A DNA stretch of 64,000 bases, taken from positions 1,224,001-1,288,000 of the forward strand of contig NZ_CP117229.1 in NCBI RefSeq assembly GCF_028596125.1. Direction: 5' to 3'. The notes below the pieces were generated by a model. The model saw only the letters and a program-made list of their open reading frames with translations. It made no database searches and had not been told where the DNA came from. How positions within the stretch are numbered: position 1 is the stretch's first letter; every line of letters starts with the position of its first letter. This DNA is from Listeria innocua (GTDB lineage Bacteria; Bacillota; Bacilli; Lactobacillales; Listeriaceae). Both the position numbers and the translations under genes were made by a program. Shown here one piece after another: positions 1 through 64,000 of this stretch.

Positions 1-1
1 G

Positions 2-562
2 GCTGGTGGTAAATTAACAGGCTACCGCAAAATGGCTGAAAAATTACTAGACGATGTATCCAAAACATTGTCCAAAGAAACTGGTAAAAAATATAAACCA
101 GTTCAAACAAAACATTTACCTATCTCAGGTGGAGACATTGGCGGTTCAGAACAATTAGAAGCATTCCTTTCGAAAAAAGCGAAAGAAGGAAATAATCGTT
201 TCGGTTGGACACTAGAAGAAGGTCGCGAAATTGCTAAACGATTTGGTAGTAATATTGATCAATTGTTTACCTACGCGCAAGAACACAAAGACCAAAATGA
301 AACTACTCTACCAAATAGTCTTTATGCAGAACTTCGCTATTCGATTCAACATGAAGCCGTAACAACACCGATTGATTTCTTATTACGCCGTACAGGTTAC
401 TTGCTGTTTGATATGCCATATTTACTTGAATGGAAAGACGCTGTTGTAGATGAAATGGCCAAACAATTCCACTGGAGCGACGATGTAAAACAAACTTATA
501 TAGAAGAATTAAATATCCAAATTAATGATGCCAGAGAACCAGCAGATTGGCATGATAGATAA
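2..562 (+). CDS. glpD: Glycerol-3-phosphate dehydrogenase, C-terminal part (cut by window start)
   Basis: This is the last 186 residues of an aerobic FAD-dependent glycerol-3-phosphate dehydrogenase, which oxidises sn-glycerol 3-phosphate to dihydroxyacetone phosphate at the membrane and feeds electrons to quinone. The reading frame is open from base 2. It carries the [13 protein letters not shown] block that joins the FAD fold to the C-terminal domain in GlpD, and then the helical C-terminal domain with the RYSIQHEAV and FLLRRTGYL segments typical of the family. The FAD-binding N-terminus lies outside the window. An intrinsic terminator follows directly, so this is the end of a transcript. 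The identification rests on family recognition of this domain and on the position next to miaA-hfq, as in Listeria. Confidence 0.9.
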
Positions 563-571
563 AAGAATCAT

Positions 572-609
572 AAAAAGAGCGCATTTCTTCCAGATTTGCG
601 CTTTTTTTA
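572..609 (+). terminator. Intrinsic terminator after glpD
   Basis: A short stem (AGCGCA at 578-583 with TGCGCT at 597-602, flanked by A/T pairs) is followed by a T-run, ten bases after the glpD stop codon. Confidence 0.8.
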
Positions 610-631
610 TGAAAAAAATCATTTTCGCTAT

Positions 632-659
632 TTTCAAGAAACCATTTTCATGGTACATT
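632..659 (+). promoter_or_regulatory. Possible sigma-A promoter for miaA
   Basis: TTTCAA at 632-637 and TACATT at 654-659 are separated by 16 bases, and TGG just before the -10 gives an extended -10 element. The site lies between the glpD terminator and the miaA ribosome binding site. The -35 match is weak. Confidence 0.35.
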
Positions 660-686
660 GATTACAGGCGAAAAGGAGGTTTTTTT

Positions 687-1604
687 TTGAGTAAGATTCC
701 TGTTATCGTCATCGTTGGCCCAACTGCTGTCGGTAAAACAAGTCTTAGTATTACCTTAGCGAAGAATTTTGATGGAGAAATCATTAGCGGCGACTCTATG
801 CAAGTATATCGCGGATTAGATATTGGTACCGCAAAAATCACACCAGAAGAAATGGATGGGATAAAACATTATCTAATTGATGTAACTGATCCAGCTGTTC
901 CTTTTACAGCAGCAAAATTCCAAGCAGAAACAAGGGGCTTAATTGAATCCATACATAATAGAGGAAAACTTCCAATAATAGTTGGTGGAACAGGACTATA
1001 TATTCAGTCTGTTTTTTATGATTATGGTTTTGGAAATGCAAGTGAAGATAAGGCTTACCGAAGAGAACTAGATCAATTGGACAAAACGACTTTATGGCAA
1101 ATGCTAGATCAACTTGATCCAAAAAGCGCAGAACTTATTCATGAAAATAATAAAAGGCGTGTCATAAGGGCTCTAGAAGTGATACATTTGACTGGAAAAC
1201 CTTTTTCTGAATATCAAGTTCATCATACGTTAAACGAAGCATATCAACCTCTTTTTCTAGGACTTGATTTAGACAGAGAGTTGCTTTATGAACGAATCAA
1301 TAGGCGCGTAGAGCTAATGTTTGAAGAAGGACTAGTTTCAGAAGCATCGAAGCTATATGATAAACATTTAGTCGATGTTCCAGCCATACGAGGCATCGGT
1401 TATAAAGAATTATTTACTTATTTTGATGGAAATAGTTCGCTTGAAGAAGCAAAAGAATTAATTCAAAAAAACTCGCGTCATTTCGCGAAAAGACAGTTAA
1501 CGTGGTTTAGAAATAGAATGGATATTGACTGGATTCAAGCGGGTGTTAGCACAACTGACACTGAAGCAATGGAAAAAGTGAAGACCTTTTTAGCATCTAA
1601 ATAA
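687..1604 (+). CDS. miaA: tRNA dimethylallyltransferase MiaA
   Basis: MiaA transfers the dimethylallyl group of DMAPP to N6 of A37 in tRNAs reading UNN codons, the first step of ms2i6A synthesis. The P-loop GPTAVGKT is at residues 11-18, and the [15 protein letters not shown] block that holds the catalytic Asp starts at residue 36. The GGTGLYIQ and [11 protein letters not shown] motifs follow. The open frame begins further upstream at 525 inside glpD, but I chose the TTG at 687: a strong AAAGGAGG (672-679) sits 7 bases before it and the protein then starts [13 protein letters not shown], as in the family, giving 305 residues. hfq follows 121 bases downstream with its own promoter. Confidence 0.95.
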
Positions 1605-1613
1605 CACTTTTCT

Positions 1614-1639
1614 GTTTGGTAGTAAGAAATAAAGGGTAT
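1614..1639 (+). promoter_or_regulatory. Sigma-B promoter of hfq
   Basis: GTTTGG (1614-1619), a 14-base spacer and GGGTAT (1634-1639) match the sigma-B consensus closely. The site lies just after the miaA stop codon and about 90 bases before hfq. Sigma-B control of hfq in L. monocytogenes is established knowledge; here I see the matching elements directly. A weaker sigma-A-like pair (TTGGGG at 1676-1681, TATAAG at 1698-1703, 16-base spacer) lies nearer the gene and may give basal expression. Confidence 0.75.
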
Positions 1640-1725
1640 TTGAAATTAGCCAACCAATTGCACAATGAAACTACATTGGGGTTTGGGAATTTTTTAGTAT
1701 AAGATAGAGATTGGAGAGGGAAATT

Positions 1726-1959
1726 ATGAAACAAGGTGGACAAGGGTTACAGGACTATTACTTAAATCAATTGCGTAAGGAAAAAATTCTTGCAACAGTA
1801 TTTTTAACAAATGGCTTTCAGTTAAGAGGACGCGTTGTAAGTTTTGACAATTTTACCGTACTACTAGATGTCGAAGGAAAACAACAACTTGTATTTAAAC
1901 ACGCAATTTCAACTTTCTCCCCGCAAAAGAATGTCGCTTTGAATCCTGATGCGGAATAA
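1726..1959 (+). CDS. hfq: RNA chaperone Hfq
   Basis: Hfq is a hexameric Sm-like protein that binds small RNAs and mRNAs and promotes their pairing. The 77-residue product has the Sm1 segment around [17 protein letters not shown] (from residue 29) and the Sm2 segment FKHAIST (57-63), followed by the short tail normal for Firmicute Hfq. The ATG at 1726 was chosen over the upstream TTG at 1711 because GGAGAGG (1713-1719) is correctly spaced for it. The gene stands alone: sigma-B-type promoter upstream, hairpin terminator downstream. Confidence 0.95.
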
Positions 1960-1970
1960 GCAATTCCTTT

Positions 1971-2016
1971 AAAAGGCAAGAAACTCGTTTTGGCGATGTT
2001 TCATGCCTTTTTTTTA
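1971..2016 (+). terminator. Intrinsic terminator after hfq
   Basis: AAAAGGCA with GAAAC (from 1971) pairs across an internal mismatch with GTTTC/TGCCTTTT (1998-2011) and is followed by a run of Ts. It separates hfq from hflX. Confidence 0.75.
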
Positions 2017-2066
2017 TACCAAAAATATGCTACGATTAGTTTTGTCTGAAAAAGGGAGATGTACTT

Positions 2067-3290
2067 GTGGAACGGGAGAAAATAATACTTGTAGGCGTCA
2101 TATTGCCAAATAAAACAGAAGAAGCTTTTTGGAACTCCATGAGCGAACTCCATAGCCTTGCTAAAACGGCGAACGGGGAAGTTATGGATGAGTTGATTCA
2201 AAAATTAGAACGCGTGAGTCAGACGTCCTTCATAGGTTCAGGTAAGCTGATGGAACTTTCAGAGTTAGTGGAAATGCATGAAGCGGATGTGGTTATTTTT
2301 AATAGTGAACTTAGTGCTACACAAGTGCGCAATATTTCTAAAATAGTGGATGCACGAATTATTGACCGCACACAATTGATTTTAGATATTTTTGCGATGC
2401 GAGCTAAGTCTAAAGAAGGTAAACTACAAGTCGCCTATGCTCAGTACAAATATTTACTACCTAGACTTAGTGGACAAGGTGCCTCGCTTTCGAAATTAGG
2501 GGGCGGAATTGGTTCAAGAGGTCCAGGTGAGTCGAAACTAGAAATGGATAAACGTCATATCCGCGAAAAAATGCATGATATAAAAGCACAACTGACACAC
2601 GTCGAGCGACATCGCAAGCGTATTATTGATAGAAGAAACACCCAATCCGTATTTCGTTTCGGTTTAATCGGTTATACGAATGCGGGAAAATCAACCATTT
2701 TCAACCGTTTAACAAATGAAACGACACTTGAAGAAGATAAATTATTTGCAACACTCGATCCAACCACAAGAAAAATTCGATTTGAAGGCGGGTTTCAAGC
2801 ACTTTTAACAGATACAGTAGGTTTTATTCAAGACTTGCCAACAACTTTGATCGCGGCATTTCGTTCTACGTTGGAGGAAACCGCAAATGTTGATGTTTTA
2901 ATTCATGTAGTGGATGCCTCTGACCCAGATTACTTACAGCATGAAACGACTGTAATAAACTTGTTAGAAGAGCTTGAGATGAGCCACCTTCCAACATTAA
3001 TTATCTATAATAAAATGGACAAAGCGCCGTCTACATTCGTACCTGATCGACCAGAGCACCTACTTATTTCAGCATTGGATCAAGATGCTCCTAAAGAAAT
3101 AAAACAACGAATGATTGAACTAATTGAGAAAAACTGGACTTTCTTTATAGAAGATTTATCAGAAGAAAAAGGTAAGGAATTAGCGCAACTGAAACAACAA
3201 GCATGGATAACAAAGCTTGAATATATGGAAGAAAAAGCATGTTACCGAATCGAGGGTTATCGACCTAGAAAGGAAACTACTAATGACTGA
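2067..3290 (+). CDS. hflX: Ribosome-associated GTPase HflX
   Basis: HflX is a translation-factor-class GTPase that binds the 50S subunit and splits stalled or heat-damaged 70S ribosomes. The N-terminal nucleotide-binding/helical domain covers about residues 1-190 and ends in the family's Gly-rich linker (LGGGIGSRGPGE, 144-155). The G domain has G1 GYTNAGKST (202-210), G3 DTVGF (249-253) and G4 NKMD near 316. The length of 407 residues is usual for the family. The start is GTG at 2067 with AAAGGGAG upstream. The 3' end overlaps the next gene by 8 bases, so the two are probably co-transcribed and translationally coupled. Confidence 0.92.
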   Translation: MEREKIILVGVILPNKTEEAFWNSMSELHSLAKTANGEVMDELIQKLERVSQTSFIGSGKLMELSELVEMHEADVVIFNSELSATQVRNISKIVDARIIDRTQLILDIFAMRAKSKEGKLQVAYAQYKYLLPRLSGQGASLSKLGGGIGSRGPGESKLEMDKRHIREKMHDIKAQLTHVERHRKRIIDRRNTQSVFRFGLIGYTNAGKSTIFNRLTNETTLEEDKLFATLDPTTRKIRFEGGFQALLTDTVGFIQDLPTTLIAAFRSTLEETANVDVLIHVVDASDPDYLQHETTVINLLEELEMSHLPTLIIYNKMDKAPSTFVPDRPEHLLISALDQDAPKEIKQRMIELIEKNWTFFIEDLSEEKGKELAQLKQQAWITKLEYMEEKACYRIEGYRPRKETTND

Positions 3291-4509
3291 AATTCAAACA
3301 ATAAGAAAAAAAGTCGAACAACAAATTGCTTCATTACAAAACGAAACTGATGAAATTGCCGAATTTAACCAAGCAAAAGTGCTTGATGCTTTCCAGGAAA
3401 ATAAAGTAAGTGATTTTCATTTTAATCCATCGACTGGTTACGGTTATGATGACGAAGGGAGAGATACGTTAGAACGCGTGTATGCAAGCGTATTTAAAAC
3501 AGAAGCGGCTCTCGTTAGACCGCAAATTATTTCTGGTACGCATGCAATTTCTACCGTTCTATTCGGAATCTTGCGCCCAGGGGATGAGTTATTATATATA
3601 ACTGGTGAGCCATATGATACGTTAGAAGAAATCGTGGGTATTAGAAGTGAAGGTCAAGGTTCGCTTAAAGACTTTCAAATTGGCTACGATGCAGTACCGC
3701 TACTAACAATTGGCGAAATAGATTATCCGGCAGTATCTAAAAAAATATCCGCTAACACAAAAATGATTGGTATTCAGCGTTCTAGAGGCTATGCAGATCG
3801 ACCTTCTTTTACAATAGAGAAAATAAAAGAAATGGTTACTTTTGTAAAGAACATCAACCCCAATATCATTGTTTTTGTAGATAATTGTTACGGGGAATTT
3901 GTGGAACGAATAGAACCGACCGAAGTAGGCGCAGATATTATTGCAGGATCGCTCATAAAAAACCCGGGTGGAGGTTTGGCAAAAACTGGTGGTTATATTG
4001 CTGGAAGAAATACCTTAGTCGATTTATGCGGCTACCGGTTGACGACTCCTGGGATAGGAAGAGAAGCGGGCGCATCGCTTTATAGCTTATTAGAAATGTA
4101 TCAAGGATTCTTCTTAGCACCACATGTAACTGCTCAAGCAATTAAGGGAGCTCGTTTTACTGCTGCTATGTTAGCTGAATTCGGCGTAGAAGCAGATCCG
4201 CTTTGGGATGCCAAAAGAACTGACTTAATCCAGAGTGTATCTTTCCACAGCAAAGATAAAATGATTGCTTTTGCTCAAGCAATCCAAGCTGCCTCCCCAG
4301 TTAATGCACATGTTTTGCCAATCGGCGCATATATGCCGGGCTACGAAGATGACGTGATAATGGCAGCAGGTACATTTATTCAAGGAGCTAGCCTTGAACT
4401 TACAGCGGACGGACCGATTAGAGAACCTTATCAACTATACGTCCAAGGCGGTTTAACATACGAACACATTAAAATTGCTGTCACTAGAGCAATAGAAAAT
4501 TCTTTATAA
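3283..4509 (+). CDS. PLP-dependent methionine gamma-lyase/aluminium-resistance family protein (YnbB-like)
   Basis: The product is a 408-residue fold-type I PLP enzyme of the family annotated as methionine gamma-lyase or 'aluminium resistance protein' (B. subtilis YnbB). The likely Schiff-base lysine is K226 in GSLIKNPGGG, the cofactor-pairing Asp is D200 in VFVDNCYGEFVE, and the phosphate-binding region is SGTHAIS (84-90). The ATG at 3283 was chosen over an upstream ATG at 3217 because it has AGGAAA before it and lies in the usual overlap with hflX, and because the upstream extension has no family character. The physiological substrate is not established; a C-S lyase role on methionine or a related amino acid is inference from the family. 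Confidence 0.85.
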   Translation: MTEIQTIRKKVEQQIASLQNETDEIAEFNQAKVLDAFQENKVSDFHFNPSTGYGYDDEGRDTLERVYASVFKTEAALVRPQIISGTHAISTVLFGILRPGDELLYITGEPYDTLEEIVGIRSEGQGSLKDFQIGYDAVPLLTIGEIDYPAVSKKISANTKMIGIQRSRGYADRPSFTIEKIKEMVTFVKNINPNIIVFVDNCYGEFVERIEPTEVGADIIAGSLIKNPGGGLAKTGGYIAGRNTLVDLCGYRLTTPGIGREAGASLYSLLEMYQGFFLAPHVTAQAIKGARFTAAMLAEFGVEADPLWDAKRTDLIQSVSFHSKDKMIAFAQAIQAASPVNAHVLPIGAYMPGYEDDVIMAAGTFIQGASLELTADGPIREPYQLYVQGGLTYEHIKIAVTRAIENSL

Positions 4510-4550
4510 AAAAGTAACATCCATTTTCAAAAAAAGTTTTTATTTTTTTA

Positions 4551-4578
4551 CCACGGTAGTTTCTATCGTGGTTTTTTT
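4551..4578 (+). terminator. Intrinsic terminator after the PLP lyase gene
   Basis: CCACGGTAG (4551-4559) pairs with CTATCGTGG (4563-4571) across a 3-base loop and is followed by seven Ts. Confidence 0.9.
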
Positions 4579-4615
4579 GTTGTGAAAATGTTGATATATA
4601 TGGGTTTGTGAGTAA

Positions 4616-4632
4616 TGTTAGATAATCTTACA
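4616..4632 (+). promoter_or_regulatory. GlnR operator 1 upstream of glnRA
   Basis: TGTTA, seven bases, TTACA is a perfect match to the GlnR/TnrA consensus TGTNA-N7-TNACA. It lies immediately upstream of the glnR -35 box, the position of operator o1 in B. subtilis glnRA. It supports autorepression of glnRA under nitrogen excess. Confidence 0.88.
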
Positions 4633-4637
4633 TAAAT

Positions 4638-4666
4638 TTGACAAAACATCTGACGTACATTATAAT
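4638..4666 (+). promoter_or_regulatory. Sigma-A promoter of glnRA with a second, weaker GlnR site
   Basis: TTGACA (4638-4643), a 17-base spacer and TATAAT (4661-4666) form a perfect consensus promoter. A degenerate GlnR half-site pair (TGACA at 4639-4643, TGACG at 4651-4655, seven bases between) overlaps the -35 region, corresponding in position to operator o2 of B. subtilis. Confidence 0.88.
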
Positions 4667-4710
4667 GCTACTATCATCAAAAAATAATTATGTTTTGAGG
4701 GGGAATTGTC

Positions 4711-5079
4711 GTGAGTGAAAAGGAAATCCGGAGATCGATGCCGCTGTTTCCAATTGGGCCTGTGATGAAGCTAACCGATCTCACCGCTAGACAAATTCGC
4801 TACTATGAAGACCAAGGATTAATCCATCCAGCACGCAATCAAGGAAATCACCGTTTGTACTCACTTCAAGACATTGATGTTTTGCTAGAGATAAAAGATT
4901 ATTTGAATGATGGTCTGAATATTGCGGGAATTAAGAAAATGTATCAAATGCAGCAAAAAGAATCAAAAGAACCTTTGACAGATGATGATGTACGCAAAAT
5001 ACTTAGAAAAGAAATGCAACAAGCCGGCCGCTTTGTAAAACAAGATGCCACAGGAAAACAACAATTACCAAGGTTTTAA
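4711..5079 (+). CDS. glnR: Nitrogen-responsive transcriptional repressor GlnR
   Basis: GlnR is a MerR-family repressor that, when bound by feedback-inhibited glutamine synthetase, shuts off glnRA and other nitrogen genes. The winged helix-turn-helix spans about residues 15-80, with LTARQIRYYEDQGLI (recognition helix region) and the NHRLYSLQDIDVLLEIK segment. The C-terminal tail, which in B. subtilis senses glutamine synthetase, is short. The 122-residue product starts at GTG 4711 behind GAGGGGGA. The gene lies 70 bases upstream of glnA and is preceded by GlnR operators, so it regulates its own operon. Confidence 0.95.
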   Translation: MSEKEIRRSMPLFPIGPVMKLTDLTARQIRYYEDQGLIHPARNQGNHRLYSLQDIDVLLEIKDYLNDGLNIAGIKKMYQMQQKESKEPLTDDDVRKILRKEMQQAGRFVKQDATGKQQLPRF

Positions 5080-5149
5080 AAAGATTAGAAGAGGTATTTA
5101 CTTTATTTAGAAGTTAATATAAAAAGATTATTTAGGAGGAATTTAGATT

Positions 5150-6484
5150 ATGGCAAAATATACAAAAGAAGACATTTTCCGCTTTGCAGATGAACAAAAT
5201 GTAAAATTTATTCGTTTACAGTTCACGGATATTCTCGGGATAATAAAGAATGTGGAAATTCCTGTTAGCCAACTAAAGAAAGCACTAGATAACAAGATTA
5301 TGTTTGATGGTTCCTCCATAGAAGGTTTTGTAAGAATTGAAGAGTCCGACATGTATTTATTCCCGGACTTAGACACATGGGTAGTATTCCCTTGGACAGC
5401 TGAAAAAGGGAAAGTAGCAAGAATGATTTGCGACATTTATAATCCTGATATGACACCATTTGCAGGAGATCCACGTGCCAACTTAAAACGTGTACTTAAA
5501 GAAATGGAAGAGCTAGGTTTCACTGAATTCAACTTAGGACCAGAACCAGAATTCTTCCTATTCAAACTAGATGAAAATCGTCGCCCAACACTTGAATTAA
5601 ATGATAGCGGTGGTTACTTCGATTTAGCACCAACTGATTTAGGCGAAAACTGTCGTCGTGACATTGTACTTGAATTAGAAGAAATGGGCTTTGAAATTGA
5701 AGCTTCTCACCATGAAGTAGCTCCAGGTCAACATGAAATTGACTTTAAATATGAAGATGCAATTACTGCGTGTGATAGCATCCAAACATTTAAGTTAGTA
5801 GTTAAAACAATTGCTCGCAAACACGGTTTACATGCTACATTTATGCCGAAACCACTATTTGGTGTAAATGGTTCAGGAATGCATTTCAATATGTCCTTAT
5901 TTACAGAAGAAGGTAATGCGTTCTTTGATAAAGAAGGCGAACTTGAATTAAGCAAAACAGCTTATCATTTCTTAGCGGGTATGTTAAAACACGCTCGTGG
6001 ATTTACAGCTGTTACTAACCCGACAATTAATTCGTTCAAGCGTTTAGTTCCTGGATACGAAGCACCATGTTACATTGCATGGTCAGGTAAAAACCGTAGC
6101 CCACTAGTACGTGTTCCTAGTTCTCGCGGATTAAGTACTCGTCTTGAATTACGTAGTGTGGATCCATCCGCTAATCCATATTTAGCAATGGCTGTACTTC
6201 TAAAAGCTGGTTTGTCCGGCATTAAAGATGAGCTAACTCCTCCAGCTCCAGTTGACCGTAACATTTACGGCATGAACGAAGAGGAACGTGAAGCAACAGG
6301 AATTTATGATTTACCAGAAAGCTTAGGTCATGCTTTAATCGAGCTTGAAAAAGATGACATCATCCGTGATGGATTAGGTGAACATATTTTCGAACATTTC
6401 ATTGAAGCGAAAACAATTGAATGTGATATGTTCCGTACAGCGGTTCATCCGTGGGAACGTGAACAATATCTTGAAATTTATTAA
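5150..6484 (+). CDS. glnA: Glutamine synthetase type I (alpha class)
   Basis: GlnA condenses glutamate, ammonia and ATP to glutamine and in Firmicutes also signals nitrogen status to GlnR. Landmarks are the FDGSSIEGF latch segment near the N-terminus, the metal/substrate motifs EPEFFLF and NGSGMHFN, and the ATP-site block NRSPLVRVP. At 444 residues it is the short alpha-class enzyme; no adenylylation motif with Tyr is seen, which agrees with control by feedback inhibition rather than covalent modification. The start is ATG 5150 behind an AGGAGG site. It is the second gene of the glnRA operon and ends at a strong terminator. Confidence 0.97.
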
Positions 6485-6490
6485 TATTAA

Positions 6491-6525
6491 AAAGCTCGTT
6501 TCCGACTTGGGAGCGAGCTTTTTTT
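6491..6525 (+). terminator. Intrinsic terminator of glnRA
   Basis: AAAGCTCG (6491-6498) pairs with CGAGCTTT (6514-6521), and Ts continue to 6525. Confidence 0.9.
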
Positions 6526-6546
6526 ATGCAATTGAAAATCAAATGT

Positions 6547-6575
6547 TTGATGTTTTGGTGATTGAGGCATATATT
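6547..6575 (+). promoter_or_regulatory. Probable sigma-A promoter of the ArsB-type transporter gene
   Basis: TTGATG (6547-6552), a 17-base spacer and TATATT (6570-6575) lie just after the glnA terminator and about 50 bases upstream of the next start codon. Confidence 0.6.
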
Positions 6576-6626
6576 TATAAATGTGCTAGCAAAAGGGATT
6601 AATATTTGCTAGGGAAAGGGGCAGGT

Positions 6627-7922
6627 ATGCAGATTACTTTAGCTGTTTTAGTTTTTGCCTTAACGCTTATATTTGTTATTTGGCAACCTAGAAACTTGTC
6701 GATTGGATGGTCCGCTTGTATTGGAGCATTACTCGCATTATTACTTGGCGTTGTCACTTTAACAGATGTTGTAACTGTAACAGGCATCGTTTGGAATGCA
6801 ACACTCGCTTTTATTGCAATTATTATTATTTCACTTATTTTAGATGAGATTGGTTTTTTCGAATGGGCAGCGTTACATATGGCAAGGTTAGCAAGAGGGA
6901 ACGGATTACTCATGTTTGTACTTATTTCTATTTTGGGAGCACTAGTGGCAGCTCTTTTTGCGAATGATGGGGCAGCTTTGATTTTAACTCCAATTGTTTT
7001 GGCGATGGTGCGTGCGCTTAATTTTGATGAAAAAAAGGTGTTTCCCTTTATCATTGCCAGTGGATTTATTGCTGATACGACGTCTTTACCACTTGTTGTA
7101 AGTAATTTAGTGAATATTGTTTCGGCTGACTTTTTCGGCATTAGTTTTTCAAAGTACGTATTAATGATGTTGATTCCGACGCTTTTTTCGTTGGTTGCGA
7201 GTATTATTGTTCTTTATATTTATTTTAGAAAAGCGTTACCTAGAACTTATGAAATTAGTGGAATTCGTAAGCCGGCTTCTGCGCTTAAAGATAAAAAAAT
7301 GTTTCGGATTTCATGGGGAATACTTATCATTCTTGTGATTGGATATTTCTTAAGTAGCTTTTTGGACATTCCAGTGTCATTTATCGCTTTACTTGTAGCG
7401 TTTATCTTTTTGCTAGTTGGTGGAAAGAGTCATGCTGTTTCTACAAGGAAGATTTTAAAAGGGGCGCCGTGGAATATTGTGTTTTTCTCGGTTGGGATGT
7501 ATGTCGTCGTATACGGTTTGCAAAACGCTGGCATTACTAAATTATTAGCAGAGGCTATTTCATATATTGCGCATTATGGGCTTTTCGTAGGTACGATTGG
7601 GATGGGCTTTATTGCCGCGATATTGTCGTCTGTAATGAATAACTTACCAACTGTTATGATTAATGCACTTGCAATCGATCATACTCCATTTACAGGAGTG
7701 ATGAAAGAAGCGTTAATCTATGCAAATGTTATCGGATCTGATTTAGGGCCTAAAATAACGCCAATCGGTTCGCTTGCAACGTTACTATGGTTACATGTAT
7801 TAGCTCAAAAGGGTATAAAAATAAGCTGGGGATCTTATTTTAAAATAGGTATTGTGATTACTATTCCAGTATTGTTTATTACACTCGTCGGACTTTATAT
7901 TTCACTCCTTATTTGGAGCTAA
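6627..7922 (+). CDS. ArsB/NhaD-type ion transporter (annotated elsewhere as arsenite efflux pump)
   Basis: The product is a 431-residue integral membrane protein of the ion-transporter superfamily that includes ArsB arsenite pumps. It has about eleven hydrophobic segments and the motif [15 protein letters not shown], which is a hallmark of ArsB, plus [13 protein letters not shown] and [19 protein letters not shown] in the second half. The ATG at 6627 is preferred over the frame-opening TTG at 6606 because GAAAGGGG lies a few bases upstream of it. It has no arsR, arsC or arsA neighbour, so an arsenic role is only a family inference; the physiological substrate could be another anion or Na+/H+. 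It ends convergently with the next gene, sharing a terminator. Confidence 0.82.
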
Positions 7923-7923
7923 G

Positions 7924-7953
7924 AAAACCCTGTACAAAATTGTACAGGGTTTT
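7924..7953. terminator. Bidirectional intrinsic terminator
   Basis: AAAACCCTGTACA (7924-7936) and TGTACAGGGTTTT (7941-7953) form a perfect 13-bp stem with a 4-base loop between two convergent genes, with A- and T-runs suited to both strands. Confidence 0.92.
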
Positions 7954-7955
7954 TC

Positions 7956-8477
7956 CTATGCTTTATAAAGAATATGTGGCTTTAAAGGATGTCCGTCCGC
8001 TAAAGCAGGATGCATAAATGTAGCTACTTTTGTAAAATGGATTTTTTTCATTACTTGTTCTGATGGCTTATTTAACACAGCGGTGAAACTGTAAATTTCA
8101 TCAATAGTTGTTTTCTGTTTGGCGAAATCGAGAGCTCCTAGTGCGGCTTCGGTTGCATAACCTTGGTTCCATACACTTTTCTTTAAGCGCCAGCCAATTT
8201 CGATACAAGGGGTGAACGCAGCTTCAAAAGTTGCTTCATGAAAACCGGTAAAACCAATAAATTCGCCGGTAGATTTTTCTTCAATGGCAAAAAGTCCGTA
8301 GCCAAGTGCCGTTAATTCTTGTTGATTTCTTTCTAAAAAAGCATTACTTTCTTCTTTTGAAAGTGTAGATGGAAAGTACTTCATTACGACTTTGTCACCG
8401 TTCATTTCGCTAAAGGGAACATAATCACTTGCTACATAATCTCTTGCAATTAGTCTATCTGTTTCAAAATAAATCAA
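7956..8477 (-). CDS. GNAT-family N-acetyltransferase (RimJ/RimL type)
   Basis: The 173-residue product is a single GNAT domain of the RimJ/RimL/SpeG-like class. It begins with the FETDRLIARDY strand, has the central EFIGFTGFHE strand, the IEIGWRLKKSVWNQGYATEAA acetyl-CoA-binding turn (Q/RxxGxA-like, here NQGYAT) and the VLNKPSEQVMKK helix that ends the fold. The start is TTG (8475-8477) with AGGCGG upstream. The substrate cannot be told from the sequence; acetylation of an antibiotic, a ribosomal protein or a small amine are all open. It is transcribed in the same direction as lexA, 29 bases downstream of it, so it may be read through from the SOS-controlled lexA transcript. Confidence 0.8.
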   Translation of the reverse strand: MIYFETDRLIARDYVASDYVPFSEMNGDKVVMKYFPSTLSKEESNAFLERNQQELTALGYGLFAIEEKSTGEFIGFTGFHEATFEAAFTPCIEIGWRLKKSVWNQGYATEAALGALDFAKQKTTIDEIYSFTAVLNKPSEQVMKKIHFTKVATFMHPALADGHPLKPHILYKA

Positions 8478-8506
8478 TATAAAAACCGCCTAACAAAATA
8501 TAGCTT

Positions 8507-9121
8507 TTAGTGAATATCTCTATAAAGGCCAATAACTTTGCCTAAAATAGTAACGTTATTTAAGATAATTGGTTCTAGTGCATCATTTTCTGGTTGTAAT
8601 CTAAAATGATTCGCTTCTTTATAGAAACGTTTACAAGTCGCCTCGTTTTCGTCGGTCATCGCTACGACAATTTCACCATTAATTGCTGAACTTTGTTGTC
8701 GAACAATTACTTTATCTCCATCTAAAATCCCGGCATTTATCATACTTTCTCCGTCGATTTCAAGCATGAAGACATTGGTTTCTCCTGCAGCCATATATTC
8801 AGGGAGTGGGAAATACTCTTCTATATTCTCAATCGCTGTAATAGGCATTCCGGCAGTAACTTTACCGATGATTGGGATATTGACTACATTCGGCGTCTCT
8901 GCTTCATCTTCTAAAGACAAAATTTCAATAGCACGAGGTTTCGTAGGGTCACGTCTAATTAGTCCTTTACCTTCAAGTCGAGCAAGATGGCCATGGACTG
9001 TGGAGCTAGATGCTAAACCAACAGCTTCACCGATTTCACGTACGGAAGGTGGATAACCCTTTTCTTTTACTTCTGATTTTATAAATTCATATATATCTTG
9101 TTGACGTTTAGATATTTTCAT
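8507..9121 (-). CDS. lexA: SOS repressor LexA
   Basis: LexA represses the DNA-damage regulon and inactivates itself by RecA-stimulated autocleavage. The 204-residue protein has the winged helix-turn-helix at about 1-65 ([23 protein letters not shown]), the cleavage bond Ala90-Gly91 in KVTAGMP, and the catalytic dyad Ser126 (DGESM) and Lys164 (ATCKRF). The start is ATG at 9119-9121 with GAGGTGA in front. It is divergent to yneA; the shared intergenic region holds three LexA boxes, so lexA is autoregulated. Confidence 0.97.
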
Positions 9122-9160
9122 GGTTTCACCTCATTGATTTAATGGTTATTTTATAAATCA

Positions 9161-9166
9161 AGTATA
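9161..9166 (-). promoter_or_regulatory. Extended -10 element of lexA
   Basis: Read on the minus strand, TATACT is preceded by TG plus one base (TGC-TATACT), an extended -10. No good -35 is present; the LexA box at 9187-9200 covers the place where it would be. Confidence 0.55.
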
Positions 9167-9186
9167 GCAAAAGAAAATCCAATATG

Positions 9187-9200
9187 CAAACAAAGGTTCG
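9187..9200. promoter_or_regulatory. LexA box 1 (lexA-proximal)
   Basis: CAAAC-AAAG-GTTCG matches the Gram-positive LexA/DinR consensus CGAAC-N4-GTTCG with one mismatch. It overlaps the lexA -35 region. Confidence 0.7.
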
Positions 9201-9208
9201 TTTTTTTA

Positions 9209-9237
9209 TTGACATATGCGAACGGCTGTTCTATAAT
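9209..9237 (+). promoter_or_regulatory. Sigma-A promoter of yneA with LexA box in the spacer
   Basis: TTGACA (9209-9214), a 17-base spacer and TATAAT (9232-9237) form a consensus promoter. A LexA box lies inside its spacer at 9219-9232, so bound LexA would block it. Confidence 0.9.
9219..9232. promoter_or_regulatory. LexA box 2
   Basis: CGAAC-GGCT-GTTCT differs from CGAAC-N4-GTTCG only at the last base and lies between the -35 and -10 boxes of yneA. Confidence 0.85.
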
Positions 9238-9246
9238 ATAGAAAAG

Positions 9247-9260
9247 CGAACGTACATTCT
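9247..9260. promoter_or_regulatory. LexA box 3 (yneA-proximal)
   Basis: CGAAC-GTAC-ATTCT is a two-mismatch LexA box downstream of the yneA -10, in the initially transcribed region. Three sites between lexA and yneA is also the arrangement in B. subtilis. Confidence 0.7.
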
Positions 9261-9278
9261 TTTTTGGAGGGATTATTA

Positions 9279-9608
9279 ATGACTTTAAAATTAATTTGGG
9301 ATAAATTTTATGTTTCTATTATATTTGTAATAACTTGTTTAGTTCTAGGAATTATATTGATGTGCACTGTTATTGGGAGTGGCAGTGAGTATTCTGAGGT
9401 AGATGTAAATGAAGGGGATTCTATTTGGGCACTTGCAGACCAATATGCAGCGAAGAGCGATATGGCAAAAGCAGATTTTGTATCTTGGGTTGAAAAAGAA
9501 AATAACCTTACAGATGGACATGTGAAAGCTGGGGATTCTGTAGTTATACCAGTACACGAAACAAAGTTACAAAGAAGTGATAGCACTATTCAATTAGCAA
9601 ACCAGTAG
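9279..9608 (+). CDS. yneA: SOS cell-division suppressor YneA (LysM protein)
   Basis: YneA blocks septation during DNA damage in Bacillus and Listeria. The 109-residue product has one N-terminal membrane helix (about residues 12-34, [18 protein letters not shown]) and an extracellular LysM domain ([16 protein letters not shown] to KAGDSVVIP), as in known YneA. The ATG at 9279 was chosen over the frame-opening TTG at 9264 because TTGGAGG sits eight bases upstream. The promoter carries LexA boxes. Unlike B. subtilis, no yneB resolvase gene lies between yneA and the next ynzC-like gene. Confidence 0.9.
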
Positions 9609-9640
9609 AAACGATTTTAGTATCGTTTATGATATAATAA

Positions 9641-9672
9641 AGAAAGTAGCGATTTAGCTACTTTCTTATTTT
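9641..9672 (+). terminator. Intrinsic terminator after yneA
   Basis: AGAAAGTAGC (9641-9650) pairs with GCTACTTTCT (9657-9666) across a 6-base loop and is followed by a T-rich stretch. Confidence 0.8.
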
Positions 9673-9700
9673 AATATAATGAAGAAAAGGATGAAGTGTG

Positions 9701-9928
9701 ATGCTAGAAAAAGCTAAAATAGATAGAATCAATGAACTTTCTAAAAAGAAAAAAGCAGGGACTCTAACTGCTGATGAAAAAGTAGAACAAGAAAAATTAA
9801 GAAAAGAATATATTAAGTCGTTTCGCACTCATATGAAGGGAACAATCGAAAATACTACGATTATTGACCCTAAAGGAAATGATGTAACACCGCATAAAAT
9901 AAAACAAATGAGAAAAAATAAGAAGTAA
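9701..9928 (+). CDS. UPF0291 (DUF896) protein, YnzC-like
   Basis: The product is a small, highly charged, all-helical protein of 75 residues. It matches the DUF896 family (B. subtilis YnzC): [37 protein letters not shown] forms the two-helix hairpin, and the tail [14 protein letters not shown] is also conserved. I chose ATG 9701 over the GTG at 9698 because AAAGGATG is better spaced for it; the difference is one residue. In B. subtilis the homologue is part of the LexA-regulated yneA-yneB-ynzC operon; here a terminator separates it from yneA, so SOS control would need readthrough. The molecular function is unknown. Confidence 0.85.
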
Positions 9929-9991
9929 AAATTAGTACCAAATGAACATTTTTGCGCAAATGAACAAAAATACCAATCAATTAAGCAATTT

Positions 9992-10024
9992 AAAGCAATT
10001 ATTAGTTGTGTTAATTGCTTTTTA
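9992..10024 (+). terminator. Intrinsic terminator upstream of tkt
   Basis: AAAGCAATTA (9992-10001) pairs with TAATTGCTTT (10012-10021) and is followed by Ts. It closes the ynzC-like transcript. Confidence 0.7.
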
Positions 10025-10074
10025 GGCTTATTATTAAAAGTAGTTAAAATTATATTGAAGAGAGGATGTTTCAT

Positions 10075-12069
10075 TTGTTCGATAACACAGATAGTTTAGC
10101 AGTAAATACAATTCGTACATTATCAATTGATGCAATTCAAAAAGCAAATTCTGGTCATCCGGGATTACCAATGGGAGCGGCTCCAATGGCTTATGCACTT
10201 TGGTCTCGCGTATTAAATACAAACCCTAAAAATTCACATTGGTTTAACCGTGATCGTTTTGTACTTTCTGCTGGACACGGCTCAATGCTTTTATATAGTT
10301 TATTACATTTAAGTGGTTTCAAATTAGAAATAGAAGACCTTAAAAACTTCCGTCAATGGGAAAGTAAAACTCCAGGTCACCCAGAATATCGTTATACTGA
10401 TGGAGTAGATGCAACTACTGGTCCACTTGGTCAAGGTATTGCGATGGCTGTTGGTATGGCTATGGCAGAAAGACATCTTGAAGCAAAATATAACAAAGAT
10501 GGTTTCCCAGTTGTGGATCACTATACTTATGCGCTATGTGGAGATGGAGACTTAATGGAAGGTGTTGCTTCTGAAGCGGCTTCTTACGCAGGTCACCAAC
10601 AACTTGGAAGACTTGTTGTTTTATACGATTCCAATGATATTTCTCTTGATGGCGATTTAGACAAATCTTTCTCTGAAAATGTAAAACAACGCTTTGAAGC
10701 TTATGGTTGGGAACATTTATTAGTTAAAGATGGCAATGATACAGCAGAAATCCTAGCTGCTATTGAAAAAGCAAAACAAAATACATCACAACCTACAATG
10801 ATTGAAGTTAAAACAGTTATTGGTTTTGGTGCTCCTAATGCAGGTACTAGTAAAGTTCATGGTGCTCCTCTAGGTGACGAAGGTATTTTAGAAGCGAAAA
10901 AAGCTTATGGTTGGAACTACGAAGAAAAATTCTTTGTTCCTGAAGAAGTTACAACTCGCTTTAAAGAAACTATTGGAGAACGCGGTGAAAAAGCAGAAGC
11001 AGCATGGAACGAATTATTTGCTTCTTATAAAGCGAAATACCCAGAGCTTGCTAAACAATTAGAAGATAGCTTAAATAACAAGTTACCAGCTGATTGGGAT
11101 GCAGATCTTCCAGTATATGACGATTCTAAAGCACTTGCTAGCCGTGCTTCAAGTGGTGAAGTTATCAATGCATTAGCTGCGAAAATACCTACTATTTTTG
11201 GTGGTTCAGCAGACCTTGCTGGTTCTAACAATACAACAATTAAAACAGATGGTGAATTCACTAAAAAAACACCAGCAGAAAGAAATATCTGGTTTGGTGT
11301 TCGTGAATTTGCAATGGGTGCAGCGTTAAACGGTATGGCACTACACGGCGGGTTACAAGTATACGGAGGTACATTCTTTGTATTCTCTGACTATGTACGT
11401 GCTGCGATTCGTTTATCCGCAATCCAACATTTACCTGTAACATATGTAATGACACATGATAGTATTGCTGTAGGGGAAGATGGTCCAACCCATGAGCCAA
11501 TCGAGCAACTTGCAAGCTTACGTGCTATGCCAGGACTTTCTGTTATCCGTCCTGCTGATGGAAATGAAGTAGTAGAAGCTTGGAAACTAGCGATTACTTC
11601 GACAGATACTCCACATGTGCTTGTTCTTACTCGTCAAGGATTACCAACTTTACCAAATTCTGCGAAATTATCTGCAGAAGGCGTTAAAAAAGGTGCTTAT
11701 GTTATTTCTCCTGCTAAAGGTGAGGTTCCAGAAGCAATTATTCTTGCAAGTGGTTCTGAAGTTAATTTAGCTGTTGAAGCGCAAAAAGAACTTCAAGCTC
11801 AAGGAACAGATGTATCCGTTGTGAGCGTGCCATCATTTGATCTATTTGCAAAACAATCAGCAGAATACAAAGAAAGCGTCTTACCAAATGCTGTTAGAAA
11901 ACGTGTAGCAGTAGAGATGGGTGCTAGCTTTGGTTGGGAACGTTATGTTGGTTTAGATGGTAAAGTGATTGGAATTGACAAATTTGGTGCTTCTGCTCCA
12001 GGTGAAACAGTTATTAAAAATTATGGCTTTACTGTAGAAAACGTTGTTAATACAGTAAAATCACTTTAA
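10075..12069 (+). CDS. tkt: Transketolase
   Basis: Transketolase is the thiamine-diphosphate enzyme of the non-oxidative pentose phosphate pathway that moves two-carbon units between sugar phosphates. The order is: N-terminal TPP-binding domain ([10 protein letters not shown] near residue 25, GDGDLMEG near 155), pyrimidine-binding domain ([40 protein letters not shown]) and C-terminal domain. The length of 664 residues is usual. The frame also contains ATG 10066, but the GAGAGG site (10060-10065) abuts that codon directly, while TTG 10075 is nine bases away, so TTG is the likely start. The gene stands alone between two terminators. Confidence 0.96.
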
Positions 12070-12079
12070 TTAAACAAAC

Positions 12080-12120
12080 AGACCGCGTCTAGTATATTTA
12101 TCTAGGGCGGTCTTTTTTTT
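12080..12120 (+). terminator. Intrinsic terminator after tkt
   Basis: AGACCGC (12080-12086) pairs with GCGGTCT (12107-12113), with further inner pairing through two CTAG segments, followed by a long T-run. Confidence 0.9.
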
Positions 12121-12225
12121 ATGCTTTTATAGATTGCGCAGGGGTGCCTTTAATGGTATAATTACGAGGTTGTTTGCAGCTTTTATTGATAAATTGATCT
12201 AGATGATAAGTTTTCTTGAAAAGTA

Positions 12226-12254
12226 TTGTCTGTTTAATATAAATCAAGTACAAT
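12226..12254 (+). promoter_or_regulatory. Probable sigma-A promoter of yneF
   Basis: TTGTCT (12226-12231), a 17-base spacer and TACAAT (12249-12254) lie about 38 bases upstream of the yneF start codon. Confidence 0.65.
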
Positions 12255-12291
12255 AAAAGAGGATTTTGTTTCAAGGAGGAGAAAAGAGACT

Positions 12292-12531
12292 ATGTGGATT
12301 TACATTCTTGTCGGCATTATTTGTTTACTAGCTGGTCTTGCGGGAGGATTCTTTATTGCAAGACGTTATATGATGAGCTATTTAAAAAACAATCCGCCAA
12401 TTAACGAACAAATGTTACAAATGATGATGGCGCAAATGGGTCAAAAACCATCACAAAAGAAAATCAATCAAATGATGAGCGCGATGAACAAACAGCAAGA
12501 AAAAGAAAAACCAAAAAAAGCAAAGAAATAA
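12292..12531 (+). CDS. yneF: UPF0154 membrane protein YneF
   Basis: The 79-residue protein has one N-terminal membrane helix ([19 protein letters not shown], residues 4-22), the conserved [39 protein letters not shown] segment read across its length, and a basic C-terminus. This pattern defines UPF0154 (B. subtilis YneF), present in most Bacilli; the function is unknown. The start is ATG 12292 behind AAGGAGGAG. It is the last core gene before the minus-strand cassette and converges with it. Confidence 0.88.
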
Positions 12532-12545
12532 TCTTTTAACAAAGT

Positions 12546-12579
12546 AAAACCCTTCTATTATAACTTAGAAGGGTTTTTT
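12546..12579. terminator. Bidirectional terminator between yneF and the accessory cassette
   Basis: AAAACCCTTCTA (12546-12557) pairs perfectly with TAGAAGGGTTTT (12566-12577) across an 8-base loop. It ends yneF on the plus strand and the five-gene cassette on the minus strand. Confidence 0.92.
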
Positions 12580-12581
12580 GA

Positions 12582-13313
12582 TTACTTTTTAGTTGCCGAA
12601 ATAATTAACATCATTGGACGACGATATTCATCTTGCATTTCTGGTAAATTTTTAAGTTCTGGAGCTGGTTCTGGTTCAATAACACTTTTAAGCTCAAAAT
12701 TATTTTGAAGGAGTGTCTGGATGTAAGTTGTAAGGGTGCGATGGTATTTTTTTACATCTTCGCCAAGGAAATGGGTTGTTCGAATCGATTCGTTAAAATA
12801 GCGATCAACTGGCCAGTGTAACTTATTACCAGTTTCGTCAGTATACCAATCTTGTCTGCCATCCGCGGTAAAAACTGGATGTTCGACAGAGAAAATAAAC
12901 TCGCCACCGGTTTTTAAATTAGTATGGACTTTTTTACAAATGTCTTGAAAGGAAGCGACATAATGAATAGCGAGTGAACTCATAATAACATCATACATCT
13001 CTGGCTCATTATCCATATCTTCTATCGCTTTTTGTTTATAATTAACTGCATTTGAAGTGGTCTTTTGTTTTGCTTCAGTTAACATGCGCTCAGATAAATC
13101 TATTCCAACTACTTTCTTCGCACCATGGTCGGCTGCATAAATACAGTGCCAACCGAATCCGCAGCCTAAATCAAGTACTGTCTTTCCATTAAAGTCTGGG
13201 AGAAGTTTTTTAAATTCATGCCACTCTCCAGCTGCTGCAAGTCCGTTTTTAGAACGAGGCATTTGACTATATTGTTCAAAAAATTCTTTGTCATCGTATT
13301 TATTTTCTTTCAA
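12582..13313 (-). CDS. Class I SAM-dependent methyltransferase, last gene of the cassette
   Basis: The 243-residue product is a Rossmann-fold methyltransferase. Motif I is VLDLGCGFGWH (46-56) with the acidic end of strand 2 at GIDLSERM (70-77); the motif IV region reads MYDVIMSSLAIHYV. There is no NPPY/DPPY or PC motif, so it does not look like a DNA base methylase; it resembles the broad UbiE/Methyltransf_11 group acting on small molecules or proteins. The start is TTG (13311-13313) behind AGAGGA. It begins 22 bases after the ParB-like gene ends, and is likely in the same transcript, but similar methyltransferases occur alone in many Firmicutes, so it may be an older neighbour rather than part of the system. 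The substrate is unknown. Confidence 0.8.
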   Translation of the reverse strand: MKENKYDDKEFFEQYSQMPRSKNGLAAAGEWHEFKKLLPDFNGKTVLDLGCGFGWHCIYAADHGAKKVVGIDLSERMLTEAKQKTTSNAVNYKQKAIEDMDNEPEMYDVIMSSLAIHYVASFQDICKKVHTNLKTGGEFIFSVEHPVFTADGRQDWYTDETGNKLHWPVDRYFNESIRTTHFLGEDVKKYHRTLTTYIQTLLQNNFELKSVIEPEPAPELKNLPEMQDEYRRPMMLIISATKK

Positions 13314-13335
13314 TTTTAATTCCTCTTTTCTTCAA

Positions 13336-13842
13336 TTAATCAGAAGCTTTACTGAATTCTTTATCTAAGAAGAGGTGAGTAAGGCCGCTCACTTGTTTTA
13401 AGCGTAAGATTTCATTTGCATCCATTCCAATATTTTTCATAATCCAGCTGTCTGACATGCCGCTATCTGCTAATTCACCAACAATAGAAGACATAAGCTC
13501 TACGTTATGAAAACCGCGAGCACGATTATGACGAATAGTAGAAGCTATCCGGTTTACGGTATCTTTTTCTAAAATAACTACTGGTAATAATTCTTTTTCT
13601 CTTTCGCGGATCCGTTTAGAAGTCTGCATGATAGTATATCGATGAAACCCGTCTATTATTTCATATTTATCAGAGTTTTCCAAGGGATAGCAAACGATTG
13701 GTTGTGTAAATCCATCTTCCCAAATAGATTTTTCTAGTAGTTTTAGTTCCGTGGCTGGAACGGTATTTGGATTATAATTATTTGCTTGAAGTTTGGTGTA
13801 GTGAATGGGAGTGACGTTGTATACTGGGCTTTTATAATTCAT
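13336..13842 (-). CDS. ParB-like (IbrB-type) protein
   Basis: The 168-residue product has an N-terminal ParB/sulfiredoxin-fold domain: the strand YTKLQANNYNPNTV, the central EIIDGFHRY motif (61-69) equivalent to the GERR region of ParB, and IRHNRARG (103-110) corresponding to the HxxR nucleotide-site region. It then ends in a short helix-turn-helix-like part (MSDSWIMKNIGMDANEILRLKQVSG). This arrangement, directly behind a PAPS-reductase-like gene, is that of IbrB. ParB-fold proteins of this kind may bind CTP/ATP or act as nucleases; which applies here is not known. The start is ATG (13840-13842) behind GAGGTGAT, nine bases after the preceding stop. Confidence 0.8.
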   Translation of the reverse strand: MNYKSPVYNVTPIHYTKLQANNYNPNTVPATELKLLEKSIWEDGFTQPIVCYPLENSDKYEIIDGFHRYTIMQTSKRIREREKELLPVVILEKDTVNRIASTIRHNRARGFHNVELMSSIVGELADSGMSDSWIMKNIGMDANEILRLKQVSGLTHLFLDKEFSKASD

Positions 13843-13851
13843 TATATCACC

Positions 13852-15156
13852 TCATAAAATATTATTATATTTCTCTAGTGCATGTTTTCTTTTCTCTAAT
13901 TCAAGCTTGGTTTGACCAAAACCCATATACTTACAGGTATAATCATTTTTTAAAATAGCGATACACATTCTTTTATATGTTGGAACGCTGGCGAATTCTT
14001 TGATTTTCAAGTCATCTGGATATTCTTTAAAGCGAACAATTTCCATGGGATTGGAATATGTACGTTTATTTTGAGGTTTTCCAAGGAAGTCAGCTTGTAC
14101 ATTTAAGTTTTTTAATTCCTCTACGGTTTCTACTTTTAAAGCGCCGCCTTTTTCGGTCCAATAATTAATGCTTGTTTTAAATTTTTTTAAATAACGTTCT
14201 CTTGTATAACTCGGTAATGTTGTAAGTAAAAATTCCAAATAAGATTTCCATGTGTGGTTTGGAGGTAAGTTAATTTCTTTCCATGCCATCGCTGAAGTTC
14301 CACCATAAATAGCCGTGAAATTGGCTCCGTTCACGCGACCAACTAATTTAGACCAAAGGGCAGGTTCAATTACGCGATATAACTTAAGACTTTCGGTTGC
14401 GGAATCATTGAAAGGGCTAGCGACACGCATATCATTCAAAGTTAAACCGGCTTGGTAAAACAAATCGTAAATTTTATTGTAAGGCCAATCGAATTTAGCA
14501 TTTGCAGTCCATATATCTTCTACTAACCAATCATGAATCGGGTAGGCGTTATATATGTTTTTGGAAATTTCAGTAGTCCAATTATAGTTTTTATACATGC
14601 GTTCTTTTTTATGGATCGCATTATAGCGGTTGAGCGATTCTTGTTGTCGAATACCGATTAAGGCAATGGTTTTTTCAGCTTTATTTTTAGTATGTAACCA
14701 GTGGATAAGTTTCTTGTTGAATTCGTAGTCCCAAATTGTATGGAAATCAAAATCAAAAGGGGCGTTGTCTTCATTTATCACAGATGGATAATCAGGCATT
14801 TCTCTTACCCAAATATCTTGTTTTGATTTTTCCCAAGGTATCCAGTGGTCGGTATACATCGAAACTGCGGATTGGGCTGCAATAGGAAGGCAACACCAAA
14901 GCGGCTCGATAATATCTAAGTTACTAGTTAACATTTCAGCTACAAAATCACTCGTCGCAGAATATTGACCTTCATAGTCCAAATGATATACATAAATTTT
15001 CTTTTGAATATTATTTTTTCTTATATAATCAATCATTAAATGAAGCATCACAGCACTATCTTTACCGCCAGAAAATGACACAATGATGTTATCGAATTCG
15101 GAAAAAATAACTTCCATTCTTTCTTGGGAAGCATCAAAGACTGTTTTAGAAAGCAT
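13852..15156 (-). CDS. PAPS-reductase-like PP-loop protein (IbrA type, DUF3440-like)
   Basis: The 434-residue product belongs to the adenine-nucleotide alpha-hydrolase/PAPS reductase superfamily. The PP-loop SGGKDS is at residues 29-34 (IIVSFSGGKDSAVMLHLM). Further family marks are LIGIRQQESLNR and the YPIHDWLVEDIWTANAKFDWPYNKIYDLFYQAG region, which match IbrA/DUF3440 proteins rather than assimilatory CysH; the C-terminal catalytic Cys motif of CysH is not seen. IbrA-like proteins are found in phages and islands, always near a ParB-like partner; DndC in DNA phosphorothioation is a distant relative. Its start (ATG 15154-15156) overlaps the helicase gene by 11 bases behind GAGGTGAT. The activity is unproven; sulfur or nucleotide chemistry on DNA/RNA is inference. 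Confidence 0.82.
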   Translation of the reverse strand: MLSKTVFDASQERMEVIFSEFDNIIVSFSGGKDSAVMLHLMIDYIRKNNIQKKIYVYHLDYEGQYSATSDFVAEMLTSNLDIIEPLWCCLPIAAQSAVSMYTDHWIPWEKSKQDIWVREMPDYPSVINEDNAPFDFDFHTIWDYEFNKKLIHWLHTKNKAEKTIALIGIRQQESLNRYNAIHKKERMYKNYNWTTEISKNIYNAYPIHDWLVEDIWTANAKFDWPYNKIYDLFYQAGLTLNDMRVASPFNDSATESLKLYRVIEPALWSKLVGRVNGANFTAIYGGTSAMAWKEINLPPNHTWKSYLEFLLTTLPSYTRERYLKKFKTSINYWTEKGGALKVETVEELKNLNVQADFLGKPQNKRTYSNPMEIVRFKEYPDDLKIKEFASVPTYKRMCIAILKNDYTCKYMGFGQTKLELEKRKHALEKYNNIL

Positions 15157-16345
15157 CCATAATCACCTCAAAAGAATTTTTTTGTGAGAGTTCTTTTTTA
15201 AATTCATGCAATAAACTCGTTTTTTTAGAAATGTTTGAATCAATTAGGTTATCTAGACCAACATTTCCGCTTAAATCATGATAGTAACAGTCTTGTGTTT
15301 GGCCGGTGCGGTAAATCCGACGTTCTGATTGATCGCGCTGAGAATAATCAAATGTTTTATCAAAATAAATAATTTGATTATAATATTGCAAATTAAGCCC
15401 GTAAGACGATTTAGCAAAAGTGGTAATTTTTACATTAGGAAACGCTTTAATTAATGCTTCTTCTGATCGCTTATATTTACAAAAAATGATGGTTGTAGCT
15501 TCTTTTCCTGCAATTAAAGATTCGACAATAGTGAATTTTTCTGAAGAGAGGCAATAACAATGTTGCATCACTTGGGACATCTCTAGAAAATTAATATTAA
15601 TTGTGTAAGCAGCTGCTTTTTGAAGGTAATCATCTTTTATTTCATAATATTTTTGCAAAAGTTCGTCGTCTATAGTGAAATCGTGACGAATATAATGCCA
15701 ATTGACTTTTAATTCAAGCGAAGAAGAGAATGTAAAAGGAGCGATTAATTGGTATAAATACTCTAAATTATGATATTTCTTAATAATGTCCATTGACTGT
15801 TGTTTGTTTTTCGATACTTGGGTAATGGTTACATATTCGCAAAATGTTTTTTTGAACTGGGAAAAACTTAAGTTCAATATTTTAGGAGAGAGAAATTCTA
15901 GTTGCGACCATAAGTCTAAAATATTTCTGCTTAATGGAGTTCCATTCATGATTAGTCGATAGTTTGCTAATCGAGAAAGTTTAATGGCTCGTTGCGTTCG
16001 GAGCGCGTGTTTATTTTTTATTTTTAAACTTTCATCCATAATAATATAGCTGTTAGACGATTTCTTTAGTTTGTCCCGGCATTTTAGATATAAGTGATCT
16101 GAGTTGGAAAGGGATTCAATGCCAATAATATCTTGTGGAAATTCGTAGCCCCATTTCTTAATCTCATTAGCGAGATTTTCTTTCGTCTGGAATGGCGTGA
16201 TCCACAAGACATAATCAGGACTTACTTCCTTAATTAATTCGCAAGCTACACGTGTTTTGCCTGCACCGGGTTTCATAAATAAAGCGCCAACATTATATTG
16301 TTTAAGTTTCTGTATTGCTTGTATTTGGTTGTCTAATAAGGTCAT
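15146..16345 (-). CDS. SNF2/DEAD-like helicase, phage type
   Basis: The 399-residue product is a compact superfamily 2 helicase. Walker A is KPGAGKT (25-31), motif II reads IMDESLKIKN (DES at 104-106; SNF2 members have DExH-like variants followed by K/N), motif III is MNGTPLSRNILDLWSQLEFL, and motif VI is SERRIYRTGQTQ near residue 345. Size and motifs resemble the small SNF2-type helicases of prophage replication modules. ATG 16345 is preferred because AGATGTGAT is 8 bases upstream; an in-frame TTG lies at 16351. The 5' end overlaps the upstream gene by about 44 bases and the 3' end overlaps the PP-loop gene, so the three are translationally linked. Confidence 0.82.
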   Translation of the reverse strand: MTLLDNQIQAIQKLKQYNVGALFMKPGAGKTRVACELIKEVSPDYVLWITPFQTKENLANEIKKWGYEFPQDIIGIESLSNSDHLYLKCRDKLKKSSNSYIIMDESLKIKNKHALRTQRAIKLSRLANYRLIMNGTPLSRNILDLWSQLEFLSPKILNLSFSQFKKTFCEYVTITQVSKNKQQSMDIIKKYHNLEYLYQLIAPFTFSSSLELKVNWHYIRHDFTIDDELLQKYYEIKDDYLQKAAAYTININFLEMSQVMQHCYCLSSEKFTIVESLIAGKEATTIIFCKYKRSEEALIKAFPNVKITTFAKSSYGLNLQYYNQIIYFDKTFDYSQRDQSERRIYRTGQTQDCYYHDLSGNVGLDNLIDSNISKKTSLLHEFKKELSQKNSFEVIMDAF

Positions 16346-16733
16346 TTGCAATTATCACATCTTTTTCAATTTTTTTAGGTATATGTGTACGAACTTTGAC
16401 GATACTATCGTTTATTTTTTTTGTTTGAAAATGTTGCATTATTTCTTCGTTTTCCTGCTTAAAAAGGAGCATCATTGTTGCTGCATCTATACTCTTTTTT
16501 TCGGTATGCTTTTTTAATGTAAAAATCCATGTATCTGGAAAATAAAAATAACTATAATCCGGAGAAACAGAAAATACCATTTTTCGCGGCAATAAGAAAA
16601 AATAACCCGCATATTCACTATAAGAGGGTATTTCTATAATTGTTTGTTTTTCCCATTCTTCAATTCTTTCGCTATATGTATAAATTTTGTTCCATTTTAC
16701 CATTAAATCTAAAACTCCCGTGTGTTTTGTCAT
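16302..16733 (-). CDS. Unknown protein, first gene of the cassette
   Basis: I do not recognise this 143-residue protein. It is rich in aromatic residues in its first half (YSEYAGYFFLLPRK; PDYSYFYFPDTWIF) and in charged residues in the second, with no membrane helix, signal or known motif. The frame extends 44-50 bases into the helicase gene, which makes a coupled reading likely. The ATG at 16731-16733 has no clear ribosome binding site; an internal ATG (16701-16703, giving MVKWNKIYTY...) has GGGAG eleven bases upstream and may be the true start. It is probably a partner protein of the helicase; that is inference from position alone. Confidence 0.55.
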   Translation of the reverse strand: MTKHTGVLDLMVKWNKIYTYSERIEEWEKQTIIEIPSYSEYAGYFFLLPRKMVFSVSPDYSYFYFPDTWIFTLKKHTEKKSIDAATMMLLFKQENEEIMQHFQTKKINDSIVKVRTHIPKKIEKDVIIANDLIRQPNTSNTET

Positions 16734-17014
16734 TTTCGTTCATTTTTTAGCTATTTATGTGTTTATTTTAACATAAATACAGCTATGATACTTTACAAAA
16801 CCATTTTAATTGTGAAAAAATACTGTTTTGGGTGTCTAACAAATGACAAAGTAAGTAATTTAGCTAATAAAATTTGGAGATTTTGTGAATTTTAAAATGT
16901 TTTTTCACTTTTTGATAGAAAACACTTTTGTAATAGCTAGCTTTTTAGTAGAATAGATAATGGTGGATGGAAAAGTTTTCTGTCTATGAATAGAATATGA
17001 AATTGGAGGCTATT
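16734..17014. other. AT-rich intergenic region between the cassette and pyrH
   Basis: These 281 bases have no gene. Next to the cassette they hold the inverted repeat described separately. Next to pyrH is a -10-like TAGAAT (16949-16954) with only a poor -35 (TTTTGT, 17 bases upstream), the likely pyrH promoter. On the minus strand a weak pair TTGTAA/TATGTT with 17 bases between lies over the inverted repeat and could be the cassette promoter. Nothing else was recognised. Confidence 0.45.
16749..16784. repeat. Inverted repeat upstream of the cassette, possible operator
   Basis: AGCTATTTATGT (16749-16760) and ACATAAATACAGCT (16771-16784) are inverted with a 10-base AT-rich centre and a 2-base bulge. 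No T-run follows on either strand, so it is not a normal terminator. It overlaps the putative cassette promoter 16-51 bases before the first start codon, which suits a repressor site. Confidence 0.5.
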
Positions 17015-17743
17015 ATGGATACCCCAGATTATAAACGAGTTGTATTAAAATTAAGCGGTGAAGCACTTGCGGGAAATGATGGCTTTGGAATTAACCCGAG
17101 CGTGGTCAATTTAATTTCTGCTCAAATCAAAGAAGTAGTAGAATTAGGAGTAGAGGTAGCTATCGTAGTTGGCGGCGGAAATATCTGGCGCGGTAAACTT
17201 GGTAGTGAAATGGGAATGGACCGTGCAGCAGCAGACCAAATGGGTATGCTTGCGACTATTATGAATTCCTTGTCTTTACAAGATTCTCTTGAAAATATTG
17301 GAGTTGCAACACGTGTACAAACATCAATTGATATGCGTCAAATTGCTGAACCGTACATTCGTCGTAAAGCAATTCGTCATCTTGAAAAAGGTCGCGTAGT
17401 TATTTTTGCAGGTGGAACGGGTAACCCGTACTTCTCTACTGATACTGCAGCAGCACTTAGAGCAGCTGAAATCGAAGCAGATGTAATTTTAATGGCGAAA
17501 AACAATGTAGATGGTGTCTACAATGCCGATCCAAAATTAGATGAAAATGCGAAAAAATATGAAGAACTTTCTTATCTTGATGTTATTAAAGAAGGTTTAG
17601 AAGTAATGGATACAACAGCATCATCACTAAGTATGGACAATGATATTCCATTAATCGTCTTCTCATTTACTGAACAAGGTAATAATATCAAGCGAGTTAT
17701 TTTAGGTGAAAAAATCGGGACTACTGTCAGGGGGAAAAAATAA
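17015..17743 (+). CDS. pyrH: UMP kinase
   Basis: PyrH phosphorylates UMP to UDP with ATP in the de novo pyrimidine pathway and is a hexamer of the amino-acid-kinase fold. Visible motifs are [12 protein letters not shown] (glycine-rich phosphate site), [10 protein letters not shown] and [22 protein letters not shown]. The protein has 242 residues. ATG 17015 was chosen over 16997 because TTGGAGG lies seven bases upstream. It overlaps frr by one base. In most Firmicutes rpsB and tsf precede pyrH; here they are absent and the accessory cassette sits upstream instead. Confidence 0.96.
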
Positions 17744-18300
17744 TGAGTAAAGAAGTATTATCTAAATCCAAAGAAAAAATGGAAAAAGCAGAACAAGCTT
17801 TAACTAGACAATTAGGTACTATTCGTGCTGGTCGAGCTAACGCGTCATTACTTGATCGTTTAACTGTTGATTATTACGGAGCAGCTACACCGGTAAACCA
17901 AATGGCATCTATCAGCGTTCCAGAAGCTAGAATGTTGCTTATTACACCTTATGATAAAACTATTTTAGGTGAAATCGAAAAAGCAATTTTAAAATCAGAT
18001 TTAGGTTTAACACCTAATAATGACGGCTCTGTACTACGTTTATCTATTCCACAATTAACAGAAGAACGTCGTAAAGAGTTAGTTAAAGAAGTGAAAAAAG
18101 AAGCAGAAGAAGCGAAAGTTGCTGTTCGTAACATTCGTCGTGAAGCAAATGAAGACTTGAAAAAACTAGAAAAAAATGGCGACATCACTGAAGATGATTT
18201 ACGTTCTTACGGTGAAGACGTTCAAAAATTAACAGATGAAAGCATCAAGAACATCGATAGCATCACGAAAGACAAAGAAGCGGAAATCTTAGAAGTTTAA
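17743..18300 (+). CDS. frr: Ribosome recycling factor
   Basis: RRF acts with EF-G to split post-termination ribosomes. The 185-residue protein has the three-helix bundle sequence with [17 protein letters not shown], the domain II segment [22 protein letters not shown], and the conserved C-terminal helix ([17 protein letters not shown]). The ATG shares its first base with the pyrH stop codon. A terminator follows, so pyrH-frr forms a two-gene operon. Confidence 0.97.
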
Positions 18301-18355
18301 TTGATACTTTTCAAATAGTAACAAATAGGGTTAAACACCTTTTAAGTTGAAGTGA

Positions 18356-18399
18356 CATTCCTAATTCTTTCCATATGTGTTGGGTTAGGAATGTTTTTT
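18356..18399 (+). terminator. Intrinsic terminator of pyrH-frr
   Basis: CATTCCTAA (18356-18364) pairs with TTAGGAATG (18385-18393), followed by six Ts. A second weaker hairpin (AATTCCAT at 18407-18414 with ATGGAATT at 18443-18450, then Ts) follows closely. Confidence 0.85.
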
Positions 18400-18463
18400 A
18401 ATGGGCAATTCCATCGCTCTCATGAAAATCTCATCTGTTCACATGGAATTTTTAGTACATTAA

Positions 18464-18493
18464 TTGATTCTTTTTTGTTATTATAGGTATAGA
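18464..18493 (+). promoter_or_regulatory. Probable sigma-A promoter of uppS
   Basis: TTGATT (18464-18469), an 18-base spacer and TATAGA (18488-18493) lie 36 bases upstream of the uppS start codon, after the frr terminator. Confidence 0.6.
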
Positions 18494-18529
18494 CATGCTC
18501 TAAGAAGTGTATCAATTGGAGGATTTATG

Positions 18530-19288
18530 ATGTTTAAAAAGCTATTTCGACAAGATGGAAATATATTAAATAGTGAACTTGCAGAAGATTTGCCAATTCC
18601 ACGTCACGTCGCAATTATAATGGACGGAAATGGGAGATGGGCAAAAAAACGTTTCTTACCGAGAATTGCAGGGCATAAAGAAGGTATGGATGTTGTTAAA
18701 CGAGTTACACGATATGCAAACGCGATAGGCATTGATGTTCTTACACTCTATGCTTTTTCAACTGAAAACTGGAAACGACCTACAGATGAAGTGGATTTTT
18801 TAATGAAACTACCTGTAGAATTTTTTGACTCTTTTGTACCAGAGTTGATAGAAGAAAATGTTCGTGTTAATGTGATGGGGTATCGAGAAAATTTGCCTGA
18901 ACACACAATGCGTGCAGTGGAAAAAGCAATTGCGGATACAGCTCATTGTACAGGTCTTACGCTAAATTTTGCGCTTAACTACGGTGGACGTTCAGAAATA
19001 ATCACAGCAGCAAAAGAAGCGATGAAAGAACTTGTTTCAGAGGGCAAAACATCTGAGGACTTAACAGAAGAATTACTGAATGATCATTTAATGAGTCACG
19101 GTCTTGGGGATCCTGATTTATTAATTCGTACTAGCGGGGAACTGAGATTAAGTAATTTTATGTTATGGCAACTCGCTTATAGTGAATTTTATTTTACAGA
19201 AACACATTGGCCTGATTTCTCAAAAGAAGATTTTTTACAGGCGATTATTGAATATCAAAATCGGTCGCGTCGTTTTGGAGGGCTCTAG
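18530..19288 (+). CDS. uppS: Undecaprenyl diphosphate synthase
   Basis: UppS adds eight isoprene units in cis to farnesyl diphosphate, making the C55 lipid carrier for peptidoglycan and teichoic acids. The cis-prenyltransferase signature [12 protein letters not shown] carries catalytic Asp32; FSTENWKRP and the C-terminal [20 protein letters not shown] / WPDF motifs are also present. I chose ATG 18530 (252 residues) because it is seven bases from TTGGAGG; ATG 18527 is possible. It starts the uppS-cdsA-dxr-rseP-proS-polC gene series. Confidence 0.96.
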
Positions 19289-19301
19289 GGAGGAAAAAAG
19301 A

Positions 19302-20090
19302 TTGAAAACGAGAATTATTACTGCAGTTGTTGCGCTTATATTTTTTATTCCATTTGTGGTTTACGGGGGAATTCCATTTGAATTATTAAGTATTTTACTT
19401 GCAACTATTGCGTTATATGAAGTGCTTGTAATGACGAAACAACGAATTTTTTCGATGAATGGAATAATTACATTACTATTAATGTGGTTAGTTGTCGTGC
19501 CAGATAGATATTTGGACTTTTTAGATAAACTGCATATTACTGAAATGGAAGTTATTTTTATTTTAATGGCACTTTTACTTGCTAATACGGTGTTTTCTCG
19601 CAATAAATTCCATTTTGATCAAGTTGGAATTTGTATGGTTGCTGCTTTTTATACTGGATTTGGGTTCCATTATTTAGCACTAACTCGGGAAGCTGGATTA
19701 ATGTACGTCCTTTTTGCATTATTTATTGTGTGGTCAACCGATACGGGGGCTTATTTTATTGGGAAAGCAATTGGCAAGCATAAATTAGCACCAAATGTTA
19801 GTCCTAATAAGACGGTAGAAGGTTTTATCGGTGGGATTGTTTGCGCACTTGTAATTGCAGGAGGTTTTTATTATTTTGCAGAACTACCAGGAAATATAGC
19901 ACTTGTTTTGGCGCTTCTAGTATTTTTATCTATTTTTGGTCAACTGGGAGATTTAGTAGAGTCAGCCTTGAAACGATTTTACGGTGTTAAAGATTCTGGG
20001 AAAATCTTACCTGGACACGGCGGTATTTTAGACAGATTTGATAGTTTGTTATTCGTATTACCTCTGCTACATATACTTCAAATTATTTAA
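19302..20090 (+). CDS. cdsA: Phosphatidate cytidylyltransferase
   Basis: CdsA makes CDP-diacylglycerol from phosphatidic acid and CTP, the branch point for phospholipids. The 262-residue protein has about seven or eight membrane helices and the CDP-diglyceride synthetase signature near the C-terminus ([39 protein letters not shown]). The TTG at 19302 behind AGGGAGG is the start; the frame is open further upstream into uppS, where no family sequence is found. It lies 13 bases after uppS. Confidence 0.94.
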
Positions 20091-20104
20091 TTGGAGATGG
20101 GATA

Positions 20105-22523
<2,419 letters not shown>

Positions 22524-22562
22524 AAAGAGAAAGACTAATAAAGGGAAAAAGGGGTGTTTTAA

Positions 22563-24269
<1,707 letters not shown>

Positions 24270-24285
24270 TTACTGATACAATTGT

Positions 24286-24345
24286 GCCAGATGAAACTCC
24301 ACTCGTTCCATGTGAAAACGGGTCATGAGGGACATCTGGCTTTTA
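24286..24345 (+). terminator. Terminator-like hairpin between proS and polC
   Basis: GCCAGATG (24286-24293) pairs with CATCTGGC (24333-24340), followed by TTTTAT; the intervening 39 bases can form a second stem. It could end or attenuate the operon before polC. Confidence 0.6.
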
Positions 24346-24374
24346 TAAATTTGGATAAAGGGGTGTTATTCGGA

Positions 24375-27300
24375 ATGACTGCAAAAGAGGAAGAAAAACA
24401 AGAACGATTTCAGCTGTTAATGACACAAATTGGTTTACAAGATGTAACTACTTACGAAGAATTCACGAAAGATGCTAAAATCGAAAAATTAGTCGCCGAT
24501 AAGAAAAATAAAACTTGGCAATTTCATTTACACGTACCACAAATTTTCCCAGCTGCACTTTTTCATATGATGGATGTTGGAATGAAGCGTGCATTTAGCC
24601 AAATTGCAGAAACAGAAATGCAAATAGTTCCGGAAAATCAGACGATTAACGAAACACTTATTCAAGAGTATTGGAACTTGATTGTTGAGCCAATTGGAAA
24701 ACAGTCACCAATGATCGGGAAACTTTTAATGGAGCAAAAGCCTACGTTCAAAGAGCCGCATTTTATTGAAGTAGCGGTTCATAATGATATGGAAGAAGCG
24801 ACAATTCAACAACGATTCCAAGCGAAAATTATCGAAAACTACGGAAAAGCCGGTTTTCCACGACTAGCAATGAAAATGCATATGCTAGATCAATCAGAAA
24901 CCGATGAATATAAAGCTTTTGCACAGGCGAAACAAGAAGAAGACCAGAAAAAAGCCGCAGAAGCTGTCCAAGTAATGCAAAAACGTCAAGCAGAAGGACA
25001 AAACGGCAGTGCAAATGCAGCTCCACTTACCGGTCCATTTCAAATTGGCTATAAAATCAAGGATGATGAAGAAATCAAACGCCTTGGTGATGTCTATGAT
25101 GAAGAACGTCGTATTACTGTTCAAGGGCTCATCTTTGCAACAGAAATTCGCGAGCTTCGTAGTGGTCGTAGTCTTTTGCAATTCAAAATTACCGACTATA
25201 CTAGTTCGATGATTATAAAAATGTTTTCGCGTGATAATGAAGACGCAGCCATGTTCCAAAATTTGAAAAAAGGCATGTGGGTGAAAGTACGAGGCAGTGT
25301 TCAAAATGATACCTTTGTGCGCGATTTAATTATGATGGCTCAAGACATCAACGAAATTGCTGGAGTGAAGCGTCTTGATACTGCCGAAGAAAAACGTGCA
25401 GAACTTCATCTCCATTCACCGATGAGTCAAATGGACGCGACTTCATCAGTTGATTCACTGTTTAAGCAAGCAGCTGATTGGGGTCATAAAGCAATTGCTA
25501 TTACCGACCATTCCGTTGCGCAATCTTTCCCAGAAGCATACGGAGCAGGTCAAAAATATGGCTTAAAAGTAATTTTTGGTATCGAAGCAAATCTTATTGA
25601 TGACGGAGTACCAATCGCATATAATGATCAACATATCGCTTTAGAAGATGCAACCTACTGTGTATTCGACGTTGAGACTACAGGTTTATCCGCTGTTTAT
25701 GACACAATTATCGAGCTTGCAGGCGTAAAAATGAAAAACGGCGAAATTATTGATAAATTTGAAGCGTTTATCGATCCGGGGCATCCACTTTCAGCAACTA
25801 CGATTAATCTAACAGGTATTACGGATGATATGGTAAAAGGATCTGATCCGATTGATGTTGTATTAAAACAATTCAGGGAATGGAGCGGCGACGACATCCT
25901 TGTTGCCCACAATGCTTCTTTTGATATGGGCTTTATTAATACCGCTTATGAAAAAGTTGGGCTTGAAAAAGCAAAGAATGCAGTTGTTGACACATTGGAG
26001 TTAGCTCGTTTCCTTTATCCGCACTTTAAAAATCATCGTTTAAATACGTTAACAAAGAAATTTAATATTATCCTTGAACAACATCACCGGGCTGTATTCG
26101 ATGCTGAAGCAACCGCATATTTAGCTTGGAAACTAATTAAAGATGCAAAAGAAATGCACGATATTGAATTTCATGATTCCTTAAATGACTATATGGGAGA
26201 AGGCGATGCATACAAACGCGCTAGACCTTTCCATGCAACTATTTATGCGCAAACAGATGTAGGCTTGAAAAACCTATTTAAATTAATCACTATGTCGAAC
26301 ATTAACTATTTCTACCGAGTACCACGAATCCCTCGCTCTCAGTTGAAAAAAATGAGAGAAGGCTTAATCATCGGGACAGCATGTAGTCAAGGTGAATTAT
26401 TTGAAGCAATGATGCAAAAAGGAATGCAAGCTGCTGAAAAGGTAGCCGAATTTTACGACTTCATTGAGGTTCAACCTAAACCCGTATATGCTCCGTTAAT
26501 TGAACGTGAACTTGTTCGTGATGAAAAAGCGTTAGAAGAAATATTAAAAAACATTGTCCGCGTTGGTGAAAAAACTGGAAAACCTGTCGTTGCGACTGGG
26601 AATGTGCATTACAAAGATCCAGTTGATAAAATTTACCGTAAGATCTTGATTCATTCACAAGGGGGAGCTAATCCTCTCAATCGTGCGGAATTACCAGATG
26701 TTCATTTCCGCTCTACAGATGAAATGTTAAAAGAATTCGCCTTCCTTGGAGAAGAAAAAGCAAAAGAAATCGTCGTAACAAATTCCAATTTAGTTGTCGA
26801 TTGGATGGATGATTTAAAACCGATTAAAGATGAGCTTTACACGCCAAAAATTGATGGCGCAGAAGATGAAGTGCGTAATATGAGTTACGGGATGGCGCAC
26901 CAATTATACGGGGAAAAATTACCGGAAATTGTAGAGGCTAGACTGGAAAAAGAATTGAAAAGTATTATTGGTCACGGGTTTGCGGTTATTTACCTTATTT
27001 CACATAAACTCGTTAAAAAATCACTTGTAGATGGTTATTTAGTAGGGTCTCGGGGATCGGTTGGTTCTTCTTTTGTCGCTACAATGACAGAAATTACCGA
27101 AGTAAACCCACTTCCACCACATTATCTTTGCCCGAATTGTAAGGATTCTGAGTTCTTTGATGATGGTTCAGTTGGTTCTGGTTTTGACTTACCTGATAAA
27201 GATTGCCCGCACTGCGGAACGCCTTACCAAAAAGAAGGCCAAGATATTCCTTTTGAAACTTTCTTAGGATTTAAAGGGGATAAAGTACCCGATATTGACT

Positions 27301-28709
27301 TGAACTTTTCAGGTGATTATCAACCGGTAGCCCATGCCTATACAAAAGAAATTTTTGGGGAAGATTATGTTTTCCGTGCTGGTACTATCGGTACAGTTGC
27401 CGAAAAAACTGCATTTGGATATGTTCGGAATTACGAACGTGATATGAATATGACCATCCGCGGGGCTGAGGTGGATCGCCTTGTTGCTGGATGTACGGGT
27501 GTTAAACGGACTACTGGGCAGCATCCAGGTGGTATTATCGTTATTCCTGATTATATGGATGTTTATGATTTTACTCCTGTTCAGTTCCCAGCAGATGCAA
27601 CGGACTCAGAATGGAAAACAACCCATTTTGATTTCCACTCGATTCACGACAATGTGCTTAAACTCGATATACTTGGGCACGATGATCCGACTGCTATCCG
27701 GATGTTACAGGATTTAAGCGGTATTGATCCGAAAACCATTCCAACAGATGATCCAGATGTAATGAAATTATTTGGTTCCACAGAATCGCTTGGTGTTAAA
27801 CCAGCAGACATCGATTCAAAAACAGGGACGCTTGGAATTCCCGAATTTGGAACTCGTTTTGTACGACAAATGTTAGAACAAACAAAACCAACGACATTTT
27901 CTGAGTTAGTACAAATCTCTGGTCTTTCCCATGGTACCGACGTTTGGCTTGGAAATGCGGAGGAATTAATTAAAAATAAAACATGCGAACTACCAGACGT
28001 AATTGGTTGTCGTGATGATATTATGGTATTTCTAATTTACCAAGGATTAGAAAGTTCATTAGCCTTTAAAATTATGGAATCTGTCCGTAAAGGGAAAGGT
28101 TTAACCGAGGAAATGGAAGAAGCAATGATAGCAAATAAAGTGCCGCTTTGGTACATTGAATCTTGTAAAAAAATCAAGTACATGTTCCCGAAAGCCCATG
28201 CCGCTGCTTACGTTTTAATGGCGGTTCGGATTGCTTATTTCAAAGTACATCACCCATTATATTTTTACGCGACTTATTTCACCGTTCGTGCTGACGACTT
28301 CGATTTGACGTCTATGGTAAACGGGAAAGAAGCGGTAAAAGCTACAATGAAAGAAGTAAACGATAAAGGTATGGAAGCTTCAACGAAAGAGAAAAACTTG
28401 CTAACCGTTTTAGAAATTGCGAACGAAATGCTTGCTCGTGGTTTCCATTTCCAAAAAGTCGATTTGTATAAATCGTCTGCTGATGAGTTTATTATTGATG
28501 GAGACTCACTTATTCCGCCATTCAATGCGATTCCAAGCCTTGGAACCAACGTAGCGAAACAAATAGTTGCCGCTCGTGAAAATGGGGAATTTTTATCCAA
28601 AGAAGACTTACAACAACGCGGAAAAGTATCAAAAACGATTATTCAGTACATGGATGACCAAGGATGCTTGGAAGGATTGCCTGATCAAAATCAGCTGTCA
28701 TTGTTCTAA
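24375..28709 (+). CDS. polC: DNA polymerase III alpha subunit, PolC type
   Basis: PolC is the main replicative polymerase of low-GC Gram-positives, with built-in proofreading. The 1444-residue protein shows an OB-fold region (about 245-330), a PHP domain starting at [13 protein letters not shown] (about 340) that is split by the 3'-5' exonuclease ([10 protein letters not shown] near 430 to [11 protein letters not shown] near 580), the zinc-binding pairs CPNC and CPHC near 918 and 945, and the polymerase core ([33 protein letters not shown]). The ATG at 24375 with AAAGGGGTG upstream gives the usual PolC length; the frame opens earlier at 24282 but that part would be untypical. It ends at a strong terminator. 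Confidence 0.97.
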
Positions 28710-28780
28710 AAATGGGCAAAACTTGCTTGTAGTCACAATTTGTGATAAACTTATTTAAGAAATACTACGATAACTCAGCC

Positions 28781-28812
28781 AAGCGTGGGCCAATGCCCAC
28801 GCTTTCGTTTTG
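28781..28812 (+). terminator. Intrinsic terminator after polC
   Basis: AAGCGTGGGC (28781-28790) pairs perfectly with GCCCACGCTT (28795-28804) across a 4-base loop and is followed by TCGTTTT. Confidence 0.88.
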
Positions 28813-28890
28813 CAAATCTGTCAAAGAGTCACCTGTGGCAGAAGTAGGGGACGAATTAGCTGGAAAAGCGTATCTCTTAAGGAGGCTGAA

Positions 28891-29358
28891 ATGAGTAAAG
28901 TACTAGAACAAGTAGAAGCAATTGTTGCGCCAATCACGGATGAACTTCAATTGGAGCTTGTAGACATTGCGTTTGAAAAAGAAGGTCCAAACTGGTTTTT
29001 GCGAATTTTTATTGATAAAGATGGTGGCGTGGACATTGATGAATGCGCAGCTGTAAGTGAAAAAGTTAGCGAAAAAATGGATGAATCTGACCCAATTACA
29101 CAAAATTACTTTTTGGAAGTTTCATCACCAGGGGCTGAACGTCCGCTGAAGAAAGAGCAAGATTTTGAAAATGCGGTAGGTAAATATGTCCATGTGACTT
29201 CTTATGAACCAATTGATGGTCGTAAAATGTGGGAAGGGACGCTTGTTAGTTATGACGGCACGACACTTGTCATTACTATCACAGATAAAACACGCAAAAT
29301 CACTTGTGAAATTCCAAAAGACAAAGTAGCCAAAGCAAGACTCGCAATTCAATTTTAA
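28891..29358 (+). CDS. rimP: Ribosome maturation factor RimP
   Basis: RimP is needed for 30S subunit assembly. The 155-residue protein has the N-terminal alpha/beta domain ([32 protein letters not shown]) with the conserved [16 protein letters not shown] motif, followed by the C-terminal SH3-like barrel. ATG 28891 lies behind AAGGAGG; the frame opens earlier at 28810 but that extension runs through the region just after the polC terminator. It is the first gene of the rimP-nusA-ylxR-ylxQ-infB-ylxP-rbfA cluster. Confidence 0.95.
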
Positions 29359-29387
29359 AAAGCAAAGAATAAGGAGCTGAATAAAAA

Positions 29388-30506
29388 ATGAGCACAGAAT
29401 TATTAGATGCTCTTCATGTGTTAGAACATGATAAAGGTATTTCAAGAGAGGTTTTAGTGGAAGCGATTGAAGCTGCTCTTACTTCTGCATATAAACGAAA
29501 TTTCAAAGATGCACAAAACGTACGCGTAGATTTAAATATGGAAAACGGTTCTATCCGTGTATTAGCTAGAAAAGAAGCGGTAGAGCAAGTATTTGACTCT
29601 CGTCTTGAGATTTCGATGGAAGAAGCGCACAAACTGAATCCAGTATACAAACCAGGTGACGTCGTGGAACTTGAAGTAACACCGAAAGATTTTGGACGTA
29701 TCGCTGCTCAAACAGCGAAACAAGTCGTTACTCAGCGTGTTCGTGAAGCGGAACGTGGCATCATTTATGATGAGTTCATCGACCGTGAAGATGATATTAT
29801 GACTGGTATTGTTGAACGTCAAGATTCTCGTTTTATCTATGTAAACCTTGGTAAAATCGAAGCCATTTTATCTCAAAACGAACAAATGCCAAACGAAACT
29901 TATCATGCACATGACCGCATTAAAGTGTATTTAACAAAAGTAGAAAAGACTACAAAAGGACCACAAATCTTTGTATCCCGTACACATCCGGGCTTACTTA
30001 AACGTCTTTTTGAAATGGAAGTACCTGAAATTTATGATGGCGTTGTAGAAATCAAATCAGTTGCTCGTGAAGCTGGAGATCGTTCAAAAATCTCTGTTTA
30101 CACAGCAAATGAAGAAGTGGACCCAGTTGGTGCATGTGTAGGACCAAAAGGCGCACGTGTCCAAACTATCGTCAATGAACTTAAAGGCGAAAAAATCGAT
30201 ATCGTTGAATGGTCAGAAGATCCTTTCACATTCGTAGCCAATGCTCTTAGCCCTTCAAAAGTGCTAGATGTTATTGTAAACGAAGCAGACCAAGCTACAA
30301 CCGTTATCGTACCGGATTATCAGTTATCACTTGCAATTGGTAAACGTGGTCAAAATGCCCGTTTAGCAGCGAAATTAACTGGCTGGAAAATCGATATTAA
30401 AAGCGAAACAGTTGCAACTGAACTAGGTATCTACCCTCGTAATGACGTAGAAGCACCTGTTGTTGAAGAAGCAGAGAGCGAAACTTTTACAGAAGATGAA
30501 GAGTAA
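29388..30506 (+). CDS. nusA: Transcription termination/antitermination factor NusA
   Basis: NusA binds RNA polymerase and modulates pausing, termination and antitermination. The 372-residue protein has the N-terminal polymerase-binding domain, an S1 domain (MTGIVERQDSRFIYVNLGKIEAIL) and two KH domains (GACVGPKGARVQTIVNELKGEKIDIV and LAIGKRGQNARLAAKLTGWKIDI). The acidic tail is short and the C-terminal repeats of proteobacterial NusA are absent, as is normal for Firmicutes. It follows rimP by 29 bases with AAGGAG in front. Confidence 0.96.
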   Translation: MSTELLDALHVLEHDKGISREVLVEAIEAALTSAYKRNFKDAQNVRVDLNMENGSIRVLARKEAVEQVFDSRLEISMEEAHKLNPVYKPGDVVELEVTPKDFGRIAAQTAKQVVTQRVREAERGIIYDEFIDREDDIMTGIVERQDSRFIYVNLGKIEAILSQNEQMPNETYHAHDRIKVYLTKVEKTTKGPQIFVSRTHPGLLKRLFEMEVPEIYDGVVEIKSVAREAGDRSKISVYTANEEVDPVGACVGPKGARVQTIVNELKGEKIDIVEWSEDPFTFVANALSPSKVLDVIVNEADQATTVIVPDYQLSLAIGKRGQNARLAAKLTGWKIDIKSETVATELGIYPRNDVEAPVVEEAESETFTEDEE

Positions 30507-30520
30507 AAAGGAGAATTATC

Positions 30521-30805
30521 ATGCGTAATAAAAAAATCCCCCTTCGAAAATGTATTATTACCGGTGAACGCTTGCCAAAAGGCGAACTTCTTCGTATTGC
30601 GTATTCGAAAGACGGAGCGCTTACGATAGATCCTACTGGAAAAGCCCCTGGACGTGGTTTTTACATTGTTAAAAATGTAGAAGCTTGTGAAAAAGCGAAA
30701 AAGAAAAACGCTATTTTTCATCAACTAAAAATGCCGGAACAAGAGTCCTTTTATGATGAGCTAATTGCTTATGTGAAGACTCTCGAGGAACCAACTAATG
30801 GATAA
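30521..30805 (+). CDS. ylxR: YlxR/RnpM family RNA-binding protein
   Basis: The 94-residue protein is a DUF448 member: the motif PLRKCIITGERLPKGELLRI and the GRGFYIVKN signature are both clear. In B. subtilis this protein has been reported as a modulator of RNase P (RnpM). It starts at ATG 30521 after AAAAGGAG and overlaps the next gene by 8 bases, within the nusA-infB operon. Confidence 0.9.
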   Translation: MRNKKIPLRKCIITGERLPKGELLRIAYSKDGALTIDPTGKAPGRGFYIVKNVEACEKAKKKNAIFHQLKMPEQESFYDELIAYVKTLEEPTNG

Positions 30806-31097
30806 AAAAGCACTTTCCTTATTAGGCCTTGCTAACCGAGCACGTAAAATTACCACTGGTGAAGAATTAGTACTAAAAGCAGTTAGAAATGGGAAAGCGA
30901 AACTCGTTCTCATTTCAGAAGATATATCCGAAAAAACCGAGAAAACAATCCGCAACAAGTGTGAATACTACAATGTTGTCGTGAAAAAGGCCGGTACCCG
31001 GGAAATGATAGGGGGTGCAATCGGCAAAGATACACGTGCAATAGTTGCAATACTTGATAAAGGATTTGCTAATAAGTTAGCAGAATTACTCGGTTGA
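30798..31097 (+). CDS. ylxQ: L7Ae/L30e-family K-turn-binding protein YlxQ
   Basis: The 99-residue product has the L7Ae/L30e fold seen in kink-turn RNA binders: [37 protein letters not shown], then the [23 protein letters not shown] segment. B. subtilis YlxQ binds K-turns; the biological target is not settled. Its start overlaps ylxR, giving likely translational coupling. It lies in the conserved slot before infB. Confidence 0.88.
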
Positions 31098-31119
31098 ATC
31101 TTATACGGAGGTGTACGAC

Positions 31120-33464
<2,345 letters not shown>

Positions 33465-33468
<4 letters not shown>

Positions 33469-33743
33469 TTCAATCAGTTATTAGTGAATTTTTCATGCAG
33501 GAACCACAAAACCTCAAAGAAAAACGCGCTATACTGCAACGAATTTTAACGAGAACAAAGCAAAAATTCAATATCTCCATTGCTGAAACAGATTATCAGG
33601 ATTTATGGCAGCGAACTGAAATTAGCTTTGCTGTTGTATCCGCCTCGCATATCCAAGCTGAAAAAGAAGCTAGAGAAGTACTTGCTTTCCTAGATTCTTT
33701 TCCAGAGTGGGAGCGAGCTGAGACAGTAATGGAGAAGTTATAA
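33465..33743 (+). CDS. ylxP: DUF503 protein YlxP
   Basis: The 92-residue protein matches the DUF503/YlxP family, with [33 protein letters not shown] and the [20 protein letters not shown] helix. The fold is ferredoxin-like in solved relatives; the role is unknown but the gene is nearly always between infB and rbfA, suggesting a part in ribosome maturation. The ATG overlaps the infB stop as ATGA. Confidence 0.88.
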
Positions 33744-33758
33744 AAGAGGTGAATACAA

Positions 33759-34103
33759 TTGAACGTACGAGCAAATCGTGTCAGTGAACAAATGAAAAAA
33801 GAATTGGGCGATATTTTAAATCGTAAAATCAAAGACCCTCGCTTAGGTTTTGTTACTGTAACGGGAGTAGATGTTACTGGGGACTTACAAGAAGCTAAGG
33901 TGTTCATTTCCATTCTTGGTACCGATAAGGAAAAAGAAAATACGTTACTCGCACTTGAGAAAGCGCATGGCTTTATCCGCTCTGAAATCGGTCGCCGTAT
34001 TCGACTTCGTAAAGTTCCAGAAATGTCTTTTGAAATAGATAATTCCATCGCTTACGGAAATCGAATCGATGAATTGCTTCGTGACTTAAATAACGATCAA
34101 TAA
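33759..34103 (+). CDS. rbfA: Ribosome-binding factor A
   Basis: RbfA is a cold-shock-related factor for 16S rRNA 5'-end maturation in the 30S subunit. The 114-residue protein has the KH-like type fold: [30 protein letters not shown] and the conserved [19 protein letters not shown] end. It starts at TTG 33759 behind AAAGAGGTG, 15 bases after ylxP. A terminator hairpin follows. Confidence 0.94.
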
Positions 34104-34109
34104 TAAATA

Positions 34110-34181
34110 AAAGTTTAAGGCAATCCCTTTATCTTCTCATTCAAACGGGATGTAAGTGGAGAATTGTCTTAAACTTTTTTT
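34110..34181 (+). terminator. Long hairpin terminator between rbfA and truB
   Basis: AAAGTTTAAG with CAAT (34110-34124) pairs with ATTG and CTTAAACTTT (34163-34177) and is followed by a T-run. It splits the translation operon; downstream truB has only a ribosome binding site near, so readthrough is likely partial. Confidence 0.75.
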
Positions 34182-34199
34182 CTTAGAAGGAGGAGCTAG

Positions 34200-35114
34200 A
34201 TGAACGGCATTATCCCACTGTGGAAAGAACGCGGAATGACAAGTCATGATTGCGTTTTTAAATTAAGAAAAATTTTACATACAAAAAAAGTCGGCCATAC
34301 CGGTACTCTTGATCCAGAAGTGGAAGGCGTTCTCCCAATTTGTATCGGTCGTGCAACAAAATTGGCGGAATATGTGACAGATGAAGGAAAAGTATATGTA
34401 GCTGAAATAACATTAGGTAAATCCACAACAACAGAAGATGCCACGGGCGAAACTGTTGCAACGAAGGAATTAGCCGAAATTTCAGCAGAAGAACTTCAAG
34501 CTGCCCTTACAAAGCTGACCGGAAAAATCACACAAATTCCACCGATGTTTTCAGCCGTAAAGGTTAACGGTAAGAAGTTGTATGAATATGCAAGAGCAGG
34601 AATAGAGGTAGAACGACCATCCAGACAAGTGGATATTTATTCATTAGTCCGTTTAGATGGCGTCAGTCCGCTAACTGAATCAAATCCGACTTTTAAATTA
34701 GAAATTTCATGTGGTAAAGGAACATATATCCGCACATTAGCTGTCATGATCGGCGAATTGCTGGGGTATCCAGCCCATATGTCCAAACTAGAACGGACCC
34801 GTAGCGGCTTTTTCAAAAAAGAAGATTGTCTAACCCTGGCAGAAATTGATGAAAAGATGCAAGCAAATGATACTGATTTTTTATATCCGCTTGAAAAAGG
34901 CATTGAATCAATGGCAAAACTAGAAATAGATGAAGAAATACACGCAAAAGTTTTAAACGGCGTATTATTACCAAAATCTTTATTCCAAACAGTTGAAAAC
35001 GAACCTCGTGTCGCACTTATTTTTCAAGAGAAATTAACGGCAATTTATAAACCACACCCGGAGAAACAAGATCTCTTTAAACCGGAAAAAGTCATTGAGT
35101 TACAACAAGCATAG
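34200..35114 (+). CDS. truB: tRNA pseudouridine55 synthase TruB
   Basis: TruB makes pseudouridine 55 in the T-loop of tRNAs. The catalytic Asp38 is in HTGTLDPEVEGVLPICIGRATK; further motifs are the IPPMFSAVKVNGKKLYEYAR segment and CGKGTYIRTLA. The C-terminal PUA-like part is present; the total is 304 residues. It starts at ATG 34200 behind AGGAGG. Confidence 0.95.
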   Translation: MNGIIPLWKERGMTSHDCVFKLRKILHTKKVGHTGTLDPEVEGVLPICIGRATKLAEYVTDEGKVYVAEITLGKSTTTEDATGETVATKELAEISAEELQAALTKLTGKITQIPPMFSAVKVNGKKLYEYARAGIEVERPSRQVDIYSLVRLDGVSPLTESNPTFKLEISCGKGTYIRTLAVMIGELLGYPAHMSKLERTRSGFFKKEDCLTLAEIDEKMQANDTDFLYPLEKGIESMAKLEIDEEIHAKVLNGVLLPKSLFQTVENEPRVALIFQEKLTAIYKPHPEKQDLFKPEKVIELQQA

Positions 35115-35117
35115 TAA

Positions 35118-35146
35118 TTGCGACTGCAACTTTCTTATATTATGAT
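35118..35146 (+). promoter_or_regulatory. Probable sigma-A promoter of ribF
   Basis: TTGCGA (35118-35123), a 17-base spacer and TATGAT (35141-35146) lie between truB and ribF. Confidence 0.55.
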
Positions 35147-35184
35147 ATTAGAGGAATTCGAATTTAGAGGAGAAGTGGCAAAAA

Positions 35185-36129
35185 ATGAAGACGATATACT
35201 TACATCATCCAATTACAACGGATGAATGGACTGACGTAAAAAAAGTAATGGCACTTGGGTTCTTTGATGGGGTTCATTTAGGTCATCAAGCAGTCATTAA
35301 ACAAGCGAAACAGATTGCTGAAGAAAAAGGACTTCAAACAGCAGTATTGACGTTCGATCCACACCCATCTGTCGTTTTAAGCAATATTCGGAAACAAGTG
35401 AAATATTTAACGCCACTCGAAGATAAAGCAGAAAAAATGGCTAATCTTGGCGTTGATATAATGTATGTAGTTCGCTTTACTACACAGTTTTCGGAGTTAT
35501 CACCCCGAGCGTTTGTTGATAACTACCTTGTTGCATTAAATGTAAAACATGTTGTAGCTGGTTTCGACTATTCGTATGGAAAAAAAGGCGAAGGAAAAAT
35601 GACGGAATTAGAAAACTACGCAAATGGTCGTTTTGAAGTAACTATTGTGGATAAACAAACAGCTGCTAGTGATAAAATAAGTTCAACTAACATTCGCCGA
35701 GCAATTACAGAAGGCGAACTGGAAGAAGCAAACCAATTACTAGGCTATCCTTATACAACAAAAGGAACCGTTATTCATGGTGATAAACGCGGCAGAACTA
35801 TTGGATTCCCAACAGCAAATATACTTGTTAATGAAGATTATTTGATTCCAAAGCTTGGTGTCTATGCAGTGAAATTCCGTGTGAACGGTGAAACGCATCT
35901 TGGTATGGCGAGCATTGGTTATAACGTTACTTTTAAAGATGACCAAGCATTGTCTATTGAGGTTTATATTCTGGATTTCCACCGCGAAATTTACGGCGAA
36001 GAAGCAGAGATTGAATGGTATCAATTTTTCCGCCCAGAACTTAAATTTAATGGGGTAGAAGGTTTGATTGCTCAGTTAGAAAAAGACGAGGAAGATACAA
36101 GAGCTTATTTTGCGAATTTAGAAGATTAA
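35185..36129 (+). CDS. ribF: Bifunctional riboflavin kinase/FAD synthetase
   Basis: RibF phosphorylates riboflavin to FMN and adenylates FMN to FAD. The N-terminal FAD synthetase domain has the nucleotidyltransferase motif GFFDGVHLGHQAVI (about 27-40) and ISSTNIRRAI; the C-terminal flavokinase domain has GDKRGRTIGFPTANI (about 198-212) and the GVYAVKFRVNG strands. The length of 314 residues is usual. It follows truB by 70 bases with a possible own promoter. Confidence 0.95.
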   Translation: MKTIYLHHPITTDEWTDVKKVMALGFFDGVHLGHQAVIKQAKQIAEEKGLQTAVLTFDPHPSVVLSNIRKQVKYLTPLEDKAEKMANLGVDIMYVVRFTTQFSELSPRAFVDNYLVALNVKHVVAGFDYSYGKKGEGKMTELENYANGRFEVTIVDKQTAASDKISSTNIRRAITEGELEEANQLLGYPYTTKGTVIHGDKRGRTIGFPTANILVNEDYLIPKLGVYAVKFRVNGETHLGMASIGYNVTFKDDQALSIEVYILDFHREIYGEEAEIEWYQFFRPELKFNGVEGLIAQLEKDEEDTRAYFANLED

Positions 36130-36143
36130 ACGACTATTTTTGC

Positions 36144-36172
36144 TTGCTTTTGGAGGCTAAATAGTGTATCTT
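36144..36172 (+). promoter_or_regulatory. Possible promoter and leader of rpsO
   Basis: TTGCTT (36144-36149), a 17-base spacer and TATCTT (36167-36172) precede a leader of about 90 bases before rpsO. In Firmicutes the rpsO leader often contains an S15-binding RNA for autogenous control; GACTCACCGACG/TTGGCTCAG elements here could fold, but I cannot confirm the motif. Confidence 0.4.
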
Positions 36173-36265
36173 TAAATCTGTACGAACAGAACCATTACTT
36201 GGCTTTTGCGACTCACCGACGCTTGGCTCAGTAATCGGGGATATTTTAGAAGGAGGTGGAAAGAA

Positions 36266-36535
36266 ATGGCTTTAACTCAAGAACGCAAAAATGAAATTAT
36301 TGCAGAGTACCGTGTCCATGATACAGATACTGGTTCACCAGAAGTACAAATCGCTGTATTAACTGCTGAAATCAATAGCTTAAATGAACACGTTCGCGTA
36401 CACAAAAAAGATCATCACTCTTACCGTGGATTAATGAAAATGGTAGGTCACCGTCGTAACCTATTAACTTACCTACGTAAAAAAGATGTTCAACGTTACC
36501 GCGAACTTATCAAACGTTTAGGTTTACGTCGATAA
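36266..36535 (+). CDS. rpsO: 30S ribosomal protein S15
   Basis: S15 binds 16S rRNA early in assembly and bridges the subunits. The 89-residue protein contains [35 protein letters not shown] read in parts, plus the conserved [16 protein letters not shown] region. The ATG at 36266 lies behind AAGGAGGTGG; a longer frame from 36206 lacks family sequence. It has its own terminator and lies before pnp, the usual order. Confidence 0.97.
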
Positions 36536-36545
36536 AAACCAGACG

Positions 36546-36578
36546 AAAGCGGGATACCAAAAGTTCCCGCTTTTTTTT
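36546..36578 (+). terminator. Intrinsic terminator after rpsO
   Basis: AAAGCGGGA (36546-36554) pairs with TCCCGCTTT (36565-36573), followed by more Ts. Confidence 0.9.
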
Positions 36579-36631
36579 GAGTATTAACTATACTAAATTT
36601 TGGAAAACACGCCGAAGAAATGAAACTTTAT

Positions 36632-36693
36632 CGCATGAATCCAAAAACGTGCTTCAAAAATCGCTATTTTTAGCAGGTTTTTGGATTCATGTG
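36632..36693 (+). promoter_or_regulatory. Long hairpin in the pnp leader
   Basis: ATGAATCCAAAAAC (36635-36648) and GTTTTTGGATTCAT (36677-36690) are perfectly inverted over 14 bp, extended to 17 bp with CGC/GTG. The 28-base loop holds a second small hairpin (AAAAAT 36656-36661, ATTTTT 36666-36671). No T-run follows, so it is not a terminator. It ends about 90 bases before the pnp start, the setting of the RNase III-cut leader hairpin that mediates pnp autoregulation in E. coli; that role here is inference. Confidence 0.7.
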
Positions 36694-36782
36694 TGCTTTA
36701 GAAAATCTAAAGTGTGCGTGAACATTCTTATGCATGGTAAAGTTTCTGGTTCGTGTTTTTCCTAATCAAAGGAGATTAAAAT

Positions 36783-38954
36783 ATGTCTGAAAAACAAGTA
36801 TTTTCAACAGAATGGGCAGGTAAGACATTATCTGTCGAAGTAGGTCAATTAGCAAAACAAGCAAGTGGAGCAGCCTTAATTCGTTACGGCGATACTGTCG
36901 TTTTAACAGCTGCAGTTGGTTCAAAAAAACCACGTCCTGGCGACTTTTTCCCATTAACAGTTAACTATGAAGAAAAAATGTATTCCGTGGGTAAAGTTCC
37001 CGGTGGATTCTTAAAACGTGAAGGACGTCCAAGTGACCGTGCAACATTAACAGCGCGCCTAATTGACCGTCCAATCCGTCCATTATTTGCAGAAGGTTTC
37101 CGTAATGAAGTTCAAATTACTTCTACTGTATTCAGTGTGGATCAAGATTGTTCTCCAGAAATGGCAGCAATGCTTGGATCTTCTGTTGCATTAGTTATTT
37201 CTGATATTCCATTTGAAGGCCCAATCGCTGGTGTTGATGTTGGCCGTATTGACGGAAAATACGTTATTAACCCAACTATTGAACAAGCAGAAAAAAGTGA
37301 TATTAGCTTAACTGTTGCAGGAACTTATGATGCAATCAACATGGTAGAAGCTGGAGCAAAAGAAGTTTCAGAAGAAGCAATGCTTGAAGCAATTATGTTT
37401 GGACATGAAGAAATTAAACGCCTTTGTGAATTCCAACAACAAATCATCGCTGCAGTTGGTAAAGAAAAACGCGAAATCGAACTTTTCGTAAGCGATCCTG
37501 AACTTGAAGCAGAAGTAAAAGCAGCAAGTGAAGGTAAAATGAAAGCAGCTATCAAAACAGAAGAGAAAAAAGCTCGTGAAGCTGCAATTGAAGAAGTAAA
37601 AGAAGAAATTTTAGAAAGCTATAAAGCAAAAGAATTAGAAAATGAAGCAGAAATTCTTGGTGAAGTAGCTCATATTCTTGAAATGATTGAAAAAGACGAA
37701 ATGCGTCGTTTAATTTCTCAAGATAAAATCCGTCCAGATGGTCGTAAAGTAAACGAAATTCGTCCACTTTCTTCTGAAGTTGGTATGCTTCCACGTGTCC
37801 ATGGTTCAGGTTTATTCACTCGTGGTCAAACACAAGCTTTAAGCGTATGTACACTAGCGCCGCTTCGTGAACACCAAATCATTGACGGTTTAGGAACAGA
37901 AGAATATAAACGATTCATGCACCATTATAACTTCCCGCAATTTAGTGTTGGGGAAACTGGTCCTCGTCGTGCGCCGGGTCGTCGTGAAATCGGTCATGGT
38001 GCGTTAGGTGAACGTGCATTACAATATGTTATTCCTTCCGAAGAGGAATTCCCGTACACTATCCGTCTAGTATCAGAAGTTCTTGAATCAAATGGTTCTA
38101 GTTCTCAAGCAAGTATTTGTGGATCTACACTTGCTATGCTTGATGCTGGTGTTCCAATTAAAGCACCAGTTGCTGGTATCGCAATGGGTCTTGTAAAACT
38201 TGGTGATGACTACACAATCCTTTCTGATATTCAAGGTATGGAAGATCACTTTGGCGATATGGACTTCAAAGTTGCTGGAACAAAAGATGGTATTACAGCA
38301 CTTCAAATGGACATCAAAATTGATGGCTTAAGTCGTCAAATTTTAGACGAAGCATTAACACAAGCAAAAGAAGGTCGCTTGCATATTCTAGAACACTTAA
38401 CAAGTACAATTAGCGAACCTCGTGAAGAACTTTCTGCGTATGCTCCAAAAATTATTACGCTTAATATCAAACCAGAAAAAATTAAAGATGTTATTGGACC
38501 TGGTGGAAAACAAATCAATGCAATCATTGAAGAAACAGGCGTAAAAATTGATATTGAACAAGATGGTACAGTTTACATTGCTTCACAAGATCAAGCAATG
38601 AACCGTAAAGCAATTGCTATCATCGAAGACATCGTTCGTGAAGTAGAAGTTGGAGAAGTTTACACTGGTAAAGTTCGTCGTATCGAAAAATTCGGCGCGT
38701 TTGTTGAATTATTCAAAGGTACAGATGGTTTAGTTCATATTTCTGAATTAGCACATGAACGTGTTGGTAAAGTGGAAGACATCTTAAAACTTGGTGATGA
38801 AGTAACGGTTAAAGTTATTGAAGTAGACCACCAAGGCCGCGTTAACTTATCACGTAAAGCATTGCTAGAGAAAAAAGAACAACCAGAAGGCGACAAAAAA
38901 CCTCAAGCAGAGAAAAAATTCTACCCTAAAACAAAAAAGCCTGAGTCTAAATAA
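36783..38954 (+). CDS. pnp: Polynucleotide phosphorylase
   Basis: PNPase degrades RNA 3' to 5' with phosphate and can add tails in reverse. The 723-residue protein has two RNase PH domains ([23 protein letters not shown] in the first; [30 protein letters not shown] and [14 protein letters not shown] in the second), a helical linker, a KH domain ([20 protein letters not shown]) and an S1 domain ([18 protein letters not shown]). It starts at ATG 36783 behind AAAGGAG. It converges with the RsgA-like gene downstream. Confidence 0.97.
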
Positions 38955-38960
38955 TAGCAA

Positions 38961-38995
38961 AAAAGCAAGTAGTTTTTAACTACTTGCTTTTTTTA
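38961..38995. terminator. Bidirectional terminator after pnp
   Basis: AAAAGCAAGTAGTT (38961-38974) and AACTACTTGCTTTT (38978-38991) form a 14-bp perfect stem with a 3-base loop between convergent genes. Confidence 0.93.
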
Positions 38996-40036
38996 TTATC
39001 TTTTTGGTCGTGTTTTTAAATGTGTTCGAAGTGATTTTTGAATCGTTTTCCAGCGATCCCGTTCTTGTCTGGCTAAAGCAGGGCTGTTTTTTCGAGCATG
39101 ATAAGCCATTTCACGTTGTAATTTCTGCCAATTTTCATAATGTTTTAGCGAAAGCGTCCCATCTGCTAATGATTCCTGAACCGCACAGCCAGGCTCACTT
39201 GTATGAGAACAATCGTGAAAACGACAATCTTTACTTAATTCTTCTACGTCAGAAAATGTAGTTTCTAGACCAGCTTGATTTAAACCAATCCCGAATTCAC
39301 GCATACCAGGCGTATCAATAATAATCCAACCATTAGCAAGCAAGTGCATTTCTCTATGAGTCGTTGTATGCTTTCCTTTACTATCATCCTCGCGAATCTC
39401 CGAAGTTTTCATCAGATCCGCTCCTGCAAGACTATTAATAAAGGAGGATTTACCAACCCCGGATGATCCGAGTAAAACGAGGGTGCTATTCGGCTTCAAA
39501 TCAGCTTCCAGAGCTTCAAAACCACGGTGCGATAAATTATCTACATAATAAGTAGGAACGCCATAAGCGACCGTTTCGAGCTCCATAGTGAAGGGCGTAA
39601 GGTCATCAACTAAATCTGCTTTTGTTAAAATGATAATTGGCGTAGCACCACTATCCCAAGCAACCGTTAAATAACGTTCTAGCCTATTTAAATTAAAATC
39701 ATGGTTCAAACTCATAACAATAAGCGCATAATCAAAATTTGCGGCAATTAATTGTTCCTCTGAATCCTTAGTCATTCGAGAAAAAATTGTTTTCCTTTGT
39801 AATACAGATAAAATTTGTTTCTCATTGCTTACTTCGACAAAATCGCCGACAGCTGGCAAATTAGAAGGGGATAATTCGTAAAAATTTCCTCGTTTAAGCG
39901 TGGCTAAAAATTCCCCATTTTCCGTTATAACACGATAAAAATCTCTAAATACCGCTGTAACTCTCCCGTATGAAGAAGTAGCAGCAATTTTTTGTTCTTC
40001 AAAAAAACTTGTAAAACCATATTTTTCAAGTATCAA
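38996..40036 (-). CDS. RsgA-like circularly permuted GTPase (second paralogue type)
   Basis: RsgA/YjeQ-type GTPases act in late 30S subunit maturation. The order of motifs is permuted as expected: G4 TKAD (128-131) comes before G1 GSSGVGKSS (170-178) and G3 DTPGM (221-225). A C-terminal zinc knuckle follows with C251, C256, H258 and C264. An N-terminal OB-fold covers about 25-75. I chose TTG at 40034-40036 (346 residues) because AAAGGAG sits eight bases upstream; the longer ATG at 40066 has no site. The canonical rsgA of Firmicutes lies near prpC-prkC, which is not here, so this is likely the second paralogue; that is inference. Confidence 0.85.
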   Translation of the reverse strand: MILEKYGFTSFFEEQKIAATSSYGRVTAVFRDFYRVITENGEFLATLKRGNFYELSPSNLPAVGDFVEVSNEKQILSVLQRKTIFSRMTKDSEEQLIAANFDYALIVMSLNHDFNLNRLERYLTVAWDSGATPIIILTKADLVDDLTPFTMELETVAYGVPTYYVDNLSHRGFEALEADLKPNSTLVLLGSSGVGKSSFINSLAGADLMKTSEIREDDSKGKHTTTHREMHLLANGWIIIDTPGMREFGIGLNQAGLETTFSDVEELSKDCRFHDCSHTSEPGCAVQESLADGTLSLKHYENWQKLQREMAYHARKNSPALARQERDRWKTIQKSLRTHLKTRPKR

Positions 40037-40154
40037 TTGTTTCGCTCCTTTGTAAGTCGGGAGCATTCTATAGGTAAAATACCCCCGTATTATTTATGAG
40101 GTTTTTCATTTTTACATTTTCCATATCTCATCATCCTTTCTTTCTTAAATAATA

Positions 40155-40192
40155 ACAAAAAAAGGAAATAAGTTCTAGACTCATTTCCTTTT
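40155..40192 (-). terminator. Intrinsic terminator, minus strand
   Basis: On the minus strand AAAAGGAAAT (40192-40183) pairs with ATTTCCTTTT (40169-40160), followed by Ts. It ends the transcript of the two genes to its right. Confidence 0.8.
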
Positions 40193-40199
40193 TTAATAA

Positions 40200-40679
40200 T
40201 TAATCTTTATGTGTCAAGATTTTTGCGATTTTTTCATAATCCATGTCGCTCTTGAGCGTATAACTACCGTCACGAATGTATTTTTCATAATTATTATCTC
40301 TTAAGTATTTATCAAACTCTGAAGAACTTTTAACGATACCATTTGCTTCAAGTTCGTCGCCAGCTTTGGAAGAGGGATCTCCTCTAGAAATCGTTAATGT
40401 ATAGCTTTTTACTTTTTTAGCTTCTTCAGCTTTCTTTTTAGCAGCTTCTTCGGCTTTTTTCTTTGCGTCCGCTTCTGCTTGTTTATCTAATTCTTGTTGA
40501 GCTAATAATTTTTCGTATTTGCTTTTCCATGTTTTTGAGTTTTCATCAGAACCAGTTTTTTTTGATGTGACTTTAGTTTCATCTGCTTTGGTCTGAGTTG
40601 AGAAAAACTGATTATAAACCAGTAAGACAACGGCAGAAATTAAGAAACCTAGCGCCAACATCCGTAAGTTTTTCTTCAC
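40200..40679 (-). CDS. Membrane-anchored protein with an MltG-type LysM-like domain only
   Basis: The 159-residue protein has an N-terminal signal-anchor (residues 6-25, LALGFLISAVVLLVYNQFF), a Lys/Glu/Ala-rich coiled coil (about 48-90) and a C-terminal segment (TLTISRGDPSSKAGDELEANGIVKSSSEFDKYL then YIRDGSYTL) that matches the N-terminal LysM-like subdomain of the YceG/MltG endolytic transglycosylases. The catalytic part of MltG is absent, so it can hardly be an enzyme. It resembles B. subtilis YqzC. The start is GTG (40677-40679) behind AAAGGAGGA. A role in envelope or septal complexes is inference. Confidence 0.72.
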   Translation of the reverse strand: MKKNLRMLALGFLISAVVLLVYNQFFSTQTKADETKVTSKKTGSDENSKTWKSKYEKLLAQQELDKQAEADAKKKAEEAAKKKAEEAKKVKSYTLTISRGDPSSKAGDELEANGIVKSSSEFDKYLRDNNYEKYIRDGSYTLKSDMDYEKIAKILTHKD

Positions 40680-40706
40680 AGATAGGCTCCTCCTTTAAAA
40701 TTTAAA

Positions 40707-41063
40707 TCAATGTTTTAAATATTCTTCAATGATTTTTTCTACTTCTTCTTTAGGTAGGGATGACTGTTCAGCAATTTCTGAAGTTACGATTCCAGAAGTA
40801 TAAAGGGTAATCACTTGTTTTTTCATCAATTCGCGAACTTTAGGACTTTCAGGAACTTGCTCAACCTCAACGGTAGGGGCATCCATTTTCATTGCTTTTT
40901 CTAATTCAGAGACACGTTGTTTTAATTCAAAGTTTTCTTGCATCCACTGAGCAGCAACATCTTCCAGTTCTTTTTCTAATTGCTTATTATCACCTTTTTG
41001 TAAAAATGAAATGACAAACAGCGCAATAGCAGCAATTAATAAGATAATTATGACTGTGGTCAT
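40707..41063 (-). CDS. Small membrane protein with coiled coil, YqzD-like
   Basis: The 118-residue protein has one N-terminal membrane helix (TVIIILLIAAIALFVISFL), a coiled coil (NKQLEKELEDVAAQWMQENFELKQRVSELEKAM) and a C-terminal helical part (VRELMKKQVITLYTSGIVTSEIAEQSSLPKEEVEKIIEEYL) that resembles a helix-turn-helix. The frame opens at 41174, but ATG 41061-41063, behind AGAGAGGTG, gives the start just ahead of the membrane helix. It lies 27 bases upstream of the MltG-fragment gene and forms an operon with it. Function unknown. Confidence 0.68.
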   Translation of the reverse strand: MTTVIIILLIAAIALFVISFLQKGDNKQLEKELEDVAAQWMQENFELKQRVSELEKAMKMDAPTVEVEQVPESPKVRELMKKQVITLYTSGIVTSEIAEQSSLPKEEVEKIIEEYLKH

Positions 41064-41103
41064 GGGTTTTATAAACACCTCTCTTCCATAAACTCTACTA
41101 CTA

Positions 41104-41109
41104 GTTATA
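41104..41109 (-). promoter_or_regulatory. Possible extended -10 for the YqzD/YqzC-like pair
   Basis: On the minus strand TGC-TATAAC forms an extended -10 about 40 bases upstream of the start codon; the -35 region is poor. Confidence 0.35.
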
Positions 41110-41181
41110 GCATAATTTAACATAAAACACCATCCGAAATAAGGTTTTGTAAAGAAAATAAAAAGAAAATGCATAGAGTCC

Positions 41182-41210
41182 TTGCAACAACTGTGTAAAA
41201 ATGATATTAT
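41182..41210 (+). promoter_or_regulatory. Sigma-A promoter of rpmG
   Basis: TTGCAA (41182-41187), a 17-base spacer and TATTAT (41205-41210), with a TGA extension in front of the -10, lie 50 bases upstream of rpmG. Confidence 0.7.
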
Positions 41211-41260
41211 TATACAGGTTTAGTAAATAAATTCGTCAGTCGGAGTTGGAGGGAAAAATA

Positions 41261-41410
41261 ATGCGCGTTAATATTACTTTAGAATGCACTGAATGCGGTG
41301 ATCGTAATTATATCACTACTAAAAATAAGCGTGAAAATCCGGAACGTATTGAATTAAAAAAATATTGTCCAAGATTGCGCCGTGTAACTTTACACCGCGA
41401 AACTAAGTAA
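41261..41410 (+). CDS. rpmG: 50S ribosomal protein L33
   Basis: A 49-residue L33: it starts [13 protein letters not shown], contains [26 protein letters not shown] across its length and ends TLHRETK. The first zinc pair C9-x2-C12 and C36 are present, but position 39, where a C+ form has its fourth Cys, is Leu, so the zinc ribbon is incomplete. ATG 41261 lies behind TTGGAGGG. The gene has its own promoter and terminator. Listeria and Bacillus carry more than one rpmG. Confidence 0.93.
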
Positions 41411-41442
41411 GCAGCAGGATCTCCATTCTGTTGCTTTTTTTA
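41411..41442 (+). terminator. Intrinsic terminator after rpmG
   Basis: GCAGCAGGAT (41411-41420) pairs with ATTCTGTTGC (41425-41434) with two G-T pairs and a 4-base loop, followed by seven Ts. Confidence 0.8.
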
Positions 41443-41465
41443 TTATAAAAAAGGGGGAAGTCAAA

Positions 41466-42005
41466 ATGGCAGACAAACACCTTATTCGAGAGAAAGTTTT
41501 GCGTAATTTAAACACTATTGATAAAGTAGAACACCGAGAACGTTCTATTAAACTTGCAGAAAAACTATTTCTGTTACCAGAGTGGAATCAAGCAAAAGTA
41601 ATCGGGATTACACTAGCAAGACATCCAGAGATTGAAACAGAAACAATAATACTTCAAGCGAAAAAAGAAGGAAAGACCGTTTTAATTCCAAAAACTTTTT
41701 ATCCAAGTAGAAAAATGGAATTTAAAAAAATGGATTCTAGTCATCCGCTTACTAAAACAAAATTTGGTATTTTAGAGCCTCATGAGTTAGCAGAAACAGT
41801 CGATAAAGATGCAATTGACTTATTAATAGTTCCGGGAGTTGTTTTTAATAAAGCACATTTTAGAATAGGTTTTGGCGGCGGCTTCTATGATAGATTTTTA
41901 GCCGATTTTAAAGGAGAAACAGTCTCTTTGTGTTTATATGAGCAACAAATAGAATTCACTCCAGAAAGCCATGATAAACCTGTTTCTATTCTTATTGAAG
42001 GATAG
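41466..42005 (+). CDS. 5-formyltetrahydrofolate cyclo-ligase
   Basis: This enzyme (MTHFS, YqgN-like) converts 5-formyl-THF to 5,10-methenyl-THF with ATP, clearing a folate storage or inhibitor form. The 179-residue protein carries ATP-binding basic residues at the N-terminus (LIREKVLRNL) and the signature RIGFGGGFYDRFLADFKG near residue 135, preceded by DLLIVPGVVFNK. It starts at ATG 41466 behind GGGGGAAG. It lies between rpmG and the rhomboid gene, as in other Bacilli. Confidence 0.92.
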   Translation: MADKHLIREKVLRNLNTIDKVEHRERSIKLAEKLFLLPEWNQAKVIGITLARHPEIETETIILQAKKEGKTVLIPKTFYPSRKMEFKKMDSSHPLTKTKFGILEPHELAETVDKDAIDLLIVPGVVFNKAHFRIGFGGGFYDRFLADFKGETVSLCLYEQQIEFTPESHDKPVSILIEG

Positions 42006-42039
42006 ATAAAAATAATTCTATAGAAAATAGAGTGGATTG

Positions 42040-42068
42040 TTTACAACGCCCCTTTTTTTGCGTATAGT
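42040..42068 (+). promoter_or_regulatory. Sigma-A promoter of the rhomboid gene
   Basis: TTTACA (42040-42045), a 17-base spacer and TATAGT (42063-42068) lie about 35 bases upstream of the start codon. Confidence 0.65.
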
Positions 42069-42103
42069 AGTAAATATAATTTGTAATGAAAGCAGGGAAT
42101 TTT

Positions 42104-43642
42104 TTGAGCTTCCAAGAACAATATGTCTTCTGGCGCCTAACTAACTATTTCTTGGGTGTTGAAAAATACCGTTTGATCCATCTTCATGAGGAGAAACAAG
42201 AACTTTGGTTAGAAAATACCAGCCAGAAAAAAAGACCAGTCATCCGTATTCAGATGAAAGAATTAAGTTGGGCAAATGTGGTGGAACGTGATGTGACCCA
42301 CACATTACATGTAACTGAAAACCTTCGTAAGCAAATGGGACGCTTAAAATTGCCTCTTGTTAATATATATATAACTCCATTTGAGCCTATGGGTGACATT
42401 TCGCCTTTTTTTGGACAAACCATTGCGTCTCCAAACGAAAAAGTGAAATTAGAAAATATATTACTTGCAAACGAGCAGATGCAGGAGCACCTTGAATTAC
42501 TTATAAAAAAACTAGATGTACCAGAAGAAGCATTTATTCTTCCTAATGAAATAACAAAAGAAATGGTAGCAAAAGAACGCGAACAAGTAATCACTTATAT
42601 TACTACTAAAGTAAATGAAGAACAAAAAGTAGCCAGAAATTCTAAACCAATTGTCACGTATTCATTTATTGGACTTATAGTTGCAGCATTTCTATGGGTT
42701 ACCTTCCAAGGTGGCTCAACAGATACTTTTAACTTAATTAAATGGGGCGGTAAATTCAACCCACTTATTTATGCCGGGGAATGGTGGCGCTTTATTTCAC
42801 CAATTTTTCTCCATAGCGGTCTAATTCATCTTGCATCCAATGCAGTAATGCTCTATATTGTTGGTGCTTGGGCAGAGCGTATTTATGGTAAATGGCGATA
42901 TATTCTTATACTTCTTTTAGGTGGTATTTGTGGTAACATAGCAAGCTTTGCGTTAAATATGAATTTATCCGTTGGGGCTAGCACGGCAGTTTTTGCTGTA
43001 ATGGGTGCACTGTTATATTTAGTTGTATTAAAACCAAATCTTTATGCGAAAACAATTGGAACAAGTATTGCTTCCTTAGTAGCGATTAATCTACTGATAG
43101 ATGTCTTCTCTACGCAAATTGATATTGCTGGCCACATTGGTGGATTAGTTGGCGGATTTTTACTCGCGGGAGCATTATCATTACCGAAACAATTTTTCCA
43201 TTGGCGTAGACTTGCTTATGGAGTATCCCTTGTTGCAGTAGCTATCCTCTTTTTATATTTTGGTTTCCAAAAAGGGGAACAGCCTTATGATCCTATGCCA
43301 GCCAATATAGCAGTTCAACAATATTTGCAAGAACATAACAAAGAAGAAGCTACAAAAATTATAGATAATTTAATTGAAAGCGGAAGTGCTGATGGCTATT
43401 CTTATACTTATGCATCATCTATTGCTTTACAAAATAAGCAAATAGATAAGGCAGAAGATATGGCGAACGAAGCAATTAGTCTGGATAATGACATCCCAGA
43501 AGCCCATTATTATTTATCTTTTTGTTATAGAGTACAAGGTAATATAGAGGGCGCCCTTAAAGAAGCCGATACTGCTAAACAATTATCCAGTAATCCGTTT
43601 TTTGATTCTTATTATGATGAGTTAGAAAAAAGCAAAGAATAA
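42104..43642 (+). CDS. GluP-type rhomboid intramembrane serine protease with TPR tail
   Basis: Rhomboids cut membrane proteins within the bilayer; the B. subtilis counterpart is YqgP/GluP. The 512-residue protein has a cytosolic N-terminal part (about 1-180), a rhomboid core with seven membrane helices (about 185-380) and C-terminal TPR-like repeats (about 405-512). The dyad is Ser293 in VGASTAVF and His344 in AGHIGGLVGG; WWRFISPIFLHSGLIHLASN gives the L1/helix 2 region. The residue after the nucleophile is Thr, where GxSG is usual. TTG 42104 behind CAGGGA is preferred over ATG 42086. Confidence 0.88.
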   Translation: MSFQEQYVFWRLTNYFLGVEKYRLIHLHEEKQELWLENTSQKKRPVIRIQMKELSWANVVERDVTHTLHVTENLRKQMGRLKLPLVNIYITPFEPMGDISPFFGQTIASPNEKVKLENILLANEQMQEHLELLIKKLDVPEEAFILPNEITKEMVAKEREQVITYITTKVNEEQKVARNSKPIVTYSFIGLIVAAFLWVTFQGGSTDTFNLIKWGGKFNPLIYAGEWWRFISPIFLHSGLIHLASNAVMLYIVGAWAERIYGKWRYILILLLGGICGNIASFALNMNLSVGASTAVFAVMGALLYLVVLKPNLYAKTIGTSIASLVAINLLIDVFSTQIDIAGHIGGLVGGFLLAGALSLPKQFFHWRRLAYGVSLVAVAILFLYFGFQKGEQPYDPMPANIAVQQYLQEHNKEEATKIIDNLIESGSADGYSYTYASSIALQNKQIDKAEDMANEAISLDNDIPEAHYYLSFCYRVQGNIEGALKEADTAKQLSSNPFFDSYYDELEKSKE

Positions 43643-43654
43643 GAGGTTTTTAAT

Positions 43655-43867
43655 GTGAAAACAGTTTATGATGTTGCTCAATTATTACGAAAGCATGGCA
43701 TAATTGTTTATTTAGGAAAGCGACAATACGACATCGAAATGATGGAATATGAAGTCACAGAACTTTTTAAGCATAATATTTTAGATAGAGAAGTTTTTGC
43801 TAGAGCTCGCAGTATATTGAAACAAGAATTAATCAAAGAACAACGAAAAAATAGTAGTTTAAATTAA
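43655..43867 (+). CDS. yqgQ: DUF910 protein YqgQ
   Basis: The 70-residue protein matches the YqgQ family: MKTVYDVAQLLRKHGIIVYLGKR then YDIEMMEYEVTELF, an all-helical fold. The function is unknown, though it is usually coupled to glcK as here (24 bases apart). It starts at GTG 43655, behind AAGAGG, 12 bases after the rhomboid gene. Confidence 0.88.
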   Translation: MKTVYDVAQLLRKHGIIVYLGKRQYDIEMMEYEVTELFKHNILDREVFARARSILKQELIKEQRKNSSLN

Positions 43868-43891
43868 ATTGATTATAAGGAGAACAGCAGA

Positions 43892-44860
43892 ATGAACAAA
43901 AAATTAATTGGTGTAGATTTAGGCGGGACAACTGCAAAATTAGCTATTTTAACAAAAGAAGGCGACATTGAAGAAAAATGGACTATCGATACAAATATTG
44001 AGGATAAAGGTGCTCATATTGTAAAAGACATCGGTGACTCTATTAATCAAAAATTAACTGACTTACAGCTGGATAATGACATTTTTTACGGTATTGGAAT
44101 GGGAACTCCAGGAACAGTAAATTACGAAACAGGAACAGTTAAAGGTGCATATAACCTTGGCTGGGCCGAAGAACAAAATGTTAGCGAAGACTTAGAAAAA
44201 ATTACTGGCTTAAAAATAGAATTAGATAATGATGCGAATGTTGCTGCACTAGGTGAACGCTGGAAAGGTGCTGGTGAAGGTGGTGCGAATGTTGTATTTG
44301 TAACACTTGGAACTGGCGTCGGCGGCGGAATCTTTGCAGAAGGTAAAATTCTGCACGGAATTCGTGGCGCAGCAGGTGAAATCGGTCACGTAACAGTTGT
44401 TCCAGAAAATGGCTATGATTGTACTTGCGGTAAAAAAGGTTGTTTAGAAACTGTAGCTTCCGCAACTGGTATTGTGCGCGTAGCAAAAGATCTAGCAAAA
44501 GAATTTACTGGTGAATCAGCACTTAAAGAAGCCATCAATAAACAAGAAACTATTACTTCTAAATTAATTTTTGAATTAGGTGCAGAAAATGATAAATTAG
44601 CAAATGAAACGATTGATAAAATCTCTTTCTATTTGGCTCTAGCACTTAGTCACATCGGCAACATGTTAAATCCTGAAAAAATCATTATCGGCGGGGGAGT
44701 TTCAGCAGCAGGAGATCAACTTTTAACACCTGTCAGAAATTATTTTGAGACAATGGTATTTCCAGCAGTTAAAGAATCCACTAAATTATCCATTGCGACA
44801 AAAGGGAATGACGCTGGGATAATAGGTGCTGCTTGGTTGGCATTACCAGTTGAAGATTAA
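43892..44860 (+). CDS. glcK: Glucokinase, ROK family
   Basis: GlcK phosphorylates glucose with ATP, for sugar entering without the PTS. The 322-residue protein has the phosphate motif VDLGGTTAKLAIL (residues 7-19), GIGMGTPGTV, and the catalytic DNDANVAALGE segment. The ROK zinc site is visible as GEIGHVTVVPENG followed by CTCGKKGCLE. It starts at ATG 43892 behind AAGGAG, in an operon with yqgQ and the rhomboid gene. Confidence 0.93.
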   Translation: MNKKLIGVDLGGTTAKLAILTKEGDIEEKWTIDTNIEDKGAHIVKDIGDSINQKLTDLQLDNDIFYGIGMGTPGTVNYETGTVKGAYNLGWAEEQNVSEDLEKITGLKIELDNDANVAALGERWKGAGEGGANVVFVTLGTGVGGGIFAEGKILHGIRGAAGEIGHVTVVPENGYDCTCGKKGCLETVASATGIVRVAKDLAKEFTGESALKEAINKQETITSKLIFELGAENDKLANETIDKISFYLALALSHIGNMLNPEKIIIGGGVSAAGDQLLTPVRNYFETMVFPAVKESTKLSIATKGNDAGIIGAAWLALPVED

Positions 44861-44868
44861 TAATTTTT

Positions 44869-44911
44869 ATAAGCTACAATAACACTCCATTATTGTAGCT
44901 TATCTTACTTA
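44869..44911 (+). terminator. Intrinsic terminator after glcK
   Basis: ATAAGCTACAATAA (44869-44882) pairs with TTATTGTAGCTTAT (44890-44903) across a 7-base loop; the following tract is only moderately T-rich. Confidence 0.75.
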
Positions 44912-44991
44912 AGATGATCTTTCTATCACTCATTGTTTTAGCTTACTATGAAAAGGGTAAAATTCTAGCATAGAGAGATTGGAGGCCAGAG

Positions 44992-46083
44992 ATGAAAAAA
45001 TCAAAAGCTTTTTTGCTAATTACCTTGTTAATGGGCTTGGTTTTTATCTCTTTTGGTTGCTCAGAGGAAAAAGAAACGCCAAAAAAGACTGCAAAAGAAG
45101 TTCAGGGTGTTCAAATTAAAACAAAAGAATTCCAACGTGTTGTTGGCTGGTTGTCAAAAGATACTGTTTTGTTACAAACCAAAAAACATGGGACAACCTA
45201 CTTTGAAGAATTAGATATTTATAATGAAAAAAAGCGTGCTATCTTTAATACAAATGAATCTATTTCAGAAGTCCAAATTAGTCCAGATTATCGAAATATT
45301 TTGCTTTATTCTGCTGAGTCAGACAAAAAAGCAACCATGCGAATCATTGCCTTAAATGATGGTTCGATAGTGTCGTCCAGAGAAACTAAACCACTAACGA
45401 CAACTTTCTATTGGAACGATGAATCGCCTGAAAAAATAATGTTTGTGACTTATAGTCCTCAGTGGAATTTTCATATTGAGAACTGGGATTATACAACTAA
45501 TCAAGTTGATAATGTAGATTTAGTATCTCCGTTTATTTCTTGGTATGGTGATAATTTGGTTATTTCAAATAATAAAGATAAACCAGATGATGAATTAGGA
45601 AACTTATATTTACAAGATATTAGAGATAATGCCACTAAAAGTTTAATTGTTGCTAATATAATGCAATTTGCTGTACATGATAATGTTTTGCTTACGATTG
45701 AGAAATCTTCGAATGAAAAATTATTGTATGTTTTTAGAACAATAGGTTTTCAAAATTTTTTCTCTTATGATTCAGCACGAGAGTATGATGAGTTAGGAAC
45801 ATTTATCCCGTATTTTGATATAAATTTTGATAAAAATACTTTTTTAACTTTTGTACCTTATAAGAGTCAAAAAATAAGCAGTGGACCACATGAATATAAA
45901 TTAGTAAAAGTTGATCCGACAAACAAAAAAGAAACGACAGTACTAGAATTAATGGATAATCAACCTATTTTATCGTATGAAACAGGAGACTTAGTTCTCT
46001 ATGGTTATTTATTTGATAAAGTTATAGATACGAAAACTGGCAAAATGTATAATTTAATCAATACACCAACTAAATCTTTTTAA
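44992..46083 (+). CDS. Lipoprotein, YqgU-like
   Basis: The 363-residue product is a lipoprotein: the lipobox ISFGC puts the lipidated Cys at residue 23 behind a hydrophobic signal. The remainder reads like a beta-propeller or beta-rich surface protein (VVGWLSKDTVLLQT; ISPDYRNILLYS; SWYGDNLVISNN), similar in layout to B. subtilis YqgU, which also lies near glcK. No catalytic motif is seen; function unknown. It starts at ATG 44992 behind TTGGAGG and converges with the comG operon. Confidence 0.78.
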   Translation: MKKSKAFLLITLLMGLVFISFGCSEEKETPKKTAKEVQGVQIKTKEFQRVVGWLSKDTVLLQTKKHGTTYFEELDIYNEKKRAIFNTNESISEVQISPDYRNILLYSAESDKKATMRIIALNDGSIVSSRETKPLTTTFYWNDESPEKIMFVTYSPQWNFHIENWDYTTNQVDNVDLVSPFISWYGDNLVISNNKDKPDDELGNLYLQDIRDNATKSLIVANIMQFAVHDNVLLTIEKSSNEKLLYVFRTIGFQNFFSYDSAREYDELGTFIPYFDINFDKNTFLTFVPYKSQKISSGPHEYKLVKVDPTNKKETTVLELMDNQPILSYETGDLVLYGYLFDKVIDTKTGKMYNLINTPTKSF

Positions 46084-46120
46084 ACAACGAACTCTTGCTT
46101 ATGGGTTCGTTGTTTTTGTT
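46083..46120. terminator. Shared terminator between the lipoprotein gene and comGG
   Basis: AACAACGAAC (46083-46092) pairs with GTTCGTTGTT (46105-46114), followed by Ts on the plus strand. The loop includes the comGG stop codon, so it may also act on the minus strand, where the T-run is poorer. Confidence 0.78.
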
Positions 46121-46416
46121 AGCGTATAACCATTTTCTAGGGTGATGTTGCAGTTAAAGCTAGATAAAGTATCGTCAGTTGATTGACATTTTATTATTGA
46201 GCTACCGTATTCTATGTTAAGTTGGTTGGCTAACATCGAATCATCTTTTGCTACTAACAGTGCTAAATTCAACTCTGCAGATGCTAAATAATAGTTTTGA
46301 AGTTGTTTTTCATATTGAATTTGAGTCTTAAAAATTGAAGCGCTACCTGTCACAATTAATATTGTAATCAACGCTATAAAAAGTATAAACGGGAGCGTAA
46401 ATCCATTATTTTTCAT
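46099..46416 (-). CDS. comGG: Competence pseudopilus minor protein ComGG-like
   Basis: A 105-residue, last gene of comG. It begins MKNNGFTLPFILFIALITILIV, a prepilin-like hydrophobic helix with the processing Gly before Phe, but the position-5 Glu of prepilins is missing (FTLPF), as is common in this position of pilin K-like minor components. The remainder is polar. The identity rests mainly on position after comGF, which it abuts by one base. Confidence 0.75.
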   Translation of the reverse strand: MKNNGFTLPFILFIALITILIVTGSASIFKTQIQYEKQLQNYYLASAELNLALLVAKDDSMLANQLNIEYGSSIIKCQSTDDTLSSFNCNITLENGYTLTKTTNP

Positions 46417-46877
46417 TAGAATTCATTCGCTTTCGTCAGAGGGAATTTGGAAGTATAGAACTTATTATTGGAAAAAGTAACTTTTAAAATAAGCTGGTTT
46501 TCCTCATTGGTGATTTGCCAATTAGTTACTTTGTGTAATAAAGGCTCATGTCCTTTACCGTTTACTTGCCGTCGTAGAATGTTATTGTATTTTGAATAAG
46601 TAACGAGATTATCATTTACTTTGAAAGAGAGTTTTTCTGGATGTACTTGTATATTTGTTGCTTTTTCTAATTCTAACCGAGTTTGTACCAAAAATAATTG
46701 CCATTCACTTGTTTGATCTAAATTACTAAGCTGGATAGTTTTATGATAACATTCGAAAAATAATGGAATAAGAGAGCTGATACTTAAAACGATGGTGATC
46801 GATAGAATTGTTTCAAGCAAAGTGAAGGCTGATGTGCTCTTTCTATAATGTACATTTTTCAATTTTATTTTTTGCAC
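46416..46877 (-). CDS. comGF: Competence protein ComGF
   Basis: The 153-residue product has the prepilin-like segment SAFTLLETILSITIVLSISS (residues 16-35) with Ala in place of Gly at the -1 position, and the ComGF-like C-terminal domain (WQLFLVQTRLELEKAT; ILRRQVNGKGHEPLLHKV). It starts at GTG (46875-46877) inside the comGE gene, with AAGGAGGT ten bases upstream, and overlaps comGE by 35 bases. Confidence 0.85.
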   Translation of the reverse strand: MQKIKLKNVHYRKSTSAFTLLETILSITIVLSISSLIPLFFECYHKTIQLSNLDQTSEWQLFLVQTRLELEKATNIQVHPEKLSFKVNDNLVTYSKYNNILRRQVNGKGHEPLLHKVTNWQITNEENQLILKVTFSNNKFYTSKFPLTKANEF

Positions 46878-47127
46878 AAACTTGGATACCTCCTTGATAA
46901 TAAAAGCTTTTTATTTGCTCATCACTGAAAATAATCGGAACACTTCTATAACGCAATAGCTCGCTGTGTTCGAAAATTTGTTGATATAGTTGACTAATTT
47001 CTTTCTGCTGATCTAGCTTTTGAAAAATAGTCATGGAAATAGGCAACAAAAAACTACATACAATAGAGAAAAGCAGTAAAGAAACTATACTTTCTACTAA
47101 TGAGAATCCATTAACCTTATTCAACAC
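46843..47127 (-). CDS. comGE: Competence protein ComGE-like
   Basis: The product is about 94 residues. It begins with a prepilin motif NGFSLVESIVSLLLFSIVCS and ends in a short polar domain with two Cys residues (QVCAKNKIEKC). GTG at 47125-47127 is the likely start because AAAGGA is seven bases upstream; an in-frame TTG one codon later is possible, and the frame is open back to 47145. It overlaps comGD by 11 bases. The name is by position and prepilin type; sequence conservation of ComGE is low. Confidence 0.75.
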   Translation of the reverse strand: MLNKVNGFSLVESIVSLLLFSIVCSFLLPISMTIFQKLDQQKEISQLYQQIFEHSELLRYRSVPIIFSDEQIKSFYYQGGIQVCAKNKIEKCTL

Positions 47128-47539
47128 GAAAACGTCCTTTCCCAATTTGGAATATAAGCTTATAATTTTTATTTGTTCCTGAAAGATGAATCGTAGAAAA
47201 ACGATTGATAGTTCCGTCTAGACTAGAAAAACGATAATTCTCAGTTTTTGTTTGTTGTAAACTTAAAGTAGTTCCAAATGGAATAGTGATAAGTGGTTGA
47301 TTGTTATAAGTCGCAATGAATTGATTTTCATTAGGAATAAAAGAAATGGTAGTATCTTGTTTTGATGTTATAGCATTTATTTGGGCAAGGTAAATAGCGG
47401 CTTTTACTTCCTCTAATAGTTGTTTCTCTGTAAGTGCAGTGATAGTGTTTGCAATTGGATAAATAGTTAGGGTAATCATAGTGAGACTAATGGATATGAC
47501 GAGTAACATTTCTAGTAAAGTGAAGGCGTTCTTTTTCAT
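47117..47539 (-). CDS. comGD: Competence pseudopilin ComGD
   Basis: The 140-residue minor pseudopilin begins MKKNAFTLLEMLLVISISLTM, a type IV prepilin signal with Ala5-Phe6 at the cleavage site and Glu at +5. The rest matches the GspH-like fold of ComGD (LLEEVKAAIYLAQINAITSKQDTTISFIP). It overlaps comGC by four bases and comGE at the other end. Confidence 0.87.
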   Translation of the reverse strand: MKKNAFTLLEMLLVISISLTMITLTIYPIANTITALTEKQLLEEVKAAIYLAQINAITSKQDTTISFIPNENQFIATYNNQPLITIPFGTTLSLQQTKTENYRFSSLDGTINRFSTIHLSGTNKNYKLIFQIGKGRFRVE

Positions 47540-47859
47540 TTATTCTCAGAAACATTTCCTGAACTGTCTATTTTAATGCTTTTTCCATTAGGACAAGATT
47601 TTTGAGTGGATTTTAAATAACCACCACTAACTAAGTCATTTATTGACGGTATCGAATTTTTGTCTAGCTGGTATGATTGAACTTGTCCTTGAACCATCGA
47701 AATAAAAGCCTCGCAACCTTTGTTATTAATAGATTTACTTTGTGTAACGATATTTGGAATGGTTAGAAGTAATAATACGCTGACAACTAAAAGAACGATG
47801 AGCATTTCTACTAAGGTAAAGCCTCGATCATCTTTCCAGTCTATTTTGAATTTATACAT
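47536..47859 (-). CDS. comGC: Major competence pseudopilin ComGC
   Basis: ComGC builds the competence pseudopilus that brings DNA through the wall. The 107-residue precursor has the prepilin peptidase site RG|FTLVEMLIVLLVVSVLL (Gly13-Phe14, Glu18) and the globular domain with two Cys (GCEAFISM and KSCPNGK), consistent with the internal disulfide in ComGC. The ATG (47857-47859) follows GAGGAGG, 13 bases after comGB. Confidence 0.93.
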   Translation of the reverse strand: MYKFKIDWKDDRGFTLVEMLIVLLVVSVLLLLTIPNIVTQSKSINNKGCEAFISMVQGQVQSYQLDKNSIPSINDLVSGGYLKSTQKSCPNGKSIKIDSSGNVSENK

Positions 47860-47872
47860 TAGAACTCCTCCT

Positions 47873-48904
47873 CTAAATTTGATTTACCATGGAAAACATT
47901 GGATATAAAATTGATAAATAAATCGATATGATTAAAACTCCGATAATTATAAAAACAATTGGTTGGATAAATGAAAATAGTTTTTCTGTTTTTTGTAAAA
48001 CTTTTTGATGGCATAAATTGTAATAGAATAAAAATTCTTCTGCTAAATTACCATTTTTTTCTCCATGTATAGCAATGTAATATAGTTCTTTTTCAAAAAT
48101 AGGCATTTTTTCTAATGCGTTTGTTAAAGATAAACCGGCTTCAAGTGAAGGAATAATATGCTTGGCTATCGAACGAAAAAAAGCCGGGGAGTCATCTCGC
48201 GCAAACAATTGCATAACATGAGAAATAGAAAGGCCGCTTTTTAATAGGTAACCTATTTCTCGTGAAAAATATTGCGAATAATGGATTTTGACGAACTGTT
48301 TTATATAAGGGACACGACAATAAAAATAAGCGCGTTCATAAGCTGATTTTTTATTTTGCTTTCTAATAATAAAACCAACAAATAGAAAGAGAGTGAGCAA
48401 AATAGCACCTAATATAATCGGCATTTTTTCAAGCAAAAAATAAGTGAAATTAGTGCCAAGTGAACCATTACTTGCAAGTTGCGAAAATAAAAGTTCGAAT
48501 TTTGGTAAAAGAAATATTCGAAGCAAGAAAAATACTACAATAACTGTTGAAAATAAAACTAGTGGATATTGAAATGTTTTCATTAAGGCGTTTTTTTCTT
48601 CAGCTTTTCTTTTCATATGAATGCCTGTTTCTTGGATTGTTTGAATAAAAAAACCATGATTAGAGGCGTAATGAAGTTGAGAACAAATAAACTCTGGAAA
48701 CTCGCTTTGTCTAAGGGCATAAGAAAAAGAGTTGCCAACTGCAAGGGAAGCGATAATTTGCCTATATCGCTCGCTATGTTTAGGAGTGGTGATGCTTAAA
48801 TAACTAATAGCTGACTCCAACGAAAAGCCTTTATCAAGTAAACTAGCAATTCTTATTAAAAATTCGCCATCGTCTTTCCAATTAATCCGGTGAAAAAAAG
48901 CCAT
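47873..48904 (-). CDS. comGB: Competence membrane platform protein ComGB
   Basis: ComGB is the polytopic platform of the pseudopilus (GspF/PilC family). The 343-residue protein has two GspF domains with the long cytosolic segments (FLIRIASLLDKGFSLESAISYLS; YFSREIGYLLKSGLSISHVMQL) and three membrane helices. ATG 48902-48904 behind AAAGGGG is the start; the frame is open to 48931. It overlaps comGA by 23 bases. Confidence 0.92.
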   Translation of the reverse strand: MAFFHRINWKDDGEFLIRIASLLDKGFSLESAISYLSITTPKHSERYRQIIASLAVGNSFSYALRQSEFPEFICSQLHYASNHGFFIQTIQETGIHMKRKAEEKNALMKTFQYPLVLFSTVIVVFFLLRIFLLPKFELLFSQLASNGSLGTNFTYFLLEKMPIILGAILLTLFLFVGFIIRKQNKKSAYERAYFYCRVPYIKQFVKIHYSQYFSREIGYLLKSGLSISHVMQLFARDDSPAFFRSIAKHIIPSLEAGLSLTNALEKMPIFEKELYYIAIHGEKNGNLAEEFLFYYNLCHQKVLQKTEKLFSFIQPIVFIIIGVLIISIYLSILYPMFSMVNQI

Positions 48905-49904
48905 AAGCAACCCCTTTCTGATAAATTGCATCTAATGTATATTTAGGTTTGTTTTGTTGATAACTTGAATTAAAATAAGTTTGTATATCTTTTTTAGTGA
49001 TTACTTCATAAATAGCTGTTCTTTTTCGCTGTAAATGGCTACAAAGTGGATGGCACTTTGAACCACAATAGACACAATATAAATGGGATAATTGTTGAAA
49101 ACTAATACCAAGTAAACATTGAGCTAATTCTTCTTTGCTAACGCCAAATTCAAGCAATCTTAATAAAACTCCATAAGTATCACCAGCATGAACAGTGCTA
49201 AATACCAAATGACCTGTTAGAGCAGCACGTACTACAATTTTTGCTGTTTCAAAGTCGCGAATTTCTCCAACTATAAGAATATCAGGGTCATGGCGAAGAA
49301 CAGAACGAACAACGGGGGCATAAGTGATATTAGCTTTTTCATTAATTTCCACTTGGAGAAAACCAGGAGAATAGTGCTCAACAGGATCTTCAATTGTAAT
49401 TACTTGAAGTTCAGTTTTATTTTCTATAGAGGAAACTAAACTATACATGGAACTTGATTTTCCGCTACCGGTGCTCCCTGAAAAAAGAAACAATCCTGTT
49501 TGGTTATTACATAGTTGTAAAATTTGTTTAGCTACCTTAGGAAATAGACAAGACTTTAAAAAAGGGATTGGGTATTTATAGCGAAAAATACGAATTACCA
49601 TACTTTCGTGAAAGTCTTTATTAGGCATGGTAGAAAGTCTTAAAGCTATTTTTTCAGATTTAGTTTCTTTCTCGTAGCTACCAGATTGAGGCTTTCGTTT
49701 TTCGCTTATATCTAGAGCAGCTTGAAATTTGAGAAATGATATTAGCTTTTCTCCAACATCGAAGGAGAGATAGAGAAGTGGCATTAGTGTTCCATTGACC
49801 CGGAGACGAAGCAAATAACGGTTCCTTAAAGGGTGGATATGAATATCGCTTGCATTAACCCGAAGTGCTTGAGATGTAATATGATTCATTAGTTTTTGTG
49901 GCAT
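48882..49904 (-). CDS. comGA: Competence ATPase ComGA
   Basis: ComGA is the GspE/PilB-type ATPase that powers pseudopilus assembly. In 340 residues it has Walker A GSTGSGKS (143-150), the Asp box region ITIEDPVEHY, Walker B ILIVGEIRD (about 205-213), and the His box TGHLVFSTVHAGDT. A Cys-rich stretch (YCVYCGSKCHPLC) lies near residue 290, as in some relatives. ATG 49902-49904 follows AAGGAGG. In L. monocytogenes this operon is ComK-controlled and has been linked to phagosomal escape. Confidence 0.94.
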   Translation of the reverse strand: MPQKLMNHITSQALRVNASDIHIHPLRNRYLLRLRVNGTLMPLLYLSFDVGEKLISFLKFQAALDISEKRKPQSGSYEKETKSEKIALRLSTMPNKDFHESMVIRIFRYKYPIPFLKSCLFPKVAKQILQLCNNQTGLFLFSGSTGSGKSSSMYSLVSSIENKTELQVITIEDPVEHYSPGFLQVEINEKANITYAPVVRSVLRHDPDILIVGEIRDFETAKIVVRAALTGHLVFSTVHAGDTYGVLLRLLEFGVSKEELAQCLLGISFQQLSHLYCVYCGSKCHPLCSHLQRKRTAIYEVITKKDIQTYFNSSYQQNKPKYTLDAIYQKGVAYGFFSPD

Positions 49905-50119
49905 AACAACCTCCTTACAAGTCATATTCTACAACTGTGTCTAAAATCCTTTGTTATACGATTTTTCACAAAAACTAAAAAGCGATTTTCTTAGTTAAAA
50001 AGAGTCAGATGATAGAAAATGCTTTATTAAAAAATCTTTTTAGTGTATCTCAGCCCATAGAAAAAACTTTTTTCACATTTATTATATTTTCACAATCTTT
50101 GTGCATAATGTAACAAGCG
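49905..50119. other. comG-gcv intergenic region with possible ComK AT-boxes
   Basis: The divergent stretch between comGA and the gcv leader is AT-rich. AAAA-N5-TTTT, the ComK half-box, occurs at 49977-49989 and 50029-50041. Their spacing (39 bases between boxes) is not one of the standard ComK spacings, so binding is uncertain. No clear comGA -35/-10 pair was found. On the plus strand the leader of gcvT begins further right. Confidence 0.4.
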
Positions 50120-50125
50120 TATAAT
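50120..50125 (+). promoter_or_regulatory. Probable -10 of the gcv operon
   Basis: TATAAT at 50120-50125, with a weak -35 (TTTGTG, 16 bases upstream), would start a leader of about 310 bases containing the glycine riboswitch. Confidence 0.5.
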
Positions 50126-50264
50126 AGATAGATGAAATGAAGATAAAGCCCTTACATTCCGAACGAAGCTATTAAAATAAGAATTTTTTAGGAATAAAAC
50201 TAATTATTTGCCGAACAATACAACTCGTGATAAGCTATAGAAAAGGCAGATACATAATAGAATT

Positions 50265-50420
50265 AGCGGGTGAATGTAAACAGAGAGACTGTGAAAAGCA
50301 GCGCCGACGGGGAAAGCATAAGTTATGTGAAACTCTCAGGCAAAAGGATGTTTACGGGACGCAACTCTGGAGTCATTTTTATGTCACGACAGGGCTTATG
50401 AACTATATAAGCCTTTTTGT
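50265..50420 (+). ncRNA. Glycine riboswitch, singlet type with ghost aptamer
   Basis: The leader has the conserved glycine aptamer: P1 arms TGTAAACA (50275-50282) and TGTTTAC (50349-50355), GAGAG (50283-50287) paired to CTCTC (50333-50337), the core GCGCCGACGGGGAAAGC, and CTCAGGCAAAAGGA. After it comes the start of a second aptamer, GACGCAACTCTGGAG (50358-50372), but the second core and its closing CTCTCAGG are missing, so only one complete aptamer exists. A terminator follows at 50393-50420. Glycine would favour readthrough into gcvT, as known for the family. Confidence 0.92.
50393..50420 (+). terminator. Expression-platform terminator of the glycine riboswitch
   Basis: GGCTTAT (50393-50399) pairs with ATAAGCC (50407-50413), followed by TTTTTGTT, just before the gcvT ribosome binding site. 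Confidence 0.85.
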
Positions 50421-50444
50421 TATGTGAAAAAGGAGGATATAATA

Positions 50445-51533
50445 ATGACGGAATTACTTAAAACACCGATTCATCCACTATATGCAAAATATGGTGCGAA
50501 AACCATTGATTTTGGCGGATGGGATTTACCAGTACAATTTGCTGGAATAAAAGCAGAACATGAGGCCGTGCGAACTGATGCAGGGTTATTTGACGTGTCC
50601 CATATGGGCGAAATTTTGGTGGAAGGTCCTGACAGTACTTCTTATTTACAGTATTTGTTATCTAACGACATAGAGAAAATAAAAATAGGGAAAGCACAAT
50701 ATAATATTATGTGCTATGAAACGGGCGGAACAGTAGATGATTTAGTTGTTTATAAGAAATCAGAAACCGAATACATACTTGTCGTCAATGCGGCAAATAC
50801 AGAAAAAGATTATGAGTGGATGGTTCAAAATATTGTTGGGGATGTTACAGTTAAAAATGCCTCTTCAGAGTTTGGACAGTTAGCTTTACAGGGACCAAAT
50901 GCAGAAAAAATCCTTTCTAAATTAACAGATGCGGACTTAAGCTCTATAAGCTTCTTTGGTTTTATAGAAGATGCTGATGTTGCTGGAGTGAAAACAATTA
51001 TATCGAGAAGTGGATACACTGGAGAAGATGGTTTTGAAATATACATGCAAAGTGCGGATGCTGGAAAAGTATTCGAGGCAATCTTGGCTGAAGGTGTAGC
51101 GCCAATCGGTCTTGGAGCTCGTGATACGCTACGTCTAGAAGCAGTTCTTGCACTTTACGGTCAAGAATTGAGTAAAGATATTACTCCACTTGAAGCCGGT
51201 CTTAATTTTGCAGTGAAATTAAAAAAAGAAGCAGATTTTATCGGAAAACAAGCACTTATCAAGCAAAAAGAAGCGGGACTAACGAGAAAATTAGTTGGGA
51301 TTGAATTGATTGAGCGAGGCATACCGCGTCACGACTATCCAGTATTTCTAAATGATAAAGAAATTGGAGTTATCACTTCTGGCACCCAATCTCCAACTCT
51401 TGGCACCAATATCGGTTTAGCGTTAATAGATACTGCTTATACTGAATTAGACCAAGAACTAGAAGTCGGAATTCGAAATAAGAAAGTAAAAGCAAAAGTA
51501 GTACAAACACCATTTTATAAACGCGCAAAGTAA
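50445..51533 (+). CDS. gcvT: Glycine cleavage T protein (aminomethyltransferase)
   Basis: GcvT moves the methylene group from the H-protein-bound aminomethyl to THF, releasing ammonia. The 362-residue protein shows FDVSHMGEI (folate-site Asp region), [34 protein letters not shown] and [12 protein letters not shown]. The ATG at 50445 follows AAAGGAGGA; an upstream ATG at 50424 lies inside the terminator region. It is the first gene of gcvT-gcvPA-gcvPB; gcvH is not in the window. Confidence 0.96.
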
Positions 51534-51548
51534 AAAGGAGGAAATAAT

Positions 51549-52895
51549 ATGGCAAAACATCGTTATTTACCAATGACGGAACAAGATGAGAAGGAAATGC
51601 TTGAAGTGATAGGGGTTAAGTCGATTGATGACTTATTTCAAGATATTCCAGAAAAAATTAGATTTAAGCGGGATTATGATTTAAAACCGGCAAAATCAGA
51701 ACCGGCGTTGTTACGAGAATTATCTAAACTTGCCTCTAAAAATGCCAATACTTCAGAATATGCATCCTTTTTAGGAGCTGGTGTATATAGTCACTATATT
51801 CCAACTGTGGTAGATCACGTTATTTCTCGTTCAGAATTCTATACAGCTTATACGCCTTATCAGCCAGAGATTTCGCAAGGGGAGCTACAGGCGATTTTTG
51901 AATTCCAAACGATGATTGCAGAATTAACTGGAATGGATTTAGCGAATTCCTCCATGTATGATGGTGGAACAGCTCTTGCCGAAGCAGCGATGTTAGCAAG
52001 CGGACATACTAAACGCAAAAAAATCCTTATTTCAGGGGCGGTTCATCCAGAAAGCATTAATGTCCTAAAAACCTACGCTACAGGTCAACATATTGAAGTT
52101 GAAGTTATTCCTGAAGTGGATGGTAAAACGGATATAGATGTTCTAAAAAAAGCTCTTTCCGATGATATTGCAGGGTTTGTTGTACAATATCCGAACTTTT
52201 ATGGCCAAGTAGAACCTTTAGCAGAATTAGAAAAATTGGTTCATGAAAATAATTCTTTACTTCTTGTTTCAAGTAACCCGCTATCTCTTGGCTTACTGAC
52301 GCCACCAGGAGAATTTGGTGCGGATATTGTTGTTGGTGACTCCCAAGTGTTTGGTATTCCAGAATCATTTGGTGGACCGCACTGTGGTTTCTTTGCGGTA
52401 ACAAATAAATTAATGCGTAAAGTTCCTGGACGTTTAGTCGGGGAAACGGTAGATGAAAATGGGAAACGTGGTTACGTCCTAACATTGCAAGCACGCGAAC
52501 AACATATTCGCCGCGATAAAGCTACTTCCAATATTTGTTCAAACCAAGCATTAAATGCATTAGCTTCTTCAGTTGCTATGGCGACACTTGGAAAAACTGG
52601 GCTAGTAGAGATGGCGAAACAAAATCTTGATAAATCTCATTATGCTAAACAAAAATTCCGCGAAAATGGCTTTGAAGTATTATTTTCTGATGGTTTTTTC
52701 AATGAATTTGTAGTTAAGCTTTCTAAACCAATTAAAGAAGTAAATGAATCGCTTCTAGATGAAGGAATTATTGGCGGTTATGACCTCGGTTTCTATGATG
52801 CTAAATACGAACAACATATGCTTGTAGCTGTCACAGAGATGCGTACAAAAGAAGAAATTGATGCCTTTGTGGCAAGCTTGGAGGGTGTAAAATGA
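51549..52895 (+). CDS. gcvPA: Glycine dehydrogenase (decarboxylating) subunit 1
   Basis: GcvPA is the N-terminal half of the two-part P protein, the PLP-dependent glycine decarboxylase. The 448 residues contain [32 protein letters not shown] and FGGPHCGFF, typical of subunit 1; the PLP lysine is in the partner GcvPB. It follows gcvT by 15 bases with AAGGAGG and overlaps gcvPB as ATGA. Confidence 0.96.
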
Positions 52896-54358
52896 ATTTA
52901 GAAGAAACAATGCCATTAGTCTTTGAACGCTCTATTCCAGGAAGAATTGGTTTTAGTTTGCCGGAAAGTGATGTTCCCGAAACAAATGCAGGTGACTATT
53001 TTGATGAAGCATATCTTCGTTCCACACCAGCAGATTTACCTGAACTCAGTGAACTGGAAATTATGCGTCATTATACCAATTTGTCCAACCATAATTTTGG
53101 TGTAGACTCTGGTTTTTATCCGCTTGGGTCTTGTACGATGAAATATAATCCGAAAATTAATGAAAAAGTAGCTAGATTCCCCGGTTTCGCCAATATTCAT
53201 CCTAACCAACCAGAAAGTTCTGTCCAAGGTGCGTTAGAGCTGCTTTATGATTTACAAACAAGTTTAGTTGAAATTACTGGAATGGATGAAGTAACGTTAC
53301 AACCAGCTGCTGGGGCGCACGGTGAGTGGACTGGCTTAATGTTAATTCGTGCTTTCCATGAAAAAAATGGTGATACAAAACGTACGAAAGTAATCATTCC
53401 GGACTCTGCGCACGGTACTAATCCGGCTTCTGCGGCAGTTGCTGGCTTTGATGTCGTTACAGTTAAATCCAATGAAAAAGGACTTGTCGATGTTGCTGAT
53501 TTGAAAAAAGTAGTAGGTGAGGATACAGCTGCACTAATGCTTACAAATCCAAATACATTAGGTCTTTTTGAAAAAGATATTGTTGAAATGGCAGAAATTG
53601 TCCATGCAGCTGGAGGAAAATTATACTACGATGGTGCCAACTTAAATGCAATCATGGCAAAAGTTAGACCAGGAGATATGGGCTTTGACGTAGTACATTT
53701 AAACTTGCATAAAACATTCACTGGTCCTCACGGCGGCGGTGGACCTGGTTCGGGGCCAATTGGTGTTAAAAAAGAGTTAATTCCATTCTTACCAACGCCA
53801 GTCCTTACGAAAAAGGACGATGCTTATACATTTGATTATAATTATCCTGATTCAATTGGGCGAGTGAAGCCGTATTATGGTAACTTTGGCATTAATGTGC
53901 GTGCTTATACTTATATTCGCACTATGGGGCCTGATGGTTTGAAATTAGTGACAGAGTACGCTGTTTTAAATGCCAATTATATGATGCGCAAATTACAAGA
54001 CGCTTATGATTTACCATTTGACCAAGTTTGCAAACATGAATTTGTTTTAAGTGGTAATAGACAGAAGAAACTTGGCGTCCGTACAGTTGATATTGCAAAA
54101 CGCTTACTAGATCATAATTTCCACCCACCAACTGTCTACTTCCCATTAATTGTTGGTGAAGCAATTATGATTGAACCGACTGAAACAGAATCGAAGGAAA
54201 CACTGGATTCCTTTATTGATACAATGCTGAAAATTGCTAAAGAAGCGGAAGAAAATCCTGAAATCGTTCAAGAAGCGCCGCATAGCACATATGTGAAACG
54301 ACTGGACGAAACAAGAGCTGCCAGAAAACCAGTGTTACGTTATCAAAAAGAAGTATAA
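52892..54358 (+). CDS. gcvPB: Glycine dehydrogenase (decarboxylating) subunit 2
   Basis: GcvPB carries the PLP site of glycine decarboxylase: the Schiff-base Lys is in [20 protein letters not shown] near residue 273. [13 protein letters not shown] and [20 protein letters not shown] are other landmarks. The length of 488 residues is normal. Start overlaps the gcvPA stop. A strong terminator ends the operon. Confidence 0.96.
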
Positions 54359-54363
54359 AAAAG

Positions 54364-54398
54364 AAGCCTTGCCATGGATCTCACGGCAAGGCTTTTTC
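54364..54398. terminator. Terminator between gcvPB and the rhodanese gene
   Basis: AAGCCTTGCC (54364-54373) pairs with GGCAAGGCTT (54384-54393), followed by Ts; the convergent gene ends at 54399, so both strands may use it. Confidence 0.9.
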
Positions 54399-54779
54399 TT
54401 ATTTAGATTTTGTTTTACCTGTCCATTTACGATAGCCGCCTTTAAGCTGATAAACATCTTTATAACCACGTTTATACAGCATAATAGCTGCGCGGTTACT
54501 GCGTTGTGCTGTTTGGCAGTATAAGTAAACTGGTAAATCTTGACGAATCTCTGTTGTCCGATTTTTCATTTGTGTAACTGGGATATTTCTAGCTCCGAGA
54601 ATATGTCCAGCATCGAATTCATTTGGCTCGCGAACATCAATTAACTGTGCTTTACGATAACCTTTTTTAAACTCTTCTTCTGTTAAAACTTTTAGTGCTT
54701 TACGTCGCATTACAAACTGGTAAATTTCGTATCCTAAAAGAATAACCAGAATGATAATTGCTATAATCCAACTAATCAA
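54399..54779 (-). CDS. Membrane-anchored rhodanese-domain protein, YqhL-like
   Basis: The 126-residue protein has an N-terminal membrane helix (WIIAIIILVILLGYEIYQF) and one rhodanese domain (AQLIDVREPNEFDAGHILGARNIP). The active-site Cys is in YLYCQTAQRSNRAA, with the six-residue loop of sulfurtransferases. It starts at TTG (54777-54779) behind AAAGGGG. It likely handles persulfide sulfur near the membrane; the partner is unknown. B. subtilis YqhL is the counterpart. Confidence 0.85.
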   Translation of the reverse strand: MISWIIAIIILVILLGYEIYQFVMRRKALKVLTEEEFKKGYRKAQLIDVREPNEFDAGHILGARNIPVTQMKNRTTEIRQDLPVYLYCQTAQRSNRAAIMLYKRGYKDVYQLKGGYRKWTGKTKSK

Positions 54780-54840
54780 TTGTGTAAACCCCTTTCATCC
54801 TGAAAACTGCTTTTTTTAAAGCATCCTTTTCTATTATAAC

Positions 54841-55113
54841 TTATTTTTTGCCACCATCAATCACTTTAAAAGAAGATTTTCGTTTTTTCTTCGTTTTTTT
54901 CTTTGGGTCATGTAAATTCTTTGATTGTTTCACTGCTTTTTGATAGTTTGTATCTGTTTTTCTATTAGTAAAAAGTCTTAGAAGTAGGGTGAAAATAAGT
55001 GTTCCAATTAAAACCGAAATTAGTAATATGAAAAATGATTTAAAACCACCCATTAAAAGTCCGATACCAACCAGCGCGAGTAAAACAATAACAATAAGAG
55101 GATATTTCTTCAC
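54841..55113 (-). CDS. Small membrane protein, YqhP/SA1362-like
   Basis: The 90-residue protein has two close membrane helices (LIVIVLLALVGIGLLMGG; FFILLISVLIGTLIFTLLL) and a basic tail (KKKTKKKRKSSFKVIDGGKK). This fits the SA1362/YqhP family found next to yqhQ in Bacilli. It starts at GTG (55111-55113) behind AGGAG and lies 13 bases after yqhQ. Function unknown. Confidence 0.7.
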   Translation of the reverse strand: MKKYPLIVIVLLALVGIGLLMGGFKSFFILLISVLIGTLIFTLLLRLFTNRKTDTNYQKAVKQSKNLHDPKKKTKKKRKSSFKVIDGGKK

Positions 55114-55126
55114 TATGAATCAACTC

Positions 55127-56113
55127 CTATTCTAAAAGTTCCAGATTCTCAGGTTCAGCCGCATCAACTGGAGCGCCTTCTTTTTCAACACGTAAAAGTT
55201 CGTTGAATGACGCAATGGCAACTTCTACTTGATCATCGGACGGCTCTTTAGTTGTAAGAAGTTGGAGCCACAGTCCAGGAACACCTAAATATTTAAGCAC
55301 TGGGATATTTCGGCATTTATTAGTTAATTGTAAAACTTCAAATGCTACACCTAGTACAACTGGAATAAGTAAAATCCGGTCGACAACCCGAAGCCAAAGT
55401 GGGTCAGTTGGAACTAGCAAATAAATAAACATACCTACAATAACTGTAAATAAAATAAAACTACTACCACAGCGGTAATGAAGTCGTGACTGCTTTTGAA
55501 CATTTTCCACTGTTAAAGGTAAATTTTCTTCGTAACAGTTAATTACTTTATGTTCAGATCCATGATATTGAAAAACTCGTTTAATAATTGGAGTCTGAGA
55601 AACTGCAAAAATATAAGTTAATAGCAGAATCAATTTGAAAAAACTCTCTAAAAACACTTGTGCTGTGTCGCCTGGAACGATAGGGCGAAATAACTCTGCT
55701 AAAAAGACCGGAATTAACGTCATCACAAATTTAGCAAAAACGAAAGATAAGATACCGATTACCGCAACACCTAACCACATCGCAATTTTCGATTCTTTCT
55801 TCTCGATTTTTTCTTCTTCAACAGGGTTATTTGGATCCTCATCATATCGGTCTGTCGCAAAAGCGAGGTGTTTGGAACCGATAGCACTAGATTCAATTAA
55901 AGCAACAATACCTCTTAAAAAAGGAATTTTCTTCATACGCATGACCCAAACTGGGCTATGTTTTTCTAAATAAAAATATTCTAATGAACCATCTATACGT
56001 CTAACAGCTGTAACTGTTTGTTTTCTGCCGCCAAACATGACGCCTTCTACAACAGCCTGTCCACCATATGATGGCACGTTTTGTTTGCTCAAACTTTTCA
56101 CCAGCCTATTCAT
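55127..56113 (-). CDS. yqhQ: DUF1385 membrane protein YqhQ
   Basis: The 328-residue protein belongs to DUF1385: it begins YGGQAVVEGVMFGGR, continues with the LYRG-like FLRGIVALIESSAIGSK block, and has the signature YHGSEHKVINCYE (about 184-196) and RLHYRCGSSFIL. Four membrane helices lie between and after these. The first ATG (56111-56113) has no clear site; the GTG four codons on has AGG just upstream. Function unresolved. Its order with yqhP-like and papA-efp is conserved in Bacilli. Confidence 0.85.
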   Translation of the reverse strand: MNRLVKSLSKQNVPSYGGQAVVEGVMFGGRKQTVTAVRRIDGSLEYFYLEKHSPVWVMRMKKIPFLRGIVALIESSAIGSKHLAFATDRYDEDPNNPVEEEKIEKKESKIAMWLGVAVIGILSFVFAKFVMTLIPVFLAELFRPIVPGDTAQVFLESFFKLILLLTYIFAVSQTPIIKRVFQYHGSEHKVINCYEENLPLTVENVQKQSRLHYRCGSSFILFTVIVGMFIYLLVPTDPLWLRVVDRILLIPVVLGVAFEVLQLTNKCRNIPVLKYLGVPGLWLQLLTTKEPSDDQVEVAIASFNELLRVEKEGAPVDAAEPENLELLE

Positions 56114-56195
56114 GTTTACTAATATGTTATTTTACGCTAAAAACTGTTTTTCGTATAGCGCAAAACGCCTAAAAAAAGTTATTTTTTCTAAATTG

Positions 56196-56204
56196 TGATA
56201 AAAT
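56196..56204 (+). promoter_or_regulatory. Extended -10 upstream of papA
   Basis: TG at 56196-56197, one base, then TAAAAT (56199-56204) form an extended -10; the -35 is weak. It lies 68 bases upstream of the papA start. Confidence 0.5.
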
Positions 56205-56271
56205 AGTTTCGAACGCGTTTAATAATGCGATTTTTGCAGACTTAAAATTTAATAAAAGTGGGGGAATAAAA

Positions 56272-57333
56272 ATGTCTAAATTAACTAAAATTCAAGAAAC
56301 ACTTGGCAAGGAAAAGATAGAAGCAGTTCTTGTTACAAGTGAATTTAATAGAAGGTATGTCTCAGGTTTCACTGGAACTAGCGGTGTAGCACTCATTTTA
56401 CCTGAAAAAGCATATTTTGTAACAGATTTTAGATATACAGAACAAGCGGCTAAACAAGCTGAGGGATACGAGATTGTTAAACATGAAGGACCGATTTTTG
56501 ATACAGTAGAAGATTTACTAATTAAAAATGATACAAAAACACTGCATTTCGAAGCGGATTATGTAACGGTATCAGAATTTAAACAAATGGAACGCTTGTT
56601 TAATCGTCAATTAATTCCTCTTACTGGATTTTTTGAAGAAATGCGTAAAGTAAAAACAGCGAGCGAATTGAAAGCTATTCGGACGGCTTGTGACATTGCA
56701 GACGCTGCATTTGCGCATATTATTAAGTTCATTAAACCAGGAATGGCAGAAATTGAAGTATCCAATGAACTAGAATTCTTTATGAGACGTGCTGGAGCTA
56801 CATCATCTTCGTTTGATACAATTGTTGCTTCGGGTGTTCGCTCTGCACTTCCGCATGGTGTTGCTTCTGATAAAAAAATTGAGGTTGGCGACTTTGTAAC
56901 GATGGATTACGGTTGTTACTATGACGGTTACTGCTCTGATATGACAAGAACAATTGCTGTCGGTGAACCTGCTGAAAAATTAAAAGAAATTTATCAAATT
57001 ACTTTAGATGCGCAATTAAAAGTAATTGATAGCTTAAAACCAGGTATGACTGGAATTGAAGCAGATGCCATTGCACGTGATTATATTGCTTCCTTTGGTT
57101 ATGGCGATGCATTTGGACATTCATTAGGTCACGGGATTGGATTAGAAATTCACGAAGGACCTAATTTATCATTCAAAAGCCCTCAAAAATTAGAAGTTGG
57201 TCACGTTGTTACAGATGAACCAGGAATTTATTTGCCAGGAATTGGCGGGGTTAGAATTGAAGATGATCTTTTAATTACAGAAACTGGTAATGAGATTTTA
57301 ATTCATTCACCAAAAGAATTAATTATTTTATAA
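56272..57333 (+). CDS. Xaa-Pro aminopeptidase (PapA/YqhT-like)
   Basis: An M24-family metallopeptidase that removes an N-terminal residue next to proline. The 353-residue protein has an N-terminal creatinase-like domain (FTGTSGVALILPEKAYFVTDFRY) and the pita-bread catalytic domain with the metal ligands: Asp in VTMDYGCYYDGYCSD (two), His in GHSLGHGIGLEIHE, Glu in TDEPGIYLPG and in VRIEDDL. It starts at ATG 56272 behind GTGGGGG. It is adjacent to efp in most Firmicutes. Confidence 0.93.
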   Translation: MSKLTKIQETLGKEKIEAVLVTSEFNRRYVSGFTGTSGVALILPEKAYFVTDFRYTEQAAKQAEGYEIVKHEGPIFDTVEDLLIKNDTKTLHFEADYVTVSEFKQMERLFNRQLIPLTGFFEEMRKVKTASELKAIRTACDIADAAFAHIIKFIKPGMAEIEVSNELEFFMRRAGATSSSFDTIVASGVRSALPHGVASDKKIEVGDFVTMDYGCYYDGYCSDMTRTIAVGEPAEKLKEIYQITLDAQLKVIDSLKPGMTGIEADAIARDYIASFGYGDAFGHSLGHGIGLEIHEGPNLSFKSPQKLEVGHVVTDEPGIYLPGIGGVRIEDDLLITETGNEILIHSPKELIIL

Positions 57334-57435
57334 AATTCCTTTGTAACTTTGTGTGTTTTATGGTTAAATAAGGAAGAATGAGCAGTTTTAATATGCTCCA
57401 AATAAAGATACTTTGCAAATTACAGGAGGAAAAAC

Positions 57436-57993
57436 ATGATTTCAGTAAATGACTTTAAAACAGGGTTAACAATAGAAGTAGATAATGGTATTTGGCGTGT
57501 GCTAGATTTCCAACATGTAAAACCCGGAAAAGGAGCAGCATTTGTTCGTTCCAAATTACGTAATCTTCGTACAGGTGCAATCCAAGAAAAAACATTCCGT
57601 GGTGGCGAAAAAGTTGCAAAAGCGCAAATTGATAATCGTAAAATGGCTTACTTATACGCTGATGGTACAAATCATGTATTCATGGATAATGAGTCTTATG
57701 AACAAATTGAGCTTCCAGAAGACCAAATTGCTCATGAGCTTAAATTCTTAAAAGAAAATATGGAAATTAATATTATCATGTATCAAGGCGAAACAATCGG
57801 TATTGATTTACCTAACACAGTAGAATTAGTTGTTACTGCAACTGATCCTGGAATTAAAGGTGATACTTCTTCAGGTGGTTCTAAACCAGCCACTCTTGAA
57901 ACTGGCCTTGTTGTCCAAGTGCCATTTTTCGTTAATGAAGGAGACAAACTAGTAATTAATACAACCGAAGCGGCATATGTTTCTCGGGCGTAA
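57436..57993 (+). CDS. efp: Elongation factor P
   Basis: EF-P rescues ribosomes stalled at polyproline. The 185-residue protein has three barrel domains; Lys32 in [11 protein letters not shown] sits at the tip of domain I, the position modified in many bacteria. Further marks are the [10 protein letters not shown] segment and the C-terminal [17 protein letters not shown] motif. The ATG is behind CAGGAGG. There are 102 bases and no terminator after papA, so co-transcription is possible. Confidence 0.96.
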
Positions 57994-58009
57994 GAAAGAA
58001 GAGTTCATT

Positions 58010-58041
58010 ACAGCTGGAGTTAATTCTTCAGCTGTTTTTTC
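58010..58041 (+). terminator. Intrinsic terminator after efp
   Basis: ACAGCTG (58010-58016) pairs with CAGCTGT (58029-58035), with extended imperfect pairing, followed by TTTTTT. Confidence 0.8.
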
Positions 58042-58083
58042 TATTTGCTAGCGCTTCCTGTACACCTTTTGAATAAAAAGTAT

Positions 58084-58091
58084 GGTACAAT
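58084..58091 (+). promoter_or_regulatory. Extended -10 upstream of accB
   Basis: TGG-TACAAT (58083-58091) is an extended -10 about 62 bases before accB. The -35 is poor. I saw no match to a FapR-type operator. Confidence 0.4.
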
Positions 58092-58152
58092 AAGGACAAT
58101 GCGTGATTCATGCAATTTTTTATTTTTAGTATTATTAAGGAGTGTAAATGGA

Positions 58153-58623
58153 ATGTTATCAATAGATGAAATTAAACAGCTAATTGAGCTGATTGACGAG
58201 TCAACTCTAGATGAATTTGAGTTAGAAACAAAGGATAGTAAGATTTTGCTTAAGAAGAATAAAACAGTGGTTTCTGCGCCTCAAGTAGAAGTACCTGTTG
58301 CTGTTACACCAGCGCCAGTTCAAGCACAAGCAACTGAACAAGCTGCGGCACCTCAAGCAGAAACAACTACGACTGATGCAGGCTTAGAAGTTATCACCTC
58401 TCCTATGGTTGGTACTTTTTATGCATCTGCTTCACCAGAAGATGCGAATTTCGTTAGTGTTGGTTCTAAAGTATCCGCACAATCTGTCGTATGTATTGTA
58501 GAAGCAATGAAATTATTCAATGAAATCACTGCTGACATTGACGGAGAAATTGCAGAAATTCTTGTTTCAAGTGGCGAATTAGTCGAATTTGGACAACCAC
58601 TATTCAAAGTTAGAAAAAAATAA
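58153..58623 (+). CDS. accB: Biotin carboxyl carrier protein of acetyl-CoA carboxylase
   Basis: AccB carries the biotin that moves CO2 between AccC and the carboxyltransferase. The biotinylation motif EAMKLFNEI puts the biotin on Lys120 of 156. The N-terminal helix (LSIDEIKQLIELIDESTLDEFELE) is the dimer/AccC-binding part, and an Ala/Pro/Gln/Thr-rich linker (about 45-75) joins them. ATG 58153 has AAGGAG ten bases upstream; the open frame continues upstream into the leader without family sequence. accC follows after 13 bases. Confidence 0.94.
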   Translation: MLSIDEIKQLIELIDESTLDEFELETKDSKILLKKNKTVVSAPQVEVPVAVTPAPVQAQATEQAAAPQAETTTTDAGLEVITSPMVGTFYASASPEDANFVSVGSKVSAQSVVCIVEAMKLFNEITADIDGEIAEILVSSGELVEFGQPLFKVRKK

Positions 58624-58636
58624 GGGGTCGAAAAAC

Positions 58637-60001
58637 ATGATTAAAAAAGTACTGGTAGCGAACCGTGGAGAAATCGCTGTCCGTATCATTCGCGCTGCAA
58701 AAGAACTTGGAGTGGAGACAGTGGCGATTTATTCGGAAGCAGATAAAGAAGCGCTACATATTCAGCTAGCGGATGAAGCTTATTGTGTAGGTCCCGCGGC
58801 AACAAAAGATAGTTATTTAAATATGTCTAATATTATTAGTCTTGCTGTTTTAACAAACTGTGATGCGATTCATCCTGGTTACGGATTCTTGGCTGAAAAT
58901 GCTGACTTCGCTGAGTTGTGCGAAGACTGTAACATCACTTTTATTGGGCCAAGTGCCTCTGCAATTTCACAAATGGGGACAAAAGATGTGGCTCGCGAAA
59001 CAATGCGAAAAGCTGGCGTACCAATCGTACCTGGTTCACAAGGAATTGTCGCTGATGTAGAAGATGGCAAAAAAATCGCTAAAAAAATCGGTTATCCTGT
59101 AATCATCAAAGCAACTGCTGGTGGTGGAGGTAAAGGTATTCGTGTAGCAGAAAATGAAGAAAAATTAATTTCTGGTATTCAAACTACACAGCAAGAAGCC
59201 GAAGCAGCTTTCGGAGATCCTGGCGTTTATTTAGAAAAATACATTCAAGATTTCCGCCACGTAGAAATTCAAGTGCTTGCCGATAATCATGGTAATGTTA
59301 TTCATTTAGGAGAACGTGATTGTAGTATTCAACGTCGCTTACAAAAGCTAATTGAAGAATCACCTTCACCAGCTATTGATGAAAAGACACGCCAAAAAAT
59401 GGGTAAAGCTGCTGTCAAAGCTGCAAAAGCCGTGAATTATTCGGGTGCAGGAACGATCGAATTTATTTTTGATCATCACGAAAATAATTTTTACTTTATG
59501 GAAATGAATACTCGTATCCAAGTAGAACATCCTGTAACAGAGCTTGTTACTGGTATTGATTTAGTAAAACAACAATTTTTAGTGGCTTCAGGTGAAGAAC
59601 TGAAAATCAAACAAGCCGATGTTAAATTAACCGGTTGGGCGATGGAATGTCGGATTAATGCTGAAAATCCTGAGAAAAACTTTATGCCAGCACCAGGAGA
59701 AATTAAATTTTATCTTCCACCAGGTGGCTTAGGCGTTCGAATTGACTCAGCAGCATATCCAAACTACAAAATCCCGCCATTTTATGATTCAATGATTGCA
59801 AAAGTAATCTGTTATGCAGAAACACGTGAAGAAGTTGTTCAAAAAATGAAACGGGCACTTTCGGAGTTTGCTATTGATGGCATTCCTTCCACAATACCAT
59901 TCCATTTACGTGTGTTAGATAACGATGTATTCCTGTCAGGAGACTTTAATACAAAATTCTTGGAGCAAAATGATGTAATGAATCTTTCTAAGGAGGGCTA
60001 A
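58637..60001 (+). CDS. accC: Biotin carboxylase subunit of acetyl-CoA carboxylase
   Basis: AccC carboxylates biotin with ATP and bicarbonate. The 454-residue protein has the N-terminal VLVANRGEIAVRIIRAAKELG, ATP-grasp loop KATAGGGGKGIRV, the substrate block ERDCSIQRRLQKLIEE and the catalytic EMNTRIQVEHPVTE. The start ATG 58637 lies just behind AAGGGG. It is in an operon with accB; the carboxyltransferase genes are not in the window. Confidence 0.96.
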   Translation: MIKKVLVANRGEIAVRIIRAAKELGVETVAIYSEADKEALHIQLADEAYCVGPAATKDSYLNMSNIISLAVLTNCDAIHPGYGFLAENADFAELCEDCNITFIGPSASAISQMGTKDVARETMRKAGVPIVPGSQGIVADVEDGKKIAKKIGYPVIIKATAGGGGKGIRVAENEEKLISGIQTTQQEAEAAFGDPGVYLEKYIQDFRHVEIQVLADNHGNVIHLGERDCSIQRRLQKLIEESPSPAIDEKTRQKMGKAAVKAAKAVNYSGAGTIEFIFDHHENNFYFMEMNTRIQVEHPVTELVTGIDLVKQQFLVASGEELKIKQADVKLTGWAMECRINAENPEKNFMPAPGEIKFYLPPGGLGVRIDSAAYPNYKIPPFYDSMIAKVICYAETREEVVQKMKRALSEFAIDGIPSTIPFHLRVLDNDVFLSGDFNTKFLEQNDVMNLSKEG

Positions 60002-60003
60002 AA

Positions 60004-60411
60004 ATGGCTTACACAAAAGATTTAAGAAAACAAAATGATGCACCACTTGGTAAAATTGAAATTGCGCCTGAGGTTATCGGTGTAATTGCTGGTCTTGCTG
60101 CGAGCGAAATCGAAAACGTTGCGTATATGCAAGGTGGTTTTGCTACAGAAATGCGCGAAAAATTCAGCGGTGCCGTTAACTACCGTAAAGGTGTAAAGGT
60201 AGAGCTAACTGAAGAAGGTATTCTAATCGAACTTTATTGTTCTGTACTATTCGGTGCAACTATCCCGCTTGTTGCTCAAAATATTCAAGATGCTGTCCGA
60301 GATACTATTTTCAATATGACAGGGTTGAATGTTCTTGAAATCAACGTGCATATCGTTGGCGTACAATTTGAAAAAACAGAAACACTTTCCTTCGATGATT
60401 TTGAGCTTTAA
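60004..60411 (+). CDS. yqhY: Asp23/Gls24 family protein YqhY
   Basis: The 135-residue protein is an Asp23/Gls24 member: KIEIAPEVIGVIAGLAASEIENVAYM and the GVKVELTEEGILIELYCSVLFGATIPLVAQNIQDAVRD block are typical. In B. subtilis YqhY is tied to control of acetyl-CoA carboxylase and lies after accBC, as here. It starts 3 bases after accC, with AAGGAGG inside the accC end. Confidence 0.9.
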   Translation: MAYTKDLRKQNDAPLGKIEIAPEVIGVIAGLAASEIENVAYMQGGFATEMREKFSGAVNYRKGVKVELTEEGILIELYCSVLFGATIPLVAQNIQDAVRDTIFNMTGLNVLEINVHIVGVQFEKTETLSFDDFEL

Positions 60412-60441
60412 AATTCAAGGAAAAAAAGGAGCAGCCTTAAC

Positions 60442-60828
60442 ATGAAAAGAAGAGAAGCGCGCGAGAAAGCACTTCAAGCATTATTCCAAATCGAATTAAA
60501 CGAAATGTCGTTAGATCAAGCCATTAAAAACATCATGGAAGACGAACAAGACGATTATATGGAGCAATTAGTTGAAGGAGTTATGGCAAATAAAGCTGAA
60601 ATCGATGCGATTATTGAGCCTAACTTGGATAATTGGCGCATCGATCGTTTGAACAAAGTAGATCTTTCTTTGCTACGACTAAGCGTTTACGAAATTAAGT
60701 ACTTGGATGACGTACCAAATCGAGTTAGTTTAAATGAGTCCATAGAAATTGCGAAAATTTACAGTGATGAAAAATCAAGTAAATTTATTAATGGCGTACT
60801 TGCTAATATTGCACCTGAAGATAAATAA
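60442..60828 (+). CDS. nusB: Transcription antitermination factor NusB
   Basis: NusB with NusE binds boxA RNA for rRNA antitermination. The 128-residue all-helical protein begins RREAREKALQALFQIE and ends with the conserved DVPNRVSLNESIEIAKIYSDEKSSKFINGVLA region read in parts. It starts at ATG 60442 behind AAAAGGAG. Confidence 0.96.
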   Translation: MKRREAREKALQALFQIELNEMSLDQAIKNIMEDEQDDYMEQLVEGVMANKAEIDAIIEPNLDNWRIDRLNKVDLSLLRLSVYEIKYLDDVPNRVSLNESIEIAKIYSDEKSSKFINGVLANIAPEDK

Positions 60829-60836
60829 ACTTGATT

Positions 60837-60865
60837 GAGTGCAAGGTTTTCCTTGCACTCCCTTA
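60837..60865 (+). terminator. Hairpin after nusB, weak terminator
   Basis: GAGTGCAAGG (60837-60846) and CCTTGCACTC (60851-60860) form a perfect 10-bp stem with a TTTT loop, but the tract behind it is CCTTATTTCG rather than a T-run. It may protect a 3' end or terminate weakly. Confidence 0.6.
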
Positions 60866-60919
60866 TTTCGCGATTTTTAAGCATAATAGCGTGGAAAGTA
60901 TTTTAAGGGGGCCAAACTC

Positions 60920-61774
60920 ATGGGAGAAATTATTGATGGCAAAAAGTTAGCCAAAGAAATCCAAGAGAAAGTAACATCAGAAGTAGCTGAATTAGTAAAA
61001 CAAGGTAAAAAACCGGGTCTTGCGGTTGTGCTCGTAGGAGATAACCAAGCCTCTCGTACATATGTTAGAAATAAACAAAAGCGAACAGAAGAAGCAGGAA
61101 TGAAATCTGTTTTAATTGAACTTCCTGAAACAGTAACAGAAGAAAAATTACTAAAAGTAGTAGAAGAGTTAAATGAAGATAATACAATTCATGGTATATT
61201 GGTACAATTACCTTTACCAAAACATATTTCAGAAGAAAAAGTCATTGATGCTATTAGTTTTGACAAAGATGTTGACGGTTTCCACCCGGTGAATGTAGGT
61301 AACTTATTCATTGGTAAAGATTCTTTCGTTCCGTGCACACCCGCAGGAATTATTGAGTTAATTAAATCAACCGGCACTCAAATAGAAGGCAAACGAGCAG
61401 TCGTTATTGGCAGAAGTAATATTGTAGGTAAGCCAGTAGCACAATTATTATTAAATGAAAATGCTACAGTAACAATAGCTCATAGCCGTACAAAAGATTT
61501 ACCTCAAGTGGCAAAAGAAGCCGATATTCTAGTTGTTGCAACAGGATTAGCTAAATTTGTTAAAAAAGAATACATTAAGCCAGGCGCAATTGTTATTGAT
61601 GTTGGTATGGACCGCGATGAAAACAATAAATTATGTGGCGATGTAGATTTTGATGATGTCAAAGAGCAAGCAGGATTCATCACTCCAGTTCCAGGAGGCG
61701 TTGGGCCAATGACAATTACCATGCTTCTTGCTAATACATTAAAAGCTGCAAAACGCATTTGGAAGATGAATTGA
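60920..61774 (+). CDS. folD: Bifunctional methylene-THF dehydrogenase/cyclohydrolase
   Basis: FolD interconverts 5,10-methylene-, methenyl- and 10-formyl-THF. The 284-residue protein shows the Tyr/Lys site in [16 protein letters not shown] (catalytic Lys), [21 protein letters not shown] and the NADP-binding [15 protein letters not shown]. The start ATG 60920 lies behind AAGGGGG. It precedes xseAB, the standard order. Confidence 0.96.
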
Positions 61775-61792
61775 TTAATTGGATGTGAAATG

Positions 61793-63145
61793 ATGGAACA
61801 AGATAAATATTTAACGGTAGCCGCAATAACCAAATATATTGAAAAGAAATTTGAAGTTGATCCGTATATGAAACAAGTATTCGTGCGCGGAGAAATTTCT
61901 AATTTAAAACAACCAGCGAGTGGACATCTGTATTTTACGGTGAAAGATGAATTTGCTATGCTTCGTTCTGTCATGTTTCAAAAAGCAGTTCAAAAGATTG
62001 GTTTTGTTCCAGAAGATGGTATGAATGTACTTATCACGGGGCGAATTGGCGTTTTCACAAAAGCTGGGCGTTATCAGTTTTATGCTGAACATATGGAACC
62101 AGATGGCGTCGGTGCACTGTATATTCAATTAGAACAGCTGAAATCACAATTAGAAAAGGAAGGACTTTTTGCGGAAGCGCATAAAAAAGTGCTTCCTTCT
62201 TTCCCGTCCAAAGTTGCAGTAGTTACATCTAAAACAGGTGCTGCTGTAAGGGATATTTTAACAACGATTCATCGTAGAATGCCCTCGGTGGAAGTAATCG
62301 TGTATCCTACAGTTGTTCAAGGTGATAAGGCAGCTCAGCGAATAGTAGAAAACATTGGTCGAATCAATCAGCGAAATGATATTGATGTGATGATTATCGG
62401 TCGTGGTGGTGGCTCTCTCGAAGAACTATGGGCTTTTAATGAAGAGCCAGTTGTTCGAGCAGTTTATGATTCTGATGTACCTGTAATCTCTGCGGTAGGA
62501 CATGAAACAGACTTTGCGCTCAGTGATTTTTCAGCAGACGTTCGAGCAGCGACACCAACCGCAGCAGCTGAACTAGCGGTTCCAGATTATCGCGATTTAG
62601 AAGAACGACTTGCAGAACGTAAATATCGCTTATTAGCAGTTACAAGGCAGTTGTTAGAACGTAAAGAAAGAGCACTTGAGCAACTAAAACAACATTTAAT
62701 CTTAAATGGGCCAAAACATCAATTAGAACAGCAAATGGAACGTACAGATTATTTTGCTGAACGACTAAAAAATGCTTTTTCCAAGCAAGTATTGCTAAAA
62801 CAAACTACTTTTAACCGACTAAATGATCGTTTACACTATTACCATCCTAAGAAAGAAATAGCCTTACAAAAAGAGCAAATAATATTACGTAAGCAAGCGT
62901 TAGATAAAGCAATGAAACAACAACTTAAAGATAAACAACAAGCTTTTATTAGACAAGTCGAGGCTTTAGAACATTTAAGCCCGCTCGCTTTATTGAAACG
63001 TGGATTTGGTGTAACGTATAAAGCAGGAGAGTTAGTTAAAACCGTCCAAGAATTGGAAATTGGTGATAATATTCAAGTAAAAATGCAAGGTGGACACATA
63101 GACGCACATATTACCGCAAAGGAGGAAGATACAAGTGGCAACTAA
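61793..63145 (+). CDS. xseA: Exonuclease VII large subunit
   Basis: XseA with XseB forms the metal-independent single-strand exonuclease VII. The 450-residue protein has an N-terminal OB fold (VRGEISNLKQPASGHLYFTVKD), the catalytic core (VAVVTSKTGAAVRDI; IIGRGGGSLEELWAFNEEPVVRA; SAVGHETDFALSDFSADVRAATPTAAAE read in parts) and a long helical C-terminal part that holds XseB. ATG 61793 was preferred over ATG 61790 on spacing to GGATGTG; the difference is one residue. Confidence 0.95.
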   Translation: MEQDKYLTVAAITKYIEKKFEVDPYMKQVFVRGEISNLKQPASGHLYFTVKDEFAMLRSVMFQKAVQKIGFVPEDGMNVLITGRIGVFTKAGRYQFYAEHMEPDGVGALYIQLEQLKSQLEKEGLFAEAHKKVLPSFPSKVAVVTSKTGAAVRDILTTIHRRMPSVEVIVYPTVVQGDKAAQRIVENIGRINQRNDIDVMIIGRGGGSLEELWAFNEEPVVRAVYDSDVPVISAVGHETDFALSDFSADVRAATPTAAAELAVPDYRDLEERLAERKYRLLAVTRQLLERKERALEQLKQHLILNGPKHQLEQQMERTDYFAERLKNAFSKQVLLKQTTFNRLNDRLHYYHPKKEIALQKEQIILRKQALDKAMKQQLKDKQQAFIRQVEALEHLSPLALLKRGFGVTYKAGELVKTVQELEIGDNIQVKMQGGHIDAHITAKEEDTSGN

Positions 63146-63362
63146 AAAGAAAACTTTTGAAGAAGCAATCGCAGAACTAGAAACAATCGTAGAAGCGCTC
63201 GAAAACGGTAGTGCCTCACTTGAAGATTCTCTTGATATGTATCAAAAAGGAATCGAATTAACAAAATTATGCCAAGATAAATTGCAATCAGCCGAGCAAA
63301 GAATGGCTAAAGTAGTCACAGAAGCAGGAGAAGAAATTCCTTTTGAAGCGGATGGTGAATAA
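63135..63362 (+). CDS. xseB: Exonuclease VII small subunit
   Basis: The 75-residue XseB has the three-helix pattern KTFEEAIAELETIVEALENGSASLEDSLDMYQKGIELTKLC read in parts. It starts at GTG 63135 within xseA, behind AAAGGAGG, overlapping by 11 bases so that the subunits are coupled. ispA follows two bases later. Confidence 0.95.
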   Translation: MATKKKTFEEAIAELETIVEALENGSASLEDSLDMYQKGIELTKLCQDKLQSAEQRMAKVVTEAGEEIPFEADGE

Positions 63363-63364
63363 AT

Positions 63365-64000
63365 TTGCAAGATTTGATGCTTTTTCTAGATCATTATAAA
63401 AAAGTACTTGATGAGTCGCTTTTTAAAGAAATAAATATGCGCAATATCGAACCTAAGTTGAAAGAATCAATGTTATATTCAGTGCAAGCTGGCGGAAAAC
63501 GAATTCGTCCAATGCTTGTTTTTGCAACGCTTCAAGCCTTAAATATTGAGCCAATGCGCGGTTTAAAAACAGCTACGGCACTTGAAATGATTCATACGTA
63601 CAGCTTAATTCACGATGATTTACCAGCAATGGATGATGATGACTATCGACGCGGGAAATGGACGAACCATAAAATATACGGTGATGCAACAGCAATTTTA
63701 GCAGGAGATGCTTTGTTAACACTCGCTTTTTCTATTTTAGCTGAAGATGAAAATCTATCTTTCGAAACGCGTATTGCTTTAATTAATCAAATTAGTTATA
63801 GCAGTGGAGCAGAAGGCATGGTAGGTGGGCAACAAGCCGATATGGAAGCTGAAAATAAACAAGTCACATTAGAAGAACTAGCATCAATCCACGCTCGCAA
63901 AACTGGTGAACTATTAATTTTCGCAGTAACCTCAGCCGCAAAAATCGCTGAAGCAACTCCAGAACAAACAAAACGATTACGAATTTTTGCAGAAAATATC
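63365..64000 (+). CDS. ispA: Farnesyl diphosphate synthase, N-terminal part (cut by window end)
   Basis: IspA condenses DMAPP and IPP to farnesyl diphosphate, the primer for UppS (also in this window). The 212 codons present include GGKRIRPMLVF, and the first Asp-rich motif HDDLPAMDDDDYRRG with the chain-length-determining region before it, then GDALLTLAF and the GGQQADM motif. The second Asp-rich motif lies beyond the end. The start is TTG 63365, with GGTGA upstream within xseB; ATG 63377 is an alternative. Confidence 0.92.
   Translation, partial: MQDLMLFLDHYKKVLDESLFKEINMRNIEPKLKESMLYSVQAGGKRIRPMLVFATLQALNIEPMRGLKTATALEMIHTYSLIHDDLPAMDDDDYRRGKWTNHKIYGDATAILAGDALLTLAFSILAEDENLSFETRIALINQISYSSGAEGMVGGQQADMEAENKQVTLEELASIHARKTGELLIFAVTSAAKIAEATPEQTKRLRIFAENI

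Follow-up and report, generated by a model that had tools for sequence, protein, structure and literature searches.

An IbrA–IbrB cassette with a SNF2-type helicase, shared with phages and fixed beside pyrH in one Listeria clade: a candidate DNA-modification set

The window, the whole stretch of 64,000 nucleotides of Listeria innocua DNA that was analysed, contains five minus-strand ORFs that overlap or lie 9–22 bases apart. The ORF coordinates and translations bore out this arrangement, which had been proposed from the sequence alone, and the motifs KPGAGKT, RIYRTGQ and SGGKDS were present as quoted. The ORFs encode P1, a small beta-rich protein of 133 aa (16302..16703) identified by a phrog_27058 match, a structure model and an alignment; a compact SNF2-type helicase/translocase of 401 aa, counted from TTG 16351 (15146..16351); IbrA, of 434 aa, with a PP-loop domain and a C-terminal DUF3440 (13852..15156); IbrB, a ParB/sulfiredoxin-fold protein of 168 aa (13336..13842); and a neighbouring SAM-dependent methyltransferase of 243 aa (12582..13313). 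The P1 ORF as listed spans 16302–16733, but its true start is most likely Met 11, at 16703, since the alignment begins there in all 15 Listeria loci, and the helicase, judged by eye, may start at ATG 16345 instead. A terminator-like hairpin of 12 pairs lies 3' of the methyltransferase gene (12546..12577, minus strand), as a pattern match only, from a search yielding 3 hairpins against 2.9 in shuffled sequences; a promoter scan gave 29 in the real sequence and 21 in shuffles. Read by eye, the flanking ORFs between 10 and 20 kb include tkt, yneF, pyrH and other core genes. The P1 (0.29) and helicase (0.32) genes had the lowest GC contents among 23 genes compared, with 0.34–0.37 for the IbrA, IbrB and methyltransferase genes; the helicase also had the lowest codon score, the other four genes falling inside the range of the window genes. 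The foreign signal from base composition and codon scores is thus weak at most.

The most fitting reading of the locus is a cassette of four genes, P1–helicase–IbrA–IbrB, with the methyltransferase apart. The latter (Pfam Methyltransf_25, E 5e-19; PDB 3g5l, E 1e-143), one of the five genes of the sequence-only reading, was considered as a cassette member and as a tailoring enzyme. Both roles were rejected, because full-length homologues (55–58%) occur in three cassette-free Listeria genomes (G007, G013 and G023) and three of the loci that do carry the cassette (L093, L095 and L097) have a broken copy. A fourth genome (G001) has a split homologue, and none of these four genomes gave an IbrA match; neither tkt nor yneF was found by tblastn in the 10–11 kb around three of the homologues. 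Methyltransferase matches were present in only 2 of 160 IbrB loci, both from Listeria, and it looks like a separate gene.

IbrA matched DUF3440 (E 1e-84; 283 bits, cut-off 25) and PAPS_reduct (E 3e-13) in Pfam and contains the motifs SGGKDS and GIRQQES. With a DUF3440 score above the curated cut-off and an SGGKDS PP-loop, it belongs to this family; SGGKDS was found in IbrA of all 15 Listeria loci, and the residues of S-x-G-K-D-S and GxRxxES show at least 98% conservation across 150 IbrA sequences. The best PDB matches to the IbrA fold were CysH (E 2e-08), CysD, FAD synthase, the tRNA thiolase NcsA and TilS, all of them PP-loop proteins using ATP or adenylate, although these matches are partial with respect to the model (TM 0.3 by query length). 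IbrA scored 15.2 bits against the NCBIfam equivalog for PAPS reductase (CysH; cut-off 254.2) and 31.6 bits against that for DndC (cut-off 290.4), so by curated scores it is neither enzyme. An alignment of 11 homologues, in which Cys89 was missing in two (from the phages FCL-2 and PhiR5_2), had suggested that IbrA has no invariant cysteine. This view was revised with the larger alignment, in which Cys89 is kept in 147 of 150 sequences and Cys408 in 138; these are the only IbrA cysteines conserved at 90% or more. Since Cys89 is near-invariant, sulfur chemistry stays possible for IbrA.

IbrB matched ParB_N (E 5e-08; 33.2 bits, cut-off 26.3) and contains the motifs DGFHR and IRHNRARG, the forms D-G-x-H-R and R-H-N-R-A-R-G being present in at least 97% of 161 IbrB sequences. 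The ParB_N domain and the D-G-x-H-R motif place it in the ParB/Srx superfamily, with predicted NTP binding. The motif DGQHR is described as characteristic of the DndB domain, and the similar motif DGQQR of GmrS has been equated with the sulfiredoxin NTP site (PMC4619093); adjoining ParBc proteins are also reported for phage cytosine-hypermodification genes (PMC12783734). The helicase (SNF2-rel_dom, PF00176, E 2e-14; 53.8 bits, cut-off 24.9) has Walker A GAGKTR, motif II DES and motif VI RIYRTGQ, so that domain and motifs I, II and VI predict SNF2/SF2 activity, and it belongs to the small SNF2 phage helicases of phrog_62 (E 9e-68). It scored 55.1 of 1500 bits for ZorD and 27.1 of 950 for DrmD. 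P1, encoded directly upstream, gave no Pfam match as an ORF; its structure model was confident (mean pLDDT 86) and had no PDB match at E 0.001 or better. It matched phrog_27058 (E 4e-09), and its tblastn relatives were exclusively Streptococcus phages and Listeria-named records. Several phages likewise have a P1-like gene close to that of the helicase; proteins from Lactobacillus, Fusobacterium and Flavobacterium phages with 20–32% identity were admitted to the P1 profile by position, and a second small ORF of FCL-2 was excluded. The C-terminal tail of P1 reads ..NDLIR here and ..ELKR or similar in its relatives.

Among 25 Listeria genomes compared, the cassette was found beside pyrH in all 15 with a near-identical PyrH. 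The genes had been placed from the sequence alone in a yneF–pyrH interval; the pyrH side of this description held throughout, but yneF was at the edge of the interval in only 9 of the 15 loci, the sequence fetched for the other 6 having yielded no yneF. In the remaining 10 genomes (PyrH 86–93%), the ORFs around pyrH differ, and neither YneF nor any cassette protein was detected within the 1.1–3.7 kb fetched. All 15 loci have intact helicase and IbrB motifs, IbrA is full length in 14 (the copy in G005 being broken), and dN/dS values for helicase, IbrA and IbrB range from 0.044 to 0.062. The cassette has thus become fixed in a single Listeria clade, where selection maintains it; its constant place in relatives together with purifying selection marks it as a domesticated gene set. 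As relatives of the cassette occur in phages, we infer that an ancestor of the clade probably captured it from a phage; it is a domesticated phage set rather than a decaying prophage. In two Listeria genomes (G004 and G010), an IbrA with 74–76% identity is accompanied by a helicase with 32–33% identity.

The occurrence of the cassette in phage genomes could not be seen from the sequence alone. Phages infecting four host genera encode members of all three families, helicase, IbrA and IbrB, together with a P1-like gene: Streptococcus phage Bsingle, Lactobacillus phage CR28, Fusobacterium phage phiFN37 and Flavobacterium phage FCL-2. Streptococcus phage CHPC1148 is another carrier of the set. Phage modules that match the Listeria cassette in genes and order are situated between lysis and replication genes. 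The gene order in FCL-2 and phiFN37 differs from that in Listeria, and the Listeria copy, unlike the phage modules, is chromosomal, lies between core genes and is fixed in a bacterial clade. The product annotated '102: DNA helicase' in Nebkiss was excluded from the helicase profile, as it could not be aligned to the helicase motifs. IbrA-like matches were obtained in 218 of 50,697 phage records (E 1e-5), spread over many hosts, and a separate count gave helicase-family matches in 565, so the helicase may be only loosely linked to IbrA/IbrB. Scans of viral sequences with one protein at a time found no relative. DUF3440 was absent from the 11 further genomes compared within the family and present in 3 of the 397 compared from the rest of the phylum. 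The pairing of IbrA with IbrB, asserted as a rule in the sequence-only reading, was confirmed in 159 of the 160 loci kept, where the two genes are adjacent, the one exception lying at a contig end. The proposed trio also proved real: 49 of the 160 IbrB loci encode a SNF2 helicase as well, 44 of them in the order helicase–IbrA–IbrB. The sequence fetched for the other 111 showed no helicase of SNF2 type, and the helicase is therefore not obligatory.

The IbrA/IbrB pair is already known by name. In E. coli ECOR-9, it was named for activating the prophage eib genes (Sandt et al. 2002, as cited in PMC6008420 and PMC10434257), and it likewise combines DUF3440 PP-loop and ParB-like families. YbdN/YbdM of E. 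coli K-12 have been likened to IbrA/IbrB by annotation, and lmo1310/lmo1309 of L. monocytogenes, which papers on Listeria list under these names as a pair, are tied to the window by gene names rather than by sequence. To our knowledge, there is no biochemistry of IbrA/IbrB, and we know of no modified base tied to them in E. coli K-12 or Listeria. E. coli phage PhiR5_2 has no annotated helicase beside its pair, whereas the four genes form one set here. The Dnd/Ssp systems (DndC and DndB) also join a PP-loop enzyme of the PAPS-reductase group to a ParB-superfamily protein; they differ in the DndC score, which IbrA misses by far, and the cysteine counts given above concern IbrA sequences alone. 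DndE/DUF4007 gave no match in the L. innocua genome, in searches in which the control genomes gave none either.

We tentatively propose (probability about 0.4) that the cassette performs an ATP-driven covalent modification of DNA by IbrA, with IbrB directing it to its target and the helicase in a supporting role. IbrB, as a putative NTP-binding protein, would bind DNA and gate the system; the helicase, with P1, would travel along or remodel the duplex to expose the target, and the PP-loop of IbrA would spend ATP to adenylate, and so activate, a position on DNA, at which a chemical group would be installed or exchanged. In phages, such a modification might protect or label the DNA of the phage; in Listeria, own or incoming DNA might be marked or processed, perhaps with an effect on gene expression, which would account for the naming of IbrA/IbrB as co-activators of prophage genes. 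The missing precedent for a modified base, the dispensable and, in G004 and G010, divergent helicase, its possibly loose link to the pair in phages, the homologues lacking Cys89 and the failure to see a nuclease gene among the cassette ORFs weigh against this proposal. IbrA-like 'PAPS reductases' are classed as auxiliary metabolic genes in PHROGs, yet IbrA is strongly selected in a host without any other protein of that family, and its fixation in a tractable host genus offers a clean place to learn the role of the phage pair.

Alternatively, IbrA and IbrB might regulate (pro)phage or host genes, with the helicase remodelling transcription complexes in the manner of RapA/SNF2 and no covalent mark. 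The activation of eib, the match of IbrB to the chromosome-partitioning protein Spo0J (residues 12–145, E 0.02) and the description of a DGQHR protein, DndB, as a transcriptional regulator in Salmonella (PMC4507180) are consistent with such a role. We nevertheless find it somewhat unlikely, as it leaves unexplained a retained ATP-using enzyme with such conserved PP-loop residues. Phage FCL-2 carries the set, and those who described this phage observed neither an integrase nor a repressor nor lysogeny (PMC4541368), which speaks against a role in lysogeny alone. Defence against phages or plasmids, in which IbrB would sense, the helicase scan foreign DNA and IbrA modify or deplete something so that replication stops, is unlikely in our view but, like regulation, a serious rival. 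The helicase resembles the defence SNF2 proteins ZorD, DpdE and DrmD, the neighbours of the genes in Bacteroidales chromosomes are varied, and a set both carried by phages and fixed in a host could fit an inter-phage weapon. However, the ZorD and DndC scores are far below their cut-offs, no nuclease gene that might serve as effector was seen among the cassette ORFs, and the distribution, in all 15 genomes of one clade, is not the patchy one usual for defence genes.

Modification of RNA or tRNA, with IbrA acting like NcsA, TtuA or TilS, all among its fold matches, and the helicase unwinding RNA, appears very unlikely: in fold, IbrA comes closest to CysH and CysD, Pfam detected no RNA-binding domain, and SNF2-type and ParB-fold proteins act mostly on duplex DNA. 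Still less can be said for a helper in sulfate assimilation or a toxin–antitoxin pair. IbrA is annotated as a PAPS reductase, and the sequence-only reading had placed it in that class, but it is the sole PF01507 protein of the genome (control 14/14) and reaches only some 15 of 254 bits for the NCBIfam PAPS reductase, so a sulfate-assimilation role is untenable; for an IbrB antitoxin and an IbrA toxin, lmo1309–1310 was listed as a candidate pair in L. monocytogenes (PMC7020466), a toxin call made through guilt by association only. A functionless, decaying phage remnant is scarcely conceivable. The genes and their order match the phage modules, but the retention of the set in 15/15 loci, the low dN/dS and the intact motifs, with IbrA broken only in G005, refute it for the clade as a whole; the suggestion that the genes might prove confined to prophages and randomly decayed in Listeria failed on the same evidence.

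A broader version of the DNA-modification proposal, which we also regard as unlikely, is that of an undescribed modular family of DNA-hypermodification systems, in which IbrA would activate, IbrB would target and swappable third parts would tailor or deliver the chemistry, Listeria having fixed one phage version that marks its own chromosome. These third parts might be the SNF2 helicase with P1, an ectoine-synthase-like cupin with a DEAD-type helicase, or a small protein of Bacteroidales chromosomes. Cupins of this kind were found in the same gene run as IbrA–IbrB in other loci, or fused to IbrB. The Bacteroidales partner, of 136 aa, is perhaps acetyltransferase-like: three proteins tested gave no Pfam GNAT match, two Listeria relatives gave weak ones, and the best PDB profile match had an E value of 0.016.

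A single Listeria clade has fixed a four-gene phage-type cassette encoding P1 (a small beta-rich protein), an SNF2-type helicase, IbrA and IbrB, and the genes are under selection there. The five minus-strand ORFs described in the sequence-only reading are all present in the ORF listing (12582–16733); they overlap or are separated by gaps of 9 to 22 bases, so a single transcript is likely. From upstream to downstream, Pfam assigned no domain to the first ORF (P1, listed from 16733), SNF2-rel_dom to the helicase, DUF3440 and PAPS_reduct to IbrA, ParB_N to IbrB, and Methyltransf_25 to the fifth (12582–13313), a methyltransferase judged to be a separate neighbor. P1 (phrog_27058, E 4e-09), the helicase (phrog_62, 9e-68), IbrA (phrog_2302, 1e-103) and IbrB (phrog_2159, 6e-72) matched phage families of PHROGs, in which the methyltransferase matched phrog_4752 (8e-26). 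Matches of the five ORFs to NCBIfam equivalogs and PADLOC models either scored far under the curated values or concerned generic domains. The conserved part of P1 starts at Met 11 (16703), from which at least 124 residues aligned in all 15 cassette-bearing Listeria loci, and the frame reaches the ..LIR residues in 13 of these, followed by a stop or the end of the alignment. The P1 of the window extends nine residues beyond ..NDLIR (window:16302-16331), the only other such case among the 15 being L103, the locus with a broken IbrA.

Named near relatives of the locus, from L. marthii and L. immobilis, place it in the genus Listeria. Among 25 genomes of this genus, IbrA matches were found in 18 and helicase matches in 20, 15 of the latter with 84–100% identity. 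PyrH was 99–100% identical to that of the window in 15 genomes, and in these same genomes the matches to P1, helicase, IbrA, IbrB and methyltransferase all adjoin pyrH (15/15). When the yneF–pyrH interval was compared across Listeria as proposed, yneF was not found at its edge in six of the 15 loci. At such an edge, locus L091 carries an ORF that is 251 aa or longer (L091:1-753), with alignable DNA in loci L096 and L099. No cassette match was found beside pyrH in the remaining ten genomes (PyrH 86–93% identity). Two of these ten, G004 and G010, carry IbrA and a helicase elsewhere, with an IbrA 74–76% identical to that of the window but a helicase only 32–33% identical. By eye, the IbrA, helicase and IbrB genes of G004 (locus L114) lie near clpX- and tig-like genes. 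Genome G009, and G005 at a second locus, have a more distantly related pair of IbrA and IbrB genes accompanied by a small gene that is perhaps acetyltransferase-like (L117:4746-7043 and L116:8183-10445); one of the two pairs adjoins glycosyltransferase-like genes by eye. Searches for DUF3440 gave no match in 11 further genomes of this family and three among 397 further ones drawn from the phylum, with a helicase match near IbrB in one of the three.

Median Nei–Gojobori pairwise ratios over the 15 cassette-bearing loci, which are rough because median dS was 0.84–1.51 across the five genes and thus near saturation, were 0.134 for P1 (12 sequences, 66/66 pairs; three with a misplaced start left out), 0.062 for the helicase (15, 105/105), 0.047 for IbrA (14, 91/91; broken L103 left out), 0.044 for IbrB (15, 103/105) and 0.074 for the methyltransferase (14, 87/91; L093, with a broken copy, left out), as against 0.004 for PyrH (15, 105/105). 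The helicase motifs GxGKTR, DESLKIKN and RTGQ, the IbrB motifs DGFHR and IRHNRARG, and SGGKDS of IbrA were retained in 15/15 loci, and IbrA was full length in 14. The low ratios and intact motifs therefore indicate that the set is maintained; the random decay among Listeria that the sequence-only reading had named, together with confinement to intact prophage modules, as evidence against a dedicated system is not the case.

The order P1–helicase–IbrA–IbrB was found in Streptococcus phage Bsingle and likewise, with a P1-like gene, in Lactobacillus phage CR28; in Streptococcus phage CHPC1148, one extra small gene separates the P1-like gene from the helicase. The order was small gene–helicase–IbrB–IbrA in Flavobacterium phage FCL-2 and IbrA–IbrB–small gene–helicase in Fusobacterium phage phiFN37. 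These small genes were 20–34% identical to P1 when aligned, but the P1 search retrieved only those of Streptococcus phages (E 9e-06), so the kinship of the others is less certain. Within a collection of 50,697 phage records, 218 had IbrA-like, 220 IbrB and 565 helicase matches at E 1e-5, and P1 matched 12 records at E 0.01. The best matches, records named 'Listeria phage LM 4-14-1', are unsound as phage evidence: the one tested (OR848903.1) was 99.9% identical to the chromosomal locus of Listeria genome G016 over its 3,209 bases, and the contig is probably host DNA filed as phage. In a quick IbrA tree, the G004/G010 copies grouped with the Listeria core in one clade (SH-aLRT 100), which had a viral contig as next neighbor (99). 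Its 96 rows comprised 45 full-length ones with helicase, two random sets (15 and 18) lacking it, and 18 that were named or came from Listeria. Since this tree is unrooted, has two rows on very long branches and gives its support as SH-aLRT values, the direction of transfer is something we infer. Downstream of IbrA-IbrB, phage phiFN37 carries a further ParB-like gene and then genes for a queuine tRNA-ribosyltransferase and a queuosine precursor transporter (L026:9463-11772), an arrangement that resembles deazaguanine DNA modification.

The best-scoring 80 bacterial and 80 viral loci of an IbrB profile search were retained. The claimed constant pairing of IbrA and IbrB was upheld, with IbrA within 2.5 kb of IbrB on the same strand in 159 of these 160 loci and the exception cut by a contig end. 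As to the suggested search for the trio, an SNF2 helicase was present within the stretch in 18/80 bacterial and 31/80 viral loci. The order was helicase–IbrA–IbrB in 44 of these loci and IbrA–IbrB–helicase in 5. The next gene called upstream of the helicase (n = 48) was P1-type in 12, from a similar small cluster (c16) in 3, of a larger kind (c6) in 8, and other or unclustered in 25.

Residues conserved in at least 98% of IbrA sequences were S29, G31-K-D-S, D60, E62, GxRxxES and Cys89 (147/150), and the IbrA model (pLDDT 84.5) gave partial-length matches to CysH, CysD, FAD synthase, NcsA and TilS. A role for IbrA in sulfate assimilation is not tenable, because it is the sole PF01507 match in this genome (controls positive, 14/14). 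DGxHR and RHNRARGxH were present in at least 97% of 161 IbrB sequences, and PDB sequence searches with IbrB returned ParB, Noc and free serine kinase, although designed helical proteins, which its helical tail matched, ranked higher. The reading of DGQHR as an NTP site follows PMC4619093, and DndB belongs to the ParB-like superfamily according to PMC11662687. The cassette may be viewed as a putative system of ATP-driven covalent DNA modification, in which IbrB would steer and the helicase would serve.

In published work, a sensu stricto/sensu lato comparison lists lmo1309 and lmo1310 as IbrB and IbrA, respectively, and names lmo1311 an SNF2 protein (PMC5736727); lmo1309-1310 are given as a candidate toxin–antitoxin pair by association (PMC7020466), and IbrA/IbrB as present on an archaeal virus-like element (PMC8813620). 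IbrA, IbrB and two upstream ORFs are reported as common to phage FCL-2 and a genome of its host species (PMC4541368), a case parallel to the Listeria cassette. A search of mainly open-access literature found no paper joining phosphoadenosine phosphosulfate reductase, ParB and SNF2 and, in the passages retrieved, no experiments on these Listeria genes.

Other partners recur among the best-scoring 160 loci. A stand-alone ectoine-synthase-like cupin was counted, by cluster, in 23, and Pfam assigned Ectoine_synth to both cupins tested. In Mycobacterium phage Nebkiss the cupin forms one protein with IbrB, whose N-terminal half also matched Ectoine_synth, whereas viral contigs have cupin genes placed between ibrA and ibrB (L233:7034-7405, L257:5611-5994, L025:6299-7198 for these cupins together); no reason connected with an ectoine pathway is apparent. 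A DEAD-type helicase cluster (one member Pfam-tested) occurred in 15 loci, each of which has either the cupin or a long IbrB and lacks the SNF2 helicase. A 136-aa protein was found in 53, 50 of them bacterial and mostly Bacteroidales by record titles. Separate proteins of some 85 aa correspond to the C-terminal DUF3440 part (L199:533-802 and 30 alike among those listed; Pfam DUF3440 in the one tested); they often adjoin a protein of 143 aa that bears a WIGQAA-like motif.
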